This document shows positions 1-64,000 of a DNA stretch of 64,000 nucleotides, in pieces. How positions within the stretch are numbered: position 1 is the stretch's first letter; every line of letters begins with the position of its first letter. The position numbers and the translations under genes were made by a program. The notes beneath the pieces are model-generated. The model did not search any database and was not told the DNA's origin. It saw only the letters and a list, made by a program, of their open reading frames with translations. The DNA comes from Bacteroidales bacterium (GTDB lineage Bacteria > Bacteroidota > Bacteroidia > Bacteroidales > UBA932). The DNA lies in contig JAFRUH010000031.1 of assembly GCA_017438975.1 (NCBI GenBank), forward strand, positions 1 through 64,000, read 5' to 3'.

Positions 1-665
1 AGCGGCAGGTAGTAGTTCATCATGGAGAACATACCCTTCTTCATTTCGCCGCCGTACCAGGTGTTGAGGATGACCTGCTCGCGGGAAGTGACGTTGAAGG
101 CGACGCAGGTATCGCTGCGGAGACCGAGCTCGGCATAGTTGTCGACTTTTGCCTTGGAGGCGCAGTAGACGACGAAGTCAGGCTCCTGGTCGAATTCCTT
201 CTGGTTCTTCGGACGGATGAACATATTGGTCACGAAATGGGCCTGCCAGGCGACTTCCATGATGAAGCGGACCTTCATCCGGGTATCGGCGTGGGTGCCG
301 CAGAATCCGTCGACGACGAAGAGGCGCTTGCCGCTGAGCTGTTTCTTGGCAAGATTCCTGACCTCTTTCCAGACTTTCTCGGACATCTTGTGGTTGTCGT
401 TCGGATAGCCTTCGGTGGTCCACCAGATCTCTCCCGGGGCGCCTTCCTTGGTCGTCCGGTCGTAGACGATGTATTTGTCTTTAGGAGAACGGCCGGTATA
501 GATGCCGGTCATGACGTTGATAGCGCCGAGTTCGGTGACCTGGCCCTTGTCGTAGCCTTCGAGACCGGGCTTCGTCTCCTCGTTGTAAAGAACTTCGTAG
601 GTCGGGTTGTAGAGGATTTCCTTCACGCCCTTGATTCCGTACTTGGTCAAATCGATGTTTGCCAT
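1..665 (-). CDS. pckA: Phosphoenolpyruvate carboxykinase (ATP), N-terminal part, cut by window edge
   Basis: The reverse strand encodes the first 221 residues of an ATP-dependent PEP carboxykinase, which interconverts oxaloacetate + ATP with PEP + CO2 + ADP in the cytosol. In gut Bacteroidota it usually runs toward oxaloacetate, feeding succinate formation. The start ATG is at 665-663 and the protein begins [17 protein letters not shown]. The substrate-binding motif [15 protein letters not shown], the stretch [19 protein letters not shown] and the N-domain segment around [10 protein letters not shown] are all characteristic of the family. The frame runs off the left edge before the kinase loop, so the catalytic nucleotide site cannot be inspected. 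It is divergent from recQ, with overlapping promoters. The assignment is firm. Confidence 0.95.
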
Positions 666-719
666 GATGTGTGAAATATTAAAAGTTTGACTAAAATATC
701 ATTCTTTGTAAAAGCGGTG

Positions 720-750
720 CAAAAATACTGAATAATTGCTACTTTTGCAA
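720..750 (-). promoter_or_regulatory. pckA promoter (-7 box 720-727, -33 TTG 748-750)
   Basis: On the minus strand, TATTTTTG at 727-720 matches the Bacteroidota -7 consensus TAnnTTTG. A TTG lies 20 nt upstream (750-748), the usual spacing for the -33 element. The predicted transcript starts near 713, giving a leader of about 48 nt before pckA. The region overlaps the divergent recQ -7 box. Confidence 0.6.
740..747 (+). promoter_or_regulatory. recQ -7 promoter box
   Basis: TACTTTTG matches TAnnTTTG. A start near 754 would leave a leader of about 40 nt before the ATG at 795. No clear -33 TTTG is visible at the expected distance. Confidence 0.5.
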
Positions 751-794
751 TCATAAAAAAAGGGGATGACAACTTTTTTTAAAAATTTTTCCTA

Positions 795-2672
795 ATGACT
801 CCAAAAGAGGTCCTGAAGCAATACTGGGGATATGATTCCTTCCGTCCGATGCAGGAAGAAATCATAGCCGAAGCTTTGTCCGGAAGGGACCTCCTGGCCA
901 TCCTTCCGACCGGAGGAGGGAAGTCCGTCTGTTTCCAGGTCCCCTCCCTGCTCCGCGACGGGATCACCCTTGTCATCACGCCCCTCATCGCCCTGATGAG
1001 GGATCAGGTGCGGAATCTTTCGGACCGGGGTATCCGGGCGTTGGCCGTCCATGCGGGCATGTCCCGGAAAGAAGTGGACCTGGCCCTGAACAATGCGGCC
1101 TACGGGGATTACAAGTTCCTCTACCTTTCCCCGGAAAGGCTTTCCACCCCGCTCTTCCTCAATTATATCCGGCAGATGAATGTCGCCTTCCTGGTGGTCG
1201 ACGAGGCCCACTGCATCTCCCAGTGGGGCTATGATTTCCGCCCGGATTATCTCCGGATCGGAGAACTCCGTAAAGTTGTCGACGCCCCTCTCATCGCCCT
1301 GACCGCGACGGCGACCCCGGCCGTGGCTGACGATATCATGGACCGGCTGGGATTCCGCGAAAAGAACCTCCTGCGGAGCGGTTTCGAGCGTCCCAACCTC
1401 TCCTACGTCGTGCGCCGGTGTGAGGACAAGAACGGGCAGATGCTATCGATTTTCGAAGGCGTTCCAGGCTCCGGAATCGTTTATGTCCGGAACCGGAAAA
1501 AGGCCGAGGACCTCTCCCGGTTCCTGGAGGCCGCCGGCTTTTCAGTTTCCTTCTATCATGCTGGCCTTTCTTCTGCTGTCCGCTCTTCCCGGCAGGAGGA
1601 CTGGATCGCCGGCAAGATCCGCATCATGGTATGTACCAACGCTTTCGGGATGGGCATCGACAAGCCTGACGTCCGTACGGTGGTCCATTATGACCTTCCC
1701 GACTGCCCGGAGGCCTATTTCCAGGAGGCGGGCCGGGCGGGAAGGGACGGGAAGCGGAGCTATGCGGTCCTGCTCTGGAACGGGACCGACCTCAGGCGCC
1801 TGGACCAGATCGAGTCGGTTTCCTTCCCCTCGCTGGAATATATCGAGGACATCTACCAGAAGATGCACCTCTTCTTCGAAATCCCTTATGATACCGGGGC
1901 CGGGCGCCAGCTGAAACTGGATTTCGGGGCCTTCTGCCGCCGGTATGGCCTGCAGGAATCCCCGGCGTTCCATGCGATCCGCTATATCGGGCAGGAGGGA
2001 CACTGGACCTTCACCGAGGACCTGGATATCAAGACGCGGGTCCAGATTATCGTGGACCGTCGCGTCCTGTATGAAGTCGACCTTCCGGATCCGGCCATGC
2101 CGGTGGTCCTGGAACTGCTGATGCGCCGCTATACGGGGCTGTTCTCCTTCCCCGTGCCGGTCGAGGAAGATTATCTCTCCGAGCGGGCCGGACTTACCGT
2201 TCCCGCCTTGCGTCAGGTCCTTTACAACCTGGCCCTGGAACACCTGATCAAGTACATTCCCGCCGACCGGGCGGATGTGGTCTATCTCCATCACGACCGG
2301 CTCCGTCCCGGCAATGTCCAACTTTCCCCGAAGCGGTACGGGATGCTCCGTGACGCCTTCCGTTCCCGGAAGGAAGCGATGGTCGGTTATGTGTCCGGTG
2401 AAGGAGAGTGCCGCCAACGGTCCCTGCTGCGGTATTTCGGGCAGGAGTCGGGAACGGATTGCGGACATTGCGACGTCTGTCTGGGGCGGGTCCGTTCCAG
2501 GAAGGAGACGGAGGAAAAAATCGTCGCCTGGGTCCATGACCGGGGCGGGTCCTACACCCTTCGGGAACTGACGGCGTTTTTCGGGAATCCGGCCGCCGAA
2601 ACGGATACGGACTTCCTCTCCGTCCTCCGCGAACTCATCGACCGCGGCACCGTCCCTCCCTATTCCGACTGA
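795..2672 (+). CDS. recQ: ATP-dependent DNA helicase, short RecQ
   Basis: A 625-residue superfamily 2, 3'-to-5' DNA helicase of the RecQ family, acting in recombination and fork repair. The Walker A motif TGGGKS is at residues 39-44, the DEAH box at 136-139 followed by CISQWGYDFRPDY (RecQ aromatic loop), and motif VI is QEAGRAGRDG. A RecQ zinc site follows with Cys539, Cys556, Cys559 and Cys562. After the zinc site only about 60 residues remain, so a full winged-helix RQC region and an HRDC domain are not evident. This matches short RecQ paralogues of Bacteroidota rather than the longer E. coli-type protein. The gene is alone between divergent pckA and convergent GDPD. Confidence 0.93.
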   Translation: MTPKEVLKQYWGYDSFRPMQEEIIAEALSGRDLLAILPTGGGKSVCFQVPSLLRDGITLVITPLIALMRDQVRNLSDRGIRALAVHAGMSRKEVDLALNNAAYGDYKFLYLSPERLSTPLFLNYIRQMNVAFLVVDEAHCISQWGYDFRPDYLRIGELRKVVDAPLIALTATATPAVADDIMDRLGFREKNLLRSGFERPNLSYVVRRCEDKNGQMLSIFEGVPGSGIVYVRNRKKAEDLSRFLEAAGFSVSFYHAGLSSAVRSSRQEDWIAGKIRIMVCTNAFGMGIDKPDVRTVVHYDLPDCPEAYFQEAGRAGRDGKRSYAVLLWNGTDLRRLDQIESVSFPSLEYIEDIYQKMHLFFEIPYDTGAGRQLKLDFGAFCRRYGLQESPAFHAIRYIGQEGHWTFTEDLDIKTRVQIIVDRRVLYEVDLPDPAMPVVLELLMRRYTGLFSFPVPVEEDYLSERAGLTVPALRQVLYNLALEHLIKYIPADRADVVYLHHDRLRPGNVQLSPKRYGMLRDAFRSRKEAMVGYVSGEGECRQRSLLRYFGQESGTDCGHCDVCLGRVRSRKETEEKIVAWVHDRGGSYTLRELTAFFGNPAAETDTDFLSVLRELIDRGTVPPYSD

Positions 2673-2718
2673 TCAAGCGGAGTGAGGGGAAACCCTTACA
2701 ACAATAAGGAACGGAATT

Positions 2719-3507
2719 TTATTTGCGGAGTTCGCGCTGGCCGAGGATGGAACGGGTAAGTTCCGGTTCGTTCGTCGTGATGCAGTCGACCCCGAGGTCG
2801 ATCATCTCCCGGATATCCTCCTCTTTGTTGACCGTCCAGGCATTGACGCTCATTCCGAGGTCATGCGCCTCCTTCACCCATTCCGGATGGGCGCGAAAAA
2901 CCTTCAGGTTGTAATCGATTCCGTTGATTCCCATCTGTTTCAGCTCCGCAGGGGAGATGTTACCGGAGAGGAACTGGTTGGTGAAACCGGGCGCCTTGGT
3001 GACCAGGGTCTGGCAGACATGGAGGCTGAATGAGATGAAGATGCACCGTTCGGGGATGAAAAGGCCGCGTTTCTGGAGTTCTGCGATGGTTTTGTCCACC
3101 AGGATGTCCTCGCGCTCGGGACTGTACTGTGACTTGATTTCCACGACGAGGACCGTCTTGCCGAGTTTCCCCTGATCCAGGTATTCGGCAAGCGTCGGGA
3201 TCGGTTTCCCGTCTTGCAGGCGGAAGGCGGAGAAAGCCTCGAGAGGATGGGTCTGGATGTCCACGCCTTCGTGCGACCTGTCGTGATGGACAAGGACCTG
3301 ATTGTCACTGGTCAGGTGCAGGTCGAATTCACTGCCCCACAGCCCCAGGTCCTGGGCTTTCTTGATGGCTGCGATGGAGTTCTGGGCTCCGTTGGCCTCC
3401 TTGGACTGCCAGACGCCGCGATGGGCGGTGATGGCGACTTTCTGCTGGGCGGAAACACAGGTGCAGGCGGCGATGAGAGCCGCGTAGAGAATCATTTTTC
3501 TAAGCAT
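2719..3507 (-). CDS. Exported glycerophosphodiester phosphodiesterase
   Basis: A 262-residue GDPD TIM-barrel protein that would hydrolyse glycerophosphodiesters to glycerol-3-phosphate and an alcohol in the periplasm. Visible motifs are AHRG near the mature N-terminus, AQNSIAAIKKAQ (the Bacteroidota variant of the usual PENT segment), EFDLHLTSDNQVLVHHD with the metal-binding acidic pair and second catalytic His, and VEIK. The signal peptide is MLRKMILYAALIAACTCVSA. A longer frame opens at 3540, but the -7 box at 3538-3545 makes that start untranscribed, so the start is ATG 3507 or ATG 3516. The exact lipid-derived substrate is not deducible. Confidence 0.87.
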   Translation of the reverse strand: MLRKMILYAALIAACTCVSAQQKVAITAHRGVWQSKEANGAQNSIAAIKKAQDLGLWGSEFDLHLTSDNQVLVHHDRSHEGVDIQTHPLEAFSAFRLQDGKPIPTLAEYLDQGKLGKTVLVVEIKSQYSPEREDILVDKTIAELQKRGLFIPERCIFISFSLHVCQTLVTKAPGFTNQFLSGNISPAELKQMGINGIDYNLKVFRAHPEWVKEAHDLGMSVNAWTVNKEEDIREMIDLGVDCITTNEPELTRSILGQRELRK

Positions 3508-3537
3508 GGCGGACATGGAATTCAGCATTCGTTCCCA

Positions 3538-3545
3538 CAAAATTA
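3538..3545 (-). promoter_or_regulatory. GDPD -7 promoter box
   Basis: TAATTTTG on the minus strand fits TAnnTTTG. Transcription would begin near 3531, which excludes the upstream ATG-like start at 3540 and favours ATG 3516 or 3507. Confidence 0.55.
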
Positions 3546-3600
3546 GGAAAAATGGACCAATGTTCTTCCCTTTTTTCGTATTTTTACAAAAAAAGGAACG

Positions 3601-3729
3601 ATGGATCGATGGACCGGCATTCTGGCCGCAGTAGTGGCGGCCGCGTCGCTTTTCGCCTGCGCGGAGAGTGACAATTCAATGAAAAATAGTACATTTGCAA
3701 ACTCATTGGAGAATCAAGATACAACCGTT
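3601..3729 (+). other. Lipoprotein-signal-like reading frame fused in frame ahead of pgi
   Basis: An ATG at 3601 opens 43 codons continuous with pgi. The first 26 residues look like an SPII lipoprotein signal: a charged start, a hydrophobic run, then LFAC followed by AESDNS. A weak -7-like TATTTTTA (3579-3586) and AAAGGAACG precede it. The second half is AT-rich and contains the pgi -7 box TACATTTG at 3690-3697. Either it is a remnant of a lost lipoprotein gene into whose signal region pgi's promoter abuts, or an alternative exported Pgi form exists. It is not annotated as part of pgi. Confidence 0.4.
3690..3697 (+). promoter_or_regulatory. pgi -7 promoter box
   Basis: TACATTTG fits TAnnTTTG. 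The predicted start near 3704 leaves about 26 nt of leader before ATG 3730, supporting the shorter Pgi start. Confidence 0.55.
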
Positions 3730-5070
3730 ATGATAAAAGTAGATGTGAAAGGTTGTGCGTCGTTCGTAGACGCCGCCAAAGTTCAGAAGTATGTCGGGAA
3801 GGCCCTCGAGGCTTTCGATACCCTTGTCGCCGAAACGGGCGAGGGCAATGATTTCCTGGGATGGAAAACCCTTCCTTCCGGGACGGATGAGAGTCTCATC
3901 GCCGCCTGCGAGGCCGTCCGCGACGATTGGAAAGACCGCAAGGTGGACCTTGTCGTCGTAATCGGTATCGGCGGCTCCTATCTCGGAGCCCGCTGCGCCA
4001 TCGAGGCGCTCAGCCACAATTTCGCGAAGCAGCTCAAGGACAAGGGAGACGCCCCGGAAGTCGTTTTCGCCGGAAACAACCTCTCGGAAGAGTATGTGAG
4101 CGAACTGATGGACCTCGTGGCGGAACGCAACGCCGCCTGCGTCGTGATTTCCAAATCCGGCACCACGACCGAGCCCGCGGTGGTTTTCCGTATCGTCAAG
4201 TCCTATCTTGAAGAGAAATACGGCCGCGAAGAGGCTGCCGCCCGCATCGTGGCGATCACCGATGCCAGGAAGGGAGCCCTGAAGACCCTCTCGACCCAGG
4301 AAGGATACCGTACATTCGTCGTTCCGGACAATGTAGGTGGCCGTTTCTCGGTCCTGACTCCGGTCGGACTCCTTCCGATCGTCCTTGCGGGATTCGATGT
4401 CAGGTCCATGCTTGAGGGTGCCGCCGAGATGGAGAAATGCCTCGCCGTCCGGAGCGAGACCAACCCTGCCGTCGTCTATGCCGCGATGCGGAATCTCCTT
4501 TACAGCGAATATGGCAAGAAAGTCGAGGTCCTGGTCAGCTACAATCCCAAGTTCCAGTATCTCGGCGAGTGGTGGAAACAGCTTTACGGCGAGTCCGAGG
4601 GCAAGGACGGCAAGGGAATCTTCCCGGCCTCGGTCATCTGCACGACCGACCTTCATTCCATGGGCCAGTTCATCCAGGACGGCGACCGCGTGATGTTCGA
4701 GACCGTCGTCAACATCGAAAAGAGCAACCGGAGCGTCGTGATCGGAACCGATCCGCAGAATCTCGACCAGCTCAACTATCTGGCCGGTTCCCACGTCGAG
4801 CATTGCAACGCGATGGCCCAGCTCGGAACGAAACTCGCCCATATCGACGGCGGTGTCCCCCAGATCGGGATCAGCATCGAGAAGATCGATGCGAAGAATC
4901 TCGGCGGACTCTTCTATTTCTTCGAGTATGCCTGCGGCATCAGCGCTTATGTCCTTGGCGTCAATCCGTTCAACCAGCCCGGCGTCGAAGCCTACAAGAA
5001 GAACATGTTCGCCCTTCTGAACAAGCCGGGGTACGAGGCGGAAAGCGCCGCCATCCAGGCCCGTCTTTAA
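3730..5070 (+). CDS. pgi: Glucose-6-phosphate isomerase
   Basis: A 446-residue cytosolic Pgi that interconverts glucose-6-phosphate and fructose-6-phosphate. It carries the two SIS subdomains of the short bacterial form. Key segments are VIGIGGSYLGAR (phosphate loop), ISKSGTTTEPAV, the Pgi signature DNVGGRFSVLTPVG, SEGKDGKGIFPAS with the catalytic Glu region, and SHVEHCNAMAQLGTKLAH. The start at 3730 (MIKVDVKGCASF) was chosen because length and N-terminus then fit Bacteroidota Pgi and because a promoter box lies inside the longer frame from 3601. The stop is immediately followed by the anSME gene (1 nt gap), so the two are probably co-transcribed. Confidence 0.94.
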   Translation: MIKVDVKGCASFVDAAKVQKYVGKALEAFDTLVAETGEGNDFLGWKTLPSGTDESLIAACEAVRDDWKDRKVDLVVVIGIGGSYLGARCAIEALSHNFAKQLKDKGDAPEVVFAGNNLSEEYVSELMDLVAERNAACVVISKSGTTTEPAVVFRIVKSYLEEKYGREEAAARIVAITDARKGALKTLSTQEGYRTFVVPDNVGGRFSVLTPVGLLPIVLAGFDVRSMLEGAAEMEKCLAVRSETNPAVVYAAMRNLLYSEYGKKVEVLVSYNPKFQYLGEWWKQLYGESEGKDGKGIFPASVICTTDLHSMGQFIQDGDRVMFETVVNIEKSNRSVVIGTDPQNLDQLNYLAGSHVEHCNAMAQLGTKLAHIDGGVPQIGISIEKIDAKNLGGLFYFFEYACGISAYVLGVNPFNQPGVEAYKKNMFALLNKPGYEAESAAIQARL

Positions 5071-5071
5071 A

Positions 5072-6355
5072 ATGAAAGGCGACCCTTTTTCCAGCACCCT
5101 GTCCCTGCAGGATGCAATGAGGATTAGCGGCCCGCTCGCCTTCAACATCATGTTGAAGCCGGCGGGTTCGCTTTGCAACCTCGACTGCAACTACTGCTAC
5201 TATCTCGACAAGGCGGAGATCTACGGCGGGCGGGAGCCCGTCATGTCCGAAGAGATGCTGGAGAAAGTTGTCCGGGAGTACATCCTGGCCAATGACGTCC
5301 CCGAGGTGACCTTCAACTGGCACGGGGGCGAACCCCTTGTCCTGGGCATCGATTTCTACCGCAAGGCGATGGAGTTCGAGGAGAAATACGCTGACGGGAA
5401 GGTCATCCACAACACGATCCAGACGAACGGCACCCTGCTGGACCGGAACTGGACTGAGTTTTTCAGGAAATACAGTTTCCTTGTCGGCATTTCGCTGGAC
5501 GGGCCGAAGGATGTCCACGACCGCTACCGGAAGGACAAGGGCGGCCGTCCGACCTTCGACAAGGTCCTTCATGGAGTCGGCCTGCTGTATAGCGGAGGAG
5601 TCGAGTTCAACACGATGTCGACGGTCAACAAAGCATCCGAGGGCAGGGGACTGGAAGTCTATCAGTTCCTCAAGTCCATCGGCAGCCGGTACATGCAGTT
5701 CATGCCGGTCGTCGAGCATGTGAAATATCCCCGGAATGCGGCCGGGAAGCCCGTCAAGGGCGCCCGTCCCTTCATCGTGGACCCGAAGGAACCGGATGCG
5801 GCGATCGCACCCTGGTCCGTTTCTGACATCGGGTTCGGGAAGTTTCTGTGCGACATTTTCGATTACTGGGTGCGTAACGATGTGGGCCGCTATTACGTCA
5901 ACCAGTTCGACGCGACACTCGCCAACTGGTACGGAACCCAGCCGGGTACCTGCGTCTATGCCCAGACCTGCGGGGGGAACGCCGTGATCGAGCATAACGG
6001 GGACCTCTATCCCTGCGACCACTTCGTGTACGGGAAGTACCTGCTCGGGAACATCTCGGAGCGCCCGATCAAGGAAATGATGACCTCGGACGCCCAGATC
6101 CGTTTCGGTATCGATAAGCGGAATACCCTTCCGGGACGCTGCCGGCGCTGCGAATGGGTGTTTGCCTGCAACGGGGAATGTCCCAAGCATCGGTTCAATA
6201 CGACCGAGGCGGGGGAGACGGGGTTGAACGCCCTCTGCGCGGGATACCGGAAATTCTTCTCCCATGTCGCCCCGTACATGGATTTCATGAAAGATCTTCT
6301 CAACCGGGAGGAAGCCCCCGCCGGCGTCATCCCCTGGGCCCGTCTCCGGAAATAA
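5072..6355 (+). CDS. Anaerobic sulfatase-maturating enzyme (radical SAM)
   Basis: A 427-residue radical SAM/SPASM protein of the anSME family. It oxidises an active-site Cys or Ser of type I sulfatases to formylglycine in the cytosol. The radical SAM cluster CNLDCNYCYY uses Cys35, Cys39 and Cys42. The proposed catalytic Asp lies in NQFDATLANW. The auxiliary-cluster cysteines are in CVYAQTCGGNAVIEHNGD, LYPCDHF, CRRCEWVFACNGECPKHRF and the C-terminal CAGYRKFF. It begins 1 nt after the pgi stop. No sulfatase gene is in this window, so its targets must be encoded elsewhere. Confidence 0.93.
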   Translation: MKGDPFSSTLSLQDAMRISGPLAFNIMLKPAGSLCNLDCNYCYYLDKAEIYGGREPVMSEEMLEKVVREYILANDVPEVTFNWHGGEPLVLGIDFYRKAMEFEEKYADGKVIHNTIQTNGTLLDRNWTEFFRKYSFLVGISLDGPKDVHDRYRKDKGGRPTFDKVLHGVGLLYSGGVEFNTMSTVNKASEGRGLEVYQFLKSIGSRYMQFMPVVEHVKYPRNAAGKPVKGARPFIVDPKEPDAAIAPWSVSDIGFGKFLCDIFDYWVRNDVGRYYVNQFDATLANWYGTQPGTCVYAQTCGGNAVIEHNGDLYPCDHFVYGKYLLGNISERPIKEMMTSDAQIRFGIDKRNTLPGRCRRCEWVFACNGECPKHRFNTTEAGETGLNALCAGYRKFFSHVAPYMDFMKDLLNREEAPAGVIPWARLRK

Positions 6356-6412
6356 CCCTGAGCCACTCCCCGATAACACGAGACTCCGGATTCTTCCCGG
6401 AGAAGTTTGTGT

Positions 6413-6523
6413 TTCCGGGGAGGTGTGGGCGCCCGGTTGAGGGGGCTCTGCCCCCTAATTCCCTTGCGTGTGCTCCTATGGGTCCCGCCAATGGACCCTT
6501 AAGCGCACCCCCCACCCCCAGGG
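6413..6523. repeat. Structured palindromic intergenic element
   Basis: Between convergent anSME and the NusG-like gene lie two strong hairpins. One is GGGGGC-TCT-GCCCCC at 6441-6455. The other is longer, 6468-6508, with arms GTGTGCT...GGGTCC and GGACCC...AGCGCAC around a CGCCAAT loop. GC-rich flanks (6413-6433 and 6503-6523) are roughly complementary, suggesting a cruciform. It may act as a bidirectional terminator or be another dispersed palindromic repeat. The rest of 6356-6575 holds no convincing gene. Confidence 0.5.
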
Positions 6524-6575
6524 GCGATGTCCGGAAGGAGAACAAGACCGTCTGCTCGGGGGCTCAATGGGGAAC

Positions 6576-7196
6576 TTAATCGGGGTCGGGGACTTTTTCC
6601 AGGAGCTGCGGGGGAATGAAGGAAGTGGCGACGGCGATGAATCCTTCGATGGCGACCAGGAGCCTCCGGTCCCGGCGAATCCGTTTGATATAGCCCTCCG
6701 CCCCTTTCAGTGGCCCCGCCTTGACCCGTACCCGGTCCCCCTGAGCGTAACGGGTGATGCTCTCGTCGCTGAAAAACTCCAGATTCTCATCCCCTGAAGC
6801 CGTGACCAGACGGAACATCTCCATCTGCCGGTCCGGGATGACGGACGGCTTTTTCCGGTCCGCGGTCTTGTAGATGAAACCCTTGTCGTACAGGATGCTC
6901 TCGATCCAGGGCAGGCTCTCTTCCGGACACCGGACGAAAAGGAGCGAGGAGACGATGGTCACCCGTTTGTAGATCTTGGGCCCCGCCTGCTCGTATTTCC
7001 GGTCGTTCCGGGTCTCGTCGGGCGTGGCGAGGCGCTTCCTTACGCGGTGGAATTCCTCGCCCTTGAGTTCCACTTTCCGGACCGGGATATAGGTTTCAAG
7101 TCCCGCCCGGAAGAGCTCGTCCTCAATGTCGAAGACCTTGTTGTAGAATACCTTAAGGGCGTACCAGCACGGCTGGTTTTCATTCTCCTCCATCAT
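6576..7196 (-). CDS. NusG/UpxY-like transcription antitermination factor
   Basis: A 206-residue NusG paralogue. An NGN domain (about residues 8-115, WYALKVFYNKVFDIEDEL at its start) is followed by a KOW domain (GDRVRVKAGPLKGAEGYIKRI and on). Such proteins bind RNA polymerase and help it through long operons; the UpxY group controls capsule loci in Bacteroides. The start ATG at 7196 overlaps the stop of the upstream SGNH gene as ATGA, favouring it over a GTG at 7202. No polysaccharide biosynthesis operon lies beside it, so its target operon is unknown. Confidence 0.82.
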   Translation of the reverse strand: MMEENENQPCWYALKVFYNKVFDIEDELFRAGLETYIPVRKVELKGEEFHRVRKRLATPDETRNDRKYEQAGPKIYKRVTIVSSLLFVRCPEESLPWIESILYDKGFIYKTADRKKPSVIPDRQMEMFRLVTASGDENLEFFSDESITRYAQGDRVRVKAGPLKGAEGYIKRIRRDRRLLVAIEGFIAVATSFIPPQLLEKVPDPD

Positions 7197-8074
7197 TTCC
7201 ACCTGTTAGACTTCACGGTCCTTGCGGCGATGCGCTGGAAGCGGCGGGCGGTTCGGGCGTCGATTTCCTTATCGGTTTCCTGCATCCGGAAGGGATTCCC
7301 TACGACGCTTTTCCCCAATGCCGGACGGATAAGGGACTCGAACCAGACACAGGCGGCCAGATAGCGGGTGTAACCGGTATTCAGGTGGTATCCGTCCCGG
7401 GTGAGGTCCTTCCCGTCAAAGATGATATGGCTCCAGCGTGCGTTCTGGACCGCTGTTCCGGAAGGGATGACCGTGGCGAAATCGAACCGGCGGCAGAGTT
7501 CGTCCGTGCATTCGTTGATCTTTCCGTACATGATTATCTGGTTGTTCCCGTAGGTCGGGAAGGCACGGTGGGTCGAACTCCGGGCGTAAGCCCAGGTCTG
7601 GTGCCATACGATCACGACATCCGGATTGGAGCAATGCTTCCGGATGATCCCGATGAGCCGTTCCGTCCAGGGATCAAAGGACTCTGGCACCCCGGAGAGG
7701 GGAGAGCTCTGCTGGATCGTGATGATGTCCCAGGGCTCGTCGCCGATACCGTCCAGGATGGTCGCTTTCTCGGAAACCGTCACCCAGCTGTTCTCCGTGG
7801 ACTTGTAGTATTTATAATTCCGGTCCATCTTTTCGTATTCCCGGCAGTGGCGCTCGAGGGAGCAGCCTCCGATGTAAAGGCGTGCCAGGATAACGTTATG
7901 GATACCAGCCCCTTCCAGGAGATCCGGCAGCCAGGTGGTCGCATCGTTCGAGAAACTGTTCCCGACGGCGAGGATGCGGAGGGTTTCGGGATTGCGGGGC
8001 AGTTCGGCGGCGCGGATGCAGACCGGAACCAGCAGGAAGGCCAGGAGAAAACAGCGGATGGATTTCATGTTCAT
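7193..8074 (-). CDS. Exported DUF4886/SGNH-hydrolase-like protein
   Basis: A 293-residue protein with a signal peptide (MNMKSIRCFLLAFLLVPVC then IRA|AEL). It resembles the DUF4886 group of SGNH-fold proteins. The block I nucleophile is in AVGNSFSNDATTWLP, and the C-terminal Asp-His region is DLTRDGYHLNTGYTRYLA. Probable function is hydrolysis of an ester on a glycan or related substrate outside the cytoplasm, but the substrate cannot be inferred. It is transcribed from the box at 8091-8098 and translationally coupled (ATGA) to the NusG-like gene. Confidence 0.75.
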   Translation of the reverse strand: MNMKSIRCFLLAFLLVPVCIRAAELPRNPETLRILAVGNSFSNDATTWLPDLLEGAGIHNVILARLYIGGCSLERHCREYEKMDRNYKYYKSTENSWVTVSEKATILDGIGDEPWDIITIQQSSPLSGVPESFDPWTERLIGIIRKHCSNPDVVIVWHQTWAYARSSTHRAFPTYGNNQIIMYGKINECTDELCRRFDFATVIPSGTAVQNARWSHIIFDGKDLTRDGYHLNTGYTRYLAACVWFESLIRPALGKSVVGNPFRMQETDKEIDARTARRFQRIAARTVKSNRWK

Positions 8075-8090
8075 CTTGATTGGTTTCCTA

Positions 8091-8098
8091 CAAAATTA
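8091..8098 (-). promoter_or_regulatory. -7 promoter box of SGNH/NusG-like operon
   Basis: TAATTTTG on the minus strand fits TAnnTTTG. It lies 17 nt upstream of ATG 8074, back to back with the kinase promoter. Confidence 0.55.
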
Positions 8099-8108
8099 GG
8101 AAATTATA

Positions 8109-8140
8109 TTTGCAATCCCCCGGCGAAAATGATAAATTTG
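8109..8140 (+). promoter_or_regulatory. Sugar kinase promoter (-33 TTTG, -7 TAAATTTG)
   Basis: TTTG at 8109-8112 and TAAATTTG at 8133-8140, separated by 20 nt, make a textbook Bacteroidota promoter. Transcription would start about 12 nt before ATG 8159. Confidence 0.7.
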
Positions 8141-8158
8141 TGAGAAATCGCAGCCAGT

Positions 8159-9253
8159 ATGAAATCACAAGAGGAACTTTTCGGAATTGTCGGCCGCTTC
8201 GCCGTCGACGGACAGGTCCGCAGCGTAGAACCGCTGGGAAACGGACTGATCAACGATACTTTCAAGGTCATCATGGACGGAGAAGAAAGCTATGTCCTCC
8301 AGCGGATCAACCACGCGATCTTCACCGACGTGGACCTTCTCCAACATAATATCGAGGTTGTTACCGCGCACCTGAGGGAGAAACTGATTGCCGCCGGGGA
8401 AACGGATATCGACCGGAAAGTCCTGCGCTTCGTCCCTCTCAAGGACAGCCCGAAGACTTATTTTTGGGACGGCGGTTCCTATTGGCGCACTTCCGTGTTC
8501 ATTCCGGATACCTTCACCCACGAAACCGTCAATCCGGAATACTCCTACTATGCCGGCAAGGCGTTCGGCCTCTTCGAAGCGCGTCTGGCCGACCTGAAGG
8601 AACCGCTCGGCGAGACGATACCGGACTTCCACAACATGGAACTCCGGGACCGCCAGCTCAAGGAAGCCATCGCGGCGGATCCCGTCGGGAGAATGGCGGA
8701 TCCCGAGGTGCGCCGGATCGCGGACTTCCTCTCCGGCTATTCCTTTGAGATGTGCAAGGCGGAGCGGATGTATCGCGAAGGAATCCTCCCGAAACGCATC
8801 TGCCACTGTGACACAAAGGTCAACAACATGCTTTTCGATGCGGCCGGGAATGTGCTCTGCGTCATCGACCTCGATACCGTGATGCCGAGTTTCGTGTTCT
8901 CCGATTTCGGCGATTTCCTCCGGACGGGAGCCAATACCGTTGCAGAGGATGACCCCGATATAGACAGGGTGGAATTCAACATGGAAATCTTCAAGGCCTT
9001 TTCCCGCGGATATATCGAGTCGGCGTCGTCATTCCTGACCCCGGTCGAACGGGAGAACCTGCCCTATGCCGTCAGTCTCTTTCCTTATATGCAGGCCGTC
9101 CGGTTCTTCGCCGACTATATCAACGGCGACACGTACTACCGGATCCGTTACCCGGAGCACAATCTGGTCCGGACCCGCAATCAGGTCCGTCTGTTCCAAA
9201 AAACGCTTGAGAAGAGGGGCGAAATGGCCGCCTACCTGGATTCCCTCGCCTGA
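8159..9253 (+). CDS. APH-fold kinase, NahK-like (N-acetylhexosamine kinase candidate)
   Basis: A 364-residue aminoglycoside-phosphotransferase-fold kinase. The catalytic loop is HCDTKVNNML (His216, Asp218, Lys220, Asn223) and the metal-binding DLDT is at 237-240. The nucleotide-binding N-lobe has GNGLINDTFKV and YVLQRIN. Bacteroidota proteins of this kind resemble Bifidobacterium NahK, which phosphorylates N-acetylhexosamines at C1; antibiotic resistance is unlikely. Cytosolic, with its own strong promoter. The 3' end overlaps the convergent S58 peptidase gene by 22 nt. The substrate is an inference. Confidence 0.72.
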   Translation: MKSQEELFGIVGRFAVDGQVRSVEPLGNGLINDTFKVIMDGEESYVLQRINHAIFTDVDLLQHNIEVVTAHLREKLIAAGETDIDRKVLRFVPLKDSPKTYFWDGGSYWRTSVFIPDTFTHETVNPEYSYYAGKAFGLFEARLADLKEPLGETIPDFHNMELRDRQLKEAIAADPVGRMADPEVRRIADFLSGYSFEMCKAERMYREGILPKRICHCDTKVNNMLFDAAGNVLCVIDLDTVMPSFVFSDFGDFLRTGANTVAEDDPDIDRVEFNMEIFKAFSRGYIESASSFLTPVERENLPYAVSLFPYMQAVRFFADYINGDTYYRIRYPEHNLVRTRNQVRLFQKTLEKRGEMAAYLDSLA

Positions 9254-10377
9254 GACCGCAGGATTTCCGCGGCTACCTTGTCCTTGTCCAGGGCCTCGAC
9301 CTTCCGGCCCTGGCGTCCCGTCATCGTCTCCGCGGCGAACAGTGAATTCCATAGCGCCTCTTCGGTAGCCTCGATCGTCGCCATGAAGAGTCCCGACATG
9401 TCGTCGTTCTGCAGGAGGGTCGGGTTATAGCGGGGGGTCGCCCCGATCAGGTTTTCCGGGCACACGGAGAAGGCGATGACATAGTCGCCGCTGCCGTTCG
9501 AGGCGATGCCGCCGGTTTTGGCGAGCCCCATGATCGCCCGTTTGGCCATCCTTTCCAGATTCCTCGCATCGACGGGCGCATCCGTCGCGACGATGATCAT
9601 GCAGGAACCGTCCACGTCCTGTAGGATCTGGTCACGGTAGGGGTAGCGGCCGCTGCGTTTTCCGACGGGGTATCCGTCGATTTCCAGGGTTCCGCCGTAA
9701 TTGCTCTGGACGAGGACACCGACCGTAAACCCGCCCATGCTGGAGGGAAGGACGCGGGAGGAAGTCCCGATTCCGCCCTTGAGCCCGAAAGCGACGGTCC
9801 CTGTTCCGGCCCCGACATTTCCTTCTTCCACGGCGCCTCCGCGGGCGCAGGCGATGGCGGCGAGAACGTCCTCCTTGGTCACATAACGTCCGCGGATGTT
9901 GTTGAGGCTTCCGTCGTTGGTCTCCCCGACGACGACGTTGACCGAGCCGACGGATTCATTTCCGGGCTGGGACAAGGTATACTCGATTCCGCCGATGATG
10001 CCTTCTGCGACGTTCAGGGTATTGGTCAGGATGACAGGGGCCTCGATATTCCCGAGTTCCCGGACCTGGGTCACTCCGGCGAGCTTACCGAACCCGTTCC
10101 CGACATAGACTGCCGCGGGAACCTTCTTGCGGAAGAGATTGCCGTCGTGGGGGAGGATGGCTGTGACACCCGTCCTCATGTCCGTTCCTTCGATTTTCGT
10201 GACATGGCCGACCTTGACGCCTGGAACGTCCGTGATGGCATTGTAGGTCCCCGTGGGGAGGACGCCGGGAGTGATCCCATAATCCCGCAGCCTCTTCCGG
10301 CCGTCTGCGGGAAAGACGGCCGACAGCGCTGCGAGAAGGGCTGCCAGGCGGAGAAAAAGGGTATGACGGGAAATCAT
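9232..10377 (-). CDS. Exported P1/S58-family aminopeptidase (DmpA-like)
   Basis: A 381-residue member of peptidase family S58 (DmpA/BapA), N-terminal-nucleophile enzymes that self-cleave before the catalytic Ser and release N-terminal amino acids. The nucleophile is Ser296 in GGIASNGSGDYVIAFS. TNTLNVAEGIIGGIEY and GAGTGTVAFGLKGGIGTSS are also typical. A signal-like N-terminus (HTLFLRLAALLAALSAVFP) suggests export. The start ATG 10377 overlaps the upstream stop as ATGA; a longer frame from 10443 would lie inside the neighbouring gene and is rejected. It overlaps the convergent kinase gene tail by 22 nt. Confidence 0.88.
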   Translation of the reverse strand: MISRHTLFLRLAALLAALSAVFPADGRKRLRDYGITPGVLPTGTYNAITDVPGVKVGHVTKIEGTDMRTGVTAILPHDGNLFRKKVPAAVYVGNGFGKLAGVTQVRELGNIEAPVILTNTLNVAEGIIGGIEYTLSQPGNESVGSVNVVVGETNDGSLNNIRGRYVTKEDVLAAIACARGGAVEEGNVGAGTGTVAFGLKGGIGTSSRVLPSSMGGFTVGVLVQSNYGGTLEIDGYPVGKRSGRYPYRDQILQDVDGSCMIIVATDAPVDARNLERMAKRAIMGLAKTGGIASNGSGDYVIAFSVCPENLIGATPRYNPTLLQNDDMSGLFMATIEATEEALWNSLFAAETMTGRQGRKVEALDKDKVAAEILRSQARESR

Positions 10378-11444
10378 GATTCCGTATTGTCGTCTTCTTC
10401 GGGAATGGTGATCTGCTTGTACTGGTTCTTCCGCTTGAGCCACCGTTCCCGGGCGTATTGCTGCATGTCCGTGATCGTATCGTTCTCGTCGATGATCTCC
10501 ATGCCGAGAATCGTCTCGATGATGTCCTCGAGGGTAATGATGCCCTGGAAGGCGCCGTAGTCGTCGATGATCAGGGCAATCTGGTCTTTCGACTTGAGCA
10601 GGGATACCCAGATGTCGCTGACCGAGGTCTCTTCGTTGAAAGCGGCGATCGGTCGCTTGATGGAAGAGAGCCGGGTGTCGAACTTGTCTTCCGCGAGCAG
10701 CTCGAGTGCGTCGTAGCGGAGAATGTACCCGGTGATGAACTCCGGAGACTCGGCGTAGACCGGGATCCGGGAATTGTGGGAAAGCTCGTCCTCGCGGTAA
10801 AAACGCTTGAGGGTCATGCTCTCCGGGGCGATGGCGGCGACCACGCGCGGGGTCATCACGTCGTATGCCTTGATGTCGTCCAGTTTCATGATATTCTGGA
10901 TGACCTTGTTCTCATTGTCATCGAGGACGCCTTCCTCTTCACCGATGTTCGCCATCGCGGATACTTCTTCCCGGCTGATCGTTGTATCGGGTTCATCGGA
11001 AGAGACCGCCCGGCTCAGGAGCTGGACGAGCCAGACGACGGGGTAGAGGAGATAGATCAGGGCGTTCATCACGGCCGCGAGCCAGAGCATTCCCTTCCAG
11101 TGGGAGGTGCCGATGCTTTTGGGAATGATTTCCGAGAAGACCAGGATCAGGACCGTCATGATGGCGGAGACGAGTCCGAACCATTCGCTGCCGAACAGGA
11201 TGGTCGCCTGGCGGCCGACGCCGGCGGCGCCGATGGTATTGGCGATGGTGTTGAGGGAGAGGATGGCTGCGAGGGGACGGTCGGGATCGGTCTTGAGCTT
11301 CATGAAAAGGGGTGCGAATTTATCTCCCTCGTCCTCCCGCATCGTTATGTAGGAGATCGGCGTCGTCATCAGGACGGACTCCAGCAACGAACAGAGGAAC
11401 GACACGGCCATCGCTCCGAGAAGGAATATGAGAAGTGTACCCAT
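10374..11444 (-). CDS. CNNM/DUF21-CBS membrane protein (HlyC/CorC-like)
   Basis: A 356-residue protein with an N-terminal DUF21/CNNM membrane domain of several helices (residues about 1-135, including LNTIANTIGAAGVG and FSEIIPKSIGT). A CBS pair follows (about 185-320; DVMTPRVVAAI, and IDDYGAFQGIITLEDIIETILG). The family covers Mg2+/Co2+ efflux or sensing proteins. It ends soon after the CBS pair, so the CorC_HlyC domain is absent. A TTG at 11447 precedes the ATG at 11444; the ATG is preferred. Translationally coupled to the S58 peptidase gene. Confidence 0.85.
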   Translation of the reverse strand: MGTLLIFLLGAMAVSFLCSLLESVLMTTPISYITMREDEGDKFAPLFMKLKTDPDRPLAAILSLNTIANTIGAAGVGRQATILFGSEWFGLVSAIMTVLILVFSEIIPKSIGTSHWKGMLWLAAVMNALIYLLYPVVWLVQLLSRAVSSDEPDTTISREEVSAMANIGEEEGVLDDNENKVIQNIMKLDDIKAYDVMTPRVVAAIAPESMTLKRFYREDELSHNSRIPVYAESPEFITGYILRYDALELLAEDKFDTRLSSIKRPIAAFNEETSVSDIWVSLLKSKDQIALIIDDYGAFQGIITLEDIIETILGMEIIDENDTITDMQQYARERWLKRKNQYKQITIPEEDDNTES

Positions 11445-11462
11445 CAATCAGTCAAAAACATG

Positions 11463-11470
11463 CAAATTTA
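11463..11470 (-). promoter_or_regulatory. -7 box of DUF21/S58 operon
   Basis: TAAATTTG on the minus strand, 18 nt upstream of ATG 11444. Confidence 0.5.
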
Positions 11471-11488
11471 CAATTATTTCCGTTCCCG

Positions 11489-13111
11489 TCAACCGTTCCG
11501 CACGTTTTCCCCGGTCCGGGTCATGTCGAAGAGAATCAGCCGGTCGCCGGCGTAGAGGATCGTGTCTCCGTTCGGAATGATGGATTCTTCCCCCCTCTGG
11601 ATCATGACGATGAGACCGTTTCCGGCGAATTCGCTGAGTTTGTGTCCGACCCGGCGGCTGTCGGGCTTGACTGTCTTTTCAACCAGATGCGTATAGTTGT
11701 CCTCGAAATGCTTCATGATCGTAATGACCTGGTCTCCTTCCATAAGGACGGTGTGGCCGCGCGGCAGGATCCGCTCCTTTCCCCGGACGATCATGACGAT
11801 CAGAGCGCTTTTGGGGATGTCGATTTCCCGGATCGCACGTCCGTTCCAGGTGCTGTCCGCGGAGATGTCGATCCGGCCAAACTGCATCTCCGAATTCTCG
11901 TTATAGTCGTTGAACGTCTTCATGACGTCGTTCTTGGTATCAATCATCTTCAGGCATTTCGCGACGGTTGGAATCAAGGATCCCTGGACGGAGATGGAAA
12001 TGAGGACGAGGCAGAAGACGATGTTGAAGAAGTCATGCTGCAGGGACTCGATTCCGGCGGAAGCCACGATGGCGAACACGATGGAGGCCGCTCCGCGGAG
12101 GCCGACGAAAGAGATCAGCATCTGCTGCCGGAAGGGATATTTCCGGAACGGGGTCAGGATGGCGACGACAGAAGCCGGTCGGGCGATGAGGGTCAGGAAC
12201 AGGAAGATGTCCAGGGCGGGGAGAATCGACTTCGGAAGCATGGACGGGGTCGCCAGGAAACCGAGCAGGAAGAAAATCAGTACCTGCATGAGGCCAGTGA
12301 TGCCGTCGAAGAAATGGACCAGGTTTTTCTTGTTCTTGAATTCGTGGTTGCCAAGGATGATACCGACGATGTAGGTGCTCAGGTACCCGTTGCCCCCAAT
12401 CAGGTCCGGTATGGCGTAGGAGGCGATGGCTACGGCGAAAATGAACAGGGAGTCGAAACCGGACCCCTGGAAACGGATCCGGTCCAGGGCCATGGTGGCC
12501 AGTTTCGCGATTCCGAATCCGCAGGCAAGACCGAAAAGGATCTGGGCGACGATGATCCAGGCGATATGCCCGGCGCTGGCGCTTCCGTTCATCAGGGAAA
12601 GCATAATGGCGGTCAGCATATAGGCGCAGGGGTCGTTGCTGCCGCTTTCAACTTCCAGCATCGGCGCCGTGTTGTTCTTGAGACCGAGCTTCTTCGCCCG
12701 CAGAATCGAGAAGACCGAAGCGGCGTCGGTAGAACTGATGACGGATCCCAGCAGGAAGCTTTCTATCCATCCCCAGTGGAGGACGTAATGGCAGAAAACA
12801 CCGACCAGTCCGGCCGTCAGGATGACTCCGACGGAAGCCAGCAGGACAGATTCCCGGATGACCGGCCGGGCGGATTCCCACCTCGTTCCGAAACCTCCGT
12901 AGAACATGATGAAGATCAAGGCGACGGTGCAGGCCTCTTTTGCGAAGACCTGGTTGTGGAAAGAAATGGGGGAAATCGCATTGTTGCTGAAGACCAGACC
13001 CAGCAGGAGGAAAGCCAGGAGGGTCGGGACTCCGATCCGGGAGGAAACGTTGTTGAGTCCGATGCACGTCAGGATGACGAATGCGATGAGGATGAGAAAC
13101 AGTGTGGTCAT
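11489..13111 (-). CDS. K+/H+ antiporter with TrkA-C domains (CvrA/NhaP2 type)
   Basis: A 540-residue CPA1-type cation/proton antiporter. About 12 membrane segments fill residues 1-390. The hallmark acidic motifs are VISSTDAASVFSIL and EVESGSNDPCAYML, and helix SFVGLRGAASIVFAIVAS is typical of the NhaP2/CvrA group. The cytosolic tail (about 410-540) carries two regulatory repeats, WNGRAIREIDIPKSALIVMI and a second beginning VGHKLSEFAGNGLIVMI, consistent with TrkA-C domains. Probable role is K+/H+ or Na+/H+ exchange in osmotic and pH control. It is preceded by its own -7 box. Confidence 0.88.
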   Translation of the reverse strand: MTTLFLILIAFVILTCIGLNNVSSRIGVPTLLAFLLLGLVFSNNAISPISFHNQVFAKEACTVALIFIMFYGGFGTRWESARPVIRESVLLASVGVILTAGLVGVFCHYVLHWGWIESFLLGSVISSTDAASVFSILRAKKLGLKNNTAPMLEVESGSNDPCAYMLTAIMLSLMNGSASAGHIAWIIVAQILFGLACGFGIAKLATMALDRIRFQGSGFDSLFIFAVAIASYAIPDLIGGNGYLSTYIVGIILGNHEFKNKKNLVHFFDGITGLMQVLIFFLLGFLATPSMLPKSILPALDIFLFLTLIARPASVVAILTPFRKYPFRQQMLISFVGLRGAASIVFAIVASAGIESLQHDFFNIVFCLVLISISVQGSLIPTVAKCLKMIDTKNDVMKTFNDYNENSEMQFGRIDISADSTWNGRAIREIDIPKSALIVMIVRGKERILPRGHTVLMEGDQVITIMKHFEDNYTHLVEKTVKPDSRRVGHKLSEFAGNGLIVMIQRGEESIIPNGDTILYAGDRLILFDMTRTGENVRNG

Positions 13112-13137
13112 TACCGCTTACGGATTTCTATAAAGTA

Positions 13138-13145
13138 CAAATATA
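13138..13145 (-). promoter_or_regulatory. Antiporter gene -7 promoter box
   Basis: TATATTTG on the minus strand, 26 nt upstream of ATG 13111. No good -33 is seen. Confidence 0.5.
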
Positions 13146-13188
13146 CAACATTTTCTTGGGGAACGCCCCGAATCAGCCGCATTTTTGC

Positions 13189-13196
13189 TATCTTTG
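13189..13196 (+). promoter_or_regulatory. -7 box of BaiN-like gene
   Basis: TATCTTTG. Transcription near 13203 rules out a start at 13185 and selects ATG 13221. Confidence 0.55.
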
Positions 13197-13220
13197 CGCG
13201 CAAATCAACCCTTCAAAGCG

Positions 13221-14726
13221 ATGAGATCGGATATCATAGTGATCGGAGGCGGTGCCGCCGGACTGCTGGCTGCCGTCGGAGCAGCGGAAACCCTTGCACG
13301 GACGGAAAACGGAGGAATCGTCACGGTTCTCGAAAAGATGCCGAAAACCGGCCGGAAAATCATGATCACCGGCAAGGGACGGTGCAATTTCACGAATGTC
13401 AAGGAATGGAGCGAATTCTCGGACCATATCCGGACGGACGTGAATTTCGTCAGTCCCGCCTGGCACAACCTTCCTCCGGAGAAACTCATCGAACTATTGA
13501 AATCCAACGGTCTCCGTTCGGTCGTGGAACGCGGGGACAGGGCTTTCCCGCAGTCTCACAATGCCGGGGACGTCGTCGATACCCTTGTGAGGGCATGCAC
13601 CCTTCTCGGCGTGAAGATTGTGACGGGCTGCGAAGTGAAGACGATAGACAGGACCCCGCGCGGATATTCCCTCGACTGCGTCAAGACGACGGTGAAGGAG
13701 ATCCGCCAGCACACGGACGACGACCGCGGTTTCGACCGGAAGAGCGCGCCTGTCCGCAAAGAGACGACGATCGAGACGGAAGAGTATACCTGCCGGAAAC
13801 TGATCGTCGCGACCGGCGGCCTGTCCTATCCCGGTACCGGCTCCACCGGAGACGGATATATGTGGGCGGAAGAAATCGGCCATACGGTCGAACCCTGTTT
13901 CCCTTCCCTGACGGCCCTCGTCCCGGTCGGTTACAAGTCGGATAAGAATCCGCTTGCGGAAGAGATCAAGGGCGCTTTCCGGGGACAGCGGCGGACAGTC
14001 TTCGGCAACCGCCGGGAAGCCCGGATCAATCCGCTCCCCACCCATTATCCGAAACTCCAGGGACATATCGAGAGGATTACCCCGATGTCCGAGATCGGAG
14101 AGTTGTTCAACGGGAACACGCTTGAGAATGTGCGTCTTACGCTTTATATCGACGGAAATGAAGCCCAGAGCGAATTCGGGGACCTCGAGTTCACGGACGG
14201 CGGCATGGAAGGTCCGATTGGATTCCAGGTCAGCCGGAAGGCCGTCAAGGCACTGATGAACGGTTCGAAAGTTTCTGTCATCCTGGACATGAAACCGGCC
14301 GTCGAGGAGGAGAAGCTCAACGAGGATGTCCATCAGAAATGGGAGGAGGTGCTGTCCGACCCGCGCAGCAAGGGACAGGACTTCAAGCGTCTTTTCCGGA
14401 TCATGCTCGGAAAGCTGATTCCCTGGAACCTGACCCTCGCATTCCTGAGAACGAATCCGAAAGTCAGCGTGGATACCCTGGCTTCCAGCCTGAAAGGATG
14501 GCGCTTCGATATCGCCGGTTTCGTCGGTTTCGAGCGCGCCGTCGTCACGGCGGGAGGGATCGCTACGGACGAAATCGTAGCAAAAACCCTCGAATCGAAG
14601 AAATCCGAGGGTCTGTATTTCTGCGGGGAGGTCCTGGATATGGACTCCGATACGGGCGGCTACAATCTCCAGACGGCTTTCTGTACCGGCTATCTCGCCG
14701 GGGTCTCCGCCGCCAAAGCCCTGTAA
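13221..14726 (+). CDS. HI0933/BaiN-family flavoprotein (NAD(P)/FAD-dependent oxidoreductase)
   Basis: A 501-residue flavoprotein of the HI0933 (YhiN/BaiN) family. An N-terminal Rossmann motif IIVIGGGAAGLLAAVGAAE binds FAD. KMPKTGRKIMITGKGRCNFTN is the family hallmark, as are ATGGLSYPGTGSTGDGYMWA and VTAGGIATDEI. The C-terminus has YFCGEVLDMDSDTGGYNLQ, the second FAD contact. Relatives include a bile-acid enoyl reductase, but most members have no assigned reaction. The start at 13221 was set by the promoter box at 13189-13196 and by the FAD motif beginning at residue 4. Confidence 0.88.
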   Translation: MRSDIIVIGGGAAGLLAAVGAAETLARTENGGIVTVLEKMPKTGRKIMITGKGRCNFTNVKEWSEFSDHIRTDVNFVSPAWHNLPPEKLIELLKSNGLRSVVERGDRAFPQSHNAGDVVDTLVRACTLLGVKIVTGCEVKTIDRTPRGYSLDCVKTTVKEIRQHTDDDRGFDRKSAPVRKETTIETEEYTCRKLIVATGGLSYPGTGSTGDGYMWAEEIGHTVEPCFPSLTALVPVGYKSDKNPLAEEIKGAFRGQRRTVFGNRREARINPLPTHYPKLQGHIERITPMSEIGELFNGNTLENVRLTLYIDGNEAQSEFGDLEFTDGGMEGPIGFQVSRKAVKALMNGSKVSVILDMKPAVEEEKLNEDVHQKWEEVLSDPRSKGQDFKRLFRIMLGKLIPWNLTLAFLRTNPKVSVDTLASSLKGWRFDIAGFVGFERAVVTAGGIATDEIVAKTLESKKSEGLYFCGEVLDMDSDTGGYNLQTAFCTGYLAGVSAAKAL

Positions 14727-14733
14727 CCCATTT

Positions 14734-14850
14734 TTCCGGAGGAGGGTGTCCCTCCTGAGACCGCCGCTTAGCGGCCCCTCCCCAAGGGGCCCCTCCCTCT
14801 TATAATGCCGAGGGTGGCATAGGTTTCAGGGGGAACACCCTCCTTCGGAA
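14734..14850. repeat. Palindromic cloverleaf-like element, copy A (intergenic)
   Basis: A 117-bp element with about 25-bp imperfect terminal inverted repeats (14734-14758 and 14826-14850). Internal hairpins are GCCGC-TTA-GCGGC (14763-14775), CCCC-AA-GGGG (around 14779-14792) and the pair CCCTC...GAGGG (around 14795-14814). Its reverse complement aligns along nearly its whole length with the element at 53251-53363, sharing the exact 16-mer TAAGAGGGAGGGGCCC. It fills the gap between the convergent BaiN-like and DUF4861 genes, where it may also terminate both transcripts. Confidence 0.85.
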
Positions 14851-14855
14851 TGGTA

Positions 14856-15719
14856 TTACTGCGCTTTGACGAGGGCGAACCAGTCGGCCGCGGTCTTGAC
14901 GTCCGCTTTGGACCAGCAGGAACCGAAACGGTAGGAAACCGTCTGTCCGGGAAGGATTCGGCAGACCAGGAGACCATGGTCAAGTTCCTCTGAAACAATC
15001 GGTTCTCCGGCTCCGGGAAGGACGATCGCAACACCGAGCATTCCGTCTTCCGGTTCGGCGCTCTGGTCGGAGGCGTGCTCCCAGACAGCGTAGCGGCCCG
15101 GTTCGCAGCACTCTTCCTCAATCGTCTTCTGCGCCCCGTGGCGCTTGATTCCGACCGCGACGCAAAGCGTATCCGTTCCGGTGAAAGAATAGGTGTCTTC
15201 CGATTCGCAGAAATAGGAATCGGCGCAGACCGTAATCTTCTTGTCAAGGGCGACCTTCACTCCTTCGGCTGCCTCCCATTCGGGATAATGCAGCTGGAAA
15301 ACGACCTTTTCGGGGGTTTGTTCGACGATTTCGCTCGACCGGTAATTCGTCGCGGGATAGCATAGCTTTCCGTCGATGAAGGGAACGGAGGCACCTCCGC
15401 CGAGGCTCACGGCAACCTTGTAGCAGTCTTTCCCGCCGTGGTCGTGGTGGTAGTATCCGCCGTCTTTCTGCGCTTCGGCATACCAGGTATCGGCGACGAG
15501 GGCGCCCGGAAGTTTGACCCAGATGTCCAGGCCGGGAGAAGTGGGATTCCCTTCGAGGGCCTTTCCGTAGAAACGGCCGGCGATGAGATTGTTCTCGAAG
15601 ACGAAGTCGTCGGCGCGCTCCGGAACCGGGCGGGCCATGACTTTCTGCTCCTGCTCTTTCGGACGGCAGGCGGCCACCGCCGCCGTCAGCACGATCAATA
15701 GTACGATGATTCTTTTCAT
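14856..15719 (-). CDS. DUF4861 lipoprotein of the pectin locus
   Basis: A 287-residue predicted lipoprotein (signal MKRIIVLLIVLTAAVAAC with lipobox AVAAC) resembling DUF4861. This family is frequently encoded beside kduI/kduD and rhamnogalacturonan or pectin enzymes in Bacteroidota. Notable features are a His-rich GYYHHDHGGKDCYKV and GIKRHGAQKTIEEE. No enzymatic function is established to my knowledge; a role in processing unsaturated galacturonides in the periplasm or at the surface is inference from context. It is last in the minus-strand kduD-kduI operon, 13 nt after kduI. Confidence 0.78.
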   Translation of the reverse strand: MKRIIVLLIVLTAAVAACRPKEQEQKVMARPVPERADDFVFENNLIAGRFYGKALEGNPTSPGLDIWVKLPGALVADTWYAEAQKDGGYYHHDHGGKDCYKVAVSLGGGASVPFIDGKLCYPATNYRSSEIVEQTPEKVVFQLHYPEWEAAEGVKVALDKKITVCADSYFCESEDTYSFTGTDTLCVAVGIKRHGAQKTIEEECCEPGRYAVWEHASDQSAEPEDGMLGVAIVLPGAGEPIVSEELDHGLLVCRILPGQTVSYRFGSCWSKADVKTAADWFALVKAQ

Positions 15720-15732
15720 GGTAGGGTCGATG

Positions 15733-16575
15733 TTATTTCAGGTCCTTGGTGGCGCACCAGTCCATGTCGTTGTAGTCGTCGTTCTCGCCGCACATGCCCC
15801 AGATGAAAGTATAGTTGCGGGTCGCGCAGGCGGAGTGGATGCTCCACTGCGGGGAGATGACGGCCTGTTCGTTGTGCATCCAGATGTGCCGTGTCTCCTG
15901 GGGTTCGCCCATGAAGTGGCAGACCGCGGCGTCTTCCGGAACTTCGAAATAGAAATAAACCTCCATGCGGCGGTCGTGCGTATGGGCAGGCATGGTGTTC
16001 CAGGTGCTGCCCGGAGCCAGTTCGGTCATGCCCATCTGCAGCTGGCAGCAGGGAACGACTTCCTTGACCAGCAGCCGGTTGATCGTCCGTTCGTTGGACT
16101 CTTCCAGGGAACCGAGGTGCATCACGACGGCGTCCTTCTTCGTCACTTTCTTGACTCCGGTCTCGCGGTGGGCGGTCGCCGAGCAGAAATAGAACCGGGC
16201 GGGGCTGGCGGGATCGTCGCTCCTGAAGGTGACATGGCGGTTTCCGCGCCCGATGTAAAGGGCTTCCTTGTAATCAAGGTGATAGACTTCTTCGCCGACG
16301 ACAACGCTGCCCGCTCCGCCGACGTTGATGATTCCGATTTCGCGGCGCTGGGTGAACCAGTCGGCACGGAGGATTTCCGGAGCCGACAGGAGCAGGTCCT
16401 CCGTTACCGGAACCGCGCCGCCGGTGATAATCCGGTCGAACATCGAATAGACCATATTGATCTCGTCCGGAACCATCACATTCTCAACGAGATACTCTTT
16501 CCGGAGCCGTTCCGTATCATAATGCTTCGCATCGACATTGCTCGATGCCTGACGTACTGTACAATTGATTTTCAT
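15733..16575 (-). CDS. kduI: 5-dehydro-4-deoxy-D-glucuronate isomerase
   Basis: A 280-residue KduI, a cupin-fold zinc enzyme that isomerises 5-keto-4-deoxyuronate (from unsaturated galacturonate released by pectate lyases and GH105) to 2,5-diketo-3-deoxygluconate. The metal ligands are visible in MPAHTHDRRMEVYFYF (two His and a Glu) and WSIHSACATRNYTFIWG (third His). Length and N-terminus (MKINCTVRQASSNVDAKHYD) match the family. It follows kduD, separated by a 30-nt spacer that carries a dispersed repeat fragment. Confidence 0.95.
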   Translation of the reverse strand: MKINCTVRQASSNVDAKHYDTERLRKEYLVENVMVPDEINMVYSMFDRIITGGAVPVTEDLLLSAPEILRADWFTQRREIGIINVGGAGSVVVGEEVYHLDYKEALYIGRGNRHVTFRSDDPASPARFYFCSATAHRETGVKKVTKKDAVVMHLGSLEESNERTINRLLVKEVVPCCQLQMGMTELAPGSTWNTMPAHTHDRRMEVYFYFEVPEDAAVCHFMGEPQETRHIWMHNEQAVISPQWSIHSACATRNYTFIWGMCGENDDYNDMDWCATKDLK

Positions 16576-16608
16576 AATAGTGTCATTCTGAACGAAGTGA
16601 AGAATCTA
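16576..16608. repeat. Fragment of a widespread dispersed repeat between kduI and kduD
   Basis: The spacer contains TGTCATTCTGAACGAAGTGA followed by AGAATCTA. This is close to a sequence common in many bacterial genomes, which translates spuriously as VILNEVKNL. It overlaps the kduD stop codon (TAG at 16608-16606), so the element has supplied the stop. Only one arm is seen. Confidence 0.6.
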
Positions 16609-17409
16609 CTTCGGCTGTTTCCCGATATAGGCGAGGATGCCGCCGTCGACATAGAGGATATGGCCGTTCACGGCGTCGGAGGCGTGGGAGGCGAGGAAAA
16701 CGGCGGGACCGCCGAGTTCGGACGGGTCGAGCCAGCGGCCGGCCGGAGTCTTTGCGCAGATGAATGAATCGAAGGGATGGCGGCTGCCGTCGGGCTGGAT
16801 CTCACGGAGCGGGGCGGTCTGCGGGGTCGCGATGTATCCCGGTCCGATGCCGTTGCACTGGATGTTGTACTCACCGTACTCGGAGCAGATGTTCCGGGTC
16901 AGCATCTTCAGTCCTCCCTTCGCGGCGGCATAAGCGGAGACCGTCTCGCGACCCAGTTCCGACATCATCGAGCAGATGTTGATGATCTTGCCTTCCCGGC
17001 GCTCCATCATCTCCGGAAGGACGGCCGAAGAGACGATGAACGGGGCGACGAGGTCGACGTCGATGACCTGCTGGAACTCCCTGCGTTCCATCTCGTGCAT
17101 CGGGATACGCTTGATGATTCCCGCGTTGTTGACGAGGATATCGATCTGGCCGACTTCGGCGTGGATCTTTTCCACGAGCGCCTTGACCGCTTTCTCGTCC
17201 GTAACGTCGCAGACATAGCCGTGGACGTTTTCGATGCCGGCTTCGCGGTAGTTGTTCAGTCCCCGCTCCAGGGCGGCCTCGTTGATGTCATTGAAAATGA
17301 TGTTCTTCGCACCGGCGGCGACGAATGCCTTGGCGATGTTGAAACCGATCCCGTAGGATGCTCCGGTAATCCAGGCGTTTTTGCCTTCAAGAGAGAATAG
17401 ATTTGCCAT
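16606..17409 (-). CDS. kduD: 2-dehydro-3-deoxy-D-gluconate 5-dehydrogenase
   Basis: A 267-residue short-chain dehydrogenase that reduces 2,5-diketo-3-deoxygluconate to KDG using NAD(P)H. The cofactor motif is TGASYGIG, then NNAGIIKR. The catalytic Ser lies in NICSMMSELG and the Tyr/Lys pair in SAYAAAKGG. The C-terminal YVDGGILAYIG is typical of KduD. First gene of the minus-strand arm, with a -7 box at 17445-17452. KDG made here is used by kdgK/eda at 39.8-41.5 kb. The stop falls within a dispersed repeat fragment. Confidence 0.93.
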   Translation of the reverse strand: MANLFSLEGKNAWITGASYGIGFNIAKAFVAAGAKNIIFNDINEAALERGLNNYREAGIENVHGYVCDVTDEKAVKALVEKIHAEVGQIDILVNNAGIIKRIPMHEMERREFQQVIDVDLVAPFIVSSAVLPEMMERREGKIINICSMMSELGRETVSAYAAAKGGLKMLTRNICSEYGEYNIQCNGIGPGYIATPQTAPLREIQPDGSRHPFDSFICAKTPAGRWLDPSELGGPAVFLASHASDAVNGHILYVDGGILAYIGKQPK

Positions 17410-17444
17410 AATATCGATATTGTTTGTATTTATTTCCTGTCTTA

Positions 17445-17452
17445 CAAAGATA
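17445..17452 (-). promoter_or_regulatory. kduD -7 promoter box
   Basis: TATCTTTG on the minus strand, 36 nt upstream of ATG 17409. The upstream sequence (minus strand of 17470-17476) contains TTCCGTT, the first half of the operator-like motif seen twice near lacI, but the rest of that motif is poorly conserved here. Confidence 0.5.
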
Positions 17453-17483
17453 CGAACGATTGCTTACAAAACGGAACAATTCC

Positions 17484-17514
17484 TTTGAATAATTGCCAAA
17501 GATTCGTATAATTG
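17484..17514 (+). promoter_or_regulatory. CE15 gene promoter (-33 TTTG, -7 TATAATTG)
   Basis: TTTG at 17484-17487 and TATAATTG (one mismatch to TAnnTTTG) at 17507-17514 with a 19-nt spacer. The start near 17521 selects ATG 17542 over an ATG at 17512. Confidence 0.5.
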
Positions 17515-17541
17515 CATTGTATCAATCTTTCCGTTCCGCCC

Positions 17542-18798
17542 ATGAAACAACTGATTTCCGCCCTCGTTCTCCTCTCCCTTTCCCTTTGTGCGGCGGCGCA
17601 GGTGCCGGCTCCCAACTATGATGAGTCGAAGATCCCGCCCTATACGCTTCCTGACCTTCTTACGACCTCGAAAGGCAGACCGGTCAGGAACGTCCGCACC
17701 TGGGAGCGGATCCGCAGGCCCGAACTCCTCGGCCTTTTCGAAAAAGAAATGTTCGGCATCTCTCCCGGCTTTCCGCAAGGGATGCATGCCCGGGTCGAAA
17801 AGGAGGTCGAAAATGCCTTCGGCGGGGCTGGAACCCTCAAGGAGGTGACCCTCTTCCTCGATGCGGCCGGGACCTTTCCGGTCCATCTCCTGATCGCCGT
17901 TCCGAAGGGTGCGAAGGGCCCCGTTCCGGCCTTCCTCGGCATCAATTTCTGCGGGAACCATGCGACGACATTCGACCCTGAGGTTACGATCCCGGGCGGG
18001 AAGATGCCCGTCCACAGCGGAGGAACGAAGGTTACCGAATACGAACGCGGGGCCAATGCGCACCGCTGGCCGTACGAGTACATCCTTTCGCACGGATATG
18101 CCGTCGTGACCTATTGCCGGGAGGATATCGACCCCGATTTCGACGACGGCTTCCGGAACGGAGTCCATGGACTGATGGACGGGGGAAAGGCCCGCGGCGG
18201 CTCTTCCTGGGGCACGATCGCAGCATGGGCCTGGAGCCTTTCCAGGGTCCTGGACTACCTGTATGCGGATCCCGCCATCGATGCGGACCGGGTCGCCGTC
18301 ATCGGCCATTCCCGACTCGGCAAGACGGCCCTTTGGGCGGGAGCGACGGATCCCCGGTTCGCCCTGGTGATTTCCAATGATTCGGGTTGCGGCGGAGCGG
18401 CTTTGTCGAGACGGCGTTTCGGCGAGACCGTCGCAAAGATCACGACGTCCTTCCCGCACTGGTTCTGCAAGAATTTCGACACCTACGGGAACAATGAGGA
18501 CGCCCTTCCTTTCGACCAGCACGGACTCCTTGCCCTGATCGCCCCGCGTCCGCTCTACGTCGCGAGCGCAAGCGAGGACCTCTGGGCGGATCCGAAAGGG
18601 GAGTATCTGTCCCTGTACGAGGCTTCCAAGGTCTACGCCCTGTATGGATTCGAGTCCCTCGGCGATCCGGAGCCCCCGGGGGTCGAGGAACCCGTCGTCC
18701 GCGGCAGGACGGGATATCATATCCGGAACGGAAAGCACAATATCGTGCTCTACGACTGGATGCAGTACGTTGCTTTTGCCGACCGGTTCCTTCAATAG
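17542..18798 (+). CDS. CE15-like glucuronoyl esterase
   Basis: A 418-residue alpha/beta-hydrolase with signal peptide MKQLISALVLLSLSLCAAAQ. The nucleophile elbow GHSRLGKTALWAGA, the following ISNDSGCGGAALSRR, APRPLYVASASEDLWADP and the C-terminal His region GYHIRNGKHNI match bacterial carbohydrate esterase family 15. Members cleave esters of (4-O-methyl-)glucuronic acid, classically lignin-xylan cross-links. Its place in a pectin locus suggests it may act on methyl or other esters of uronic acids (inference). Exported, probably periplasmic. The 3' end overlaps lacI by 7 nt. Confidence 0.85.
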   Translation: MKQLISALVLLSLSLCAAAQVPAPNYDESKIPPYTLPDLLTTSKGRPVRNVRTWERIRRPELLGLFEKEMFGISPGFPQGMHARVEKEVENAFGGAGTLKEVTLFLDAAGTFPVHLLIAVPKGAKGPVPAFLGINFCGNHATTFDPEVTIPGGKMPVHSGGTKVTEYERGANAHRWPYEYILSHGYAVVTYCREDIDPDFDDGFRNGVHGLMDGGKARGGSSWGTIAAWAWSLSRVLDYLYADPAIDADRVAVIGHSRLGKTALWAGATDPRFALVISNDSGCGGAALSRRRFGETVAKITTSFPHWFCKNFDTYGNNEDALPFDQHGLLALIAPRPLYVASASEDLWADPKGEYLSLYEASKVYALYGFESLGDPEPPGVEEPVVRGRTGYHIRNGKHNIVLYDWMQYVAFADRFLQ

Positions 18799-19844
18799 TA
18801 TTCGACGTTATAACGGGTTAAAATATCCATATGCATGAAGTTGTCCTTTTTCGGGGGCAACTTTTTGCGTACGATGTATTCGGCGACGGCGTCGATGGCA
18901 AGATTGACCTGCTCGTCCGGGCGCTGTGCGATCAGGCAGGACACCGTCCCGCGGCCGAGCGCCTCCATGTTCGCCGTGAGATTGTCGAAACCGACGACCT
19001 TCCGGCCCGGAACCGGATGCTTCTCGAGCCAGGGAACGATCAGGTGGATCCGGGAATTGAACATCACGATATGCCGGATTCCGGGGTGTTCCCGGGAGAA
19101 GGCGTCGAGGGTCTCTTCGATGCCGGAGGGATCGTTCGGATCGATGAAAATGTTGGAAAGGCGGCATTCCGGGCAGTTTTCGAGCAGGTAGTCCATGAAT
19201 CCTGCCCGGCGGTTGATCGTCGGATCGGACTGCTGGAGCCGGTCACGCCGGATCCGGACCATCAGGACGCTGTCGACCGGCTGTCCGCCTGTAAGCTGGT
19301 CGGCGCAGAGGTATCCGCTCTTGTAAAGCGGCAGGCCGAAGTAAGCCAGATAACCGTCCGTATCAAGTTTCGAATCGATGAAAGCGTAGGGGATCTCCCG
19401 CTTCTCCAGTTCCCGGGTCAGGACCAGGGTTCCGTCCCTGAACATCGGAGCGAGCACGATGCCGTCCGGCCCTGCTTCCAGCATCTGCCGGGAGGCTTCC
19501 TCGAAGGATGCGATGTCATACTGGTCGTATTCGAAAGGAACGATATCGATTCCGATCGTTTCCACGGATTCCCTCGCCCTTGAGATCCCTGAGGCGACCA
19601 GTTCCCAGAAGGATCCGGGTTCATGGGAGGGGATCAGGACCGCAATCATGTGCCGGCCCCCTTTGGCGAGGAGGGAAGCGTAGACATTGGGTTCATACCC
19701 GAGCTCTTCGATGACTTTCATCACCTTTTCGTAGCTCTTCCGCGATACCTCGCCGCGGTTGTGGAGCACCCGGTCGACCGTTCCTTTGGAAAGGCCGGTG
19801 CGTCGGGCGATGTCCATGATCGTAATTTTGTCAGAAGGGGCCAT
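18792..19844 (-). CDS. LacI-family regulator of the pectin locus
   Basis: A 350-residue LacI/GalR repressor. The helix-turn-helix and hinge are at residues about 7-60 (ITIMDIARRTGLSKGTVDRV, LHNRGEVSRKSYEKV, ELGYEPNVYA). A periplasmic-binding-protein-like effector domain runs from IAVLIPSHEPGSFW to the C-terminus. The long frame from 19898 is rejected because its -7 box TAGCTTTG lies at 19865-19872, selecting ATG 19844. It sits between CE15 and the divergent GH28 operon and probably senses a uronate catabolite such as KDG or a keto-uronate (inference). Confidence 0.9.
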   Translation of the reverse strand: MAPSDKITIMDIARRTGLSKGTVDRVLHNRGEVSRKSYEKVMKVIEELGYEPNVYASLLAKGGRHMIAVLIPSHEPGSFWELVASGISRARESVETIGIDIVPFEYDQYDIASFEEASRQMLEAGPDGIVLAPMFRDGTLVLTRELEKREIPYAFIDSKLDTDGYLAYFGLPLYKSGYLCADQLTGGQPVDSVLMVRIRRDRLQQSDPTINRRAGFMDYLLENCPECRLSNIFIDPNDPSGIEETLDAFSREHPGIRHIVMFNSRIHLIVPWLEKHPVPGRKVVGFDNLTANMEALGRGTVSCLIAQRPDEQVNLAIDAVAEYIVRKKLPPKKDNFMHMDILTRYNVEYY

Positions 19845-19864
19845 GGCGGGAGTGGTCAACGATG

Positions 19865-19872
19865 CAAAGCTA
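19865..19872 (-). promoter_or_regulatory. lacI-type regulator -7 promoter box
   Basis: TAGCTTTG on the minus strand, with a predicted start near 19858 and a leader of about 13 nt to ATG 19844. Confidence 0.5.
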
Positions 19873-19909
19873 CGAAAAAAAACCTCATATCCAAGCATTT
19901 TTCAAAAAA

Positions 19910-19929
19910 ATCGTGCCCGATAACGGACT
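19910..19929 (-). promoter_or_regulatory. Operator-like site 1 (upstream of the regulator gene)
   Basis: The minus strand reads AGTCCGTTATCGGGCACGAT. It shares 14 of 16 positions (TCCGTTAyCGkGCACG) with site 2 at 19965-19985, in the opposite orientation. It lies about 38 bp upstream of the regulator's own -7 box. Candidate binding site for the adjacent LacI-type repressor. Confidence 0.55.
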
Positions 19930-19964
19930 GAATGGAAGGCCTCTGAATAAATTTTTGAAAATTT

Positions 19965-19985
19965 TTTCCGTTACCGTGCACGGAA
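19965..19985 (+). promoter_or_regulatory. Operator-like site 2 (over the -33 region of the GH28 operon)
   Basis: The sequence TTTCCGTTACCGTGCACGGA, ending in a further A, contains the perfect palindrome CCGTGCACGG (19974-19983) and outer arms TTCCGT/ACGGAA (19966-19971, 19980-19985). It covers the -33 region of the GH28 promoter, where a bound repressor would block polymerase. A near copy is at 19910-19929. Confidence 0.6.
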
Positions 19986-20000
19986 TTCCAAATTCTTTTT

Positions 20001-20008
20001 TATATTTG
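20001..20008 (+). promoter_or_regulatory. -7 box of the pectin depolymerisation operon
   Basis: TATATTTG, with a predicted start near 20015 and a leader of about 24 nt to ATG 20039. It drives GH28 and probably all genes through the surface lipoprotein. Confidence 0.6.
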
Positions 20009-20038
20009 TAGCCGTGACATTGTAACTATAGCCAATCG

Positions 20039-21493
20039 ATGAGAAAAACAGCCTTTCTTTCAGTCGTCCTGACCCTGGTCCTTTCCTGTGCACAGGGTGA
20101 GAATGAGTTCTCCGACCTCTACCGGAACCTCCCGTTCCAGATGCCGGCCGTCGAACGGCCCGACATCCCTTCCCGCAGCGTAGATATCCGCGATTTCGGC
20201 GGAGTCGGTGACGGAAAGACCCTCAATACGGAGGCTTTCGCCAAGGCGATGACCTCCCTCTCGGCCAAAGGCGGCGGCCACCTTGTCGTCCCCGAAGGAA
20301 TCTGGCTGACCGGCCCGATCACCCTGGAGAGCCATGTCGACCTCCATGTTACGGAAAACGCGATCCTCGTTTTCTCTCCGGACCAGGACCTGTATCCGAT
20401 CATCGATACCAATTTCGAAGGCCTGGATGTCCGGCGCTGCCTTTCCCCGATCAACGCGCTCGGGGCAAAGCATATCTCCATCACCGGCGGCGGCATCATC
20501 GACGGCAGCGGGGAATACTGGCGGGAAGTCAAGAAACGCAAGGTCTCTTCCGACCAGTGGAAGGCGATCCTCGGCCGGGGCGGTCTCCTCAGCGAGGACG
20601 GTTCCGTCTGGTATCCGGACGAAGGGTATATGAAAGCCCGCCTGACGGCAGGGTCGCTGAATTATCCCGATCCTTCCCTGGACGAACTGGAAATCAAAAC
20701 CTTCCTCCGCCCGGTCATGGTTTCCCTGCGCGAATGCGAGAACATCCTCCTCGAGGACTGTACTTTCCAGAATTCCCCCTGCTGGAACATCCATCCGCTC
20801 TATTGCCGGAACATGATCATCAATCGTATCACGGTCCGGAATCCGCATTATTCCGCCAACGGGGACGGGATCGACATCGACGCCTGCGAGAACGTCATCG
20901 TGAAGGACTCCTCCTTCGACGTCGGCGATGATGCGATCTGCATCAAGTCCGGCAAAGACGCCGACGGCCGCCGTCACGGCATCGCCTGCCGGAACCTGCT
21001 GATTTCGGGCTGCACTGTATACCATGGCCACGGCGGATTCGTCGTCGGTAGCGAAATGAGCGGGGGAGTGGACCATATCCTCGTCGAAAAGTGCCGTTTC
21101 ATCGGAACCGACGTCGGACTCCGTTTTAAAAGCACGCGCGGGCGCGGGGGACTGGTCGAAAAGATCTGGTGCCGGGACATCTTCATGAAAGATATCGTGA
21201 CTTACGGGGTCATCTTCAACCTCTATTACGCGGGAGTGGCCGCCACGGACATGAACGGAGAAGCGAAGGAAGACATCCAGCCCGTCGATGAGACGACGCC
21301 GGTTTTCCGTGACATCCGTTTCGACGGGATCGTCTGTTCCGGAGCGCGCCAGTCCGTCTACGTGAACGGCCTTCCCGAGATGCCGGTCCGCGGCCTGCGG
21401 TTTGCCAACAGCACCTTCACCGCCCGGCAGGGCCGTGAAGTCCATTATGCCGAAGATGTCGAGTTCGAGAATGTAACTGAAAACCTGATCTGA
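20039..21493 (+). CDS. GH28 polygalacturonase-type lipoprotein
   Basis: A 484-residue right-handed beta-helix hydrolase of GH28 that cleaves alpha-1,4-galacturonosyl (or rhamnogalacturonan-type) linkages in pectin. SPII signal: MRKTAFLSVVLTLVLSC. The catalytic motifs are all present: NGDGIDID, VGDDAICIKSGK (paired Asp), GHGGFVVGSE (His) and RFKSTRGRGG. An N-terminal DIRDFGGVGDGKTLNTEA is typical. First gene of the large operon; its stop overlaps the next start as TGATG. Exo- versus endo-action cannot be read from the sequence. Confidence 0.93.
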   Translation: MRKTAFLSVVLTLVLSCAQGENEFSDLYRNLPFQMPAVERPDIPSRSVDIRDFGGVGDGKTLNTEAFAKAMTSLSAKGGGHLVVPEGIWLTGPITLESHVDLHVTENAILVFSPDQDLYPIIDTNFEGLDVRRCLSPINALGAKHISITGGGIIDGSGEYWREVKKRKVSSDQWKAILGRGGLLSEDGSVWYPDEGYMKARLTAGSLNYPDPSLDELEIKTFLRPVMVSLRECENILLEDCTFQNSPCWNIHPLYCRNMIINRITVRNPHYSANGDGIDIDACENVIVKDSSFDVGDDAICIKSGKDADGRRHGIACRNLLISGCTVYHGHGGFVVGSEMSGGVDHILVEKCRFIGTDVGLRFKSTRGRGGLVEKIWCRDIFMKDIVTYGVIFNLYYAGVAATDMNGEAKEDIQPVDETTPVFRDIRFDGIVCSGARQSVYVNGLPEMPVRGLRFANSTFTARQGREVHYAEDVEFENVTENLI

Positions 21494-23178
21494 TGAAAAG
21501 AATCCTCTGTACCCTCCTTGCGCTGGCCCTCGTGCTTGTCAGCACCTCCTCGACCATCCATCTGATGGGCGATTCCACGATGGCGGACAAAGATCTTTCC
21601 AACGGCAATCCCGAAAGGGGCTGGGGCATGATGTTCCCGAACTTCATCGAAGGGATGGACGTCGTCAATTATGCCCAGAACGGCCGGAGCACCAAGAGTT
21701 TCATCGACCGAGGCCTTTGGGACAAGGTCAAGGCCAACCTCAAAGCCGGCGACTGGGTCTTCATCCAGTTCGGCCACAACGATGCCAAGGAAAGCGATCC
21801 CGAACGCTATGCCGCCCCCTTCGGCGCGTATCAGGACAATCTCCGCCTCTTTGTAAGGACAGCCCTGGAAGCCGGTGCGAAGCCGGTCCTCCTGACCCCG
21901 GTCGCCCGCCGCTGGTTCAAGGACGGCAAACTGGACCGGAACTGCCATACGGACTATCCCGAAGCCATGAAGGAGGTCGCGAAAGAGTTCGGCATCCCGC
22001 TCCTGGACATGACGACGAGGACCCTGGACTGGATCGAAGGGCTCGGAGACGAGGCTTCCCGTCCCTATTTCATGCACCTGGAGCCCGGGAAATATGCCTG
22101 CGCCCCGGACGGAAAGGTTGACAATACCCATACGAAGGCCTCCGGTGCGCGCAAGGTCGCCGAGATGGTCTGCGACTGCATCCGGGAGCAGCTTCCCGAG
22201 CTCGCGGAGCACCTGGTCCGGTACGACATCGTCGTGGACCCGAACGGATTCGGGGATTGCTTTACGATCCAGGAAGCCGTCGACGCGGTCCCGGATTACA
22301 GCCACGAGGCCGTTACGACGATCCTTGTCAAGAAAGGCGTGTACCATGAGATGGTCACGATCCCGCACAATAAGTTCCGGATCCATATCAAGGGACAGGG
22401 TGCCGAAGAGACGGTCCTGACCTATGGCAAGTATGCGACCCAGCCGTGGGCGCTGAACGGTCTTCCGACCGGCACCTCCGGGAGCGCGACCCTCTATATG
22501 CACTCGAGCTACGTGACGATGGAGGATATGACGGTCGAGAACAGCGCCGGGGAAGGGAAGGAGATCGGCCAGGCCGTCGCCCTCTTCACCGACGGGGATT
22601 TCCTCTTCTTCAACCGCTGCCGCTTCATCGGCAACCAGGACACGGTCTATACCTACGGCCGGTACGGAAAGGACGGAGGCGTCAAGCGGAACTATTTCCT
22701 CGACTGCTATATCGAAGGAACAACCGATTTCATCTTCGGCCCTTCGATCGCCTGGTTCGAGAACTGCCATATCCATTCGAAGAAAAACAGTTACGTGACG
22801 GCCGCTTCGACCTTTGAAGGACAGAAGTGGGGTTATGTCTTCCACAAGTGCCGGCTGACGGCCGCTCCGGGTATCGACAAATGCTACCTCGGACGCCCCT
22901 GGGGCGCTTATGCGAAGACCGTTTTCATCGAGTGCGAACTCGGATCCCACATCCTTCCCGCCGGATGGCACGACTGGGAGAAACCCGGCAAGCCCGATAC
23001 GAAGAAGAACTCGTATTACGCCGAGTACAAGAACTACGGTCCCGGTGCCGCTTCGAAGAAAGAGCGGGTGAAATGGTCCCGGCAACTGACCGACCGGCAG
23101 GCAGCGGAGTATACCTTTGAAAACGTGATGTACCAGAAACAGGACGGCATCGTTTGGAATCCGTTCGACAACCGATGA
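21493..23178 (+). CDS. CE12-CE8 fusion: rhamnogalacturonan acetylesterase + pectin methylesterase
   Basis: A 561-residue two-domain esterase. The N-terminal SGNH domain (about 20-235) has GDSTMADK (Ser28), QNGRSTKSF, FGHNDAKE and DNTHTKASGA (Asp/His), matching CE12 pectin or rhamnogalacturonan acetylesterases. The C-terminal beta-helix (about 240-561) is a CE8 pectin methylesterase: GQAVALFTDGD, GNQDTVYTYG, TTDFIFGPS and LGRPWGAYAKTVF supply the Gln/Asp/Asp/Arg active site. A signal peptide covers residues 1-20. One polypeptide therefore removes acetyl and methyl groups ahead of lyase attack. Overlaps GH28 by 1 nt and GH105 by 4 nt. Confidence 0.93.
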   Translation: MKRILCTLLALALVLVSTSSTIHLMGDSTMADKDLSNGNPERGWGMMFPNFIEGMDVVNYAQNGRSTKSFIDRGLWDKVKANLKAGDWVFIQFGHNDAKESDPERYAAPFGAYQDNLRLFVRTALEAGAKPVLLTPVARRWFKDGKLDRNCHTDYPEAMKEVAKEFGIPLLDMTTRTLDWIEGLGDEASRPYFMHLEPGKYACAPDGKVDNTHTKASGARKVAEMVCDCIREQLPELAEHLVRYDIVVDPNGFGDCFTIQEAVDAVPDYSHEAVTTILVKKGVYHEMVTIPHNKFRIHIKGQGAEETVLTYGKYATQPWALNGLPTGTSGSATLYMHSSYVTMEDMTVENSAGEGKEIGQAVALFTDGDFLFFNRCRFIGNQDTVYTYGRYGKDGGVKRNYFLDCYIEGTTDFIFGPSIAWFENCHIHSKKNSYVTAASTFEGQKWGYVFHKCRLTAAPGIDKCYLGRPWGAYAKTVFIECELGSHILPAGWHDWEKPGKPDTKKNSYYAEYKNYGPGAASKKERVKWSRQLTDRQAAEYTFENVMYQKQDGIVWNPFDNR

Positions 23179-24350
23179 GAAAGGGATGGATCATAGCGGC
23201 TCTCGCCGCCCTTCTTTCCTCCTGCACGGGGCAGGAGCCCCTCTCCATGCAGATCGTCCGGAGCGAGATGGTGCGGAATCCGGAGGCTTCCCGGATCGAC
23301 GGACAGGAGGGAAAACTCAAATGGAACTATACGACCGGGCTCGAACTCAAGGCTTTCCTTGACGTGTACGACCGGTACGGGAACAAGGAACTCCTCGATT
23401 ATGCGGACGCCTGGTACGATGCCATCATCGACTCGTGCGGGTGCATCTATAAATACAAGGTTTCGAATTACTCTACGGACCATATCTGCCCGGGAAGGAC
23501 CCTTTTTCGCCTTTATGAACTGACCGGAAAGGAGAAGTACCGGATGGCTATGGACACGCTCTGGCGCCAGATCCAGGGGCAGCCCCGTACGCCGGAAGGC
23601 GGTTTCTGGCACAAGAAGGTCTATCCGCAGCAGATGTGGCTCGACGGTCTCTACATGGCCCAGCCTTTCTATGCGGAATATACCCTGCGTTTCGTCCCGG
23701 ACAGCCTGAAAGCGGCGCGCTTCGAAGACATCGCCCTCCAGTTCAGGACGGTGGCGGAGCATACTTTCGATCCCGCGACCGGCCTGTACCGCCATGCCTG
23801 GGATTCCTCCCGCGGAATGTTCTGGGCGGATCCGCAGACCGGGCAGTCGGACCATGCCTGGGGACGCGCCCTCGGCTGGTATTCGATGGCCCTTGTCGAT
23901 GTCCTGGAACTGCTCCCGGTAACGGCTCCGGGCCGGGAAGACCTCGTGCGGATCCTCCGGTCCATCTTCGACCGGCTTCCGGAGTATGCGGATCCGGCGA
24001 CCGGGATGTGGTACCAGGTGCTGGACTGCCCGGGTCGGGAAGGCAATTATGTCGAGGCTACCTGCAGCGCGATGTTCGTCTATTCGATGCTGAAAGGGAT
24101 CCGCCTCGGCCTGCTCGATATTCCCTCGGAAACCGCCCGGGAGAAGTATGACGCTTTCGTCAGGACCTTCATCGTCCGGGAAGGGGATCTTGTCAGCCTG
24201 GAACGCTGCTGCGAGGTGGCGGGTCTCGGCGGCAAGGACAACCGCAGGGGCGATTATGACTATTATATCAATGAACGCGTGCGCGCCAACGATCCCAAGG
24301 GCATCGGTCCCGCGGTCTGGGCGGCGCTGGAAATGGAATTATGCAAATGA
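23175..24350 (+). CDS. GH105 unsaturated rhamnogalacturonyl/galacturonyl hydrolase (lipoprotein)
   Basis: A 391-residue (alpha/alpha)6-barrel hydrolase of GH105 (YteR/YesR type), removing 4,5-unsaturated galacturonate from lyase products. The motifs MWLDGLYMAQPF (catalytic Asp) and SDHAWGRALGWY, and the C-terminal YYINERVRANDPKGIGP, are typical. SPII signal: RKGWIIAALAALLSSC. ATG 23175 overlaps the upstream stop (ATGA) and is preferred to a start at 23154. The released unsaturated uronate is the substrate that ring-opens and feeds KduI/KduD. Confidence 0.92.
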   Translation: MRKGWIIAALAALLSSCTGQEPLSMQIVRSEMVRNPEASRIDGQEGKLKWNYTTGLELKAFLDVYDRYGNKELLDYADAWYDAIIDSCGCIYKYKVSNYSTDHICPGRTLFRLYELTGKEKYRMAMDTLWRQIQGQPRTPEGGFWHKKVYPQQMWLDGLYMAQPFYAEYTLRFVPDSLKAARFEDIALQFRTVAEHTFDPATGLYRHAWDSSRGMFWADPQTGQSDHAWGRALGWYSMALVDVLELLPVTAPGREDLVRILRSIFDRLPEYADPATGMWYQVLDCPGREGNYVEATCSAMFVYSMLKGIRLGLLDIPSETAREKYDAFVRTFIVREGDLVSLERCCEVAGLGGKDNRRGDYDYYINERVRANDPKGIGPAVWAALEMELCK

Positions 24351-26215
24351 AAAGAATAAACCTGATCGTTCTTGCCGTGGCTCTGGCCGCGGCCTGCGGA
24401 ACCCCGGATCCGGACCCTGTCAAGCCCGTTTCCCTTTCCGCTCCGACCGGAGTGAAACTGAACCGGGAGACGGACCATTCCCTGATATTCCAGTGGGATG
24501 CCGTCCAGAATGCGGAAACCTATTCCTGGAAACTTCTGGAGGGATCGACCGAGGTCCAGAAAGGGCAGACCCGGAACACCAACGCTATCATCGACGCCCT
24601 TACCAAGGGAACGACTTACCGTTTCACCGTCCGGGCGGAAGCCGGGGAGTCGGCTTCCGGATGGTCCGATTATGTCGAGGGAATCCCGGGCGGAAAACCT
24701 GGGCCTGTCGACCCGGATCCGGGACCTGACCCCACCCCGCAACCCAAGGATCCCGTATCGGAAGCCGTATATGCGGGTTTCTCCATTCCTTCGGTCGAGG
24801 AAGACGGAACTCCGCGGGCCTTCCCGGGAGCCGAAGGCGGCGGTATGTATACCACCGGCGGAAGGGGAGGGAAGGTACTCCACGTTACGACGCTGAACGA
24901 TTCCGGGGAAGGTTCCCTTCGCTGGGCGGTCGGTCAGAGCGGGGCGAGAACAATCGTCTTCGACGTAGCGGGGATCATCGAACTGCAGTCTGCCATCCAG
25001 GTCCGGAACGGAGACCTTACCATTGCCGGACAGACCGCTCCAGGAGACGGAATCTGCCTGAAGAACTATACTTTCAACATCTCGGCCGACAATGTCATCA
25101 TCCGCTTCGTCCATTTCCGTCTCGGGGACGAGGGACCCTCCGCGGGAGACGGCGAGGACTGCATCTGGGGCCGGTACCACAGCAATATCATCATCGACCA
25201 CTGTTCCATGAGCTGGTCCATCGACGAATGCGCCTCCTTCTACGCGAATGAAAACTTTACGATGCAGTGGTGCTTCATAACGGAGTCCCTCCGCAGCACC
25301 ATCCATTCCAAGGGCAGTCACGGCTACGGAGGAATCTGGGGCGGCAAGAACGCCAGTTTCCACCACAACCTCCTGGCCCATCACGACAGTCGGAACGCCC
25401 GTATCGACCATCCCCATATCTATGAGAGCCACACCAACCCGGCCCGCCGCGGCAACGTGGAGTTCCGGAACAATGTCATTTACGACTGGGGAAGCAACAG
25501 CACCTACGGAGGAGAAGGCGGCTGGTTCAATATCGTGAACAACTACTACAAACCCGGACCTTCCTCCAAGGACCGGAAGTATTTCGTCGACGCCTATGCC
25601 GTCTACAGCAGCTGCTCGACCTGCAACAAGTCGAATATCGACGAAGGTTATCCCGAACTGTATATCAACGGAAACGTCCATACCGCCTACGCGGATATCA
25701 CTTCCGATAACAAGACCGGCATCTACTGGCACAATTCCGGCGGACACGCCCATTACAACAGCACCCGGTCCTCCGCCCTTCCCATTGTCGGCAAGGGTGC
25801 CGTCGCCGCGTATTCGACGGTCCATTCCGCGGCGGATGCGATGAACGCCGTCTGTTCCTGGGGAGGAGCCTCCCTCCGGAGGGACAACGTAGATGCGCGT
25901 GCGGCTTCCCAGGTGAAGGACGGAACGGGAGCGCTGGTCGACAATATCGACGATGTGAAAGCCAAATACGGAACGGCCTGGCAGACCTATTCCGCCACGG
26001 CGGCGGAAACCGCCAGGTTGAAGGATACGGACGGGGACGGCATGCCCGACTATTTCGAGGATGAGTTCGGACTGGGCAAGAACGATTCCTCCGACGGCGC
26101 CGCCATATGGCTGGACAAGAACGGCCGTTACACGAACCTGGAGATGTATCTCCACTATCTCGTCAAAGAAATCGTCACCGGAGGCAACGCCGGTGGATCT
26201 TACGATAAACTCTGA
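24347..26215 (+). CDS. PL1 pectate lyase lipoprotein with FN3 domain and Ca-binding tail
   Basis: A 622-residue surface or periplasmic lipoprotein (signal KRINLIVLAVALAAAC). A fibronectin III-like module (about 30-120) is followed by a Pro/Asp-rich linker (GGKPGPVDPDPGPDPTPQP) and a beta-helix pectate lyase of PL1. Hallmarks are AFPGAEGGGMYTTGGRGG, HVTTLNDSGEGSLRWAV, DHCSMSWSIDECASFYANE and FHHNLLAHHDSRNARIDHP. Near the C-terminus DTDGDGMPDYFEDEFG is a calcium-loop motif as in thrombospondin-3-type repeats. It cleaves polygalacturonate by beta-elimination. ATG 24347 overlaps the GH105 stop (ATGA). Confidence 0.93.
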   Translation: MKRINLIVLAVALAAACGTPDPDPVKPVSLSAPTGVKLNRETDHSLIFQWDAVQNAETYSWKLLEGSTEVQKGQTRNTNAIIDALTKGTTYRFTVRAEAGESASGWSDYVEGIPGGKPGPVDPDPGPDPTPQPKDPVSEAVYAGFSIPSVEEDGTPRAFPGAEGGGMYTTGGRGGKVLHVTTLNDSGEGSLRWAVGQSGARTIVFDVAGIIELQSAIQVRNGDLTIAGQTAPGDGICLKNYTFNISADNVIIRFVHFRLGDEGPSAGDGEDCIWGRYHSNIIIDHCSMSWSIDECASFYANENFTMQWCFITESLRSTIHSKGSHGYGGIWGGKNASFHHNLLAHHDSRNARIDHPHIYESHTNPARRGNVEFRNNVIYDWGSNSTYGGEGGWFNIVNNYYKPGPSSKDRKYFVDAYAVYSSCSTCNKSNIDEGYPELYINGNVHTAYADITSDNKTGIYWHNSGGHAHYNSTRSSALPIVGKGAVAAYSTVHSAADAMNAVCSWGGASLRRDNVDARAASQVKDGTGALVDNIDDVKAKYGTAWQTYSATAAETARLKDTDGDGMPDYFEDEFGLGKNDSSDGAAIWLDKNGRYTNLEMYLHYLVKEIVTGGNAGGSYDKL

Positions 26216-26247
26216 TATTCATTAACATATTAAAAGATCAAGAACCA

Positions 26248-29200
26248 ATGAAAAGTCTAGCAAAGAAACTCATTCTTGCGTTGCTCTGCCTGGGCATGGG
26301 TTGGTCGCTCTCCGCACAGACGACGATTACCGGCGTCGTGACGGATGAAGAAGGAGAACCGTTGATCGGTGCGGGAGTCCTCGTACAGGGGACGACCATC
26401 GGAACGGTGACCGGAATCGACGGCGACTATATCCTGACCGTGCCTGCCGATGCGACTCACCTGGTGTTCTCCTTCATCGGACTGTCCGACCAGGTCGTCC
26501 CCCTCGACGGAAGGACAAAGATCGACATCGTCCTCAAGGCAGACCAAACATTCCTTGACGAAGTGGTGGTCGTCGGTTACGCGACCGTCTCCCGCCGCGA
26601 TGTGGTGGGTTCCGTGGCTTCCGTGAACTCGGAAGCCCTGAACCAGGTTCCGGTAGCTTCCGTGACCGAAGCGATGGCCGGTAAGATGGCCGGTGTCCAG
26701 GTCACCACGACGGAAGGCGATCCGGACGCGGACGTCAAGATCCGTGTCCGCGGTGCCGGGTCCATCACCCAGGACAGCAGCCCGCTGTATATCGTCGACG
26801 GTTTCCCGATGGAGTCCATTTCCGACATTCCTGCGTCAGATATCCAGAGTATCGACGTCCTGAAGGATGCCTTCTCGACAGCTATCTACGGATCCCGCGG
26901 TGCGAACGGTGTCGTCATCGTTACGACCAAGAGCGGTAAGGCCGGGAAGATTTCCGTGACGTTCAATGCCTATGCAGGCATCAAGAACATGGCCAACAAG
27001 GGCGCTTTCATCGCCCAGGATCCCTACGATTTCGTCCGTACCCAGTATGAATATGCCCTCTTCCGCGACCAGCTTTCCAGCTATGAGTCCCGCTACGGCA
27101 CGTTCTCGGATATCGACCTGTATATGGGTATGCGCGGGAACGACTGGGTCGACCAGGTTTTCGGCCGCTCCGGCCACAACGCCTCGGCCAACCTTACGGT
27201 TTCCGGCGGTTCGGACCAGTTCAAGTGGACGGTAGGTTACGCGCATTTCGACGAGACCGCCATCATGGTCGGATCTGATTTCTCCCGTAACAACCTCAAT
27301 TTCAAGGGCCAGTTCACCCCGAACAAGAAGATCCTCTTCGATGTCAACGTCCGGTACGCTAATACCAAGGTGACCGGTTCCGGCGCCAATGCCATCAATG
27401 ACCGGGGTTCGACCTCCCAGTCCCGTCTGAAGAACTCGATCGTCTATTCCCCGATTCCTGCGGAGTCCGTGATGAGCGACACCGACGTCGAGGAAGATTA
27501 CAACTCCTCGGTCAATCCGCTGGTCGCCATCGCCGACAACGATTCCCGCCAGAACAGGACCCAGTGGACCTCCAACGGCGCCTTCCAGTGGACCATCGTC
27601 GACAACCTCAAGCTCCGCCTGGAAGGCGGTCTGGACGAGTTCCGCCGCACTGACGACCGCTTCTACGGCCTGACCTCGTATTATGTCCGCAACAATACCC
27701 TGGCCGGCTTCAACGTGAATCCTGCCACCGAGTACAAGGACCAGACCCGGCGCAAGCTCCGCAGCACCAATACCCTTTCCTATAATTTCAAAGACGTCCT
27801 CCCCACGGACCATCAGCTCGACGCCCTGGTCGGTGTGGAATACATCATTACGAAGTCCAATACCTTCAATACCGTCCTGGACGGGCTCCCGGACTTCTTC
27901 AATTCCGACATGGCCTGGCGTTTCATGGCCTCCGGCGAGGCTCCGCACACGATTTCCAACGCGTTCGCCAACGATGACAAGATCCTCTCGTTCTTCACGC
28001 GTGTCGGATATACCTACAAGGGCCGCTACCAGATTTCCGCCACGATGCGTGCGGACGGATCCTCGAAGTTCGCCCGGGGCAACCGCTGGGGCTACTTCCC
28101 TTCCTTCGCCGCCTCCTGGCGCATCTCCGATGAAGAATTCATGGAGAACACGAAGGGCTGGCTCGACAACCTCAAACTCCGTTACAGCTTCGGTACCGCC
28201 GGTAACAACAACATTCCGGCCGGCAAGATCCTGATGGAATACGGGGCCCATTCCACCTCTTGGATCAGCCAGGGCAGCGTCTGGTGGGGCGGAACTGCCG
28301 ATATGCCGAATGCCGACCTCAAGTGGGAAACAACCTATTCCCACAACCTCGGCCTCGACTGGAGCATGTACCGGAGCCGTCTCTACGGAAGCGCCGAAAT
28401 CTATCAGTCCAATACGAAGGACCTTCTCATCCGCTTCCCGGTCAACGGTTCCGGTTATGAATACCAGTACCGCAACCTCGGCGAGATCCGTAACCGCGGT
28501 TTCGAATTCACGATCGGCGGAGCCCCCGTCCAGAGCCGGCACTACGGCCTGAATATCGACGCCAACATCTCCTTCAACCAGAACCGGGTCATGAATCTCG
28601 GCGGCCTTCCAGAAATTACGGCGAACGCCGGCATGTTCTCCTCGGAAATCGGATATGATTTCAAGGTGACGGAAGGACGCCCCCTCGGTGACGTCTACGG
28701 TTTCCAGAATGACGGAATGTACGGTATCGATGACTTTAATTATGACGCCCTCGCGGGAACCTGGACGCTCAGGGAAGGCATTCCCGACGCCTCCGGCGTG
28801 ACCGGTTACGCCGCCCGCCCGGGCTCGATGAAACTCAAGGATACGAACAAGGACGGTCAGATTACCAACGACGATATCTCCCTCCTCGGCAACGTCCAGC
28901 CTCTTTTCATCGGTGGTTTCTCCCTCTCCGGCTACTTCTACAATTTCGACCTTTCCGCCAACTTCACCTATAGCTACGGGAACAAGGTCTACAATGCCAA
29001 CAAGGTGGATTTCAGCACAATCCGCGGAGTATACGGCCAGAATGTGGTCGAGTCCTCTTCTCCGGACAACCGCTGGACCAATGTCGACTGGAACACCGGC
29101 GAGTTCATCACGGACCTCAACCAGCTCCGTACCCTGAATCAGGGGAAAGAGATGTGGGCCCCGTACAATACCCGCCGTATCTGCCAGTCCTACGCCCTCG

Positions 29201-29451
29201 AGGACGCTTCTTTCCTGCGTCTTTCGACCGTCGTCCTCGGATACACCCTTCCCGAGACCCTGACCCAGAAAGCCAATCTCCAGAAGGTCCGTTTCTATGT
29301 GACCGGCAACAATCTCTTTGTCCTGACTCCCTATTCCGGCTATGATCCGGAAGTGGATACCCGTACCGCCACCCCGCTCACCCCGAACGTGGACTATTCG
29401 GCCTATCCGAAGAGCCGCAGCTGGGTCTTTGGCGTCAACATTACTTTTTAA
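26248..29451 (+). CDS. SusC-like TonB-dependent outer-membrane transporter
   Basis: A 1067-residue TonB-dependent receptor of the SusC/RagA group. A signal peptide (residues 1-22) precedes a carboxypeptidase-D-like domain (TITGVVTDEEGEPLIGAGVL to FIGL, about 23-100). The plug begins DEVVVVGYATVSRRDVVGSV and contains IRVRGAGSI, YIVDGFP and ILKDAFSTAIYGSRGANGVV. A large 22-strand barrel ends in the aromatic beta-signal SWVFGVNITF. It imports oligogalacturonides captured by SusD, powered by TonB-ExbBD encoded elsewhere. It lies 32 nt after the lyase and 12 nt before susD. Confidence 0.96.
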   Translation: MKSLAKKLILALLCLGMGWSLSAQTTITGVVTDEEGEPLIGAGVLVQGTTIGTVTGIDGDYILTVPADATHLVFSFIGLSDQVVPLDGRTKIDIVLKADQTFLDEVVVVGYATVSRRDVVGSVASVNSEALNQVPVASVTEAMAGKMAGVQVTTTEGDPDADVKIRVRGAGSITQDSSPLYIVDGFPMESISDIPASDIQSIDVLKDAFSTAIYGSRGANGVVIVTTKSGKAGKISVTFNAYAGIKNMANKGAFIAQDPYDFVRTQYEYALFRDQLSSYESRYGTFSDIDLYMGMRGNDWVDQVFGRSGHNASANLTVSGGSDQFKWTVGYAHFDETAIMVGSDFSRNNLNFKGQFTPNKKILFDVNVRYANTKVTGSGANAINDRGSTSQSRLKNSIVYSPIPAESVMSDTDVEEDYNSSVNPLVAIADNDSRQNRTQWTSNGAFQWTIVDNLKLRLEGGLDEFRRTDDRFYGLTSYYVRNNTLAGFNVNPATEYKDQTRRKLRSTNTLSYNFKDVLPTDHQLDALVGVEYIITKSNTFNTVLDGLPDFFNSDMAWRFMASGEAPHTISNAFANDDKILSFFTRVGYTYKGRYQISATMRADGSSKFARGNRWGYFPSFAASWRISDEEFMENTKGWLDNLKLRYSFGTAGNNNIPAGKILMEYGAHSTSWISQGSVWWGGTADMPNADLKWETTYSHNLGLDWSMYRSRLYGSAEIYQSNTKDLLIRFPVNGSGYEYQYRNLGEIRNRGFEFTIGGAPVQSRHYGLNIDANISFNQNRVMNLGGLPEITANAGMFSSEIGYDFKVTEGRPLGDVYGFQNDGMYGIDDFNYDALAGTWTLREGIPDASGVTGYAARPGSMKLKDTNKDGQITNDDISLLGNVQPLFIGGFSLSGYFYNFDLSANFTYSYGNKVYNANKVDFSTIRGVYGQNVVESSSPDNRWTNVDWNTGEFITDLNQLRTLNQGKEMWAPYNTRRICQSYALEDASFLRLSTVVLGYTLPETLTQKANLQKVRFYVTGNNLFVLTPYSGYDPEVDTRTATPLTPNVDYSAYPKSRSWVFGVNITF

Positions 29452-29463
29452 CAATGGAGGAAA

Positions 29464-31461
29464 ATGAAAATGAAAAAATATATTTCCATCCTTGCCGTCC
29501 TGATTGCCGCAGTCTCCTGCAACGTATTTGACAAGCCGCTGGATTCCCCTTCGCAGTCCTCCTACGCCGACGACGTGGTGTTCTCCAACTATACCCTGGC
29601 CGAGTATAACATCTTCGGTATCGGGGAAGTCTGCGGACATACGAATTCCTACCGCGGCCGTGTCCATCTTTTCTACGGAACCAACACCGATATCGAGACC
29701 TACAGTTCGAATTCCTCCGGAATCGAAGACAGCGGTCTCGACGCCGCGGACGACCGTATCCGGATGGCCGAGTACAACGCTACGATCAACGATACCCAGA
29801 ACAATACCGCGACGAACGCCTACAATGAGATCGTCGCCGGTATCGAACGCGCCAACCTCTGCATCACCGGTCTCCGTACCTACGGAAACGTCGATGCGGA
29901 CAGGAGGATGTCCTATCTCCTCGGAGAGGCGTTGACCTACCGTGCCTTCTTCTACTTCGAGCTGATCAAGATGTGGGGCGAAGTCCCTCTCCGTACCGAG
30001 CCTGTCACCACCGAGACGATCTATCTCAACAAGACCGACCGGGACGAAATCTATAAAGTCATCCTCGCCGACCTCGACGAGGCTGCAGAGCGTCTCTACT
30101 GGCCGAACGAGGCTCCTCAGACGGCCCGTGCCGACCGGATGAACAAGGCTTTTGCGAAAGGTCTCTACGCCCGCGTCGCCCTTTCCGCGGCCGGCTGGGC
30201 CTTCCGTCCCGACGAGGGCCAGGTCGGAACCGGCAATTTGGGTTCCCTCCGCCTTACCACGGATCCCGAACTCCAGGCTTCCGTCCTCTATCCGAAGGCG
30301 CTCCAGCACCTGAAAGATGTCCATAATTCCGGTACCTGCTCCCTCGAGAGCGATTATACCGCGCTTTGGAAAAAGTTCAACAATTCCGCCCATATGAGCG
30401 GCGTCCCCGAGGTACTCTGGGTCATTCCGTTCAGTGACGGACGCGGACGCTGGAACTATACCCACGCTTATCCGCATTCCGCCGGCGGTCCCTGGATCAC
30501 CAACAACAGCGCCCGCGGAGGCAGCACCCTTCCTACGGCGAACCTTTGGTTCAAGTACGACCGGAACGATTCCCGCCGCGACCTGACCGTCGTCAACATG
30601 CGTTGGAACGGCGAAACCCAGGGCTGGGAGCTCCGCGGTGCCGTAAACTATTGGTTCTGGGGAAAATACCGCTATGAGTGGATGACCTCCAACCCGTATA
30701 ACGGCGGTAATGACGACGGTGTCAAGCCGATCGTGATGCGTTATTCCGACGTCCTTCTGATGGGTGCCGAACTGGCCGCCTATACGGGCGACCTCTCGAC
30801 GGCACAGAGCTGGCTCGGCGAGGTCCGCAACCGCGCCATGTCCGGCAAGCAGGCGACCAAGTACACCCCGGTTGGATCCCTCACCGCGGGTTCCGCCTCT
30901 TCCGACGGATCCGGAATGATCGCCGACCACGCCAATCCTTCGACGATCCTCGGCGCCATCTATGCCGAGCGCGCCCTTGAGTTTGCCGGCGAATTCCTCC
31001 GCAAGCAGGACCTGATCCGCTGGGGCCTCCTGAAGACCGCCCTGGACGAAGAAAGCGCCGACCTCGAGAATCTCGCCAAGATGCAGGGAGCCTATTCAGC
31101 CTATGCGGCCTATGCGACCGACAGGGAGACTGAAGGACGCCAGTTCAAGACCTACCCGCTCTATTGGAAAGAGGACAAGGCCAACCAGCGTATCGTCTTC
31201 TTCGGCCTTGAAGCCGATGAGATCGGAAAGGCCCCGGCCGATTATTCCGTTACCGAGCCGAACGGATGGACCCTCCAGGAGCGCTACATCAGCACCGAGG
31301 CCTTCCGCAACTCCACCACCGGCAGGTACGCCTACGAGCATCTCTACCGCAATGCGTACGACGATCCATGGCCCCGTTCCGTATGGCCCATGTACAACCT
31401 GACCATGAGCGCCATGCAGGGAGCCCTCCGCAATGACTATGGCTATGCACAGATCCAATAA
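29464..31461 (+). CDS. SusD-like glycan-binding lipoprotein
   Basis: A 665-residue RagB/SusD lipoprotein (signal MKKYISILAVLIAAVSC). Helical TPR-like scaffold segments are visible in GEALTYRAFFYFELIKMWGE and VILADLDEAAERLYWP. The SusD C-terminal region includes YADVLL-type RYSDVLLMGAELAAYTG, IYAERALEFAGEFLRKQDLI and RWGLL. It forms the lid of the SusCD complex and binds pectic oligosaccharides at the surface. A second in-frame ATG at 29470 is equally possible as the start. Confidence 0.95.
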   Translation: MKMKKYISILAVLIAAVSCNVFDKPLDSPSQSSYADDVVFSNYTLAEYNIFGIGEVCGHTNSYRGRVHLFYGTNTDIETYSSNSSGIEDSGLDAADDRIRMAEYNATINDTQNNTATNAYNEIVAGIERANLCITGLRTYGNVDADRRMSYLLGEALTYRAFFYFELIKMWGEVPLRTEPVTTETIYLNKTDRDEIYKVILADLDEAAERLYWPNEAPQTARADRMNKAFAKGLYARVALSAAGWAFRPDEGQVGTGNLGSLRLTTDPELQASVLYPKALQHLKDVHNSGTCSLESDYTALWKKFNNSAHMSGVPEVLWVIPFSDGRGRWNYTHAYPHSAGGPWITNNSARGGSTLPTANLWFKYDRNDSRRDLTVVNMRWNGETQGWELRGAVNYWFWGKYRYEWMTSNPYNGGNDDGVKPIVMRYSDVLLMGAELAAYTGDLSTAQSWLGEVRNRAMSGKQATKYTPVGSLTAGSASSDGSGMIADHANPSTILGAIYAERALEFAGEFLRKQDLIRWGLLKTALDEESADLENLAKMQGAYSAYAAYATDRETEGRQFKTYPLYWKEDKANQRIVFFGLEADEIGKAPADYSVTEPNGWTLQERYISTEAFRNSTTGRYAYEHLYRNAYDDPWPRSVWPMYNLTMSAMQGALRNDYGYAQIQ

Positions 31462-31471
31462 TCCAAGAATT

Positions 31472-34400
31472 ATGAACAGAATCCATAAATCCCTCCTTTG
31501 CATCCTGGGTATCGGAGCCATTCTTTCCGCCTGCCAGACGCCGGAAGAGCTGATCGAGGAAATCGACTACTCCCGCGTCCTGACTCCGCTGAAATTCGAT
31601 GCCGAGGTGGTTGCCTCGACCGGTACCGACGTCGTACTGACCTGGCAGAAAATCAAGAACGCCGAAGGGTACGAGCTCGAAATCTACGAGCAGACCGGGG
31701 ATTCCAAGGTGGTCTCTACGGAGAATACCGGAACCAAGGTCGGACAAACCTATATCCTGGGCACTGACGAAATCCCCTTCACCGTCTACGGTCTCGAAGT
31801 GGACAAGTCTTTCTACGCCCGTGTCCGCGGAACGAATCCGCAGCTGAACCCCTCCAACTGGGCCTATCTGGAGACCACTTTCTCCACCTCCGCGGTCCGT
31901 GCTTCCCTGAACCCGTATGTGGTTTCCCGTACTGAGAATTCCGTCACGATCGCCTGGGACAAGGCGTCGGACAAGCAGGACCTGACTTCCCTCCAGGTCG
32001 AGACCGTCATCGGTGACGGCTCTTCCGTGAAGTCACCCGTCACGGCCGAGGAAATCGCAGCCGCTTCCAAGACGGTGACCGGACTGGATCCCGCCCGTGA
32101 ATACCGTTTCACCCTCCTGTTCGGAAAGGCCGGAAAACGCGGTTCCGTAACCGCCTTCACCCGTCCTTCCCTCCAGGGCGTGAACAAGGTCTATACAGCC
32201 GGCGAAATCTATCAGGCCATCAATGAGCAGCCCGGCGAGATCAAGCTCCTCGTCGAATATTCGGATGCCGGCATCGATATGATGGACGCCTATCCGGATC
32301 CCGCCAAGAAACTTGTGACCGTGACCGGCGACGTGTACCTTTACGGAAACGCGACGGAAGCGGGCAAGAAGCCGGCCATATCGACCCTGGTCTTCAACCT
32401 CGCCGCCGGTTCCAAGGTCCTCCATCTGGAAGACCTCGTCTTCGACGGGAACGGGACCGGAGCCCTGACGGAGAACCTGGGCGCCGATATGAGCGCCGTC
32501 GAATATGTCAATTCCGAAATCACCGGCTATGCCAAGGCGATCTACTCGGTGGCCGGCTCCGCCGCGGGTGCCAATGTCGCCTCCTTCCTCGTCGACGGCT
32601 GCTATGTCCATGACATCAATGCGGCCGGTACCGAAGGCGGAGACTTCATCGATGTCCGTAACGGTGTGAACGGCAGCTTCGTCGTCCGCAATTCCACCTT
32701 CTACGCCTGCGCCCGTACCTTCTTCAGGATCTCCGACAGCGCCAAGGCAGAAAGCGTCCTGGCCGAGAACTGTACCTTCAACCTCGTTACCGCTACGAAC
32801 GGTTCCTCCAACAACGCCGGTATCTTCGCCGTCCGCGCCGTAACCGGAACCAAGAGCCTGAAAGCCGTCAAGAACGTCTTCCTGAACGAGATCAGCGAAG
32901 GTGAGGACCAGTCCGATCCTGCCAAGTGCTTCGTGCGCCTGAACCGGAATTCCACCGATTCCTACCGGGTCGTGAGCACGGGGAACGTCTATTACAACCT
33001 CGGCGCCGCCTTCTTCGTCTCCAACGCAGTCGCGGCGGAGACCGATACCCAGGGCGACAAGACCTTCGAGGAAATCTCCATGACCGAGGCGACCGTCCTG
33101 ACTGCGGATCCCTGCGTCAACTCTATCGCCGGCAAGATGTACCTCGCCGGTACAGCCGGAGAGCAGATCAGGTCCCTCAAGGCCGGCGATCCCCGCTGGT
33201 GGGATGCCGTCCAGCCGGTCATCATCCGTGAAAAGGAACTGAAAGCCGCTCCCGACGAGTATACCTGGGATTTCACGGAGAAGACCATCTATGACACGGA
33301 AGAACTGACCGCCACGACGATCATCGGCAATGCCCGGATCTATGCTACCTCGACCGTTCCGGCCCAGGTCGTCATGTCTAAGGGCGTCGACTTCACGACG
33401 ACGGCTTCCGTCAGTCCCGCAGGCGTTCCGACTTATTCCGCCGTCGAGGTCCTTACCAACGGTTACGGATCGGTAAAGGTCACCGCGACGAGCGATGACG
33501 GTCTCGGAACCCTCCAGGTGCTTGTGGGCGAAGACCGTTATCCGGTTCTCGCCGACGGGAAAGAGCATACGGTCGTCCTCGGCGACCTGACCGGCGACAA
33601 CAGCATCTTTGTGCTTGCGAATTCCGCCGTGACCCTGAAGAAGATCGTATGGACCAAGAACCTCACTCCTGACGAAACCCTGATCGAACTCGCTTCACCG
33701 AAGCTGACGGTCGCTCCCGCCAAACTCGACCAGGGTACCGCGGAGGCCGTCGTCGTCTCCTGGCCCGCCGTCGAGAACGCCGCCGACTATGTCGTAGTCT
33801 TCAGGGGTGCCGAGACGATGCTGTCCGAGACGTCCTTCACGATCCCGGCCGAAGAGGTCTCCGCCCTCCCTGTCGGAGAATATACCGTTACGGTCAAGGC
33901 CCGCCCTGTCGGAACTTCTTCCAAGTATGCCGCATCCGAGCCTGCCGAGGCAACCTTCAAGGTCAACAAGGTCCAGCCGTCCGGCGGAGAGGTTACCCTC
34001 ACATGGGACTTCTCGGCTCCGGAATGGGTCGCCCAGTTCGAAAGCCACTTTGCGGCGATCAATGCGAACCAGAGCGACATCGACTTCACCTTCAACGGTC
34101 TCCGCGTCAACGGCGGCGGTGCTTCGATGAAGTACAACAAGGCCGAAGAGATCTACTTCATCCAGCCCGGAGGCAAGGGAAGCGCGACGCAGCGCCAGTT
34201 CCAGTTTACGGCTCCCGCAGCCGGTACGCTGACGGTCTGGGCATCCAACACGGGTGACAACGAGGATCTGACCCGTATGGTCACGGTCAACCAGGGCGGT
34301 GTCGAAAAGTCACTGCCCGGCGGAACGAAGACCAGCGATCCGCAGACGGTCGTCTCCTTCGACATCGAGGCCGGCGACGTCCTCGTCTATCCGACCGGAA

Positions 34401-35371
34401 ACGGCCTCCGCTTCTACAAGCTGGAGTTCACCTACAAAGGCGGCGGAGCCCCTGCGGTCGAGTATGACTGGGATTTCTCCACTCCGGAATGGATCGGCCA
34501 GTTCGAGAGCCATTTCACTGCGATCAATACGAACCAGAGCGATATCGACTTTACGTACGAGGGTCTCCGCGTCAACGGCGGCGGCGCTTCGATGAAGTAC
34601 AACAAGGCCGGCGACATCTGCTTCATCCAGCCCGGCGGCAAGGGAAGCGCGACACAGCGCCAGTTCCAGTTCACGGCTCCTTCGGCCGGAACGCTGACCG
34701 TCTATGTCTCCAACACGGGGGACAACGAGGACCTGACCCGGATGGTCGCCGTCAGTCAGGACGGCAAGGAACAGTCCCAGCCAGGCGGCACAAAGACCAG
34801 CGATCCGCAGACGGTCGTTTCCTTCGAGATCGAGGCCGGTGACGTCCTGATCTATCCGATCGGGAATTCCCTCCGCTTCTACCGCATTCATTTCCAGGGT
34901 GCCGGCGGAGCTCCCGCCAAGGTCGAAAAGGTCTGGAACTTCACGTCTCCGGAATGGGTCGCCCAGTTTGAAAGCCACTTCAGTGCGATCAATGCGAACC
35001 AGAACGACATCGACTTTACCTTCGATGACCTGAGGGTCAACGGAGGCGGCGCTTCGATGAAATACAACAAGGCCGGGGACATCTATTTCATCCAACCCGG
35101 CGGAAAGGGCAGCGATACCCAGCGCCAGTTCGCCTATACCGCACCGGCTGCCGGAACGCTGACCGTCTATGTTTCCAACACGGGAGACAACGAAGACATG
35201 ACGCGTATGGTTACGGTCAAGCAGGACGGCAAGGAACAGTCCCAGCCCGGCGGCACCAAGACCAGTGCGCCCCAGACAATCGTTACCTTCGAGGTGGAGG
35301 CCGGAGATCTCCTGATCTATCCGACCGGGAATTCCCTCCGTTTCTATGCGATTGAATACCGTTCCAATTGA
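31472..35371 (+). CDS. Giant surface glycan-binding lipoprotein with three tandem C-terminal modules
   Basis: A 1299-residue lipoprotein (lipobox AILSAC). Order of parts: FN3-like modules (about 25-235); a beta-helix region resembling DUF4957/DUF5123 (about 240-600, ending KAGDPRWWDAVQP); one divergent beta-sandwich module (starting YTWDFTEKTIYD); a further FN3-like module (around SPKLTVAPAKLDQG); then three near-identical 155-residue modules. Each module begins W-D/N-F-x-x-PEW, contains VNGGGASMKYNKA and IQPGGKG, and ends LRFYxIxF. Such proteins sit beside SusD in pectin loci and bind glycan; catalytic residues are not recognised. A long frame from 31433 overlaps susD and is replaced by ATG 31472. 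Confidence 0.85.
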   Translation: MNRIHKSLLCILGIGAILSACQTPEELIEEIDYSRVLTPLKFDAEVVASTGTDVVLTWQKIKNAEGYELEIYEQTGDSKVVSTENTGTKVGQTYILGTDEIPFTVYGLEVDKSFYARVRGTNPQLNPSNWAYLETTFSTSAVRASLNPYVVSRTENSVTIAWDKASDKQDLTSLQVETVIGDGSSVKSPVTAEEIAAASKTVTGLDPAREYRFTLLFGKAGKRGSVTAFTRPSLQGVNKVYTAGEIYQAINEQPGEIKLLVEYSDAGIDMMDAYPDPAKKLVTVTGDVYLYGNATEAGKKPAISTLVFNLAAGSKVLHLEDLVFDGNGTGALTENLGADMSAVEYVNSEITGYAKAIYSVAGSAAGANVASFLVDGCYVHDINAAGTEGGDFIDVRNGVNGSFVVRNSTFYACARTFFRISDSAKAESVLAENCTFNLVTATNGSSNNAGIFAVRAVTGTKSLKAVKNVFLNEISEGEDQSDPAKCFVRLNRNSTDSYRVVSTGNVYYNLGAAFFVSNAVAAETDTQGDKTFEEISMTEATVLTADPCVNSIAGKMYLAGTAGEQIRSLKAGDPRWWDAVQPVIIREKELKAAPDEYTWDFTEKTIYDTEELTATTIIGNARIYATSTVPAQVVMSKGVDFTTTASVSPAGVPTYSAVEVLTNGYGSVKVTATSDDGLGTLQVLVGEDRYPVLADGKEHTVVLGDLTGDNSIFVLANSAVTLKKIVWTKNLTPDETLIELASPKLTVAPAKLDQGTAEAVVVSWPAVENAADYVVVFRGAETMLSETSFTIPAEEVSALPVGEYTVTVKARPVGTSSKYAASEPAEATFKVNKVQPSGGEVTLTWDFSAPEWVAQFESHFAAINANQSDIDFTFNGLRVNGGGASMKYNKAEEIYFIQPGGKGSATQRQFQFTAPAAGTLTVWASNTGDNEDLTRMVTVNQGGVEKSLPGGTKTSDPQTVVSFDIEAGDVLVYPTGNGLRFYKLEFTYKGGGAPAVEYDWDFSTPEWIGQFESHFTAINTNQSDIDFTYEGLRVNGGGASMKYNKAGDICFIQPGGKGSATQRQFQFTAPSAGTLTVYVSNTGDNEDLTRMVAVSQDGKEQSQPGGTKTSDPQTVVSFEIEAGDVLIYPIGNSLRFYRIHFQGAGGAPAKVEKVWNFTSPEWVAQFESHFSAINANQNDIDFTFDDLRVNGGGASMKYNKAGDIYFIQPGGKGSDTQRQFAYTAPAAGTLTVYVSNTGDNEDMTRMVTVKQDGKEQSQPGGTKTSAPQTIVTFEVEAGDLLIYPTGNSLRFYAIEYRSN
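34001..35368 (+). repeat. Three tandem 465-bp repeats inside the surface lipoprotein gene
   Basis: The conserved Trp codons that open each unit lie at 34004, 34469 and 34934, an exact 465-bp (155-codon) period. DNA blocks such as GTCAACGGCGGCGG followed by GCTTCGATGAA recur almost unchanged, indicating recent duplication and probable copy-number variation between strains. Confidence 0.9.
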
Positions 35372-35379
35372 TGCTTTCC

Positions 35380-35420
35380 AAGGGAGTCGGACCTGACCGC
35401 CCGACTCCCTTCCATTTTTT
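35380..35420 (+). terminator. Intrinsic terminator between surface lipoprotein and uxaC
   Basis: An 11-bp perfect stem AAGGGAGTCGG (35380-35390) / CCGACTCCCTT (35401-35411) with a 10-nt loop is followed closely by TTTTTT (35415-35420). It should stop most transcripts from the SusCD operon before the catabolic genes, yet no TAnnTTTG box is seen between it and uxaC. Confidence 0.82.
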
Positions 35421-35432
35421 AAAATACGGATT

Positions 35433-36848
35433 ATGACCTTTATCAACAAGAATTTCATGCTCCGGACCGAAACGGCCGGGAAGTTATACCACGAGCATGC
35501 CGAGAAGATGCCGATCATCGACTATCACTGCCATCTCGTACCCCAGCAGATCGCCGAAAACATCCGGTTCCGGGACATTACCCAGCTCTGGCTCGTGGAC
35601 GGCCACTACGGGGACCACTACAAGTGGCGCGCGATGCGGGCGAACGGCGTCGACGAAGCGTATCTCACCGGGGGGACCAAATCCCCCTGGGAGACCTTCG
35701 AGAAATGGGCGGAGACGGTCCCGTACACCATGCGGAACCCGCTCTACCACTGGACCCACCTCGAACTCAGCCGGGTCTTCGGCATCGACAAGCTTCTCAG
35801 TCCCGCAACGGCGCGGGAGATCTTTGAAGAGTGCAACGCCAAGCTTGCCACGGAAGAGTTCCGGGGACAGGCCCTGATACGCAAGTTCAACGTAGAAGTC
35901 GTCTGCACGACGGACGATCCCGCCGACGACCTGCGATACCACAAGATGATCGCTGAAAAGCCCTTCGGCACCCGCGTCATCCCCGCCTGGCGCCCGGACA
36001 AGGCGATGGCCATCGAGGATCCCAAGTCCTATAAGGAATACCTCGCCAAGCTCGGCGAAGCGGCCGGAAAGGCCATCGATTCCTATACGGATCTCGTCGA
36101 CGCCCTGAAAATCCGCCACGATTTCTTCGCCTCGATGGGCTGCAAGCTCTCCGACCATGGCCTCGAGACCTTCTATGCCGCCCCTTACAAGGATATTGAA
36201 ATCGAACTGATCTTCAAGAAAGTCCTTCTCGGCAAGGCTCCGACCTGTGCCGAACTCGACAAGTTCCGGAGCGCCTTCCTGCACGACATGGCCGTCATGG
36301 ACGCCGAGGCCGGATGGGCCCAGCAGTTCCATGTCGGGGCGATCCGCAACAACAATTCCAAGATGTTCAACCTCATCGGCCCGGATACGGGGTACGATGC
36401 GATCCACGACCTTCCGACCGCCGCGGCAGGCCACCGGTTCTTCGACCGGCTCGCCGCCGAAGACAGGCTGGCGAAGACCATCCTCTACTGCCTCAATCCG
36501 AAGGACAACGAGGTCATGATGACCATGGCCTATACCTTCAACGACGGGACCTTCCCGGGCAAGATGCAGTTCGGATCGGGCTGGTGGTTCCTGGATCAGG
36601 AGGACGGCATGCGCAAGCAGATGAACGCGCTTTCGACCCTCGGCCTGTTCAGCCGCTTCGTCGGAATGCTGACCGACAGCCGGAGCTTCATCAGCTACCC
36701 TCGTCACGAGTATTTCCGCCGCATCCTCTGCGATGTCGTCGGAGCCGACGTGGAAAGCGGCCGCCTGCCCGCTTCCGAGATGGATCGGATCGGGCAGATG
36801 ATCGAGGATATCTGCTACAACAACGCGAAGAATTATTTTAATTTCTGA
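35433..36848 (+). CDS. uxaC: Uronate isomerase
   Basis: A 471-residue amidohydrolase-superfamily isomerase converting D-galacturonate to D-tagaturonate (and D-glucuronate to D-fructuronate). The metal site begins in IIDYHCHLVPQQIAENI. VEVVCTTDDPADDLRYH, QFHVGAIRNNNSKMF, GSGWWFLDQEDGM and MLTDSRSFISYPRHEYFRR are family signatures. First gene after the terminator at 35380-35420, and 1 nt ahead of uxaA. It starts the route for saturated galacturonate. Confidence 0.95.
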   Translation: MTFINKNFMLRTETAGKLYHEHAEKMPIIDYHCHLVPQQIAENIRFRDITQLWLVDGHYGDHYKWRAMRANGVDEAYLTGGTKSPWETFEKWAETVPYTMRNPLYHWTHLELSRVFGIDKLLSPATAREIFEECNAKLATEEFRGQALIRKFNVEVVCTTDDPADDLRYHKMIAEKPFGTRVIPAWRPDKAMAIEDPKSYKEYLAKLGEAAGKAIDSYTDLVDALKIRHDFFASMGCKLSDHGLETFYAAPYKDIEIELIFKKVLLGKAPTCAELDKFRSAFLHDMAVMDAEAGWAQQFHVGAIRNNNSKMFNLIGPDTGYDAIHDLPTAAAGHRFFDRLAAEDRLAKTILYCLNPKDNEVMMTMAYTFNDGTFPGKMQFGSGWWFLDQEDGMRKQMNALSTLGLFSRFVGMLTDSRSFISYPRHEYFRRILCDVVGADVESGRLPASEMDRIGQMIEDICYNNAKNYFNF

Positions 36849-36849
36849 T

Positions 36850-38328
36850 ATGGACTACATTCGGATCAACCCGGCAGACAACGTAGCAGTCGCTCTTTCC
36901 GACCTGAAGACCGGAGCTGTCGTGGAGGGCATCACGCTGAAATCGGATGTCCCCCGGGGACATAAGATCACGCTTTGCCCGTTGGCGGAAGGGGAAAATG
37001 TCATCAAGTACGGTTTCCCGATCGGTCACGTGACCCGTTCCGCCGGGGCGGGGGAGATGATAGACCATACGTGTATCAAGACCAACCTCGAAGGGCTGCT
37101 GGATTATTCCTACCGCCCCGCCAAGGTGGAAATAACCCCTGCGGACGTCCTCAGGACGTTCCGGGGCTTCCGTCGCGGCGACGGGCAGGTCGGTGTCCGG
37201 AACCAGATTTGGATCATCCCGACGGTGGGTTGCGTGAACGGCATCGCATCCGAGATCGCCGACCGTTTCCGGGCGGAGATCGCCGGGAAGGAAGGCTCGG
37301 TCGACGCCGTCGTCGCTTTCCCGCACAATTATGGTTGTTCCCAGCTCGGGGAAGACCATGAGAATACGAGAACCCTTCTCGCCGACATGGTCCGCCACCC
37401 GAACGCCGGGGGCGTCCTCGTCATCAGCTTGGGCTGCGAAAACAACCAGCTGGACGCCTTCCGGGAACTCGTCGGACCGGTCGATCCGGACCGGATCCGG
37501 ATGTTCCGGACCCAGGACGTCGAAGACGAAGTGGAGTACGGCCTCCGGCAGCTCCGCGAAATCTTCGCGGTCTGCTCGAAGGATGAGCGGACTGACATCC
37601 CGGTCAGCGAACTCCGGGTCGGTCTCAAGTGCGGCGGCTCCGACGGACTGAGCGGCATCACGGCCAATCCGCTCCTCGGCGTTTTCTCGGACTGGATCGT
37701 CTCCCAGGGGGGCACGACCGTCCTCACCGAGGTCCCCGAAATGTTCGGGGCGGAGACCCTGCTGATGAACCGTTGCCAGGACGTGGAGACCTTCGAAAAG
37801 ACGGTCCGCCTGATCAATGACTTCAAGTCCTATTTCATGAAGAACGACCAGCCGGTCTACGAGAATCCTTCTCCGGGCAACAAGGCCGGGGGCATTTCAA
37901 CCCTTGAGGAAAAATCCCTCGGATGTACCCAGAAATGCGGCAAGAGCATCGTCCGCGGCGTCCTCCGCTACGGCGAGCGGCTCTCCGTCAAGGGACTGAA
38001 CCTGCTGAGCGCCCCGGGCAACGACCTCGTGGCCTCGACGGCCCTCGCCGCTTCCGGCTGCCAGATCGTTCTCTTCACGACCGGCCGCGGAACCCCGTTC
38101 GGAACCTTCGTCCCCACGATGAAGATTTCGACCAATACGCCGCTTTACGACCGCAAGCGGAACTGGATCGATTTCAACGCGGGTGTTCTCGCCGAGGACG
38201 AACCGATGGAATCGGTATCCGCCCGTTTCATCGAATTCGTATTGGCGGCTGCCGGCGGGGAAAAAGTCCGGAGCGAGGAGAGCGGTTATCGTGAAATCGC
38301 GATCTTCAAATCGGGTGTTACATTGTAA
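36850..38328 (+). CDS. uxaA: Altronate dehydratase
   Basis: A 492-residue UxaA, dehydrating D-altronate to KDG. The N-terminal SAF domain (about 1-90) ends near PIGHVTRSAGAGEMIDHT. The catalytic part follows with GVRNQIWIIPTVGCVNG, FPHNYGCSQLGEDHENT, LGCENNQLDAF, LKCGGSDGLSGITANP and the Cys-bearing KSLGCTQKCGKS, whose cysteines with the earlier ones probably bind the iron or iron-sulfur cofactor. Tightly spaced after uxaC (1 nt). Confidence 0.95.
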   Translation: MDYIRINPADNVAVALSDLKTGAVVEGITLKSDVPRGHKITLCPLAEGENVIKYGFPIGHVTRSAGAGEMIDHTCIKTNLEGLLDYSYRPAKVEITPADVLRTFRGFRRGDGQVGVRNQIWIIPTVGCVNGIASEIADRFRAEIAGKEGSVDAVVAFPHNYGCSQLGEDHENTRTLLADMVRHPNAGGVLVISLGCENNQLDAFRELVGPVDPDRIRMFRTQDVEDEVEYGLRQLREIFAVCSKDERTDIPVSELRVGLKCGGSDGLSGITANPLLGVFSDWIVSQGGTTVLTEVPEMFGAETLLMNRCQDVETFEKTVRLINDFKSYFMKNDQPVYENPSPGNKAGGISTLEEKSLGCTQKCGKSIVRGVLRYGERLSVKGLNLLSAPGNDLVASTALAASGCQIVLFTTGRGTPFGTFVPTMKISTNTPLYDRKRNWIDFNAGVLAEDEPMESVSARFIEFVLAAAGGEKVRSEESGYREIAIFKSGVTL

Positions 38329-38351
38329 GCGAATAATTATCAATTTCTTAT

Positions 38352-39794
38352 ATGGAAAGATTAAACAGAACAACGGCCCCTCAGGCAAAGACCTATACTG
38401 AGAAGGTCATCCAGTTCGGAGAAGGCAACTTCCTCCGGGCGTTCATCGAGTGGATTATCTGGAAGACCAACCAGAAGACGGATTTCAACGCTTCCGTCGT
38501 GGTCGTCCAGCCTATTGACAGGGGAATGGTCGACATGCTTAACGAGCAGGACTGCCTCTATCACCTCAATCTCCAGGGCCTCGACAAGGGAGAGCCCGTC
38601 GACAGCATCGACATGATCGATGTCATCAGCCGCGGAATCAATCCCTACCGTGATTTCGAGGACTATCTCCGCCTGGCGGAGCAGCCCGGGATGCGTTTCA
38701 TCATCTCCAATACGACCGAAGCCGGCATCGCTTTCGACCCGTCCTGCAAGTTTACGGACAAGCCGGCCCTCTCGTATCCCGGAAAGCTGACCCAGCTCCT
38801 CTACCACCGGTACGAGTTCTTCAAGGGGGACAAGACCAAGGGTTTCATCCTCTTCCCCTGCGAACTGATTTTTGAAAACGGCAAGCATCTCAAGGAGTGC
38901 ATCCGTCGGTATATCGACCTCTGGCAGCTCGGTGAAGGTTTTTCCGAGTGGTTCGAGACCGCCTGCGGCGTCTACAGCACCCTCGTCGACCGGATTGTCC
39001 CGGGATATCCTAGGGACAACGCTCCCGCCCTCTGCGAGCGGGTCGGCTACCAGGACAACCTCCTCGACAAGGCCGAGATCTTCCATCTCTGGGTCATCGA
39101 AGCCCCGAAGGAAGTCGCCGCCGAGTTCCCTGCGGACAAGGCCGGACTGAACGTCCTCTTCGTCCCGTCAGAGGCGCCCTATCATGAGCGGAAGGTTACC
39201 CTTCTCAACGGTCCCCATACCGTCCTTTCCCCGGTCGGCTATCTCAGCGGCCTGAATACCGTCAAGGAATGCTGCGAGGATCCCGTCGTGGGCCCGTTCG
39301 TGAAAAAAGTCATGTATGAGGAACTGCTCCCGACGCTGAATCTCCCTGAAAATGAGCTCCTTCAGTTCGCAGGAGATGTCATGGACCGTTTCCGTAACCC
39401 CTTCGTCAAGCATTTCGTGACGAGTATCATGCTTAATTCCTTCCCGAAATTCAAGACCCGCGACCTGCCCGGCCTGAAGACCTATCTCGAGCGCAAGGGT
39501 GAACTCCCGAAGGGAATCGTCCTCGGCCTCGCCGGCATCTGCACCTACTACAAGGGCGGAAAGAGGGGAGAAGACGAAATCGTCCCGAACGACGATCCGA
39601 AGATCATGGACCTGCTCAAGGAACTCTGGGCCGGCGGCGACACCGCCGCGGTGGCGAAGGGCGTCCTCGCAGCGGATTTCATATGGGGTGAGGACCTGAA
39701 CGCCGTGCCCGGCCTGACGGACATGCTCGCCGCGGACCTGGCCCTGATCCAGGCGGAAGGAATGAGGAAAGCTGTTGAATCGATAATCGGATAG
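38352..39794 (+). CDS. uxaB: Tagaturonate reductase
   Basis: A 480-residue polyol/mannitol dehydrogenase-family enzyme reducing D-tagaturonate to D-altronate with NADH. The Rossmann start KVIQFGEGNFLRAFIEW, ISNTTEAGIAF, LFPCELIFENGKHLKE, PYHERKVTLLNGPHTVLSPV (catalytic Lys region) and RFRNPFVKHFVTSIMLNS are typical of UxaB. It lies 23 nt after uxaA and 4 nt before kdgK. Confidence 0.94.
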   Translation: MERLNRTTAPQAKTYTEKVIQFGEGNFLRAFIEWIIWKTNQKTDFNASVVVVQPIDRGMVDMLNEQDCLYHLNLQGLDKGEPVDSIDMIDVISRGINPYRDFEDYLRLAEQPGMRFIISNTTEAGIAFDPSCKFTDKPALSYPGKLTQLLYHRYEFFKGDKTKGFILFPCELIFENGKHLKECIRRYIDLWQLGEGFSEWFETACGVYSTLVDRIVPGYPRDNAPALCERVGYQDNLLDKAEIFHLWVIEAPKEVAAEFPADKAGLNVLFVPSEAPYHERKVTLLNGPHTVLSPVGYLSGLNTVKECCEDPVVGPFVKKVMYEELLPTLNLPENELLQFAGDVMDRFRNPFVKHFVTSIMLNSFPKFKTRDLPGLKTYLERKGELPKGIVLGLAGICTYYKGGKRGEDEIVPNDDPKIMDLLKELWAGGDTAAVAKGVLAADFIWGEDLNAVPGLTDMLAADLALIQAEGMRKAVESIIG

Positions 39795-39798
39795 AACC

Positions 39799-40839
39799 AT
39801 GCCCAGAGTCATCACTTTCGGAGAGATCATGCTCCGCCTTTCCACTCCGGGTTATCTCCGGTTCTCCCAGGCGAAACAGTTCGACGCTACCTTCGGCGGC
39901 GGCGAAGCCAATGTCGCCGTCTCCCTTGCCAACTACGGGATCGACACCCAGTTCGTGACCCGTTTCCCGGACAACGATATCGCAAGGAGCTGTATCCGCG
40001 ACCTCCATTCCTATGGGGTGGGTACGGATTTCTGCATCTTCGGCGGGGACCGTCTCGGCATCTATTTCCTTGAGACCGGCGCCGTCGCCCGTCCGAGCAA
40101 GGTCGTCTATGACCGGGCCCATTCCTCGATTTCAACGATCGAAACGGGGATGATCGACTGGGACAAGGTCTTCGAAGGCGCGGACTGGTTCCATTGGACC
40201 GGCATCACCCCGGCCCTGAGCCAGGGTGCCGCCGATGTCTGCCTGGAGGCCATCAAGGCCGCCAACCGGCTTGGAATCACGGTCTCCTGCGACCTGAATT
40301 ACCGCAAGAACCTCTGGAAATATGGCAAGAAGGCCGGTGAGATCATGCCCGCCCTCGTCGAGGGTTGCGACATCATCCTCGGAAACGAGGAGGATGCGGA
40401 CAAGGTCTTCGGCATCAAGCCGGAAGGCTTCGATGTGACGGCGACCGCAGGCGCGATCGACCAGAAGCGTTTCCAGAGCGTCGGCGAGCAGCTGATGAAG
40501 AAATTCCCGCGTGCCCGGAAGGTCATCATCACCCTTCGCGGCTCGATCAACGCCAACCACAACACCTGGGGCGGCGTTCTCTGGGACGGAAAGACCCTCT
40601 ATCAGTCCCCGCGCTATGACATTACCCATATCGTCGACCGCGTCGGCGGAGGCGACAGTTTCATGGGCGGCCTGATCTACGGCCTGCTTTCCTATCCCGG
40701 CGATGACCAGAAGGCGCTGAACTTCGCGGTTGCGGCATCCTGCCTCAAACATACGATTTTCGGGGATTTCAACCAGGTCACCGTAGCGGAAGTGGAAAAC
40801 CTCATGAAAGGTGACGGATCCGGACGTGTTTCCAGATAA
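39799..40839 (+). CDS. kdgK: 2-dehydro-3-deoxygluconokinase
   Basis: A 346-residue PfkB/ribokinase-family kinase phosphorylating KDG at C6. It has the N-terminal TFGEIMLRLSTPG, the substrate motif FGGGEANVAVSLANYGI and an anion-hole motif VDRVGGGDSFMGGLIYGL with the catalytic Asp. NYRKNLWKYGKKAGE is characteristic of KdgK-type kinases. It collects KDG from both the UxaCBA and KduID branches. The eda -7 box begins 4 nt after its stop. Confidence 0.92.
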   Translation: MPRVITFGEIMLRLSTPGYLRFSQAKQFDATFGGGEANVAVSLANYGIDTQFVTRFPDNDIARSCIRDLHSYGVGTDFCIFGGDRLGIYFLETGAVARPSKVVYDRAHSSISTIETGMIDWDKVFEGADWFHWTGITPALSQGAADVCLEAIKAANRLGITVSCDLNYRKNLWKYGKKAGEIMPALVEGCDIILGNEEDADKVFGIKPEGFDVTATAGAIDQKRFQSVGEQLMKKFPRARKVIITLRGSINANHNTWGGVLWDGKTLYQSPRYDITHIVDRVGGGDSFMGGLIYGLLSYPGDDQKALNFAVAASCLKHTIFGDFNQVTVAEVENLMKGDGSGRVSR

Positions 40840-40843
40840 TTGC

Positions 40844-40851
40844 TATCTTTG
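40844..40851 (+). promoter_or_regulatory. Internal -7 promoter box before eda
   Basis: TATCTTTG directly after the kdgK stop. The predicted start near 40858 gives a leader of about 12 nt to ATG 40870. It would let eda and exuT be expressed without the upstream operon. Confidence 0.55.
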
Positions 40852-40869
40852 TCTGAAATAGGTAAGATC

Positions 40870-41535
40870 ATGGCAAAATACAGCAAACTCGAAGTCATCC
40901 AGACGATGAAACAGACCGGCATGGTCCCGGTCTTCTACCATGCGGATGTCGATATCGCCAAAAAGGTCCTCAAGGCCTGCTATGACGGCGGTGTCCGCGC
41001 CTTCGAATTCACCAACCGCGGTGATTTCGCCCAGGAGGTCTTCGGCGAACTCGTCAAGTACGCCAACAAGGAGCTTCCCGGCATGATCGTCGGCATCGGG
41101 TCCGTCGTGGATCCCGGTACGGCCGCCCTCTACATCCAGCTGGGCGCCAACTTTGTCGTCGGCCCGCTGTTCAATCCGGCCATCGCTCCGGTCTGCAACC
41201 GCAGGCTGATCCCGTACTGCCCGGGCTGCGGCTCGGTCAGCGAGGTCGGTGCGGCCCAGGAAGCCGGCTGCGATGTCTGCAAGGTGTTCCCCGGCGACGT
41301 TCTCGGACCGGCCTTCGTCAAAGGTCTCCGGGCACCGATGCCGTGGAGCCAGATCATGGTTACCGGCGGCGTGAAACCGACCCGGGAGAACCTGGAAGGC
41401 TGGTTCAAAGCCGGCGTGACCTGCGTCGGAATGGGCTCCAACCTTTTCCCGAAAGATGTCATCGCGGCAGGCGAGTGGGAGAAGATTTCCGCTCTCTGCG
41501 CCGACGCCCTTGCAATCATTCAATCCCTCAGATAA
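40870..41535 (+). CDS. eda: KDPG aldolase
   Basis: A 221-residue KDPG/KHG aldolase that cleaves 2-keto-3-deoxy-6-phosphogluconate to pyruvate and glyceraldehyde-3-phosphate. Class I aldolase features: [12 protein letters not shown] with the catalytic Glu, [19 protein letters not shown] with the Schiff-base Lys, and [18 protein letters not shown] (phosphate site). The start ATG 40870 is set by the -7 box at 40844-40851; an upstream start at 40840 would overlap that box. Last catabolic enzyme, 3 nt before exuT. Confidence 0.94.
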
Positions 41536-41538
41536 GCT

Positions 41539-42990
41539 ATGTCGACACAGAAAAAACTCATGACCAATTGGAGATGGTGGCTGTGCTCGCTGCTCTTCGT
41601 AGCGACGACGGTCAACTATCTCGATCGTCAGGTCCTGTCCCTCACGTATGAGAATTTCATCAAGCCGGAATTCCACTGGAACGACGACAACTACGGCACC
41701 ATAACCGCTTTCTTCTCCATCTTCTACGCCATCGCCTGCCTCTTCGCCGGCAAGTTCGTGGACTGGATGGGAACGAAGAAGGGCTATCTCATCGCCATCG
41801 GCGTATGGTCTGCGGGCGCCTGCCTGCACGCTGCCTGCGGTTGGGCGACGGGCCTTTTCGTCGGTGAGGACCTGGTTGCCCTGAGGGGCGTGGAGGTCGC
41901 CTCCAACGTCGCGCTGGCCATCTCCACGACATCCGTGTACCTCTTCCTCCTGTGCCGGGGAATCCTGGCGCTCGGCGAGGCGGGGAACTTCCCGGCGGCC
42001 ATCAAGGTGACAGCCGAATACTTCCCGAAGAAGGACCGGGCCTTCGCCACGTCCATCTTCAATGCCGGGGCTTCGGTCGGAGCCCTCGCCGCCCCTCTCT
42101 GCATCCCGCCGCTCGCGATGAAGTTCGGGTGGGAAATGGCGTTCATCATCATCGGTGCCCTCGGTTTCATCTGGATGTTCTTCTGGGCTTTCATGTATGA
42201 CAAGCCCGAAAAGAGCAAGCATGTGAACGAGGCCGAACTCGCCTACATCCATCAGGACGATGTCGAAGAGGCAGGGACCGCCGCCCCCGCGGCGGAGGAG
42301 GAGAAGCAGGTGTCCCTCTGGAAGTGCTTCACTTTCAAGCAGACCTGGCAGTTCATCACCGGCAAGTTCTTTACCGACGGCGTCTGGTGGTTCTTCCTGT
42401 TCTGGGCACCTTCCTACTTCAGCAACCAGTTCAACGCTCCCGTTACGACCCCTCTCGGTCAGTGGCTGATCTTCACGCTTTATCTGATCGTCACGGTCGT
42501 CTCCATCGGAGGCGGATACCTGCCGAAGATTTTCGTCGAAAAGAAAGGGATGCACCCGTATCCCGGCCGGATGCTCGCCATGCTGATCTTCGCGTTCTTC
42601 CCGCTCTGCGCCCTGCTGGCCCAGCCGCTCGGAATGCGTTTCAATTCAGCCTGGATTCCCGCCATCCTCATCGGCCTTGCGGCCGCCGGCCACCAGGCCT
42701 GGAGCGCGAATCTCTTCTCCACGATCGGCGACATGTTCCCGAAGGGCGCCATCGCGACCGTGACCGGTATCGGAGCCATGGCCGGAGGTGTCGGATCGAT
42801 GTTCATCCAGAAGATCGCCGGCAAGCTCTTCACCTATGCTGAAAACGCCGGATCCGCCTTCCATTTCCTCGGATTCGAGGGGAAGCCGGCCGGCTATTTC
42901 ATCATGTTCTGCTTCTGCGGACTGGCCTACCTGATCGCCTGGACGATCATGAAGTCCCTGGTTCCGAAGTACAAGCCTGTCGAACTGTAG
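41539..42990 (+). CDS. MFS hexuronate transporter (ExuT-like)
   Basis: A 483-residue major facilitator superfamily permease of the ACS (anion:cation symporter) group. About 12 helices are interrupted by a central cytosolic loop near residues 225-270. WWLCSLLFVATTVNYLDRQVL and FVDWMGTKKGYLIAIG (MFS motif) are typical of ExuT. LCRGILALGEAGNFPAAIKV and FNAGASVGALAAP also fit. It probably brings galacturonate or glucuronate across the inner membrane. The stop at 42990 directly abuts the convergent isomerase-like gene with no intervening base. Confidence 0.9.
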   Translation: MSTQKKLMTNWRWWLCSLLFVATTVNYLDRQVLSLTYENFIKPEFHWNDDNYGTITAFFSIFYAIACLFAGKFVDWMGTKKGYLIAIGVWSAGACLHAACGWATGLFVGEDLVALRGVEVASNVALAISTTSVYLFLLCRGILALGEAGNFPAAIKVTAEYFPKKDRAFATSIFNAGASVGALAAPLCIPPLAMKFGWEMAFIIIGALGFIWMFFWAFMYDKPEKSKHVNEAELAYIHQDDVEEAGTAAPAAEEEKQVSLWKCFTFKQTWQFITGKFFTDGVWWFFLFWAPSYFSNQFNAPVTTPLGQWLIFTLYLIVTVVSIGGGYLPKIFVEKKGMHPYPGRMLAMLIFAFFPLCALLAQPLGMRFNSAWIPAILIGLAAAGHQAWSANLFSTIGDMFPKGAIATVTGIGAMAGGVGSMFIQKIAGKLFTYAENAGSAFHFLGFEGKPAGYFIMFCFCGLAYLIAWTIMKSLVPKYKPVEL

Positions 42991-43815
42991 CTATTTCGTA
43001 CCGTCGAGGATTCCTCGGAGGTAACCGATTGACTCGGCAACACCCGGATGCGGGTTGTTGCCGTTTTTTTCAAATTCCACGGAGACCACGCCTTTGTATC
43101 CGACCTTCCGGAGGGCCTTGACGATCGGCCGGAAATCAATGACGCCCCGGCCCATCTCCCAGGTCTTTCCCTCCTTGGAAGGAGCCGTCTCATCCTTGAT
43201 GTGGATGTCGTAGATCCATTTGTGGTATTTCTTCACGATCTTGGCGATGTCCTCGCCGCTCCGGACGGAATGGCCCATATCGAGGCAGCAGCCGACCCCG
43301 AGGGAAGGGTCCTTGACCAGTTCCATAATCTTGTAAATGCTCGGGAAGGCGGCCCCGTCCGGACCATGGGTGTGGATGGCTACCTTGATTCCGGTCTCGG
43401 CGACTTTTGCGATCACGTAATCGATCAGTTCATAATTCGGGACGCCGATGAAAACCTTGGATCCGTACCGCTGCGCATAGGCGAAGGTGCGGTCGACATC
43501 TTCCTTGGAGCGCATGTAAATCGGCCCCAGGATATACCCTTCGACCCCGTAGCTCGCGCATTTTGCCTTGAACGCGTCCATCTCTTCTTTCGAGGAGTCG
43601 AGCGGCAGCCACCAGTCCTTGACGGAGAAGTATTTGACGCCCATGCTCTGGAGGAAAGAGAGGGTCTGGTCGATGTCGAACTTGCGGTAGGAATAGCCTG
43701 CAACGCCGATTTTGATATCGTCGGAACCGTGGCGGCCCTCGATCAGCTGGGCCTTGGAAGGAACGGCCGCAAGGAGAAGGGCGGCCGCGCAGAGAAGGGT
43801 GTGGATTCGTTTCAT
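42991..43815 (-). CDS. Exported sugar phosphate isomerase/epimerase-like TIM barrel
   Basis: A 274-residue AP-endonuclease-2/xylose-isomerase-like TIM barrel with signal peptide (MKRIHTLLCAAALLLAAVPSKA). Likely metal ligands are in VAIHTHGPDG, GVGCCLDMGHS, DIHIKDET and VVSVEFEKNG. Despite the family name, exported members act on non-phosphorylated sugars; some relatives process 3-keto-glycosides. Substrate unknown. The start at 43815 is chosen because a -7 box (43833-43840) lies between it and a longer start at 43863. Convergent with exuT, so probably not part of the pectin operon. Confidence 0.8.
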   Translation of the reverse strand: MKRIHTLLCAAALLLAAVPSKAQLIEGRHGSDDIKIGVAGYSYRKFDIDQTLSFLQSMGVKYFSVKDWWLPLDSSKEEMDAFKAKCASYGVEGYILGPIYMRSKEDVDRTFAYAQRYGSKVFIGVPNYELIDYVIAKVAETGIKVAIHTHGPDGAAFPSIYKIMELVKDPSLGVGCCLDMGHSVRSGEDIAKIVKKYHKWIYDIHIKDETAPSKEGKTWEMGRGVIDFRPIVKALRKVGYKGVVSVEFEKNGNNPHPGVAESIGYLRGILDGTK

Positions 43816-43832
43816 GTTGACTGGATTTTCCC

Positions 43833-43840
43833 CAAAAGTA
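43833..43840 (-). promoter_or_regulatory. -7 box of isomerase-like gene
   Basis: TACTTTTG on the minus strand, 17 nt upstream of ATG 43815. Confidence 0.5.
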
Positions 43841-43894
43841 CAAAAAATCGGAGAATGACACAAGAAGGGATTTTTCTTGTATCTTGTTTTTATG

Positions 43895-43902
43895 TATCTT
43901 TA
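43895..43902 (+). promoter_or_regulatory. Probable -7 box of S1/P1 nuclease gene
   Basis: TATCTTTA, one mismatch from TAnnTTTG, about 18 nt before ATG 43921. Confidence 0.35.
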
Positions 43903-43920
43903 CCAAAACTATTGATTCAA

Positions 43921-44805
43921 ATGAATATGAAAATTCCCTTTCTGCGGTGGCTCTCCGTAGGGACATTGGTGTTGTTTTTTATCTTTTCAAGCCGGCCGGA
44001 CGTTTACGGATGGGGCAATACAGGGCACAAAACCGTCATCGGCATCGCCCAGCGCCATCTGACGGAAAAGGCGCGGCAAAACATTGAGAAATACATTCCC
44101 TACGACCTCAAGCAAGATGCTGTCTGGATGGACAAGCACCGGCAGGGAGACTGGGCATTCACGGATACCTGGCACACCTTCTGCGTAGACGGGCGGCACA
44201 ACTACGATCCCGTCGCTCCCACCGGCGATGCCATCAAGGCCATCCGGGATGCCTGCTGGCGGCTGAGTGACCGCAGCGAGATGACCGACTCGGCCGTGGT
44301 TTTCAATATCCGGACGGTGATTCACCTGATCGGCGACATGCACTGTCCCGTCCATATCCTGATCCCCGGGCATATCGGCGAATTCAGTTCAAACCTCTGG
44401 GGCAGAGAGTTTTTGCCGACTGTCGGCGTCCTGAGACCCACTTACTACAACGGCATGGAACTGATAAGCTACCACCAATTTTTTGACCGTCTTCCCGGAT
44501 ATATCCATGGGCAGGATATAGATGCTATTGTGGAGAAAATCGACCGTTGCTGTAGAAGGGAAATCAAAAAGATCGTCAAGGGAGAGATGTACGAGATAGA
44601 CGGGCACAAGGATTTCGGCGCAGCGCTCGCCGTCTGGGCGAAGGATTGCGCGGACATGGCGCTGGACATCTGGACCTACAATCCGACGCTCTCCCCGGAA
44701 CTGGATCCTGCCATCATGGACATGGCGACTCCGCTGGTAAATGAATACATGGTCCGTGCAGGTTATCGGCTGGCACGCCTGCTGAATGCCGTGTTCGGAG
44801 AATAG
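43921..44805 (+). CDS. Exported S1/P1-type nuclease
   Basis: A 294-residue zinc-dependent single-strand nuclease/phosphodiesterase of the S1/P1 family. The signal peptide ends before Trp31, so mature WGNTGH would provide the N-terminal zinc ligand (Trp) and His36. Other ligands lie in DTWHTFCVDG and HLIGDMHCPVHI (HxxxDxH). A plausible role is scavenging nucleotides from extracellular nucleic acid. Codon use looks somewhat less GC-rich than its neighbours. It is 33 nt ahead of the DUF5009 gene. A much longer frame from 43048 overlaps the opposite-strand gene and is rejected. Confidence 0.85.
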   Translation: MNMKIPFLRWLSVGTLVLFFIFSSRPDVYGWGNTGHKTVIGIAQRHLTEKARQNIEKYIPYDLKQDAVWMDKHRQGDWAFTDTWHTFCVDGRHNYDPVAPTGDAIKAIRDACWRLSDRSEMTDSAVVFNIRTVIHLIGDMHCPVHILIPGHIGEFSSNLWGREFLPTVGVLRPTYYNGMELISYHQFFDRLPGYIHGQDIDAIVEKIDRCCRREIKKIVKGEMYEIDGHKDFGAALAVWAKDCADMALDIWTYNPTLSPELDPAIMDMATPLVNEYMVRAGYRLARLLNAVFGE

Positions 44806-44838
44806 TCTTTATCTACGTAAAAAGTCAAACACTTTTCC

Positions 44839-45969
44839 ATGGAAGGTCGGCTCAAGTCTCTGGATGTCCTGCGGGGACTCAACATGTTTTTTCTGACGGT
44901 CTTTACGGCGTGGCTGGTCGAGTTCTGCCATGTCGTTCCTGGTCTGGACTGGCTTCAGCCGCAGTGGCACCACCCTCCTTTCGGAACCACGACCCTGACC
45001 CTGCACGACTGGATCATGCCGCTGTTCCTGTTCTGCAGCGGAACGGCGATTCCGTTCGCCTTTTCCAAGTACCGGGCCGAGGGACGCTCTGACGGCCGGA
45101 TCTACTGGCGCATCTTCCGCCGCGTCGTCGTGCTCTGGGTGATGGGCATGATCTGCCAGGGAAACCTGCTGAAATACGATTTCGCCCAGCTGAAATGGTT
45201 CAGCAATACCCTGCAGGCGATTGCCGTCGGCTATGCCTTCTCCGCCCTCTTCTTCCTGCATTTCAAGCCCCGTACCCAGGTCTGCATCGCGGCCGGACTG
45301 CTTGTGACATACTGGGCGCTCATGATGTTCGTCAGGACTTCCGACGGGTTCGGCGGCGGTGATTTCGGGGAGCACAATCTATGCGAATGGATCGACCGGA
45401 CCATCCTCGGGAGCCACTGCGACCACGCCGTCCTCGCCGCGGACGGAACCTACAGTTTCAAGAAGGCGGGCTATACCTGGCTGCTGAGCAGCCTGAATTT
45501 CATCGTCACCGTGATGACGGGCATGTTCGCGGGCGAACTCCTGAAAGAAAAGCGGGGAACGGCCGGCAATAAAGCGGTGATGCTCCTTGCCCTCGGGGCC
45601 GCGATGTATGCCGCCGGCAAGCTCTGGGGCCTGCAGATGCCGGTCATCAAGCATATCTGGAGCAGTTCCATGACCCTTGTGACGAGCGGGATCAGTTTTC
45701 TTCTGCTCGGGGTCATCTACTGGATCGTGGACTGCCGGGGCTGGAAGGGACTCGACTGGCTGCTGCCCTTCGGCCTGAATGCGATTTTCATTTATTTCAT
45801 CGGGTATATCTGCGATTTCCGGTCCATGACCGACCACCTGGTCCGGGGGCTGGAACAGTACATCGCCGATCCGAACTGGTACGCTCTGCTGCGCCATACG
45901 GTCCATGGCCTGCTGGTCTACGGACTCCTGTACCTGATGATGAAGAAAAAGATTTTCCTGAAAGTATAA
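44839..45969 (+). CDS. DUF5009/HGSNAT-like integral membrane acyltransferase
   Basis: A 376-residue polytopic protein with around nine or ten hydrophobic segments. It begins GRLKSLDVLRGLNMFFLTVF, as DUF5009/DUF1624 and heparan-alpha-glucosaminide N-acetyltransferase-like proteins do. TLTLHDWIMPLFLFCSGTAIPF, containing a conserved His, and WVMGMICQGNLL are family-like. Members are thought to move acetyl groups across the membrane onto sugars; the acceptor here is unknown. It is 10 nt ahead of the metallo-beta-lactamase-fold gene. Confidence 0.78.
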   Translation: MEGRLKSLDVLRGLNMFFLTVFTAWLVEFCHVVPGLDWLQPQWHHPPFGTTTLTLHDWIMPLFLFCSGTAIPFAFSKYRAEGRSDGRIYWRIFRRVVVLWVMGMICQGNLLKYDFAQLKWFSNTLQAIAVGYAFSALFFLHFKPRTQVCIAAGLLVTYWALMMFVRTSDGFGGGDFGEHNLCEWIDRTILGSHCDHAVLAADGTYSFKKAGYTWLLSSLNFIVTVMTGMFAGELLKEKRGTAGNKAVMLLALGAAMYAAGKLWGLQMPVIKHIWSSSMTLVTSGISFLLLGVIYWIVDCRGWKGLDWLLPFGLNAIFIYFIGYICDFRSMTDHLVRGLEQYIADPNWYALLRHTVHGLLVYGLLYLMMKKKIFLKV

Positions 45970-45979
45970 TCATAACAAT

Positions 45980-47266
45980 ATGGACAGAAGAGATTTCATC
46001 AAAGCCTCTACCCTGGCGGGAGCCGGACTGCTCATCGACTGGGAAAATGTATTTGCACGCGGTACTTCCGACAAAGCGGTCGGTAATCCCTGGAGCGGCT
46101 GGAAAAAGGGACAGTTCCAGGTCCATTTCATCTACACCGGCGTCGCCGAATCGATGTTCATGATCTTCCCGGATGGGACGACGATGCTCCTCGACTGCGG
46201 GGATCATGACGCCATCGGCCGGGGCGAGAAGGCCGTTCCGGTTCTTCCGGATGCAAGCCGGCACGCTGGAGAATGGATCGCCCGGTATGTGCAGCGGGTC
46301 AATCCCGCCGGCTCCAAGGTCGACTATATGATGCTCTCCCACTATCATTCCGACCACGGCGGGAGCGAGATGTACTATGCCGACAAGGTCATGCGGGGCG
46401 GGGAAGAGTATATGCTCAGCGGCTTTTCCCATGCGGCGGAGTTCCTCTCCTTCGGAAAGGCTTTCGACCGCTGCTGGCCGACCTACGATGACCCGCTTCC
46501 GCTTCTCGACGACGGGGCGAAACAGCTAACCCACATGCGCAAATTCTACGATTACATGCAGAAAGAGCGCGGCATGAAAATCGAGAAGTTCAGGCTCGGG
46601 GCATCCGACCAGATCGTGCCTGTAAGGGGTTCCATTCCCGGTTTCTCTGTCCGGAACATCTGTGCCAACGGCCGTATCGCCTATCCGGACGGACGGATCG
46701 TGGACCTCTACGCGGAACGCAAGAAGGACAACCCGAAAAGGTTCAACGAAAACGGAATGAGTCTCGGCATGATCTTCAGCTACGGACCCTTCCGCTTCTA
46801 CACAGCCGGCGATTTCTCCGACAAGTGGAAACTCCCGGATGGATCGACCTATATGATCGAGGATGCCATGGCGGAAGTCTGCGGGGAGGCCGATGTCGCG
46901 AAACTGAACCACCACGGCCACTATTCCATGCCTGCGAAACTGGTGGGAGCCCTTCGGGCACGCGTCTGGGTCAGCTGCGTCTGGGATACACTCCATAATG
47001 TGCCCCCGGTGATGGAGACCCTCACGGACCGTTCGATCTATCCCGGCGAACGGATCGTCTGCCCAGGCGTCTTCCCTGTACAGCGCCGGACCCAGGACGC
47101 CGGCAGTCCCTGGCTGTCAGATGTCAACAAAGCCTCCTTCGACGGCGGGCACATGGTCCTGACCGTGGAGAAAGGCGGGAAGAAATACTCGATGACCTAT
47201 ATCGGCGCCTCGGACGAGGATATGATTGTCCGGAGCGTCATGCACTTCAAGACGAAAGGACGATGA
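45980..47266 (+). CDS. Tat-exported metallo-beta-lactamase-fold hydrolase
   Basis: A 428-residue MBL-fold protein with a twin-arginine-like signal (MDRRDFIKASTLAGAGLLI). The metal motif is HYHSDHGG (His121, His123, Asp125, His126). A later KLNHHGHYS and AGDFSDKW fit further ligands. DGTTMLLDCGDHDAIG is the strand-loop before the active site. It resembles ComEC-C-type or general MBL hydrolases, but the substrate is unknown. Its stop overlaps the start of the next gene (ATGA), implying coupled expression. Confidence 0.8.
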   Translation: MDRRDFIKASTLAGAGLLIDWENVFARGTSDKAVGNPWSGWKKGQFQVHFIYTGVAESMFMIFPDGTTMLLDCGDHDAIGRGEKAVPVLPDASRHAGEWIARYVQRVNPAGSKVDYMMLSHYHSDHGGSEMYYADKVMRGGEEYMLSGFSHAAEFLSFGKAFDRCWPTYDDPLPLLDDGAKQLTHMRKFYDYMQKERGMKIEKFRLGASDQIVPVRGSIPGFSVRNICANGRIAYPDGRIVDLYAERKKDNPKRFNENGMSLGMIFSYGPFRFYTAGDFSDKWKLPDGSTYMIEDAMAEVCGEADVAKLNHHGHYSMPAKLVGALRARVWVSCVWDTLHNVPPVMETLTDRSIYPGERIVCPGVFPVQRRTQDAGSPWLSDVNKASFDGGHMVLTVEKGGKKYSMTYIGASDEDMIVRSVMHFKTKGR

Positions 47267-49851
47267 AACGCATCTCGGACCTTCTCCTCGGGGCGCTTCT
47301 GCTGCTTTCCTCCTGCTCGGGCGGGCGGAATGCCGTCCTCATAGAGGCGGAGCGGTTTGACAGTTACGGCGGGTGGTCGCTCGATCAGCAGTTCATCGAG
47401 CAGACCGGTTCGGCCTATCTGCTCGCGCACGGTGCCGGCGTTCCGGTCGCCCCGGCGCGGACGACGGTCAGCCTGCCCCGGGAGGGGACCTGGCAGGTCT
47501 ATGTGCGGACATATAACTGGACCGCGCCTTTCGCCGGGGGCGAAGGACCGGGCCGGTTCCGTCTCCGGGTAGCCGGTACCGGACTCGATCCCGTCGGCTT
47601 TACAGGAAGCGGATGGGAGTGGCAGCGGGCGGGGGAGGTAATCCTTCCGGCCGGTCCGGCGGAACTCGCACTTGAAGACCTGACCGGCTTCGAAGGCCGC
47701 TGCGACGCCGTTTTACTGACCCGGAAGCCTTTGAAATCCTCCAGACTCAAGGAGATCCGCCCGGTTTCCGTCCCGGATTCCAAGGTGGAGGATGCCGGTA
47801 TTTTCGATTTCGTTGTTATCGGAGCCGGTTATTCCGGAATCTGCGCTGCGGTCGCTGCCGCCCGGCAGGGGCTCAAGGTTGCCCTGGTCCAGGACCGTGC
47901 CGTTCTCGGAGGAAACAATTCCAGCGAAATCCGGGTGCAGCTCGGCGGTTCGATGGACTGCCAGCCCTATCCCAATCTCGGTAACCTCCTCAAGGAGTTT
48001 GCTCCGATTCGGAAGGGGAATGCGATGCCCCCGTCCTACTACGGGGACGATGCGAAGATGAAGATCGTCGTGGATGAACCGAATATCTCGCTCTTTACCC
48101 TGACCAAGGTCCTGGAGGTCGAAAAGCGGGGATCCCGTATCCGTTCGGTCATCGGACGGAATGTCGTGACGGGGGAGCGCCTCCGTCTCCGGGCGCCGCT
48201 CTTTGCGGATTGCACCGGTGACGGAACCGTCGGCGTTCTCGCCGGGGCCCAGTACCGGGTCGGGCGGGAAGCCCGGAGCGAGTTCGGAGAAGAATCAGCA
48301 CCGGAAACGGCTGATAACATGGTCCTTGGCGCCTCATTGCAGTGGAGTTCGAAAAAGGATGCCGCTCCTTCCGCTTTCCCGGAATTCTCCTACGGCATCG
48401 ACCTGACCGAGGAAAGCTACCAGAAGATGACGAAGGGTTCATGGACTTGGGAGACCGGTATGTTCCAGGACCAGATCCGCGAGGCTGAACAGATTCGGGA
48501 CTACGGCATGCTGGCGATCTATGCGAACTGGTCTTATCTCAAGAACAGGGCCTCCTGCCGCGATGAGTTTGTCGACCGCTCCCTGGACTGGGTCTCTTTC
48601 AACAGCGGAAAACGTGAATCCCGGCGTCTCGTAGGCGATTATATCCTGACCGGGAACGATATCCTCCGCAATGTCCAGTTCCCTGATGCCACCGCTTCGA
48701 CCTCCTGGTCGATCGATATCCATTATCCGGAGCCGGAGAACCACGGTTTCTTCCCGGGACGCGAGTTCAAGAGCGTCTGCGACCAGGAGGAGACGCCCGT
48801 ATCCCCGATCCCGTACCGCTGTTTCTACTCCCGGAATGTGGAGAATCTGTTCATGGCGGGCCGTGATATCAGCGTTTCGCACGTTGCCCTGGCCTCGGTC
48901 CGGGTCATGCGTACCTGTGCCATGATGGGGGAGGTCGTCGGTCTCGCCGCCAAGGTCTGCAAGGACCATCGATGCGATCCCCGTGGGGTATATCCTGCTC
49001 ATTTCGAGGAACTTCAGGCCTTGATGGAACGCGGCGCAGGCGATCCTGCCGCCGAAAATCTGCAACTGACCAATATCGGCCGCAATGCCCACCATTTCTT
49101 CGAGAAGCCGCTGACGGTCGTCGAGACTCCGGTCCATGCCGTCCCGCCCGCGCTGAAAATCCGGGTGGGCAGGGAAGTTCTGGAAATGGTTGAGGTTGAG
49201 GGCGGTACCTTCCGGATGGGAGCCGACGGCCGGGCGGAATTCACACACCGGGATGAACTTCCCGCCCATGAAGTGACGCTTTCGGATTACTGCATCGGAC
49301 GGTACGAGGTAACCAACCGCCTTTGGATGTATGTCATGGGTCCGGAATCCCGCGTCAGCGTCCCGAAGGAGGAGGAACTCCTGCCGGTCCAGCGGCGGAC
49401 CCGTTCGGAAATCGCCCTTTTCTGTGCGAAACTGAAAAAGCAGACCGGCAGCGATTTCCGTCTTCCGACTGAAGCGGAATGGGAATATGCCGCCCGGGGC
49501 GGATGCCGCTCAAAAGGCTATCTGTACAGCGGCAGCGACAACTGGGCCGATGTTGCCTGGATCAACCGGACTTCCGGCGGCGTGATGCACCCGGTCGGGA
49601 CGAAACTTCCCAATGAACTGGGAATCTATGACATGAGCGGCAATGCCTGGGAACTCTGCGAGGACCGGTACGGTCCCTATTCCGGAGAACCGGAGACGGA
49701 TCCGCACGGACCGGCGACAGGCGCATACCGGGTCGTCCGCGGCGGGGGGATCTTCGGCGGAACGAACAGTTGCCGGGTGACCTACAGAAGTTTTGACGCC
49801 CCCGAGAGCAATCTGGTCATCAACGGTTTCCGTCTTGTGATGATTCCTTAG
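47263..49851 (+). CDS. Three-part lipoprotein: beta-rich module, FAD oxidoreductase, FGE-like domain
   Basis: An 862-residue lipoprotein (KRISDLLLGALLLLSSC). Residues about 25-165 look like a beta-sandwich carbohydrate-binding-type module (EAERFDSYGGWSLDQQF, GTWQVYVRTYNW). Residues about 180-620 are an FAD-dependent oxidoreductase (FAD_oxidored type): FVVIGAGYSGICAAVAAARQ, VLGGNNSSEIRV, ADCTGDGTVGVLAG and ENLFMAGRDISVSHVALASV. Residues about 640-862 are an FGE-sulfatase-like domain: VEGGTFRMGAD, RLPTEAEWEYAARGG, GIYDMSGNAWELCEDRYG and NGFRLVMIP. The last domain seems to lack both catalytic cysteines of true FGEs. The combination is unusual; its function is not known. It overlaps the convergent AGCS gene by 32 nt. 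Confidence 0.85.
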   Translation: MKRISDLLLGALLLLSSCSGGRNAVLIEAERFDSYGGWSLDQQFIEQTGSAYLLAHGAGVPVAPARTTVSLPREGTWQVYVRTYNWTAPFAGGEGPGRFRLRVAGTGLDPVGFTGSGWEWQRAGEVILPAGPAELALEDLTGFEGRCDAVLLTRKPLKSSRLKEIRPVSVPDSKVEDAGIFDFVVIGAGYSGICAAVAAARQGLKVALVQDRAVLGGNNSSEIRVQLGGSMDCQPYPNLGNLLKEFAPIRKGNAMPPSYYGDDAKMKIVVDEPNISLFTLTKVLEVEKRGSRIRSVIGRNVVTGERLRLRAPLFADCTGDGTVGVLAGAQYRVGREARSEFGEESAPETADNMVLGASLQWSSKKDAAPSAFPEFSYGIDLTEESYQKMTKGSWTWETGMFQDQIREAEQIRDYGMLAIYANWSYLKNRASCRDEFVDRSLDWVSFNSGKRESRRLVGDYILTGNDILRNVQFPDATASTSWSIDIHYPEPENHGFFPGREFKSVCDQEETPVSPIPYRCFYSRNVENLFMAGRDISVSHVALASVRVMRTCAMMGEVVGLAAKVCKDHRCDPRGVYPAHFEELQALMERGAGDPAAENLQLTNIGRNAHHFFEKPLTVVETPVHAVPPALKIRVGREVLEMVEVEGGTFRMGADGRAEFTHRDELPAHEVTLSDYCIGRYEVTNRLWMYVMGPESRVSVPKEEELLPVQRRTRSEIALFCAKLKKQTGSDFRLPTEAEWEYAARGGCRSKGYLYSGSDNWADVAWINRTSGGVMHPVGTKLPNELGIYDMSGNAWELCEDRYGPYSGEPETDPHGPATGAYRVVRGGGIFGGTNSCRVTYRSFDAPESNLVINGFRLVMIP

Positions 49852-51232
49852 TTTCGTAGTCCCTGAGCGCGGCGATGGCCTTCGGGGCGAGGATGATGAT
49901 CGCGATGACGTTGACCCAGGCCATGATCCCGATTCCGATATCCCCGAGGGTCCATACGAGGTTCGCCTCCTTGACCGCTCCGAAAAGGACCGCGGCGAGA
50001 AGGGCGGCCTGCAGGATCCGGATCAGGATCTTTTCCAGCTTGGACGAGCCCTTGCCGCCGAGTTCGCATAGGTACATCACACTCGATTCCGAGTAGAAAT
50101 AGTATGCCATGACGGTCGTGAAGACGAAGAACGCCAGGGCGATGCTTACGAAGGCGCTTCCGAATCCTCCGATGACCGAATCCACGGCAGCCTGCGTGTA
50201 TCCGACATAGTTCGCGCCAAGTTCCGGCGCATTCGCGACGAGCATCTCTCCCGTCTTGGCGTCGAGGATGTTGAAGGTGCCGGCGGAGAGGATCATCAGC
50301 GCCGTCGCAGTACAGACAAGCAGCGTGTCCACATAGACCGAGAAGGCCTGGACCAGTCCCTGTTCGGCCGGATGTCGGACATCTGCCGAGGCCGAAGGGA
50401 TGGCCCCGGTTCCCTGTCCCGCCTCGTTGGAGAAGAGTCCCCGTTTCACGCCCATCATGATCGTCGTTCCGAGGATGCCTCCGCAGAGGGGATTGACACC
50501 GAAGGCGTTGTCCACAATCATTTTGAGCAGTCCCGGAATCGCCCGCCAGTTCATGGCGAGGATGACCAGCGAGATGATGACATAGATCACGGCCATCAGC
50601 GGGGTGATGTACGAGGCGGCTTTCGCGATGCGGTTGATACCGCCGATGATGACAAGACCCATCAGGAACGCCAGGAAGATGCCCGATATCAACGGATTGA
50701 TTCCGAAGGAGTTCAGGGCCGCGGTCGACATGCCGTTCGCCTGGACCGTCGGGAGCATCAGCCCGCAGCCGATGATCGTAAATGCGGCGTAGAGAATGGC
50801 GAGAGGGCGGGAATGGAGGCCTTTTTCAATGTAACAGGCCGGGCCGCCCCGGAATCCGGAGGAATGGGAGAACTTGAACAACTGCGCCATCGTCGACTCG
50901 ACGAAAGCGGTCGAGGCTCCGAAGAAGGAGGTGATCCACATCCAGAAGACCGCCCCCGGCCCGCCGATGGCGATAGCCGTGGCGACGCCGACGATATTCC
51001 CGGTCCCGACCCGTCCGGACAGGGCGATGCAGAAAGCCTCGAAGGAAGAAACGCCTTTCTTTTCGGCGTTTTTGTCGCGTTTCCGGAAGAGAAGGCGGGC
51101 CATCAGACCGATCCTCCGGAGCTGCACGAAGCGGGTCCGGACCGTGAAATAGATCCCTGCACCGACCAGGAGCACGACCAGCGCCGGGCTCCACACGATG
51201 CCGTTGATGCCGTTGACGATCTTCTCGAACAT
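49820..51232 (-). CDS. AGCS-family sodium:amino-acid symporter
   Basis: A 470-residue sodium:alanine symporter (AGCS) with about 11 helices. Signature segments are FCIALSGRVGTGNIVGVATA, AIAIGGPGAVFWMWITSFFG, KRGLFSNEAGQGTGAIPSAS and GNYVGYTQ-like GANYVGYTQAAVD. It imports alanine or glycine with Na+ across the inner membrane. It starts 2 nt after the phosphoglucomutase stop, so the two probably share a transcript from the promoter near 52925. The tail overlaps the convergent gene by 32 nt. Confidence 0.92.
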   Translation of the reverse strand: MFEKIVNGINGIVWSPALVVLLVGAGIYFTVRTRFVQLRRIGLMARLLFRKRDKNAEKKGVSSFEAFCIALSGRVGTGNIVGVATAIAIGGPGAVFWMWITSFFGASTAFVESTMAQLFKFSHSSGFRGGPACYIEKGLHSRPLAILYAAFTIIGCGLMLPTVQANGMSTAALNSFGINPLISGIFLAFLMGLVIIGGINRIAKAASYITPLMAVIYVIISLVILAMNWRAIPGLLKMIVDNAFGVNPLCGGILGTTIMMGVKRGLFSNEAGQGTGAIPSASADVRHPAEQGLVQAFSVYVDTLLVCTATALMILSAGTFNILDAKTGEMLVANAPELGANYVGYTQAAVDSVIGGFGSAFVSIALAFFVFTTVMAYYFYSESSVMYLCELGGKGSSKLEKILIRILQAALLAAVLFGAVKEANLVWTLGDIGIGIMAWVNVIAIIILAPKAIAALRDYETKESSQDGNR

Positions 51233-51234
51233 AT

Positions 51235-52893
51235 TTATCCGACAAACTGCTTCTTGAGAAGTTCGATCTTTTCAGGAGCGTCGGAGCCATGGGCGCCGAA
51301 ATAGAACTTGATCTTCGGTTCGGTGCCGGACGGCCGGACGGAAACTACGTCCCCGTCTTCGTTGAAGAACTGCAGGACATTGGACTTCGGAAGCCCGGTC
51401 TTTTCAGGCTCGAGATAGTCGATGACCTTGACAACCTTGCGGCCTGCGATTTCCGCCGGCGGGGTCGTGCGGTAATCGGTCATGATCCGGGCGATCTCTT
51501 CGGCGCCGGTCTTGCCCTTCCGGACGATATAGACCATCTTCTCGAGGTAGAGGCCGTACTCCTTGTAGATCTTCTGCAGCAGCTGGTACAGGGTCATTCC
51601 CTGTTCCGCGGCCCAGGCGGCACACTCTGCGACCATCGCGCAGGAAACCTGGGCGCACTTGTCACGGACGAACTGGCCGATGTTGAAGCCATAGCTTTCC
51701 TCGCCTCCGCAGATGAATTCGCCGTCGTTTTCATGGGCCTTGACGACCTCGGCGATGTACTTGAATCCCGTGAGGACATTGTAGCATCTGACTCCGAAGG
51801 ATTCGCAGATCGCGGCGATCAGTTCGGTGGTGACGATCGTCTTGACGCAGTATTTGGTTGCGTCGAGTTTTCCGAGCTCTTTCCAACGTGTCAGGATGTA
51901 GTAGGTCAGCATCGAGGCGGTCTGGTTCCCGTTGAACTGGACCATTTTCCCTTCGTCGTTCCGGACGGCGATGCCGAGACGGTCCGCATCCGGGTCCGTG
52001 GCCATCACGATATCCGCGCCGGTTTCGTCGGCTTTTTCAAGGGCCATCTTCATCGCCGCTGGCTCCTCCGGGTTGGGGGAGACGACGGTCGGGAAGTCTC
52101 CGTCGCTGATGTCCTGGTCGGGAACATGGATGACATTCTTGAAGCCGAGCCTGCGCAGGGCTTCGGGAACGAGACGGACGCCGCAGCCGTGGAGCGGAGT
52201 ATAGACGATCTTGATGTCGGGATGCTTCGCGACGGCTTCGGGGGTCAGCATCAGGGAGAGGATGTCCCGGAGGTACATCTCGTCCATCTCCTTGCCCATC
52301 AGTTCGATTCCGCCGATCTCATCGCCTTCCTCGAAACGGACCTCGGACGGATCGCTGATTTTTCCGACTTCGGCGACGATATCCTTGTCGACGGGCGCCG
52401 TGATCTGTCCTCCGTCGCTCCAGAAGACCTTGTACCCGTTGTATTCCTTGGGGTTGTGGCTCGCCGTGATCATGATGCCGGCGGTCGCTCCCTTGGCCCG
52501 GATGCTGTAGCTGAGTTCCGGGGTCGGCCGGATGTTGTCGAACAGGTAGACGTGGATGCCGTTGTTGGATAGGACTTCGGCGGAGATCTTCGCGAAGAGC
52601 TTGCTGTTGTTCCGGCTGTCATAGGAGATGCAGACGCTCCGGGGGCCTTCGACATGGTCCTTGATGTAGTTCGCAAGGCCCTGGGTCGCCATTCCGACCG
52701 TGTATTTGTTCATCCGGTTGGTCCCTACGCCCATGATTCCCCGGAGTCCTCCGGTACCGAATTCGAGATTGCGGTAGAACGCATCCTCGAACGCGGCGGG
52801 ATCATTGTTCCTCAGTGCGATGACCTGGCACTTGGTTTCGGGGTCGAAATTCCCTTCGATCCACCCCTTTGCAACTTCCTGATAATCTTTCAT
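51235..52893 (-). CDS. Phosphoglucomutase/phosphomannomutase
   Basis: A 552-residue alpha-D-phosphohexomutase that interconverts sugar-1- and sugar-6-phosphates. The phosphoserine loop ITASHNPKEYNGYK has Ser145 as nucleophile. The metal loop ATDPDADRLGIA, the sugar loop GGEESYGF and the phosphate loop RPSGTEPKIKFYF complete the four family motifs. FGTGGLRGIMGVGTNRMN is typical of the PgcA-type branch. The open frame extends upstream to 53361 but would cross the divergent promoter and gene; ATG 52893 (MKDYQEVAKGWIEG) is clearly the start. Confidence 0.93.
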   Translation of the reverse strand: MKDYQEVAKGWIEGNFDPETKCQVIALRNNDPAAFEDAFYRNLEFGTGGLRGIMGVGTNRMNKYTVGMATQGLANYIKDHVEGPRSVCISYDSRNNSKLFAKISAEVLSNNGIHVYLFDNIRPTPELSYSIRAKGATAGIMITASHNPKEYNGYKVFWSDGGQITAPVDKDIVAEVGKISDPSEVRFEEGDEIGGIELMGKEMDEMYLRDILSLMLTPEAVAKHPDIKIVYTPLHGCGVRLVPEALRRLGFKNVIHVPDQDISDGDFPTVVSPNPEEPAAMKMALEKADETGADIVMATDPDADRLGIAVRNDEGKMVQFNGNQTASMLTYYILTRWKELGKLDATKYCVKTIVTTELIAAICESFGVRCYNVLTGFKYIAEVVKAHENDGEFICGGEESYGFNIGQFVRDKCAQVSCAMVAECAAWAAEQGMTLYQLLQKIYKEYGLYLEKMVYIVRKGKTGAEEIARIMTDYRTTPPAEIAGRKVVKVIDYLEPEKTGLPKSNVLQFFNEDGDVVSVRPSGTEPKIKFYFGAHGSDAPEKIELLKKQFVG

Positions 52894-52924
52894 ATTGGTT
52901 AGTATTATTAGTCGTTCGATTTTA

Positions 52925-52932
52925 CGAAGATA
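52925..52932 (-). promoter_or_regulatory. Probable -7 box of phosphoglucomutase operon
   Basis: TATCTTCG on the minus strand (one mismatch to TAnnTTTG), 31 nt upstream of ATG 52893. Confidence 0.4.
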
Positions 52933-52989
52933 CAACTTTCCTGTGAAAAATGAAAATGAAACAACTGTCTCATCCTCAAGAAAAATGCG

Positions 52990-52997
52990 TACTTTTG
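52990..52997 (+). promoter_or_regulatory. -7 box overlapping the start of the methyltransferase gene
   Basis: TACTTTTG ends only 4 nt before ATG 53002, so the predicted transcript start falls at or next to the start codon. Confidence 0.5.
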
Positions 52998-53001
52998 TAC
53001 T

Positions 53002-54354
53002 ATGGGGACATTCGATGATTTCATTCTCTCCCATGAAGGGGATGATCCGGCCCGTCTGCTGCTTTCGCGCGGACGGTTCCCCGACGTGGATATGGACCTG
53101 GCGGTCACGACGATCGAGGCGCGGCGGAAGCTCCGGACCAAGGTTCCGGAGTGGTATGCCGTCCCTTCGCTGCGTTATCCGAAGGTGCTTCCGGCGGAGC
53201 AGTGTTCCTCCTCGGAGACCGCCCGATATAAAGCCCGGCTCGCCGCCCGGTTTTGGGAGGGTGTTCCCTCCGGAACCCATGGCCACCCTCGGCCGTGTAA
53301 GAGGGAGGGGCCCTTCGGGAGGGGTCGCGAAGCGACGGTTCACGAGGGAACACCCTCCCAAAACGAATGGGAAGGTGAGCCGGGCGCTCGGATTGCAGAC
53401 CTGACGGGAGGACTCGGGGTCGACAGCCAGGCTTTCTCGGAAGTGTTCGGGAAGGTGCTTTACAACGAGATGGACCCGACTCTCGCAAAAGCGGCGGAGT
53501 ATAATTTCAAGGCACTAGGAATCAATAACATAGAAGTCCTGAATTACTGCCTTTCTTCAGCTGGCGGAGAGGGGGTCTCCGTCGGAGAAATCCTCGGCGG
53601 TTTCTCTCCGGATGTCCTCTATCTCGACCCTGCCAGAAGGGCCTCGGACGGAAGGAAAGTATTCCTCATCGAAGACTGCCGGCCGGATGTCCTCGGCCTC
53701 CTTCCCGATCTTTTCGCAGCCTGCCGGTTCATCCTGTTGAAACTCTCCCCGATGGCGGATATCTCGATGGCTGCGGAGCGTCTCTCGCACGTGCGGGAGG
53801 TCCATGCCGTCGCTTCAGGCGGGGAATGCAAGGAACTGCTCTTCGTGCTGGACCGGGACTGGGAAGGGGAGTATGCCATCATCGCGGCGGAGTCAGGGGC
53901 GACTTTCCGTTTCCTGCCCTCCGGGGAGAAGGGCGCCGCCGCCCGCCTGGCCGATCATCCCGAGGTGCTTGGGAGCTGCCGCTATCTTTATGAACCCGGC
54001 AAGGCGCTCCTCAAGTCCGGAGCCTTCCGTCTCCTATCGGAACGCTTCGGAATGATCAAAGCAGGTAATCACACGCATCTCTATCTGACTGAGGAAGTTC
54101 CGGAGGAACTGAAACCGCTCGGAAAGACCTTCGGAATCCTGGAGGTCCAGCCTTTGGCCAGCCACATGCTGAAGACGGTCGGGAAGCGATGGCCCCGTGC
54201 CGAAGTCACGGCCAGGAACGTTCCGCTCACCTCCGAAGTGCTTCGTAGAAAGATGGGTTGCGCGTCCGGCGGTGACATCCATATCTTCGGCGTCCGGTTT
54301 GACTTCCGGTCCGGATCCTCAGAGAATAAACTGCTGATTACCAAAGTGTTGTAG
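53002..54354 (+). CDS. THUMP-like SAM-dependent methyltransferase with an in-frame palindromic insertion
   Basis: A 450-residue class I methyltransferase of the Bacteroidota THUMP-like group. The N-terminal helical part has LPAEQCSSSETARYKARLA. The SAM-binding core begins IADLTGGLGVDSQAFSE and contains LYLDPARRASDGRKVF, which fits an RNA- or DNA-type methyltransferase motif IV. The C-terminal domain runs from FGILEVQPLASHMLKTVGKR to the end. Substrate unknown. Residues 84-121 (FWEGV to PSQN), rich in Gly, Arg and Pro, are encoded by palindromic element copy B. Removing them leaves a linker of normal size. Whether the enzyme still works is untested. Confidence 0.85.
   Translation: MGTFDDFILSHEGDDPARLLLSRGRFPDVDMDLAVTTIEARRKLRTKVPEWYAVPSLRYPKVLPAEQCSSSETARYKARLAARFWEGVPSGTHGHPRPCKREGPFGRGREATVHEGTPSQNEWEGEPGARIADLTGGLGVDSQAFSEVFGKVLYNEMDPTLAKAAEYNFKALGINNIEVLNYCLSSAGGEGVSVGEILGGFSPDVLYLDPARRASDGRKVFLIEDCRPDVLGLLPDLFAACRFILLKLSPMADISMAAERLSHVREVHAVASGGECKELLFVLDRDWEGEYAIIAAESGATFRFLPSGEKGAAARLADHPEVLGSCRYLYEPGKALLKSGAFRLLSERFGMIKAGNHTHLYLTEEVPEELKPLGKTFGILEVQPLASHMLKTVGKRWPRAEVTARNVPLTSEVLRRKMGCASGGDIHIFGVRFDFRSGSSENKLLITKVL
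53251..53363. repeat. Palindromic cloverleaf-like element, copy B (inside a coding gene)
   Basis: A 113-bp element with perfect 20-bp terminal inverted repeats (53251-53270 and 53344-53363). It has three internal hairpins: CCCTC/GAGGG (53286-53305), CCC-TTC-GGG (53311-53319) and GTCGC-GAA-GCGAC (53324-53336). It aligns with the reverse complement of 14734-14850. The hairpin arms read GTCGC/GCGAC here and GCCGC/GCGGC there, a compensatory pair change. With one extra base (114 nt, 38 codons) the host frame stays open. Confidence 0.88.
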
Positions 54355-54362
54355 ATCAGTGG

Positions 54363-55004
54363 CTAGGCCTTTTGCTTCCCTTCGTACTCCCGGCACCAGG
54401 CCGTGAGGGGACATTCGGCACACTTGGGGTTTCTCGCCGTGCAGATGTAGCGGCCGTGCAGGATCAGCCAGTGATGGGAAACGGCCCTCTTGTCGAGGGG
54501 AATGTACTTTTCGAGGTCCTTTTCCACGGCTTCGGGCGTTTTCCCGTCGGAGAGGCCGAGCCGGTGGGAAACACGGAAGACGTGGGTGTCCACGGCGATG
54601 ACGGGCTGGTCGTAGACGACGGAAGCGATGACGTTGGCCGTCTTCCTCCCGACGCCGGGAAGGCTCATCAGCGCATCGATGTCGGAAGGGACCTCCCCAT
54701 CGAAATCCGAAAGAAGTTTCCGGGCCATGGCGGCCAGGTGCGCGGCCTTGCTGTTCGGGTAGGAGACGCTTTTGACATAGGGAAGGACTTCCTCCGGGGT
54801 CGCGGCCGCGAGGGATGCGGCGTCGGGGAAGCGCCCGAACAGGGCGGGAGTCACGAGATTGACCCGCTTGTCCGTGCACTGGGCGGAGAGGATCACGGCG
54901 CAGAGGAGCTGGAATACGTTCCCGTAGCGGAGTTCCGTTTCGGCGACGGGCCGGTTCTCGGAGAACCAGCCTACGATGCCTTCGAAGCGTTGTTTCCTGG
55001 TCAT
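54363..55004 (-). CDS. nth: Endonuclease III
   Basis: A 213-residue DNA glycosylase/AP lyase removing oxidised pyrimidines in base excision repair. The helix-hairpin-helix LPGVGRKTANVIASVVYDQP carries the catalytic Lys, and IAVDTHVFRVSHRLG the catalytic Asp. The C-terminal [4Fe-4S] ligands are spaced C-x6-C-x2-C-x5-C in CTARNPKCAECPLTAWC. It lies 7 nt downstream of ftsE and convergent with the methyltransferase gene. Confidence 0.95.
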   Translation of the reverse strand: MTRKQRFEGIVGWFSENRPVAETELRYGNVFQLLCAVILSAQCTDKRVNLVTPALFGRFPDAASLAAATPEEVLPYVKSVSYPNSKAAHLAAMARKLLSDFDGEVPSDIDALMSLPGVGRKTANVIASVVYDQPVIAVDTHVFRVSHRLGLSDGKTPEAVEKDLEKYIPLDKRAVSHHWLILHGRYICTARNPKCAECPLTAWCREYEGKQKA

Positions 55005-55011
55005 CAGATCG

Positions 55012-55713
55012 TTACGTCAGATTCAACAACCTCCGGGGGGGCAGTTCCCCGCATTTTTCATCGGTGCAGGAGAATACGCGCCCTGGATAATTTTCGAAGA
55101 TCGTCCGGTTGTGGGTCACCATGACGACGGCGGTCCCTTCGGCGTTCAGTTTCCGCAGGAGGCGGAGGATGCTGTCCGCCGTTTCGGCGTCGAGGTTCCC
55201 GGTCGGTTCGTCCGCGAGGATGACTTCGGGGGAGTTGAGGAGGGCGCGGGCGATCGCGATCCGCTGCTGTTCGCCGCCGGAGAGCTGGTGGGGCATCTTA
55301 TGGGCCTTGGTCTCCATCCCGACGTCCTCGAGGACCCGGTTGATGCGCTCGTCGATCTTCTGCTTGTCCTTCCACCCGGTGGAGCGGAGCACGAATTCGA
55401 GGTTCCGGTCCACGGTCCTGTCCATCAGGAGCTGGAAGTCCTGGAACACGACGCCGAGCTTCCGGCGCAGGTATGGTATGTCTTTTGAACGGATTTTCCG
55501 CAGGTCATATCCGCAGACGGTTCCCTCGCCGGTGCGAAGGGGATTCTCCGCCGTGACGGTCCGGATGATCGAGGTCTTGCCGGTGCCGACTTTGCCGACG
55601 ATGTAGGCGAAGTCGCCCGGAAAGATGTCCATGTCCAGTCCATAAATGACGGTCGATTCGCCGTTTAGGATGTCGGCCTTGCGGAAAGAGATGATCGGTT
55701 GCGCTTTGTCCAT
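55012..55713 (-). CDS. ftsE: FtsE-like ABC ATPase
   Basis: A 233-residue ABC ATPase. Walker A is GKVGTGKTS, the Q-loop VFQDFQLLMDRTV, the signature LSGGEQQRIAIARALL, and Walker B VILADEPTGNLD; the order and spacing match FtsE. FtsE with FtsX controls peptidoglycan hydrolases at the divisome. No ftsX is next to it; that is common in Bacteroidota, but a LolD-type role cannot be excluded. Transcribed from a -7 box at 55734-55741, with nth following. Confidence 0.83.
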   Translation of the reverse strand: MDKAQPIISFRKADILNGESTVIYGLDMDIFPGDFAYIVGKVGTGKTSIIRTVTAENPLRTGEGTVCGYDLRKIRSKDIPYLRRKLGVVFQDFQLLMDRTVDRNLEFVLRSTGWKDKQKIDERINRVLEDVGMETKAHKMPHQLSGGEQQRIAIARALLNSPEVILADEPTGNLDAETADSILRLLRKLNAEGTAVVMVTHNRTIFENYPGRVFSCTDEKCGELPPRRLLNLT

Positions 55714-55733
55714 CTTTTAATGGGTTGGTTATA

Positions 55734-55741
55734 CAAAGATA
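55734..55741 (-). promoter_or_regulatory. ftsE-nth -7 promoter box
   Basis: TATCTTTG on the minus strand, 20 nt upstream of ATG 55713, back to back with the TPR gene promoter. Confidence 0.5.
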
Positions 55742-55754
55742 CCGAAAAAAATGT

Positions 55755-55762
55755 TATTTTTG
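55755..55762 (+). promoter_or_regulatory. TPR gene -7 promoter box
   Basis: TATTTTTG, with a start near 55769. It lies inside a longer open frame from 55725 and so selects ATG 55782. Confidence 0.55.
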
Positions 55763-55781
55763 TAAAATTAAACGAATAAAC

Positions 55782-58751
55782 ATGAAAATGAAATATTTCG
55801 TCGCGGCCTGTGCCGCCCTGCTTCTCTCTGCGGGCTTCTCCGCGGAGGCCCAGGAAGCTCCGTCGGCCCCGTTCCGGGAGGCGCTTCAACTCTATCAGAA
55901 AGGATCCTTCAACCGCGCCGCCGAACTCTTCGGCAAGATGGATGACGACATGTCCCGCGGCTATGCTGCCCTGTGCGCCGTCAAGGCGGGGACGAAGGGG
56001 TTCGAGAAACTGGCCCAGGCCTATCTGGACGCCAGTCCCGAATCCGTCCTCTGCCCCCAGATCGACTGGGCGTGGGGAAAGCGGCTCTTCGACGAAGGGG
56101 ATTACGAAGGCGCATACCTCCATTTCGGCCGCATCCTGTCCGATGAGATTCAGCGGGATGAACTCACGGAGTATATCTACAAGAGAGCCTACTGCGACTT
56201 CGTCCTCGGACGGTATGACCTGGCGGAACCGGCTTTCCGCTACGTGGAATCCGCTCCGCTGAGCGACTATACCGCTCCGTCCCGGTACAGCATCGCCTTC
56301 ATCCGGTATTCCGCCAAGGATTTCGCCAAAGCCTACGACTGGTTCGCAGAGGCGGCGAAGGACCCGCGTTTCGCGGATATCTCCCGGTACTACATGATCG
56401 AGTGCCGGTTCATGCAGAAGGATTACGACTATGTCATCAACAAGGGGACCGATGCCTTTGCGTCCATTCCGGAGGACCGCCAGCCCCGTCTAGCCCGGAT
56501 GATCTCCGAGGCCTATCTGGTCCGCGGTGACGCCGCCAAGGCGAAGGAATACTATGAGAAGAATCTTGTGAACAAGGCGGTGAAGAACCGTTCGGACTAT
56601 TTCTACGCCGGATCCGTACTGTACGCCGTGGAAGATTGGCAGGGCGCGATAGACAACTACTCGATGATGCCTGACCGGACCGATTCCCTCGGACAGGTCG
56701 CCAATTACCAGATGGGCTACAGCCTGATCGAAACCCGTGACAAGGTCTCCGCCCTGGGTGCCTTCGCCGACGCTTCGAAAGCCGCCTTCGACCCGGCCAT
56801 CCAGGAAGACGCCTATTTCAATTACGCGAAACTCGCCTTCGACCTGAACAACGATACCTCCGTTTTCGAGGACTACCTGAAAAAATACGGGACCCGCAGC
56901 AAGGGAGACAAGATCTACAGCTACATGGCGATGGCCGCCCTGCACAACCACGACTATGAGGGTGCCGTCGCCGCTTATGACAACATCGACGAACTCGACG
57001 AAGGGATGAAAGGCAACTATATGAAGGCCTATTTCCTCCGCGGCGCCCAACTGATCGGGAACGGAGCCTGGCGGGATGCGGTGCCCTGCCTGAAGGCGGC
57101 GGCCTATTATGTCCCCCGGCAGGACCGGTTCAACCAGCTGTCCCGCTACTGGCTCGCTGAATCCTATTTCCGGAGCGGGGACAACAAGTCCGCCCGGGAT
57201 ATCTACCTCGACCTCTACAATCTTTCCGCCCTCGACGGGAAGCCGGAAGGGGACCTGATTTCCTACAACATCGCCTATACCTACTTCGAGGATGAGGATT
57301 TCAGTTCCGCACAGAAATGGTTCCGGAACTATCTCGACGGGCGCCACGATGCTTTCGGGGCGGATGCGGAGACCCGGATCGGCGACTGCTATTTCTTCAG
57401 CAAGGACTATGCGAAAGCCGTGACCGCCTTTGAGAAGAAGATGGCCGACTACCCGGATGCGGACGATATCTATCCGTACTTCAGGGCAGGCGTGGCGGCC
57501 GGGTTGACCGGCGCCAAGGAGCACAAGGTATCGCTGCTCGAGAACGTGAAGAACGCCTCCCCGAGCGCCCCTTACTATAGCGAAGCCCTCTATGAACTCG
57601 GCCGCGCCTATGTAGCCGTCGGGAACGAGGATGATGCCGTACGGGCCTTCAAGACCCTCAAATCCAATACTACCGACAACAATTATGCGGCCCGGTCCCT
57701 GATCGAACTGGGTATGATCGCCCGGAACCAGGGGCAGTATGACCGCTCCCTGGACTATTACAAGCAGGTAGTCGAGACGATGGCCGGTTCGGATTACGCC
57801 GAGGACGCGCTCGCCGCGATCGAGTCCCTCTATCAGATCCGCCAGGAACCCGACGCCTATCTGGCCTACGTAGAGAGCCTCGGGGACAAGGCCAGCCGGG
57901 ACGAAGGCCAGAAGGACAATATGTACTACAGCACGGCCGAACAGATCTTCCTGTCCGGGAACTATCCCAAGGCCCTTACGACCTTCGAGAACTATCTCTC
58001 GAGGTATCCTTCCGGCTCCCACCTGGCCCAGGCCGAGTATTACATCGGCGAATGCTGTCGCAACCTCGGCCAGAAAGAAAAGGCCGTGGACTACTACAAC
58101 AAAGCCGTCGAGGACGGGGCGGAAGGCTCCTTCAAGGAACTGTCCATGCTGAACTTCTCTTCGCTGTCCTATTCGCTCGGCCGGTATCACGACGCCTACG
58201 GCGGCTATACCGCCCTGCTGGAAAGCGCCGGCTTCGAGGAAAACCGCGCCGCCGCCAGGACCGGAATGATGCGGTCCGCATACAAGGCCCACGAATATGC
58301 CAAGGCGATCGAGGCGGCGGATGCCGTCGCCAAGGATTCCCGTTCCGGGAACGACCTCGTCCGCGAGGCCGATTACATCAAGGCCAAGTCCTGCCTGGCG
58401 ACGAGCCGGAGGAACGAAGCCCTCACCATCCTCGAGAAACTGAAAGCCTGGCCTTCCACGGCAGAAGGCGCCGAAGCGACCGTCCTCCTGATCCAGGACC
58501 GCTTCGACCGCGGCCGTTTCGACGAAATCGAAAAGATGGTCTACGACTTCTCCGCGAAGGCGGGCGGCCAGAACTACTGGCTGGCCAAGGCCTTCATCAT
58601 CCTGGGCGACGCATTCATGGAAAAGGGCAATACGGCCCAGGCCAAGGCGACGTACGAGAGCATCCGCAGCGGCTATACCGCTACCGATCCTTCCGACGAC
58701 GTCCTGGACCAGGTACAGGTGAGACTTGACAAAATCGCAAAGAGCAAATGA
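55782..58751 (+). CDS. Large exported tetratricopeptide-repeat protein
   Basis: A 989-residue protein: signal peptide (MKMKYFVAACAALLLSAGFS then AEA), then TPR-type helical pairs along almost the whole length. Examples are FREALQLYQKGSFNRAAELF, YDLAEPAFRYVES, NYPKALTTFENYLSRYPSGS and AEYYIGECCRNLGQKEKAVD. TPR arrays are scaffolds, so a role in outer-membrane or periplasmic complex assembly is likely. Its stop overlaps the start of an outer-membrane barrel gene (ATGA), and gyrB follows, suggesting the two envelope proteins work together. ATG 55788 is an alternative start. Confidence 0.85.
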   Translation: MKMKYFVAACAALLLSAGFSAEAQEAPSAPFREALQLYQKGSFNRAAELFGKMDDDMSRGYAALCAVKAGTKGFEKLAQAYLDASPESVLCPQIDWAWGKRLFDEGDYEGAYLHFGRILSDEIQRDELTEYIYKRAYCDFVLGRYDLAEPAFRYVESAPLSDYTAPSRYSIAFIRYSAKDFAKAYDWFAEAAKDPRFADISRYYMIECRFMQKDYDYVINKGTDAFASIPEDRQPRLARMISEAYLVRGDAAKAKEYYEKNLVNKAVKNRSDYFYAGSVLYAVEDWQGAIDNYSMMPDRTDSLGQVANYQMGYSLIETRDKVSALGAFADASKAAFDPAIQEDAYFNYAKLAFDLNNDTSVFEDYLKKYGTRSKGDKIYSYMAMAALHNHDYEGAVAAYDNIDELDEGMKGNYMKAYFLRGAQLIGNGAWRDAVPCLKAAAYYVPRQDRFNQLSRYWLAESYFRSGDNKSARDIYLDLYNLSALDGKPEGDLISYNIAYTYFEDEDFSSAQKWFRNYLDGRHDAFGADAETRIGDCYFFSKDYAKAVTAFEKKMADYPDADDIYPYFRAGVAAGLTGAKEHKVSLLENVKNASPSAPYYSEALYELGRAYVAVGNEDDAVRAFKTLKSNTTDNNYAARSLIELGMIARNQGQYDRSLDYYKQVVETMAGSDYAEDALAAIESLYQIRQEPDAYLAYVESLGDKASRDEGQKDNMYYSTAEQIFLSGNYPKALTTFENYLSRYPSGSHLAQAEYYIGECCRNLGQKEKAVDYYNKAVEDGAEGSFKELSMLNFSSLSYSLGRYHDAYGGYTALLESAGFEENRAAARTGMMRSAYKAHEYAKAIEAADAVAKDSRSGNDLVREADYIKAKSCLATSRRNEALTILEKLKAWPSTAEGAEATVLLIQDRFDRGRFDEIEKMVYDFSAKAGGQNYWLAKAFIILGDAFMEKGNTAQAKATYESIRSGYTATDPSDDVLDQVQVRLDKIAKSK

Positions 58752-60493
58752 GTATGAAACGTATTCTTTCCATCATATCCGCGGCACTCCTTCTTTCCGT
58801 GTCCGCATTTGCGCAGAATCTCAATCCGGTCGTCGAGGTGACAAACACCTATGAGGGCCGCCTCTCCGATATCCATAAGCCCGACCAGCTCCTGAACATT
58901 CCCGACTCCGTCACCAAGTTCAAGCTGGACTTCGATTACTCGGTCTTCGAGAAGCCCTACAAGGGCGCCTACGAGTTCTCGCCGTACCTGATCGCGATGA
59001 AACCCGAAGCCGCCCTCGACGAGACGGCCCGGTTCTATCTCAGGGCCGGCGCCGGCTATACCCTCCGCCCGGAACTGACCTTCGTCTGGAATCCGAAACT
59101 GAACAGGGGCTTTTCCGCCAATGTCCACGCCGATGCCGGATCCTTCATCGGGAAATACCGCCATATCGACATGGACCGGGGCGAAGACGCCGTCCTCCTG
59201 AAATTCGACGGAACGAAGGAAAAGGGCTGGTATGTCCGCGGCGGACTGGGAACCGACCTGGGTTACGCCTGGCGGACTGGAGAAGCCTCCCTTTCGCTGG
59301 ATTATGTCAAGCAGATGGACGGTTTCCCCCGGAAGAGAAATTACGACGGAGTCGTATTCAATCCTTCCGTCCGTTCTACGGATCCCGAGTCGAGTCTATA
59401 TTACGAGGCCTCGCTGAAATACCGGTTCGGCCGGGACCGCGTGACGACCCTGGATCCCTTCGACGAGCATTATTCCGCCTTCGAGGCGACCGTCGGACCT
59501 GCCCTGGACCCTTCCAGGAAGATCCTGCTGGACCTTTCTCTCGTGACCGACAAGGTTGGCGTTCCGGTTTATATCGCCCCTGATTTCAGTACAGCCAGGT
59601 ACGGTACTTTCTCCGGAGGTCATCTCCTGCTGACTCCTAAATACTCCCAGACGGGCGAGCGTCTGTCCTGGAGCGCCGGGGTCCGTCTCGCATTCCTTTT
59701 CAACGGGGGCGACGATTCGCAGGAACCGGTCCACTTCGCCCATCGCGGGCAACGGATTTTTCCCGAAATCCATGTCTCCTACAAGATCCTCGAGGAATCG
59801 CTTGCCGCCTATGCCGCGGTGACCGGAGGCCCTGAGCTCCATACCTATGGCTCCATCCTGGAGCGGAACCATTATTTCTCCCTGGGACAGCACGGTACGA
59901 CGGATTCCTTCGTTTTCGACCATTCCATCGAGAGGATCAATCTTACGGCGGGCATGAAGGGCAACATCAAGAAGCGTTTCCAGTGGGATCTCAGCGGAGG
60001 ATACGCCGTCTGGGACCATGCTCTCATGGAGTCTATCTTCGTTTCTTCCCCGTATTGCTATTCGGATATGAAACTCGCGTTTGCGGACCTGAAAGTCCTC
60101 TTCGATTCGCAGTTCGTCGACGTGGACGGGATCCTTTCCTTCAAGCATGCCGCTTCGATGGAAGACAATGCCTTCGCTCCGGCCCTCCTGACGGGCGACA
60201 TCCGTGCGGCGTATGATTGGAAAGGCAGGATCAAGGCCGGCCTGACAGGGAATTTCTCCACTTCGAGGGATGCCCGGTATACGGTCCAGGGGACGGGCGG
60301 CTCTTCGGTCTCGCAAATCGTAAGGCTCCCGGGATTCGTCGATCTCGGGCTCTTCGGAGAGTACAATTTCAACCGCCGCTGGTCCGTCTGGGCCAAGGCG
60401 GGAAACCTCCTGAACCAGACGATTCAGCGCGTTCCTTTTTACGCTGAAGACGGGGTCTATTTTACTGCCGGAATCTGCTTGAATATTCAGTAA
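58748..60493 (+). CDS. Outer-membrane beta-barrel protein
   Basis: A 581-residue exported protein (signal MKRILSIISAALLLSVSAFA) rich in alternating aromatic/polar beta strands (ARFYLRAGAGYTLRPELTF, LSWSAGVRLAFLF, RFQWDLSGGYAVWD). The C-terminus GVYFTAGICLNIQ is barrel-like, though its last residue is not aromatic. It resembles TonB-receptor-like barrels lacking a plug; no plug motifs are seen. LGLFGEYNFNRRWSVWAKAGNLLNQ is typical of such barrels. Coupled to the TPR gene by a 4-nt overlap. Substrate or partner unknown. Confidence 0.75.
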   Translation: MSMKRILSIISAALLLSVSAFAQNLNPVVEVTNTYEGRLSDIHKPDQLLNIPDSVTKFKLDFDYSVFEKPYKGAYEFSPYLIAMKPEAALDETARFYLRAGAGYTLRPELTFVWNPKLNRGFSANVHADAGSFIGKYRHIDMDRGEDAVLLKFDGTKEKGWYVRGGLGTDLGYAWRTGEASLSLDYVKQMDGFPRKRNYDGVVFNPSVRSTDPESSLYYEASLKYRFGRDRVTTLDPFDEHYSAFEATVGPALDPSRKILLDLSLVTDKVGVPVYIAPDFSTARYGTFSGGHLLLTPKYSQTGERLSWSAGVRLAFLFNGGDDSQEPVHFAHRGQRIFPEIHVSYKILEESLAAYAAVTGGPELHTYGSILERNHYFSLGQHGTTDSFVFDHSIERINLTAGMKGNIKKRFQWDLSGGYAVWDHALMESIFVSSPYCYSDMKLAFADLKVLFDSQFVDVDGILSFKHAASMEDNAFAPALLTGDIRAAYDWKGRIKAGLTGNFSTSRDARYTVQGTGGSSVSQIVRLPGFVDLGLFGEYNFNRRWSVWAKAGNLLNQTIQRVPFYAEDGVYFTAGICLNIQ

Positions 60494-60507
60494 TTTTTCA
60501 TATATTT

Positions 60508-60508
<1 letters not shown>
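60479..60508 (+). promoter_or_regulatory. gyrB promoter (-33 TTG, -7 TATATTTG)
   Basis: TTG at 60479-60481, a 19-nt spacer and TATATTTG at 60501-60508 form a good promoter. The start near 60515 leaves about 30 nt of leader. Confidence 0.65.
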
Positions 60509-62555
<2,047 letters not shown>

Positions 62556-62559
62556 TACT

Positions 62560-63822
62560 ATGTTGGACATTTTTGACAGAATCACCCGGGATTCCGGCGG
62601 CCCTATCGGCCAGTATTTCGAACAAGGTTTCGGTTATTACATGTACCCGCGTCTCGAAGGAGAACTCGGCCCGCACATGATTTTCAACGGGATTCCGGTC
62701 CTGAACTGGAGCCTGAACAACTATCTCGGCCTCGCCAACCATCCGGCGGTCCGCAAGGCGGATGCCGATGCTGCCGCGGAGTGGGGACTTGCCTACCCGA
62801 TGGGAGCGCGCATGATGTCCGGCCATACCCGGTATCACGAGAAGCTCGAGAAGATCTTCGCGGATTTCGAGAAAAAGGAAGATGCCTTCCTGTTCAATTT
62901 CGGCTACCAGGGCATCGTCTCCGCGATTGACGCCCTCGTCGCCAGGCACGATGTAATCGTCTACGATGCGGAATGCCATGCCTGCCTGCTGGACGGCATC
63001 CGCCTGCATATCGGCGAGAAATACAAATACCGCCACAACAATATGGCCGACTGCGAGAAGATCCTCGCCAGGGCCTGCGCGAAGGCGGAAGAGAACGGCG
63101 GCGGTGTCCTCCTGATCACCGAAGGCGTGTACGGCATGACCGGAGCCCTCGGCAAACTGGACAAGATCGTGGCGCTGAAGGAAAAGTATCCTTTCCGGAT
63201 CCTCATCGACGACGCCCACGGATTCGGTCTCCTCGGGGAGCACGGACGGGGCACGTCCGAGCATTTCGGTGTCATGGACGGAATCGACCTCTACATCGGG
63301 GCTTTCGCCAAGAGCATGGCCTCGATCGGCGGATTCATCGCCGGTCCCCATTCGATCATCAACTACCTCCGCATGAACATGCGTTCGCAGATGTACGCCA
63401 AGAGCCTTCCGATGCCCCTCGTGCTCGGAAACATCAAGCGGATGGAGATCATCGATTCGCCGGAGGGTGATGAGCTGCGCCGCAAGTGCTGGCAGATCAC
63501 CCATGCGATCCAGAACGGTTTCAAGGCCGAAGGTTTCGATATCGGGGAGGCTGAGGCCTGCGTCACGCCGGTCCATATCAAGGGCGGTGTAGCCCAGGCG
63601 ACCAAGATGGCCAAGGACCTTCGGGAGAATTACCGGATCTTCTGTTCGATGGTCATCTACCCGGTCATTCCGAAGGGAATGATCATCTTCCGGATCGTAT
63701 CCACGGCCGCCCATACCATGGAGGATGTCGAGTACACCCTCAAGGCTTTCAAGGAAATCAAGGCGAAACTCGATGCCGGCGCCTATGACGGTGACGATAT
63801 CGCGGCCATGACCGTGAAGTAA
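62560..63822 (+). CDS. Alpha-oxoamine synthase-family PLP enzyme (serine palmitoyltransferase candidate)
   Basis: A 420-residue fold-type I PLP enzyme of the alpha-oxoamine synthase group (SPT, KBL, BioF). NWSLNNYLGLANHPAVRKAD, DAECHACLLDGIRL (His stacking on PLP), LLITEGVYGMTGALGKL, LIDDAHGFGLLGEHGRG and Lys251 in GAFAKSMASIGGF are diagnostic. The CoA-thioester partner is not readable from motifs. Bacteroidota use SPT (serine + acyl-CoA) for sphingolipids, and the following SDR would suit a 3-ketosphinganine reductase. BioF or KBL remain possible. ATG 62560 lies 4 nt after the gyrB stop and is preferred to a start inside gyrB. Confidence 0.8.
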   Translation: MLDIFDRITRDSGGPIGQYFEQGFGYYMYPRLEGELGPHMIFNGIPVLNWSLNNYLGLANHPAVRKADADAAAEWGLAYPMGARMMSGHTRYHEKLEKIFADFEKKEDAFLFNFGYQGIVSAIDALVARHDVIVYDAECHACLLDGIRLHIGEKYKYRHNNMADCEKILARACAKAEENGGGVLLITEGVYGMTGALGKLDKIVALKEKYPFRILIDDAHGFGLLGEHGRGTSEHFGVMDGIDLYIGAFAKSMASIGGFIAGPHSIINYLRMNMRSQMYAKSLPMPLVLGNIKRMEIIDSPEGDELRRKCWQITHAIQNGFKAEGFDIGEAEACVTPVHIKGGVAQATKMAKDLRENYRIFCSMVIYPVIPKGMIIFRIVSTAAHTMEDVEYTLKAFKEIKAKLDAGAYDGDDIAAMTVK

Positions 63823-64000
63823 TGGATTTCCGGCGGCATTTCTCAGGCAAGGTCATTATTGTGACGGGGGCGAGTTCGGGTATCGGACTCGCCGCCGCGA
63901 AATTGTTCGGCGCTGCCGGGGCACGGGTCGTGATGGCCTCCCGGTCGCTGGAAAAGATGCAGGCCTTGTCGCGGGAAGTGTCCCCGTCGCCGGAAAACGT
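63822..64000 (+). CDS. Short-chain dehydrogenase, N-terminal part, cut by window edge
   Basis: The first 59 residues of an SDR beginning MDFRRHFSGKVIIVTGASSG, then IGLAAAKLFGAAGARVVMAS with a basic RSLEK that suggests NADP(H) preference. The start overlaps the preceding stop as TAATG, so it is coupled to the alpha-oxoamine synthase. By position it could be a 3-ketodihydrosphingosine reductase, but catalytic residues lie outside the window. Confidence 0.8.
   Translation, partial: MDFRRHFSGKVIIVTGASSGIGLAAAKLFGAAGARVVMASRSLEKMQALSREVSPSPEN

Follow-up and report, generated by a model that had tools for sequence, protein, structure and literature searches.

A family of RPE-like palindromic elements, probably mobile, in gut Bacteroidales

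Background

Rickettsia palindromic elements (RPE) are palindromes of 100-150 bp, present in several copies per genome, many of which lie in-frame within functionally unrelated genes, as described in the cited parts of two accounts (PMC10969869, PMC3767692), and the TruB gene is a target both of RPE in Rickettsia and, in a further account cited in part, of REPs elsewhere (PMC3733652). RPE would appear to be the nearest known kind to the elements described here from Bacteroidales, which are also palindromic repeats, about 100-180 bp long and dispersed in the genome, with copies in ORFs that keep the reading frame and with a TruB gene again carrying a copy. The likeness is one of description. The Bacteroidales elements occur in a different phylum and have a three-hairpin core with a possible pseudoknot, arms specific to each copy, and cores that are found reversed in place.

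REPs, in the passages cited, are 20-40 bp long with a fixed tag, and Y1 transposases have been proposed to act on the folded single strand; REPs also often lie between convergent genes, with some copies in ORFs, as do the elements described here (PMC3733652, PMC8266576). An earlier sequence-only reading of this DNA had suggested a MITE- or REP-like family, and assignment to REPs does not hold as the elements are longer and, in alignments A2 and A3, neither GTAG nor CGTC is present as an invariant tag. Hairpin H1 occurs in both GTC and GCC types, and CGTC is present only in the GTC type.

Template switching has been invoked for RNA genes on the basis of their reconstructed histories, as a single process that can leave both matched changes in a stem and inversion of its loop; the two marks together are termed extremely rare among the RNA genes covered in the part of that work cited here (PMC8794818). 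In contrast to these template-switch hairpins in RNA genes, reversed cores with matched arms recur here within one repeat family. The double-hairpin and repetitive hairpin elements of mitochondria, mostly intergenic, in some cases genic and suggested to be mobile in the sections cited (PMC2800124, PMC5910586), are also similar by description, as repetitive hairpins, but belong to organelles. The origin and upkeep of perfect long palindromes is an open question for which the family provides a natural test: there are at most tens of palindromes per genome and both marks of template switching are present, so that rate and mechanism are measurable. In-frame palindromic insertion into conserved genes, known from Rickettsia, also occurs in gut Bacteroidales.

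Structure of the element

The window, namely the whole stretch of 64,000 nucleotides that was analysed, contains two copies, A and B, each with the outer inverted repeat and three hairpins reported in the sequence-only reading (Table 1). Copy B had been placed, in the opposite orientation to copy A, at 53251-53363 and is one base longer at each end. Pairing is, as had been noticed, kept despite sequence change, with GCCGC/GCGGC in H1 of copy A replaced by GTCGC/GCGAC in copy B, and CCCC/GGGG in H2 by CCC/GGG. For both copies, on both strands, the fold z is -6.0 to -7.2, and none of 200 shuffles was as good in any case. A plus-strand open frame stops 10 nt before copy A, and a minus-strand open frame stops 8 nt after it. 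The window also contains, at 33974-35203, three 300-nt direct repeats with a period of 465 bp inside a long ORF.

Table 1. Coordinates of the palindromic elements and associated features in the window
Feature	Position	Strand	Basis
Copy A, whole element, 117 bp	14734..14850	+	sequence, arm pairing, covariance model
Copy A left arm, 29 nt, pairs with 14822-14850	14734..14762	+	arm pairing
Copy A hairpin H1, GCCGC-TTA-GCGGC	14763..14775	+	sequence; helix 1 of alignment test
Copy A hairpin H2, CCCC-AA-GGGG	14780..14789	+	sequence; helix 2 of alignment test
Copy A CCCTC, proposed pseudoknot partner of GAGGG 14810-14814	14795..14799	+	sequence
Copy A hairpin H3, loop GAGGGT	14803..14821	+	sequence; helix 3 of alignment test
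Copy A right arm	14822..14850	+	arm pairing
Copy B, whole element, 115 bp, in-frame within ORF 53002-54354	53250..53364	-	
Copy B arm, pairs with 53337-53364	53250..53277	-	arm pairing
Copy B hairpin H3	53278..53297	-	sequence
Copy B GAGGG, proposed pseudoknot partner of CCCTC 53286-53290	53301..53305	+	sequence
Copy B hairpin H2	53311..53319	-	sequence
Copy B hairpin H1, GTCGC-TTC-GCGAC	53324..53336	-	sequence
Copy B arm	53337..53364	-	arm pairing
Host gene of copy B, 450 aa with insert	53002..54354	+	Pfam PG_1098 ferredoxin-like and THUMP-like domains
One arm only (GTAAGGGTTTCCCCTC on - strand); complete copy L169 at this site in sister genome G125	2674..2708	.	

Throughout the family, elements of about 100-180 bp consist of a conserved three-hairpin core closed by a long stem, in the order arm, H1, CCCTCCC, H2, CCCTCCCTCTTA, H3, arm on the strand on which copy A is plus. 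H1 and H2 vary in length and sequence with matched pairs, and the outer pairs of H3 also co-vary. The structure was evaluated by five measures in 59 aligned copies, drawn from 101 selected by a pattern in which part of the core and the terminal pairs of H1 and H2 were fixed, so that these are invariant by construction; one picked copy (L020) was excluded by hand. Paired cells amount to 96.7%, versus 82.2% in shuffles (reached by 0 of 500), the covariation score is 0.278 versus 0.071 (0 of 500; at most 0.079 when slid), and 117 cells are changed on both sides, versus a shuffled mean of 36.7. The two remaining measures do not exceed shuffles, with 8 pairs changed on both sides versus 7.2 (reached by 185 of 500) and 18 further pair types versus 20.7 (483 of 500). 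The earlier reading took such changes as an argument for selection on structure, rather than chance, but covariation alone is not proof of selection because template switching can yield matched changes in one step, and reversed cores, the other mark of this process, are present in the family.

The GAGGG in the loop of H3 is able to pair with the upstream CCCTC, consistent with a possible pseudoknot in the core, and in one distant copy (L199) both sides are altered together, to CCCGT/ACGGG. On the bottom strand, 95 of the 136 copies that were parsed have c(GNA)g as the loop of H1, with all four bases found at N. In some copies (L005, L009, L172, L180), H2 contains an extra hairpin of ~40 nt that resembles a nested element.

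Family size and range

The 2.8 Mb genome of the window (G000) has 27 exact matches to a 16-base core pattern, versus none to the reversed control, and 32 matches to covariance model R1. Across the genus, the model identified the family in 83 of 101 genomes, some of them incomplete, at E 1e-4 or better, with 1-39 matches per positive genome and none in the remaining 18. Among 247 genomes sampled across Bacteroidales, weaker matches are present in four others, one from the same family but a different genus and three from other families. Strict filters were used in both the genus- and order-level searches, and the order-level search recovered only 17 of the copies in the genome of the window. The exact core pattern is present in 14 of 37 genus genomes and in 0 of 24 genomes from other families of the order, and the 153 elements selected by it are, by construction, invariant at the positions that it fixes. 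Among the matches listed (80 of 117 stretches), all named records that carry the core are labelled Bacteroidales or Bacteroidia, and many have ruminant sources in their titles.

The earlier proposal, which was to be abandoned if no further copies existed or if a model search did no better than a control, is borne out to the extent that the family extends well beyond copies A and B and is dispersed, apparently non-autonomous and keeps its pairing. The exact core pattern had 0 matches in viral contigs, and a blastn search with copy A found none in phage and plasmid records. There were 0 Rfam matches in the window at the gathering threshold; in ten loci there were only three, far below the cut-offs, two of which overlap elements, namely MIR820 (E 0.05, 33 of 196 bits) and MIMT1_1 (E 6.7). 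Among the matches listed from open-licence PubMed Central, no description of this palindromic family was found. Copies A and B are members of a small palindromic family scattered through gut Bacteroidales that is probably mobile.

Arms, flanks and shared sites

The arms pair within a copy but seldom between copies. In 148 of the 153 elements selected by the core pattern, own-arm pairing has a median of 26 bp, reaches at least 20 bp in 122 and is without mismatch in 64, whereas the left arm of one copy paired with the right arm of another gives a median of 1 bp, with only 12 of 2937 combinations reaching 20 bp. The arms change together between copies, as exemplified by L039 and L058. In 120 copies, the inner arm bases, GAAACC/GGTTTC, are conserved, and outside of these there is a weak purine-then-pyrimidine consensus. 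The family is like MITEs in size, in being non-autonomous and in having inverted repeats at its ends, but it is not a classical MITE as the terminal arms share little sequence between copies, and comparison of occupied with empty sites, and of flank repeats, reveals no clear target duplication. A search of the flanks of 170 copies, in three windows, found 1, 14 and 11 direct repeats of at least 6 (2.5, 6.9 and 9.5 expected) and 1, 6 and 4 of at least 7 (1.0, 2.0 and 2.3 expected), a slight excess in one of the three window sizes, and a single site (L118/L083) resembles a duplication.

The mismatches that remain in the arms differ between the strands. With related copies counted as independent, the 3312 pairs have 58 G.T versus 31 A.C and 45 purine-purine versus 7 pyrimidine-pyrimidine mismatches on the bottom strand. 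This asymmetry comes partly from recurrent mismatches near the core; from arm position 10 outward the counts are 49 versus 16, and 16 versus 3, respectively. Such strand asymmetry suggests selection on a single-stranded fold and, together with the GNA loops, points, not decisively, to the fold of the bottom single strand, as DNA more than RNA. A hairpin of at least 4 bp within a single arm is present in 48 of 111 cases, versus 33% in shuffles, a weak effect. Local GC skew gives no clear strand preference, at 46 of 106 loci (p 0.21) and, where the skew exceeds 0.03, 15 of 46 (p 0.026). If a gap of up to three bases is allowed, pairing extends outward by at least 5 bp in 26 of 170 copies, versus 2.1% with flanks swapped, and in 10 of these 26 it continues past one extra base on the left. 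The possibility that the arms are an inverted copy of the target was considered but is not favoured; it fits the outermost bases in part, but clean empty sites hold no arm.

Sister genome G125 has 29 element copies at no more than one mismatch. For 17 of the 27 copies in the genome of the window there is a counterpart in G125 with both flanks, 10 in the same and 7 in the opposite orientation. The 13 pairs with measurable arms have median identities of 0.59 in the arms and 0.93 in the core, with flanks at 84%; random paralogues have 0.52 (95th percentile 0.67) and 0.77, respectively. In 7 of these 13 pairs, arm identity is below the 95th percentile of random paralogues, which may reflect fast change or independent insertion into the same gap. 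In the complete set of loci there are 65 pairs in which both flanks match and the arms are of sufficient length for comparison, and 14 of these have arm identity of at least 0.70. Two were dropped as apparent double entries of the sister record, and in the other 12 core orientation agrees in 8 and is reversed in 4 (L028/L154, L091/L138, L007/L186 and L022/L188, at arm identities of 0.81-0.87). Because one arm is the mirror of the other, a flipped core and a flipped whole element are indistinguishable.

Both core and arms are absent at sites L118 versus L083, L057 versus L064 and L189 versus L204, the last being in the genome of the window. The junction alignment is not clean at the candidate empty sites L083/L118, L085, L087, L041, L049, L101 and L073. 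In G125, the site of L010 (L201) has arms closed by a 4-nt loop, GCAC. Separately, L013, in which the L087 site is empty, has a short palindrome, TTCCCGGCCGGAA, at the point at which the arms of the occupied site end TTCCGG/CCGGAA. The single arm at 2674-2708 is likely a deletion relic, read in this way because the family arm motif is present.

Candidate transposases

In 61 genomes, element number correlates with Y1_Tnp number (Spearman 0.50, p 4e-5, shared ancestry not removed), versus rho 0.06 for RVT_1, -0.06 for DDE_Tnp_1 and 0.05 for completeness. In the 26 genomes that are at least 90% complete, with shared ancestry again not removed, the values are 0.55 for Y1_Tnp, -0.04 for RVT_1 and -0.45 for DDE_Tnp_1. 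A Y1_Tnp match is present in 26 of the 27 genomes with at least 10 elements; the exception, G014, has 14 elements and is 70% complete. This correlation in copy number is the one observation to suggest that Y1 (HUH) transposases may move the element in trans. The genome of the window has Y1_Tnp matches on contigs C3, C7 and C28, none on C30, and no DDE_Tnp_1 match, in agreement, for the two families scanned, with the earlier remark that no transposase is nearby.

A REP-like arrangement with a TnpA-REP gene, as had been envisaged, was not found. The core motif is absent from 10 of 11 Y1_Tnp neighbourhoods and no copy flanks a Y1_Tnp gene as in a REPtron; in the eleventh, trmB contains a copy that has a long H2, and the Y1_Tnp gene is some 0.3 kb away. 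This copy, at about 596-774 of L165, is in-frame in a trmB-like ORF (46-984), and trmB also hosts copies in the group of L071, L098, L107, L120 and L137. The Y1_Tnp gene itself (L165 1074-2039, minus strand, contig C28) has a different hairpin, CCTCTGGTTAAAACTCACCAGAGG, on both sides (985-1030 and 2080-2145), likely its cognate pair and unrelated to the palindromic element. A search of the genome of the window for a left half-core that lacks the right half found no autonomous version; 20 of 21 matches were copies already known and the other was the long-H2 copy in trmB.

Origin and maintenance of the palindromes

Dispersal, polymorphism and in-frame tolerance make a mobile, RPE-like family a well supported reading of these sequences. 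The explanation that we consider probable, with some reserve, is a non-autonomous palindromic mobile element of Bacteroidales shaped by template switching and by selection on a single-strand fold and, more weakly, moved by Y1 transposases. A polymerase would switch template between the arms and copy one arm onto the other, so that the arms stay matched, and such a switch would sometimes reverse the core between them; template switching is preferred because one described process covers both matched arms and reversed cores. Added selection would act on the single-stranded fold of the bottom strand, that which carries GGGAGGGG and is opposite to the plus strand of copy A. Host Y1 transposases (HUH, IS200/REP-type) might, with less confidence, move the folded single strand in trans, and insertions would persist where they are least harmful, next to the stops of convergent genes or, in-frame, in loops that tolerate them. 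A bolder version, possible but less likely than not, is that the ends are defined by shape rather than sequence, with the mover recognising, as a folded single strand, the core together with whatever stem of ~26 bp closes it; the arms could then have any sequence, as template switching, during insertion or afterwards, would rewrite one to mirror the other. If so, each insertion or lineage would gain its own terminal repeats, and core flipping would be a by-product.

An element useful to the host, lying between convergent genes where it terminates transcription in both directions or stabilises mRNA 3' ends, and selected as RNA, would account for the strong folds, the G.T (G.U) bias on one strand and the 10 of 27 copies in the genome of the window that have, on either side, a convergent frame of 150 codons or more with its stop no further than 40 nt away, counts that refer to open frames and not called genes. 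We think it unlikely given the in-frame copies within several genes in both orientations, the occurrence of both orientations at the same site and the lack of matches in 18 of the 101 genus genomes, some incomplete, when others have up to 39. The G.T bias, as strand-specific wobble, and the proposed pseudoknot would also fit a structured RNA, transcribed as the bottom strand and copied back by a reverse transcriptase in the manner of a bacterial SINE, but RVT_1 does not follow element number (rho 0.06) and is absent from 18 of the 27 genomes with at least 10 elements. Moreover, the listed H1 and H2 loops on the bottom strand include 128 GNA triloops versus 4 GNRA tetraloops. GNA triloops are better suited to DNA minihairpins, d(GNA) loops being stable, and a SINE is to our mind equally improbable.

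Arms that differ in every copy, around a core that lies either way round, could also result if the core alone were mobile and entered the loops of existing hairpins or palindromes, such as terminators, the arms then being old host palindromes. The arms with a 4-nt loop at the L010 site and the short palindrome in the empty counterpart of L087 are as expected from such entry. Both arms are, however, missing with the core at the three empty sites listed above, the hairpin at the L010 site retains the AACC/GGTT of the element and so resembles core loss, and the inner arms have a weak family consensus, leaving this idea with a low probability, similar to that of the two preceding ones. The differing core orientation at shared sites might, in addition, recall a phase-variable switch (inverton) flipped by a site-specific recombinase. 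Recombinase sites should be alike between copies, which the arms are not, and the many copies in ORFs or between convergent genes have no obvious target for promoter flipping; we regard an inverton as very unlikely indeed.

Insertions within genes

The product of the gene that hosts copy B is, we assume, probably a methyltransferase. At the loop that contains copy B, 29 of 30 homologous loci fetched were readable and five, including that in the window, carry the element in-frame, three in one orientation and two in the other. Between two fixed motifs there are 68-76 residues with the element versus 30-58 in 22 homologues without it; L212 and L226 carry other repeats in this loop, with 69 and 71 residues, respectively. 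The palindromic insert in L226, from another genome of the genus, is different, with an unrelated core, and is perhaps from a second family of the same type.

In-frame elements occur in conserved genes in both orientations. In the genome of the window, 3 of the 27 copies are in Pfam-supported frames, and Pfam-supported hosts include rsmH/mraW (L020) and a hisD-hisC junction (L021). The latter, on contig C23, has hisD and hisC domains in one open frame of 822 codons, with the element as the joint. The insert is inside the matched Pfam domain in what we take, from their domains, to be KsgA, TruA and a YgiQ-like protein, and beside or between the matched domain parts in those presumed to be TruB, TrmB, RibF and YggS-like, MiaB-like radical SAM, glycosyltransferase and HI0933-like proteins. 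About 30-60 residues are added in-frame to enzymes such as KsgA, TruA, TruB, TrmB and RibF. Separately, repeats of GTCATTCTGAGCG, of the CHSERSEES-peptide kind, are present in L030, L045, L056, L059, L106, L117 and L139, with a variant, GTCATTCTGAACG, in L044, and in L045 and L034 repeats of this type are located in the RibF loop near the element.
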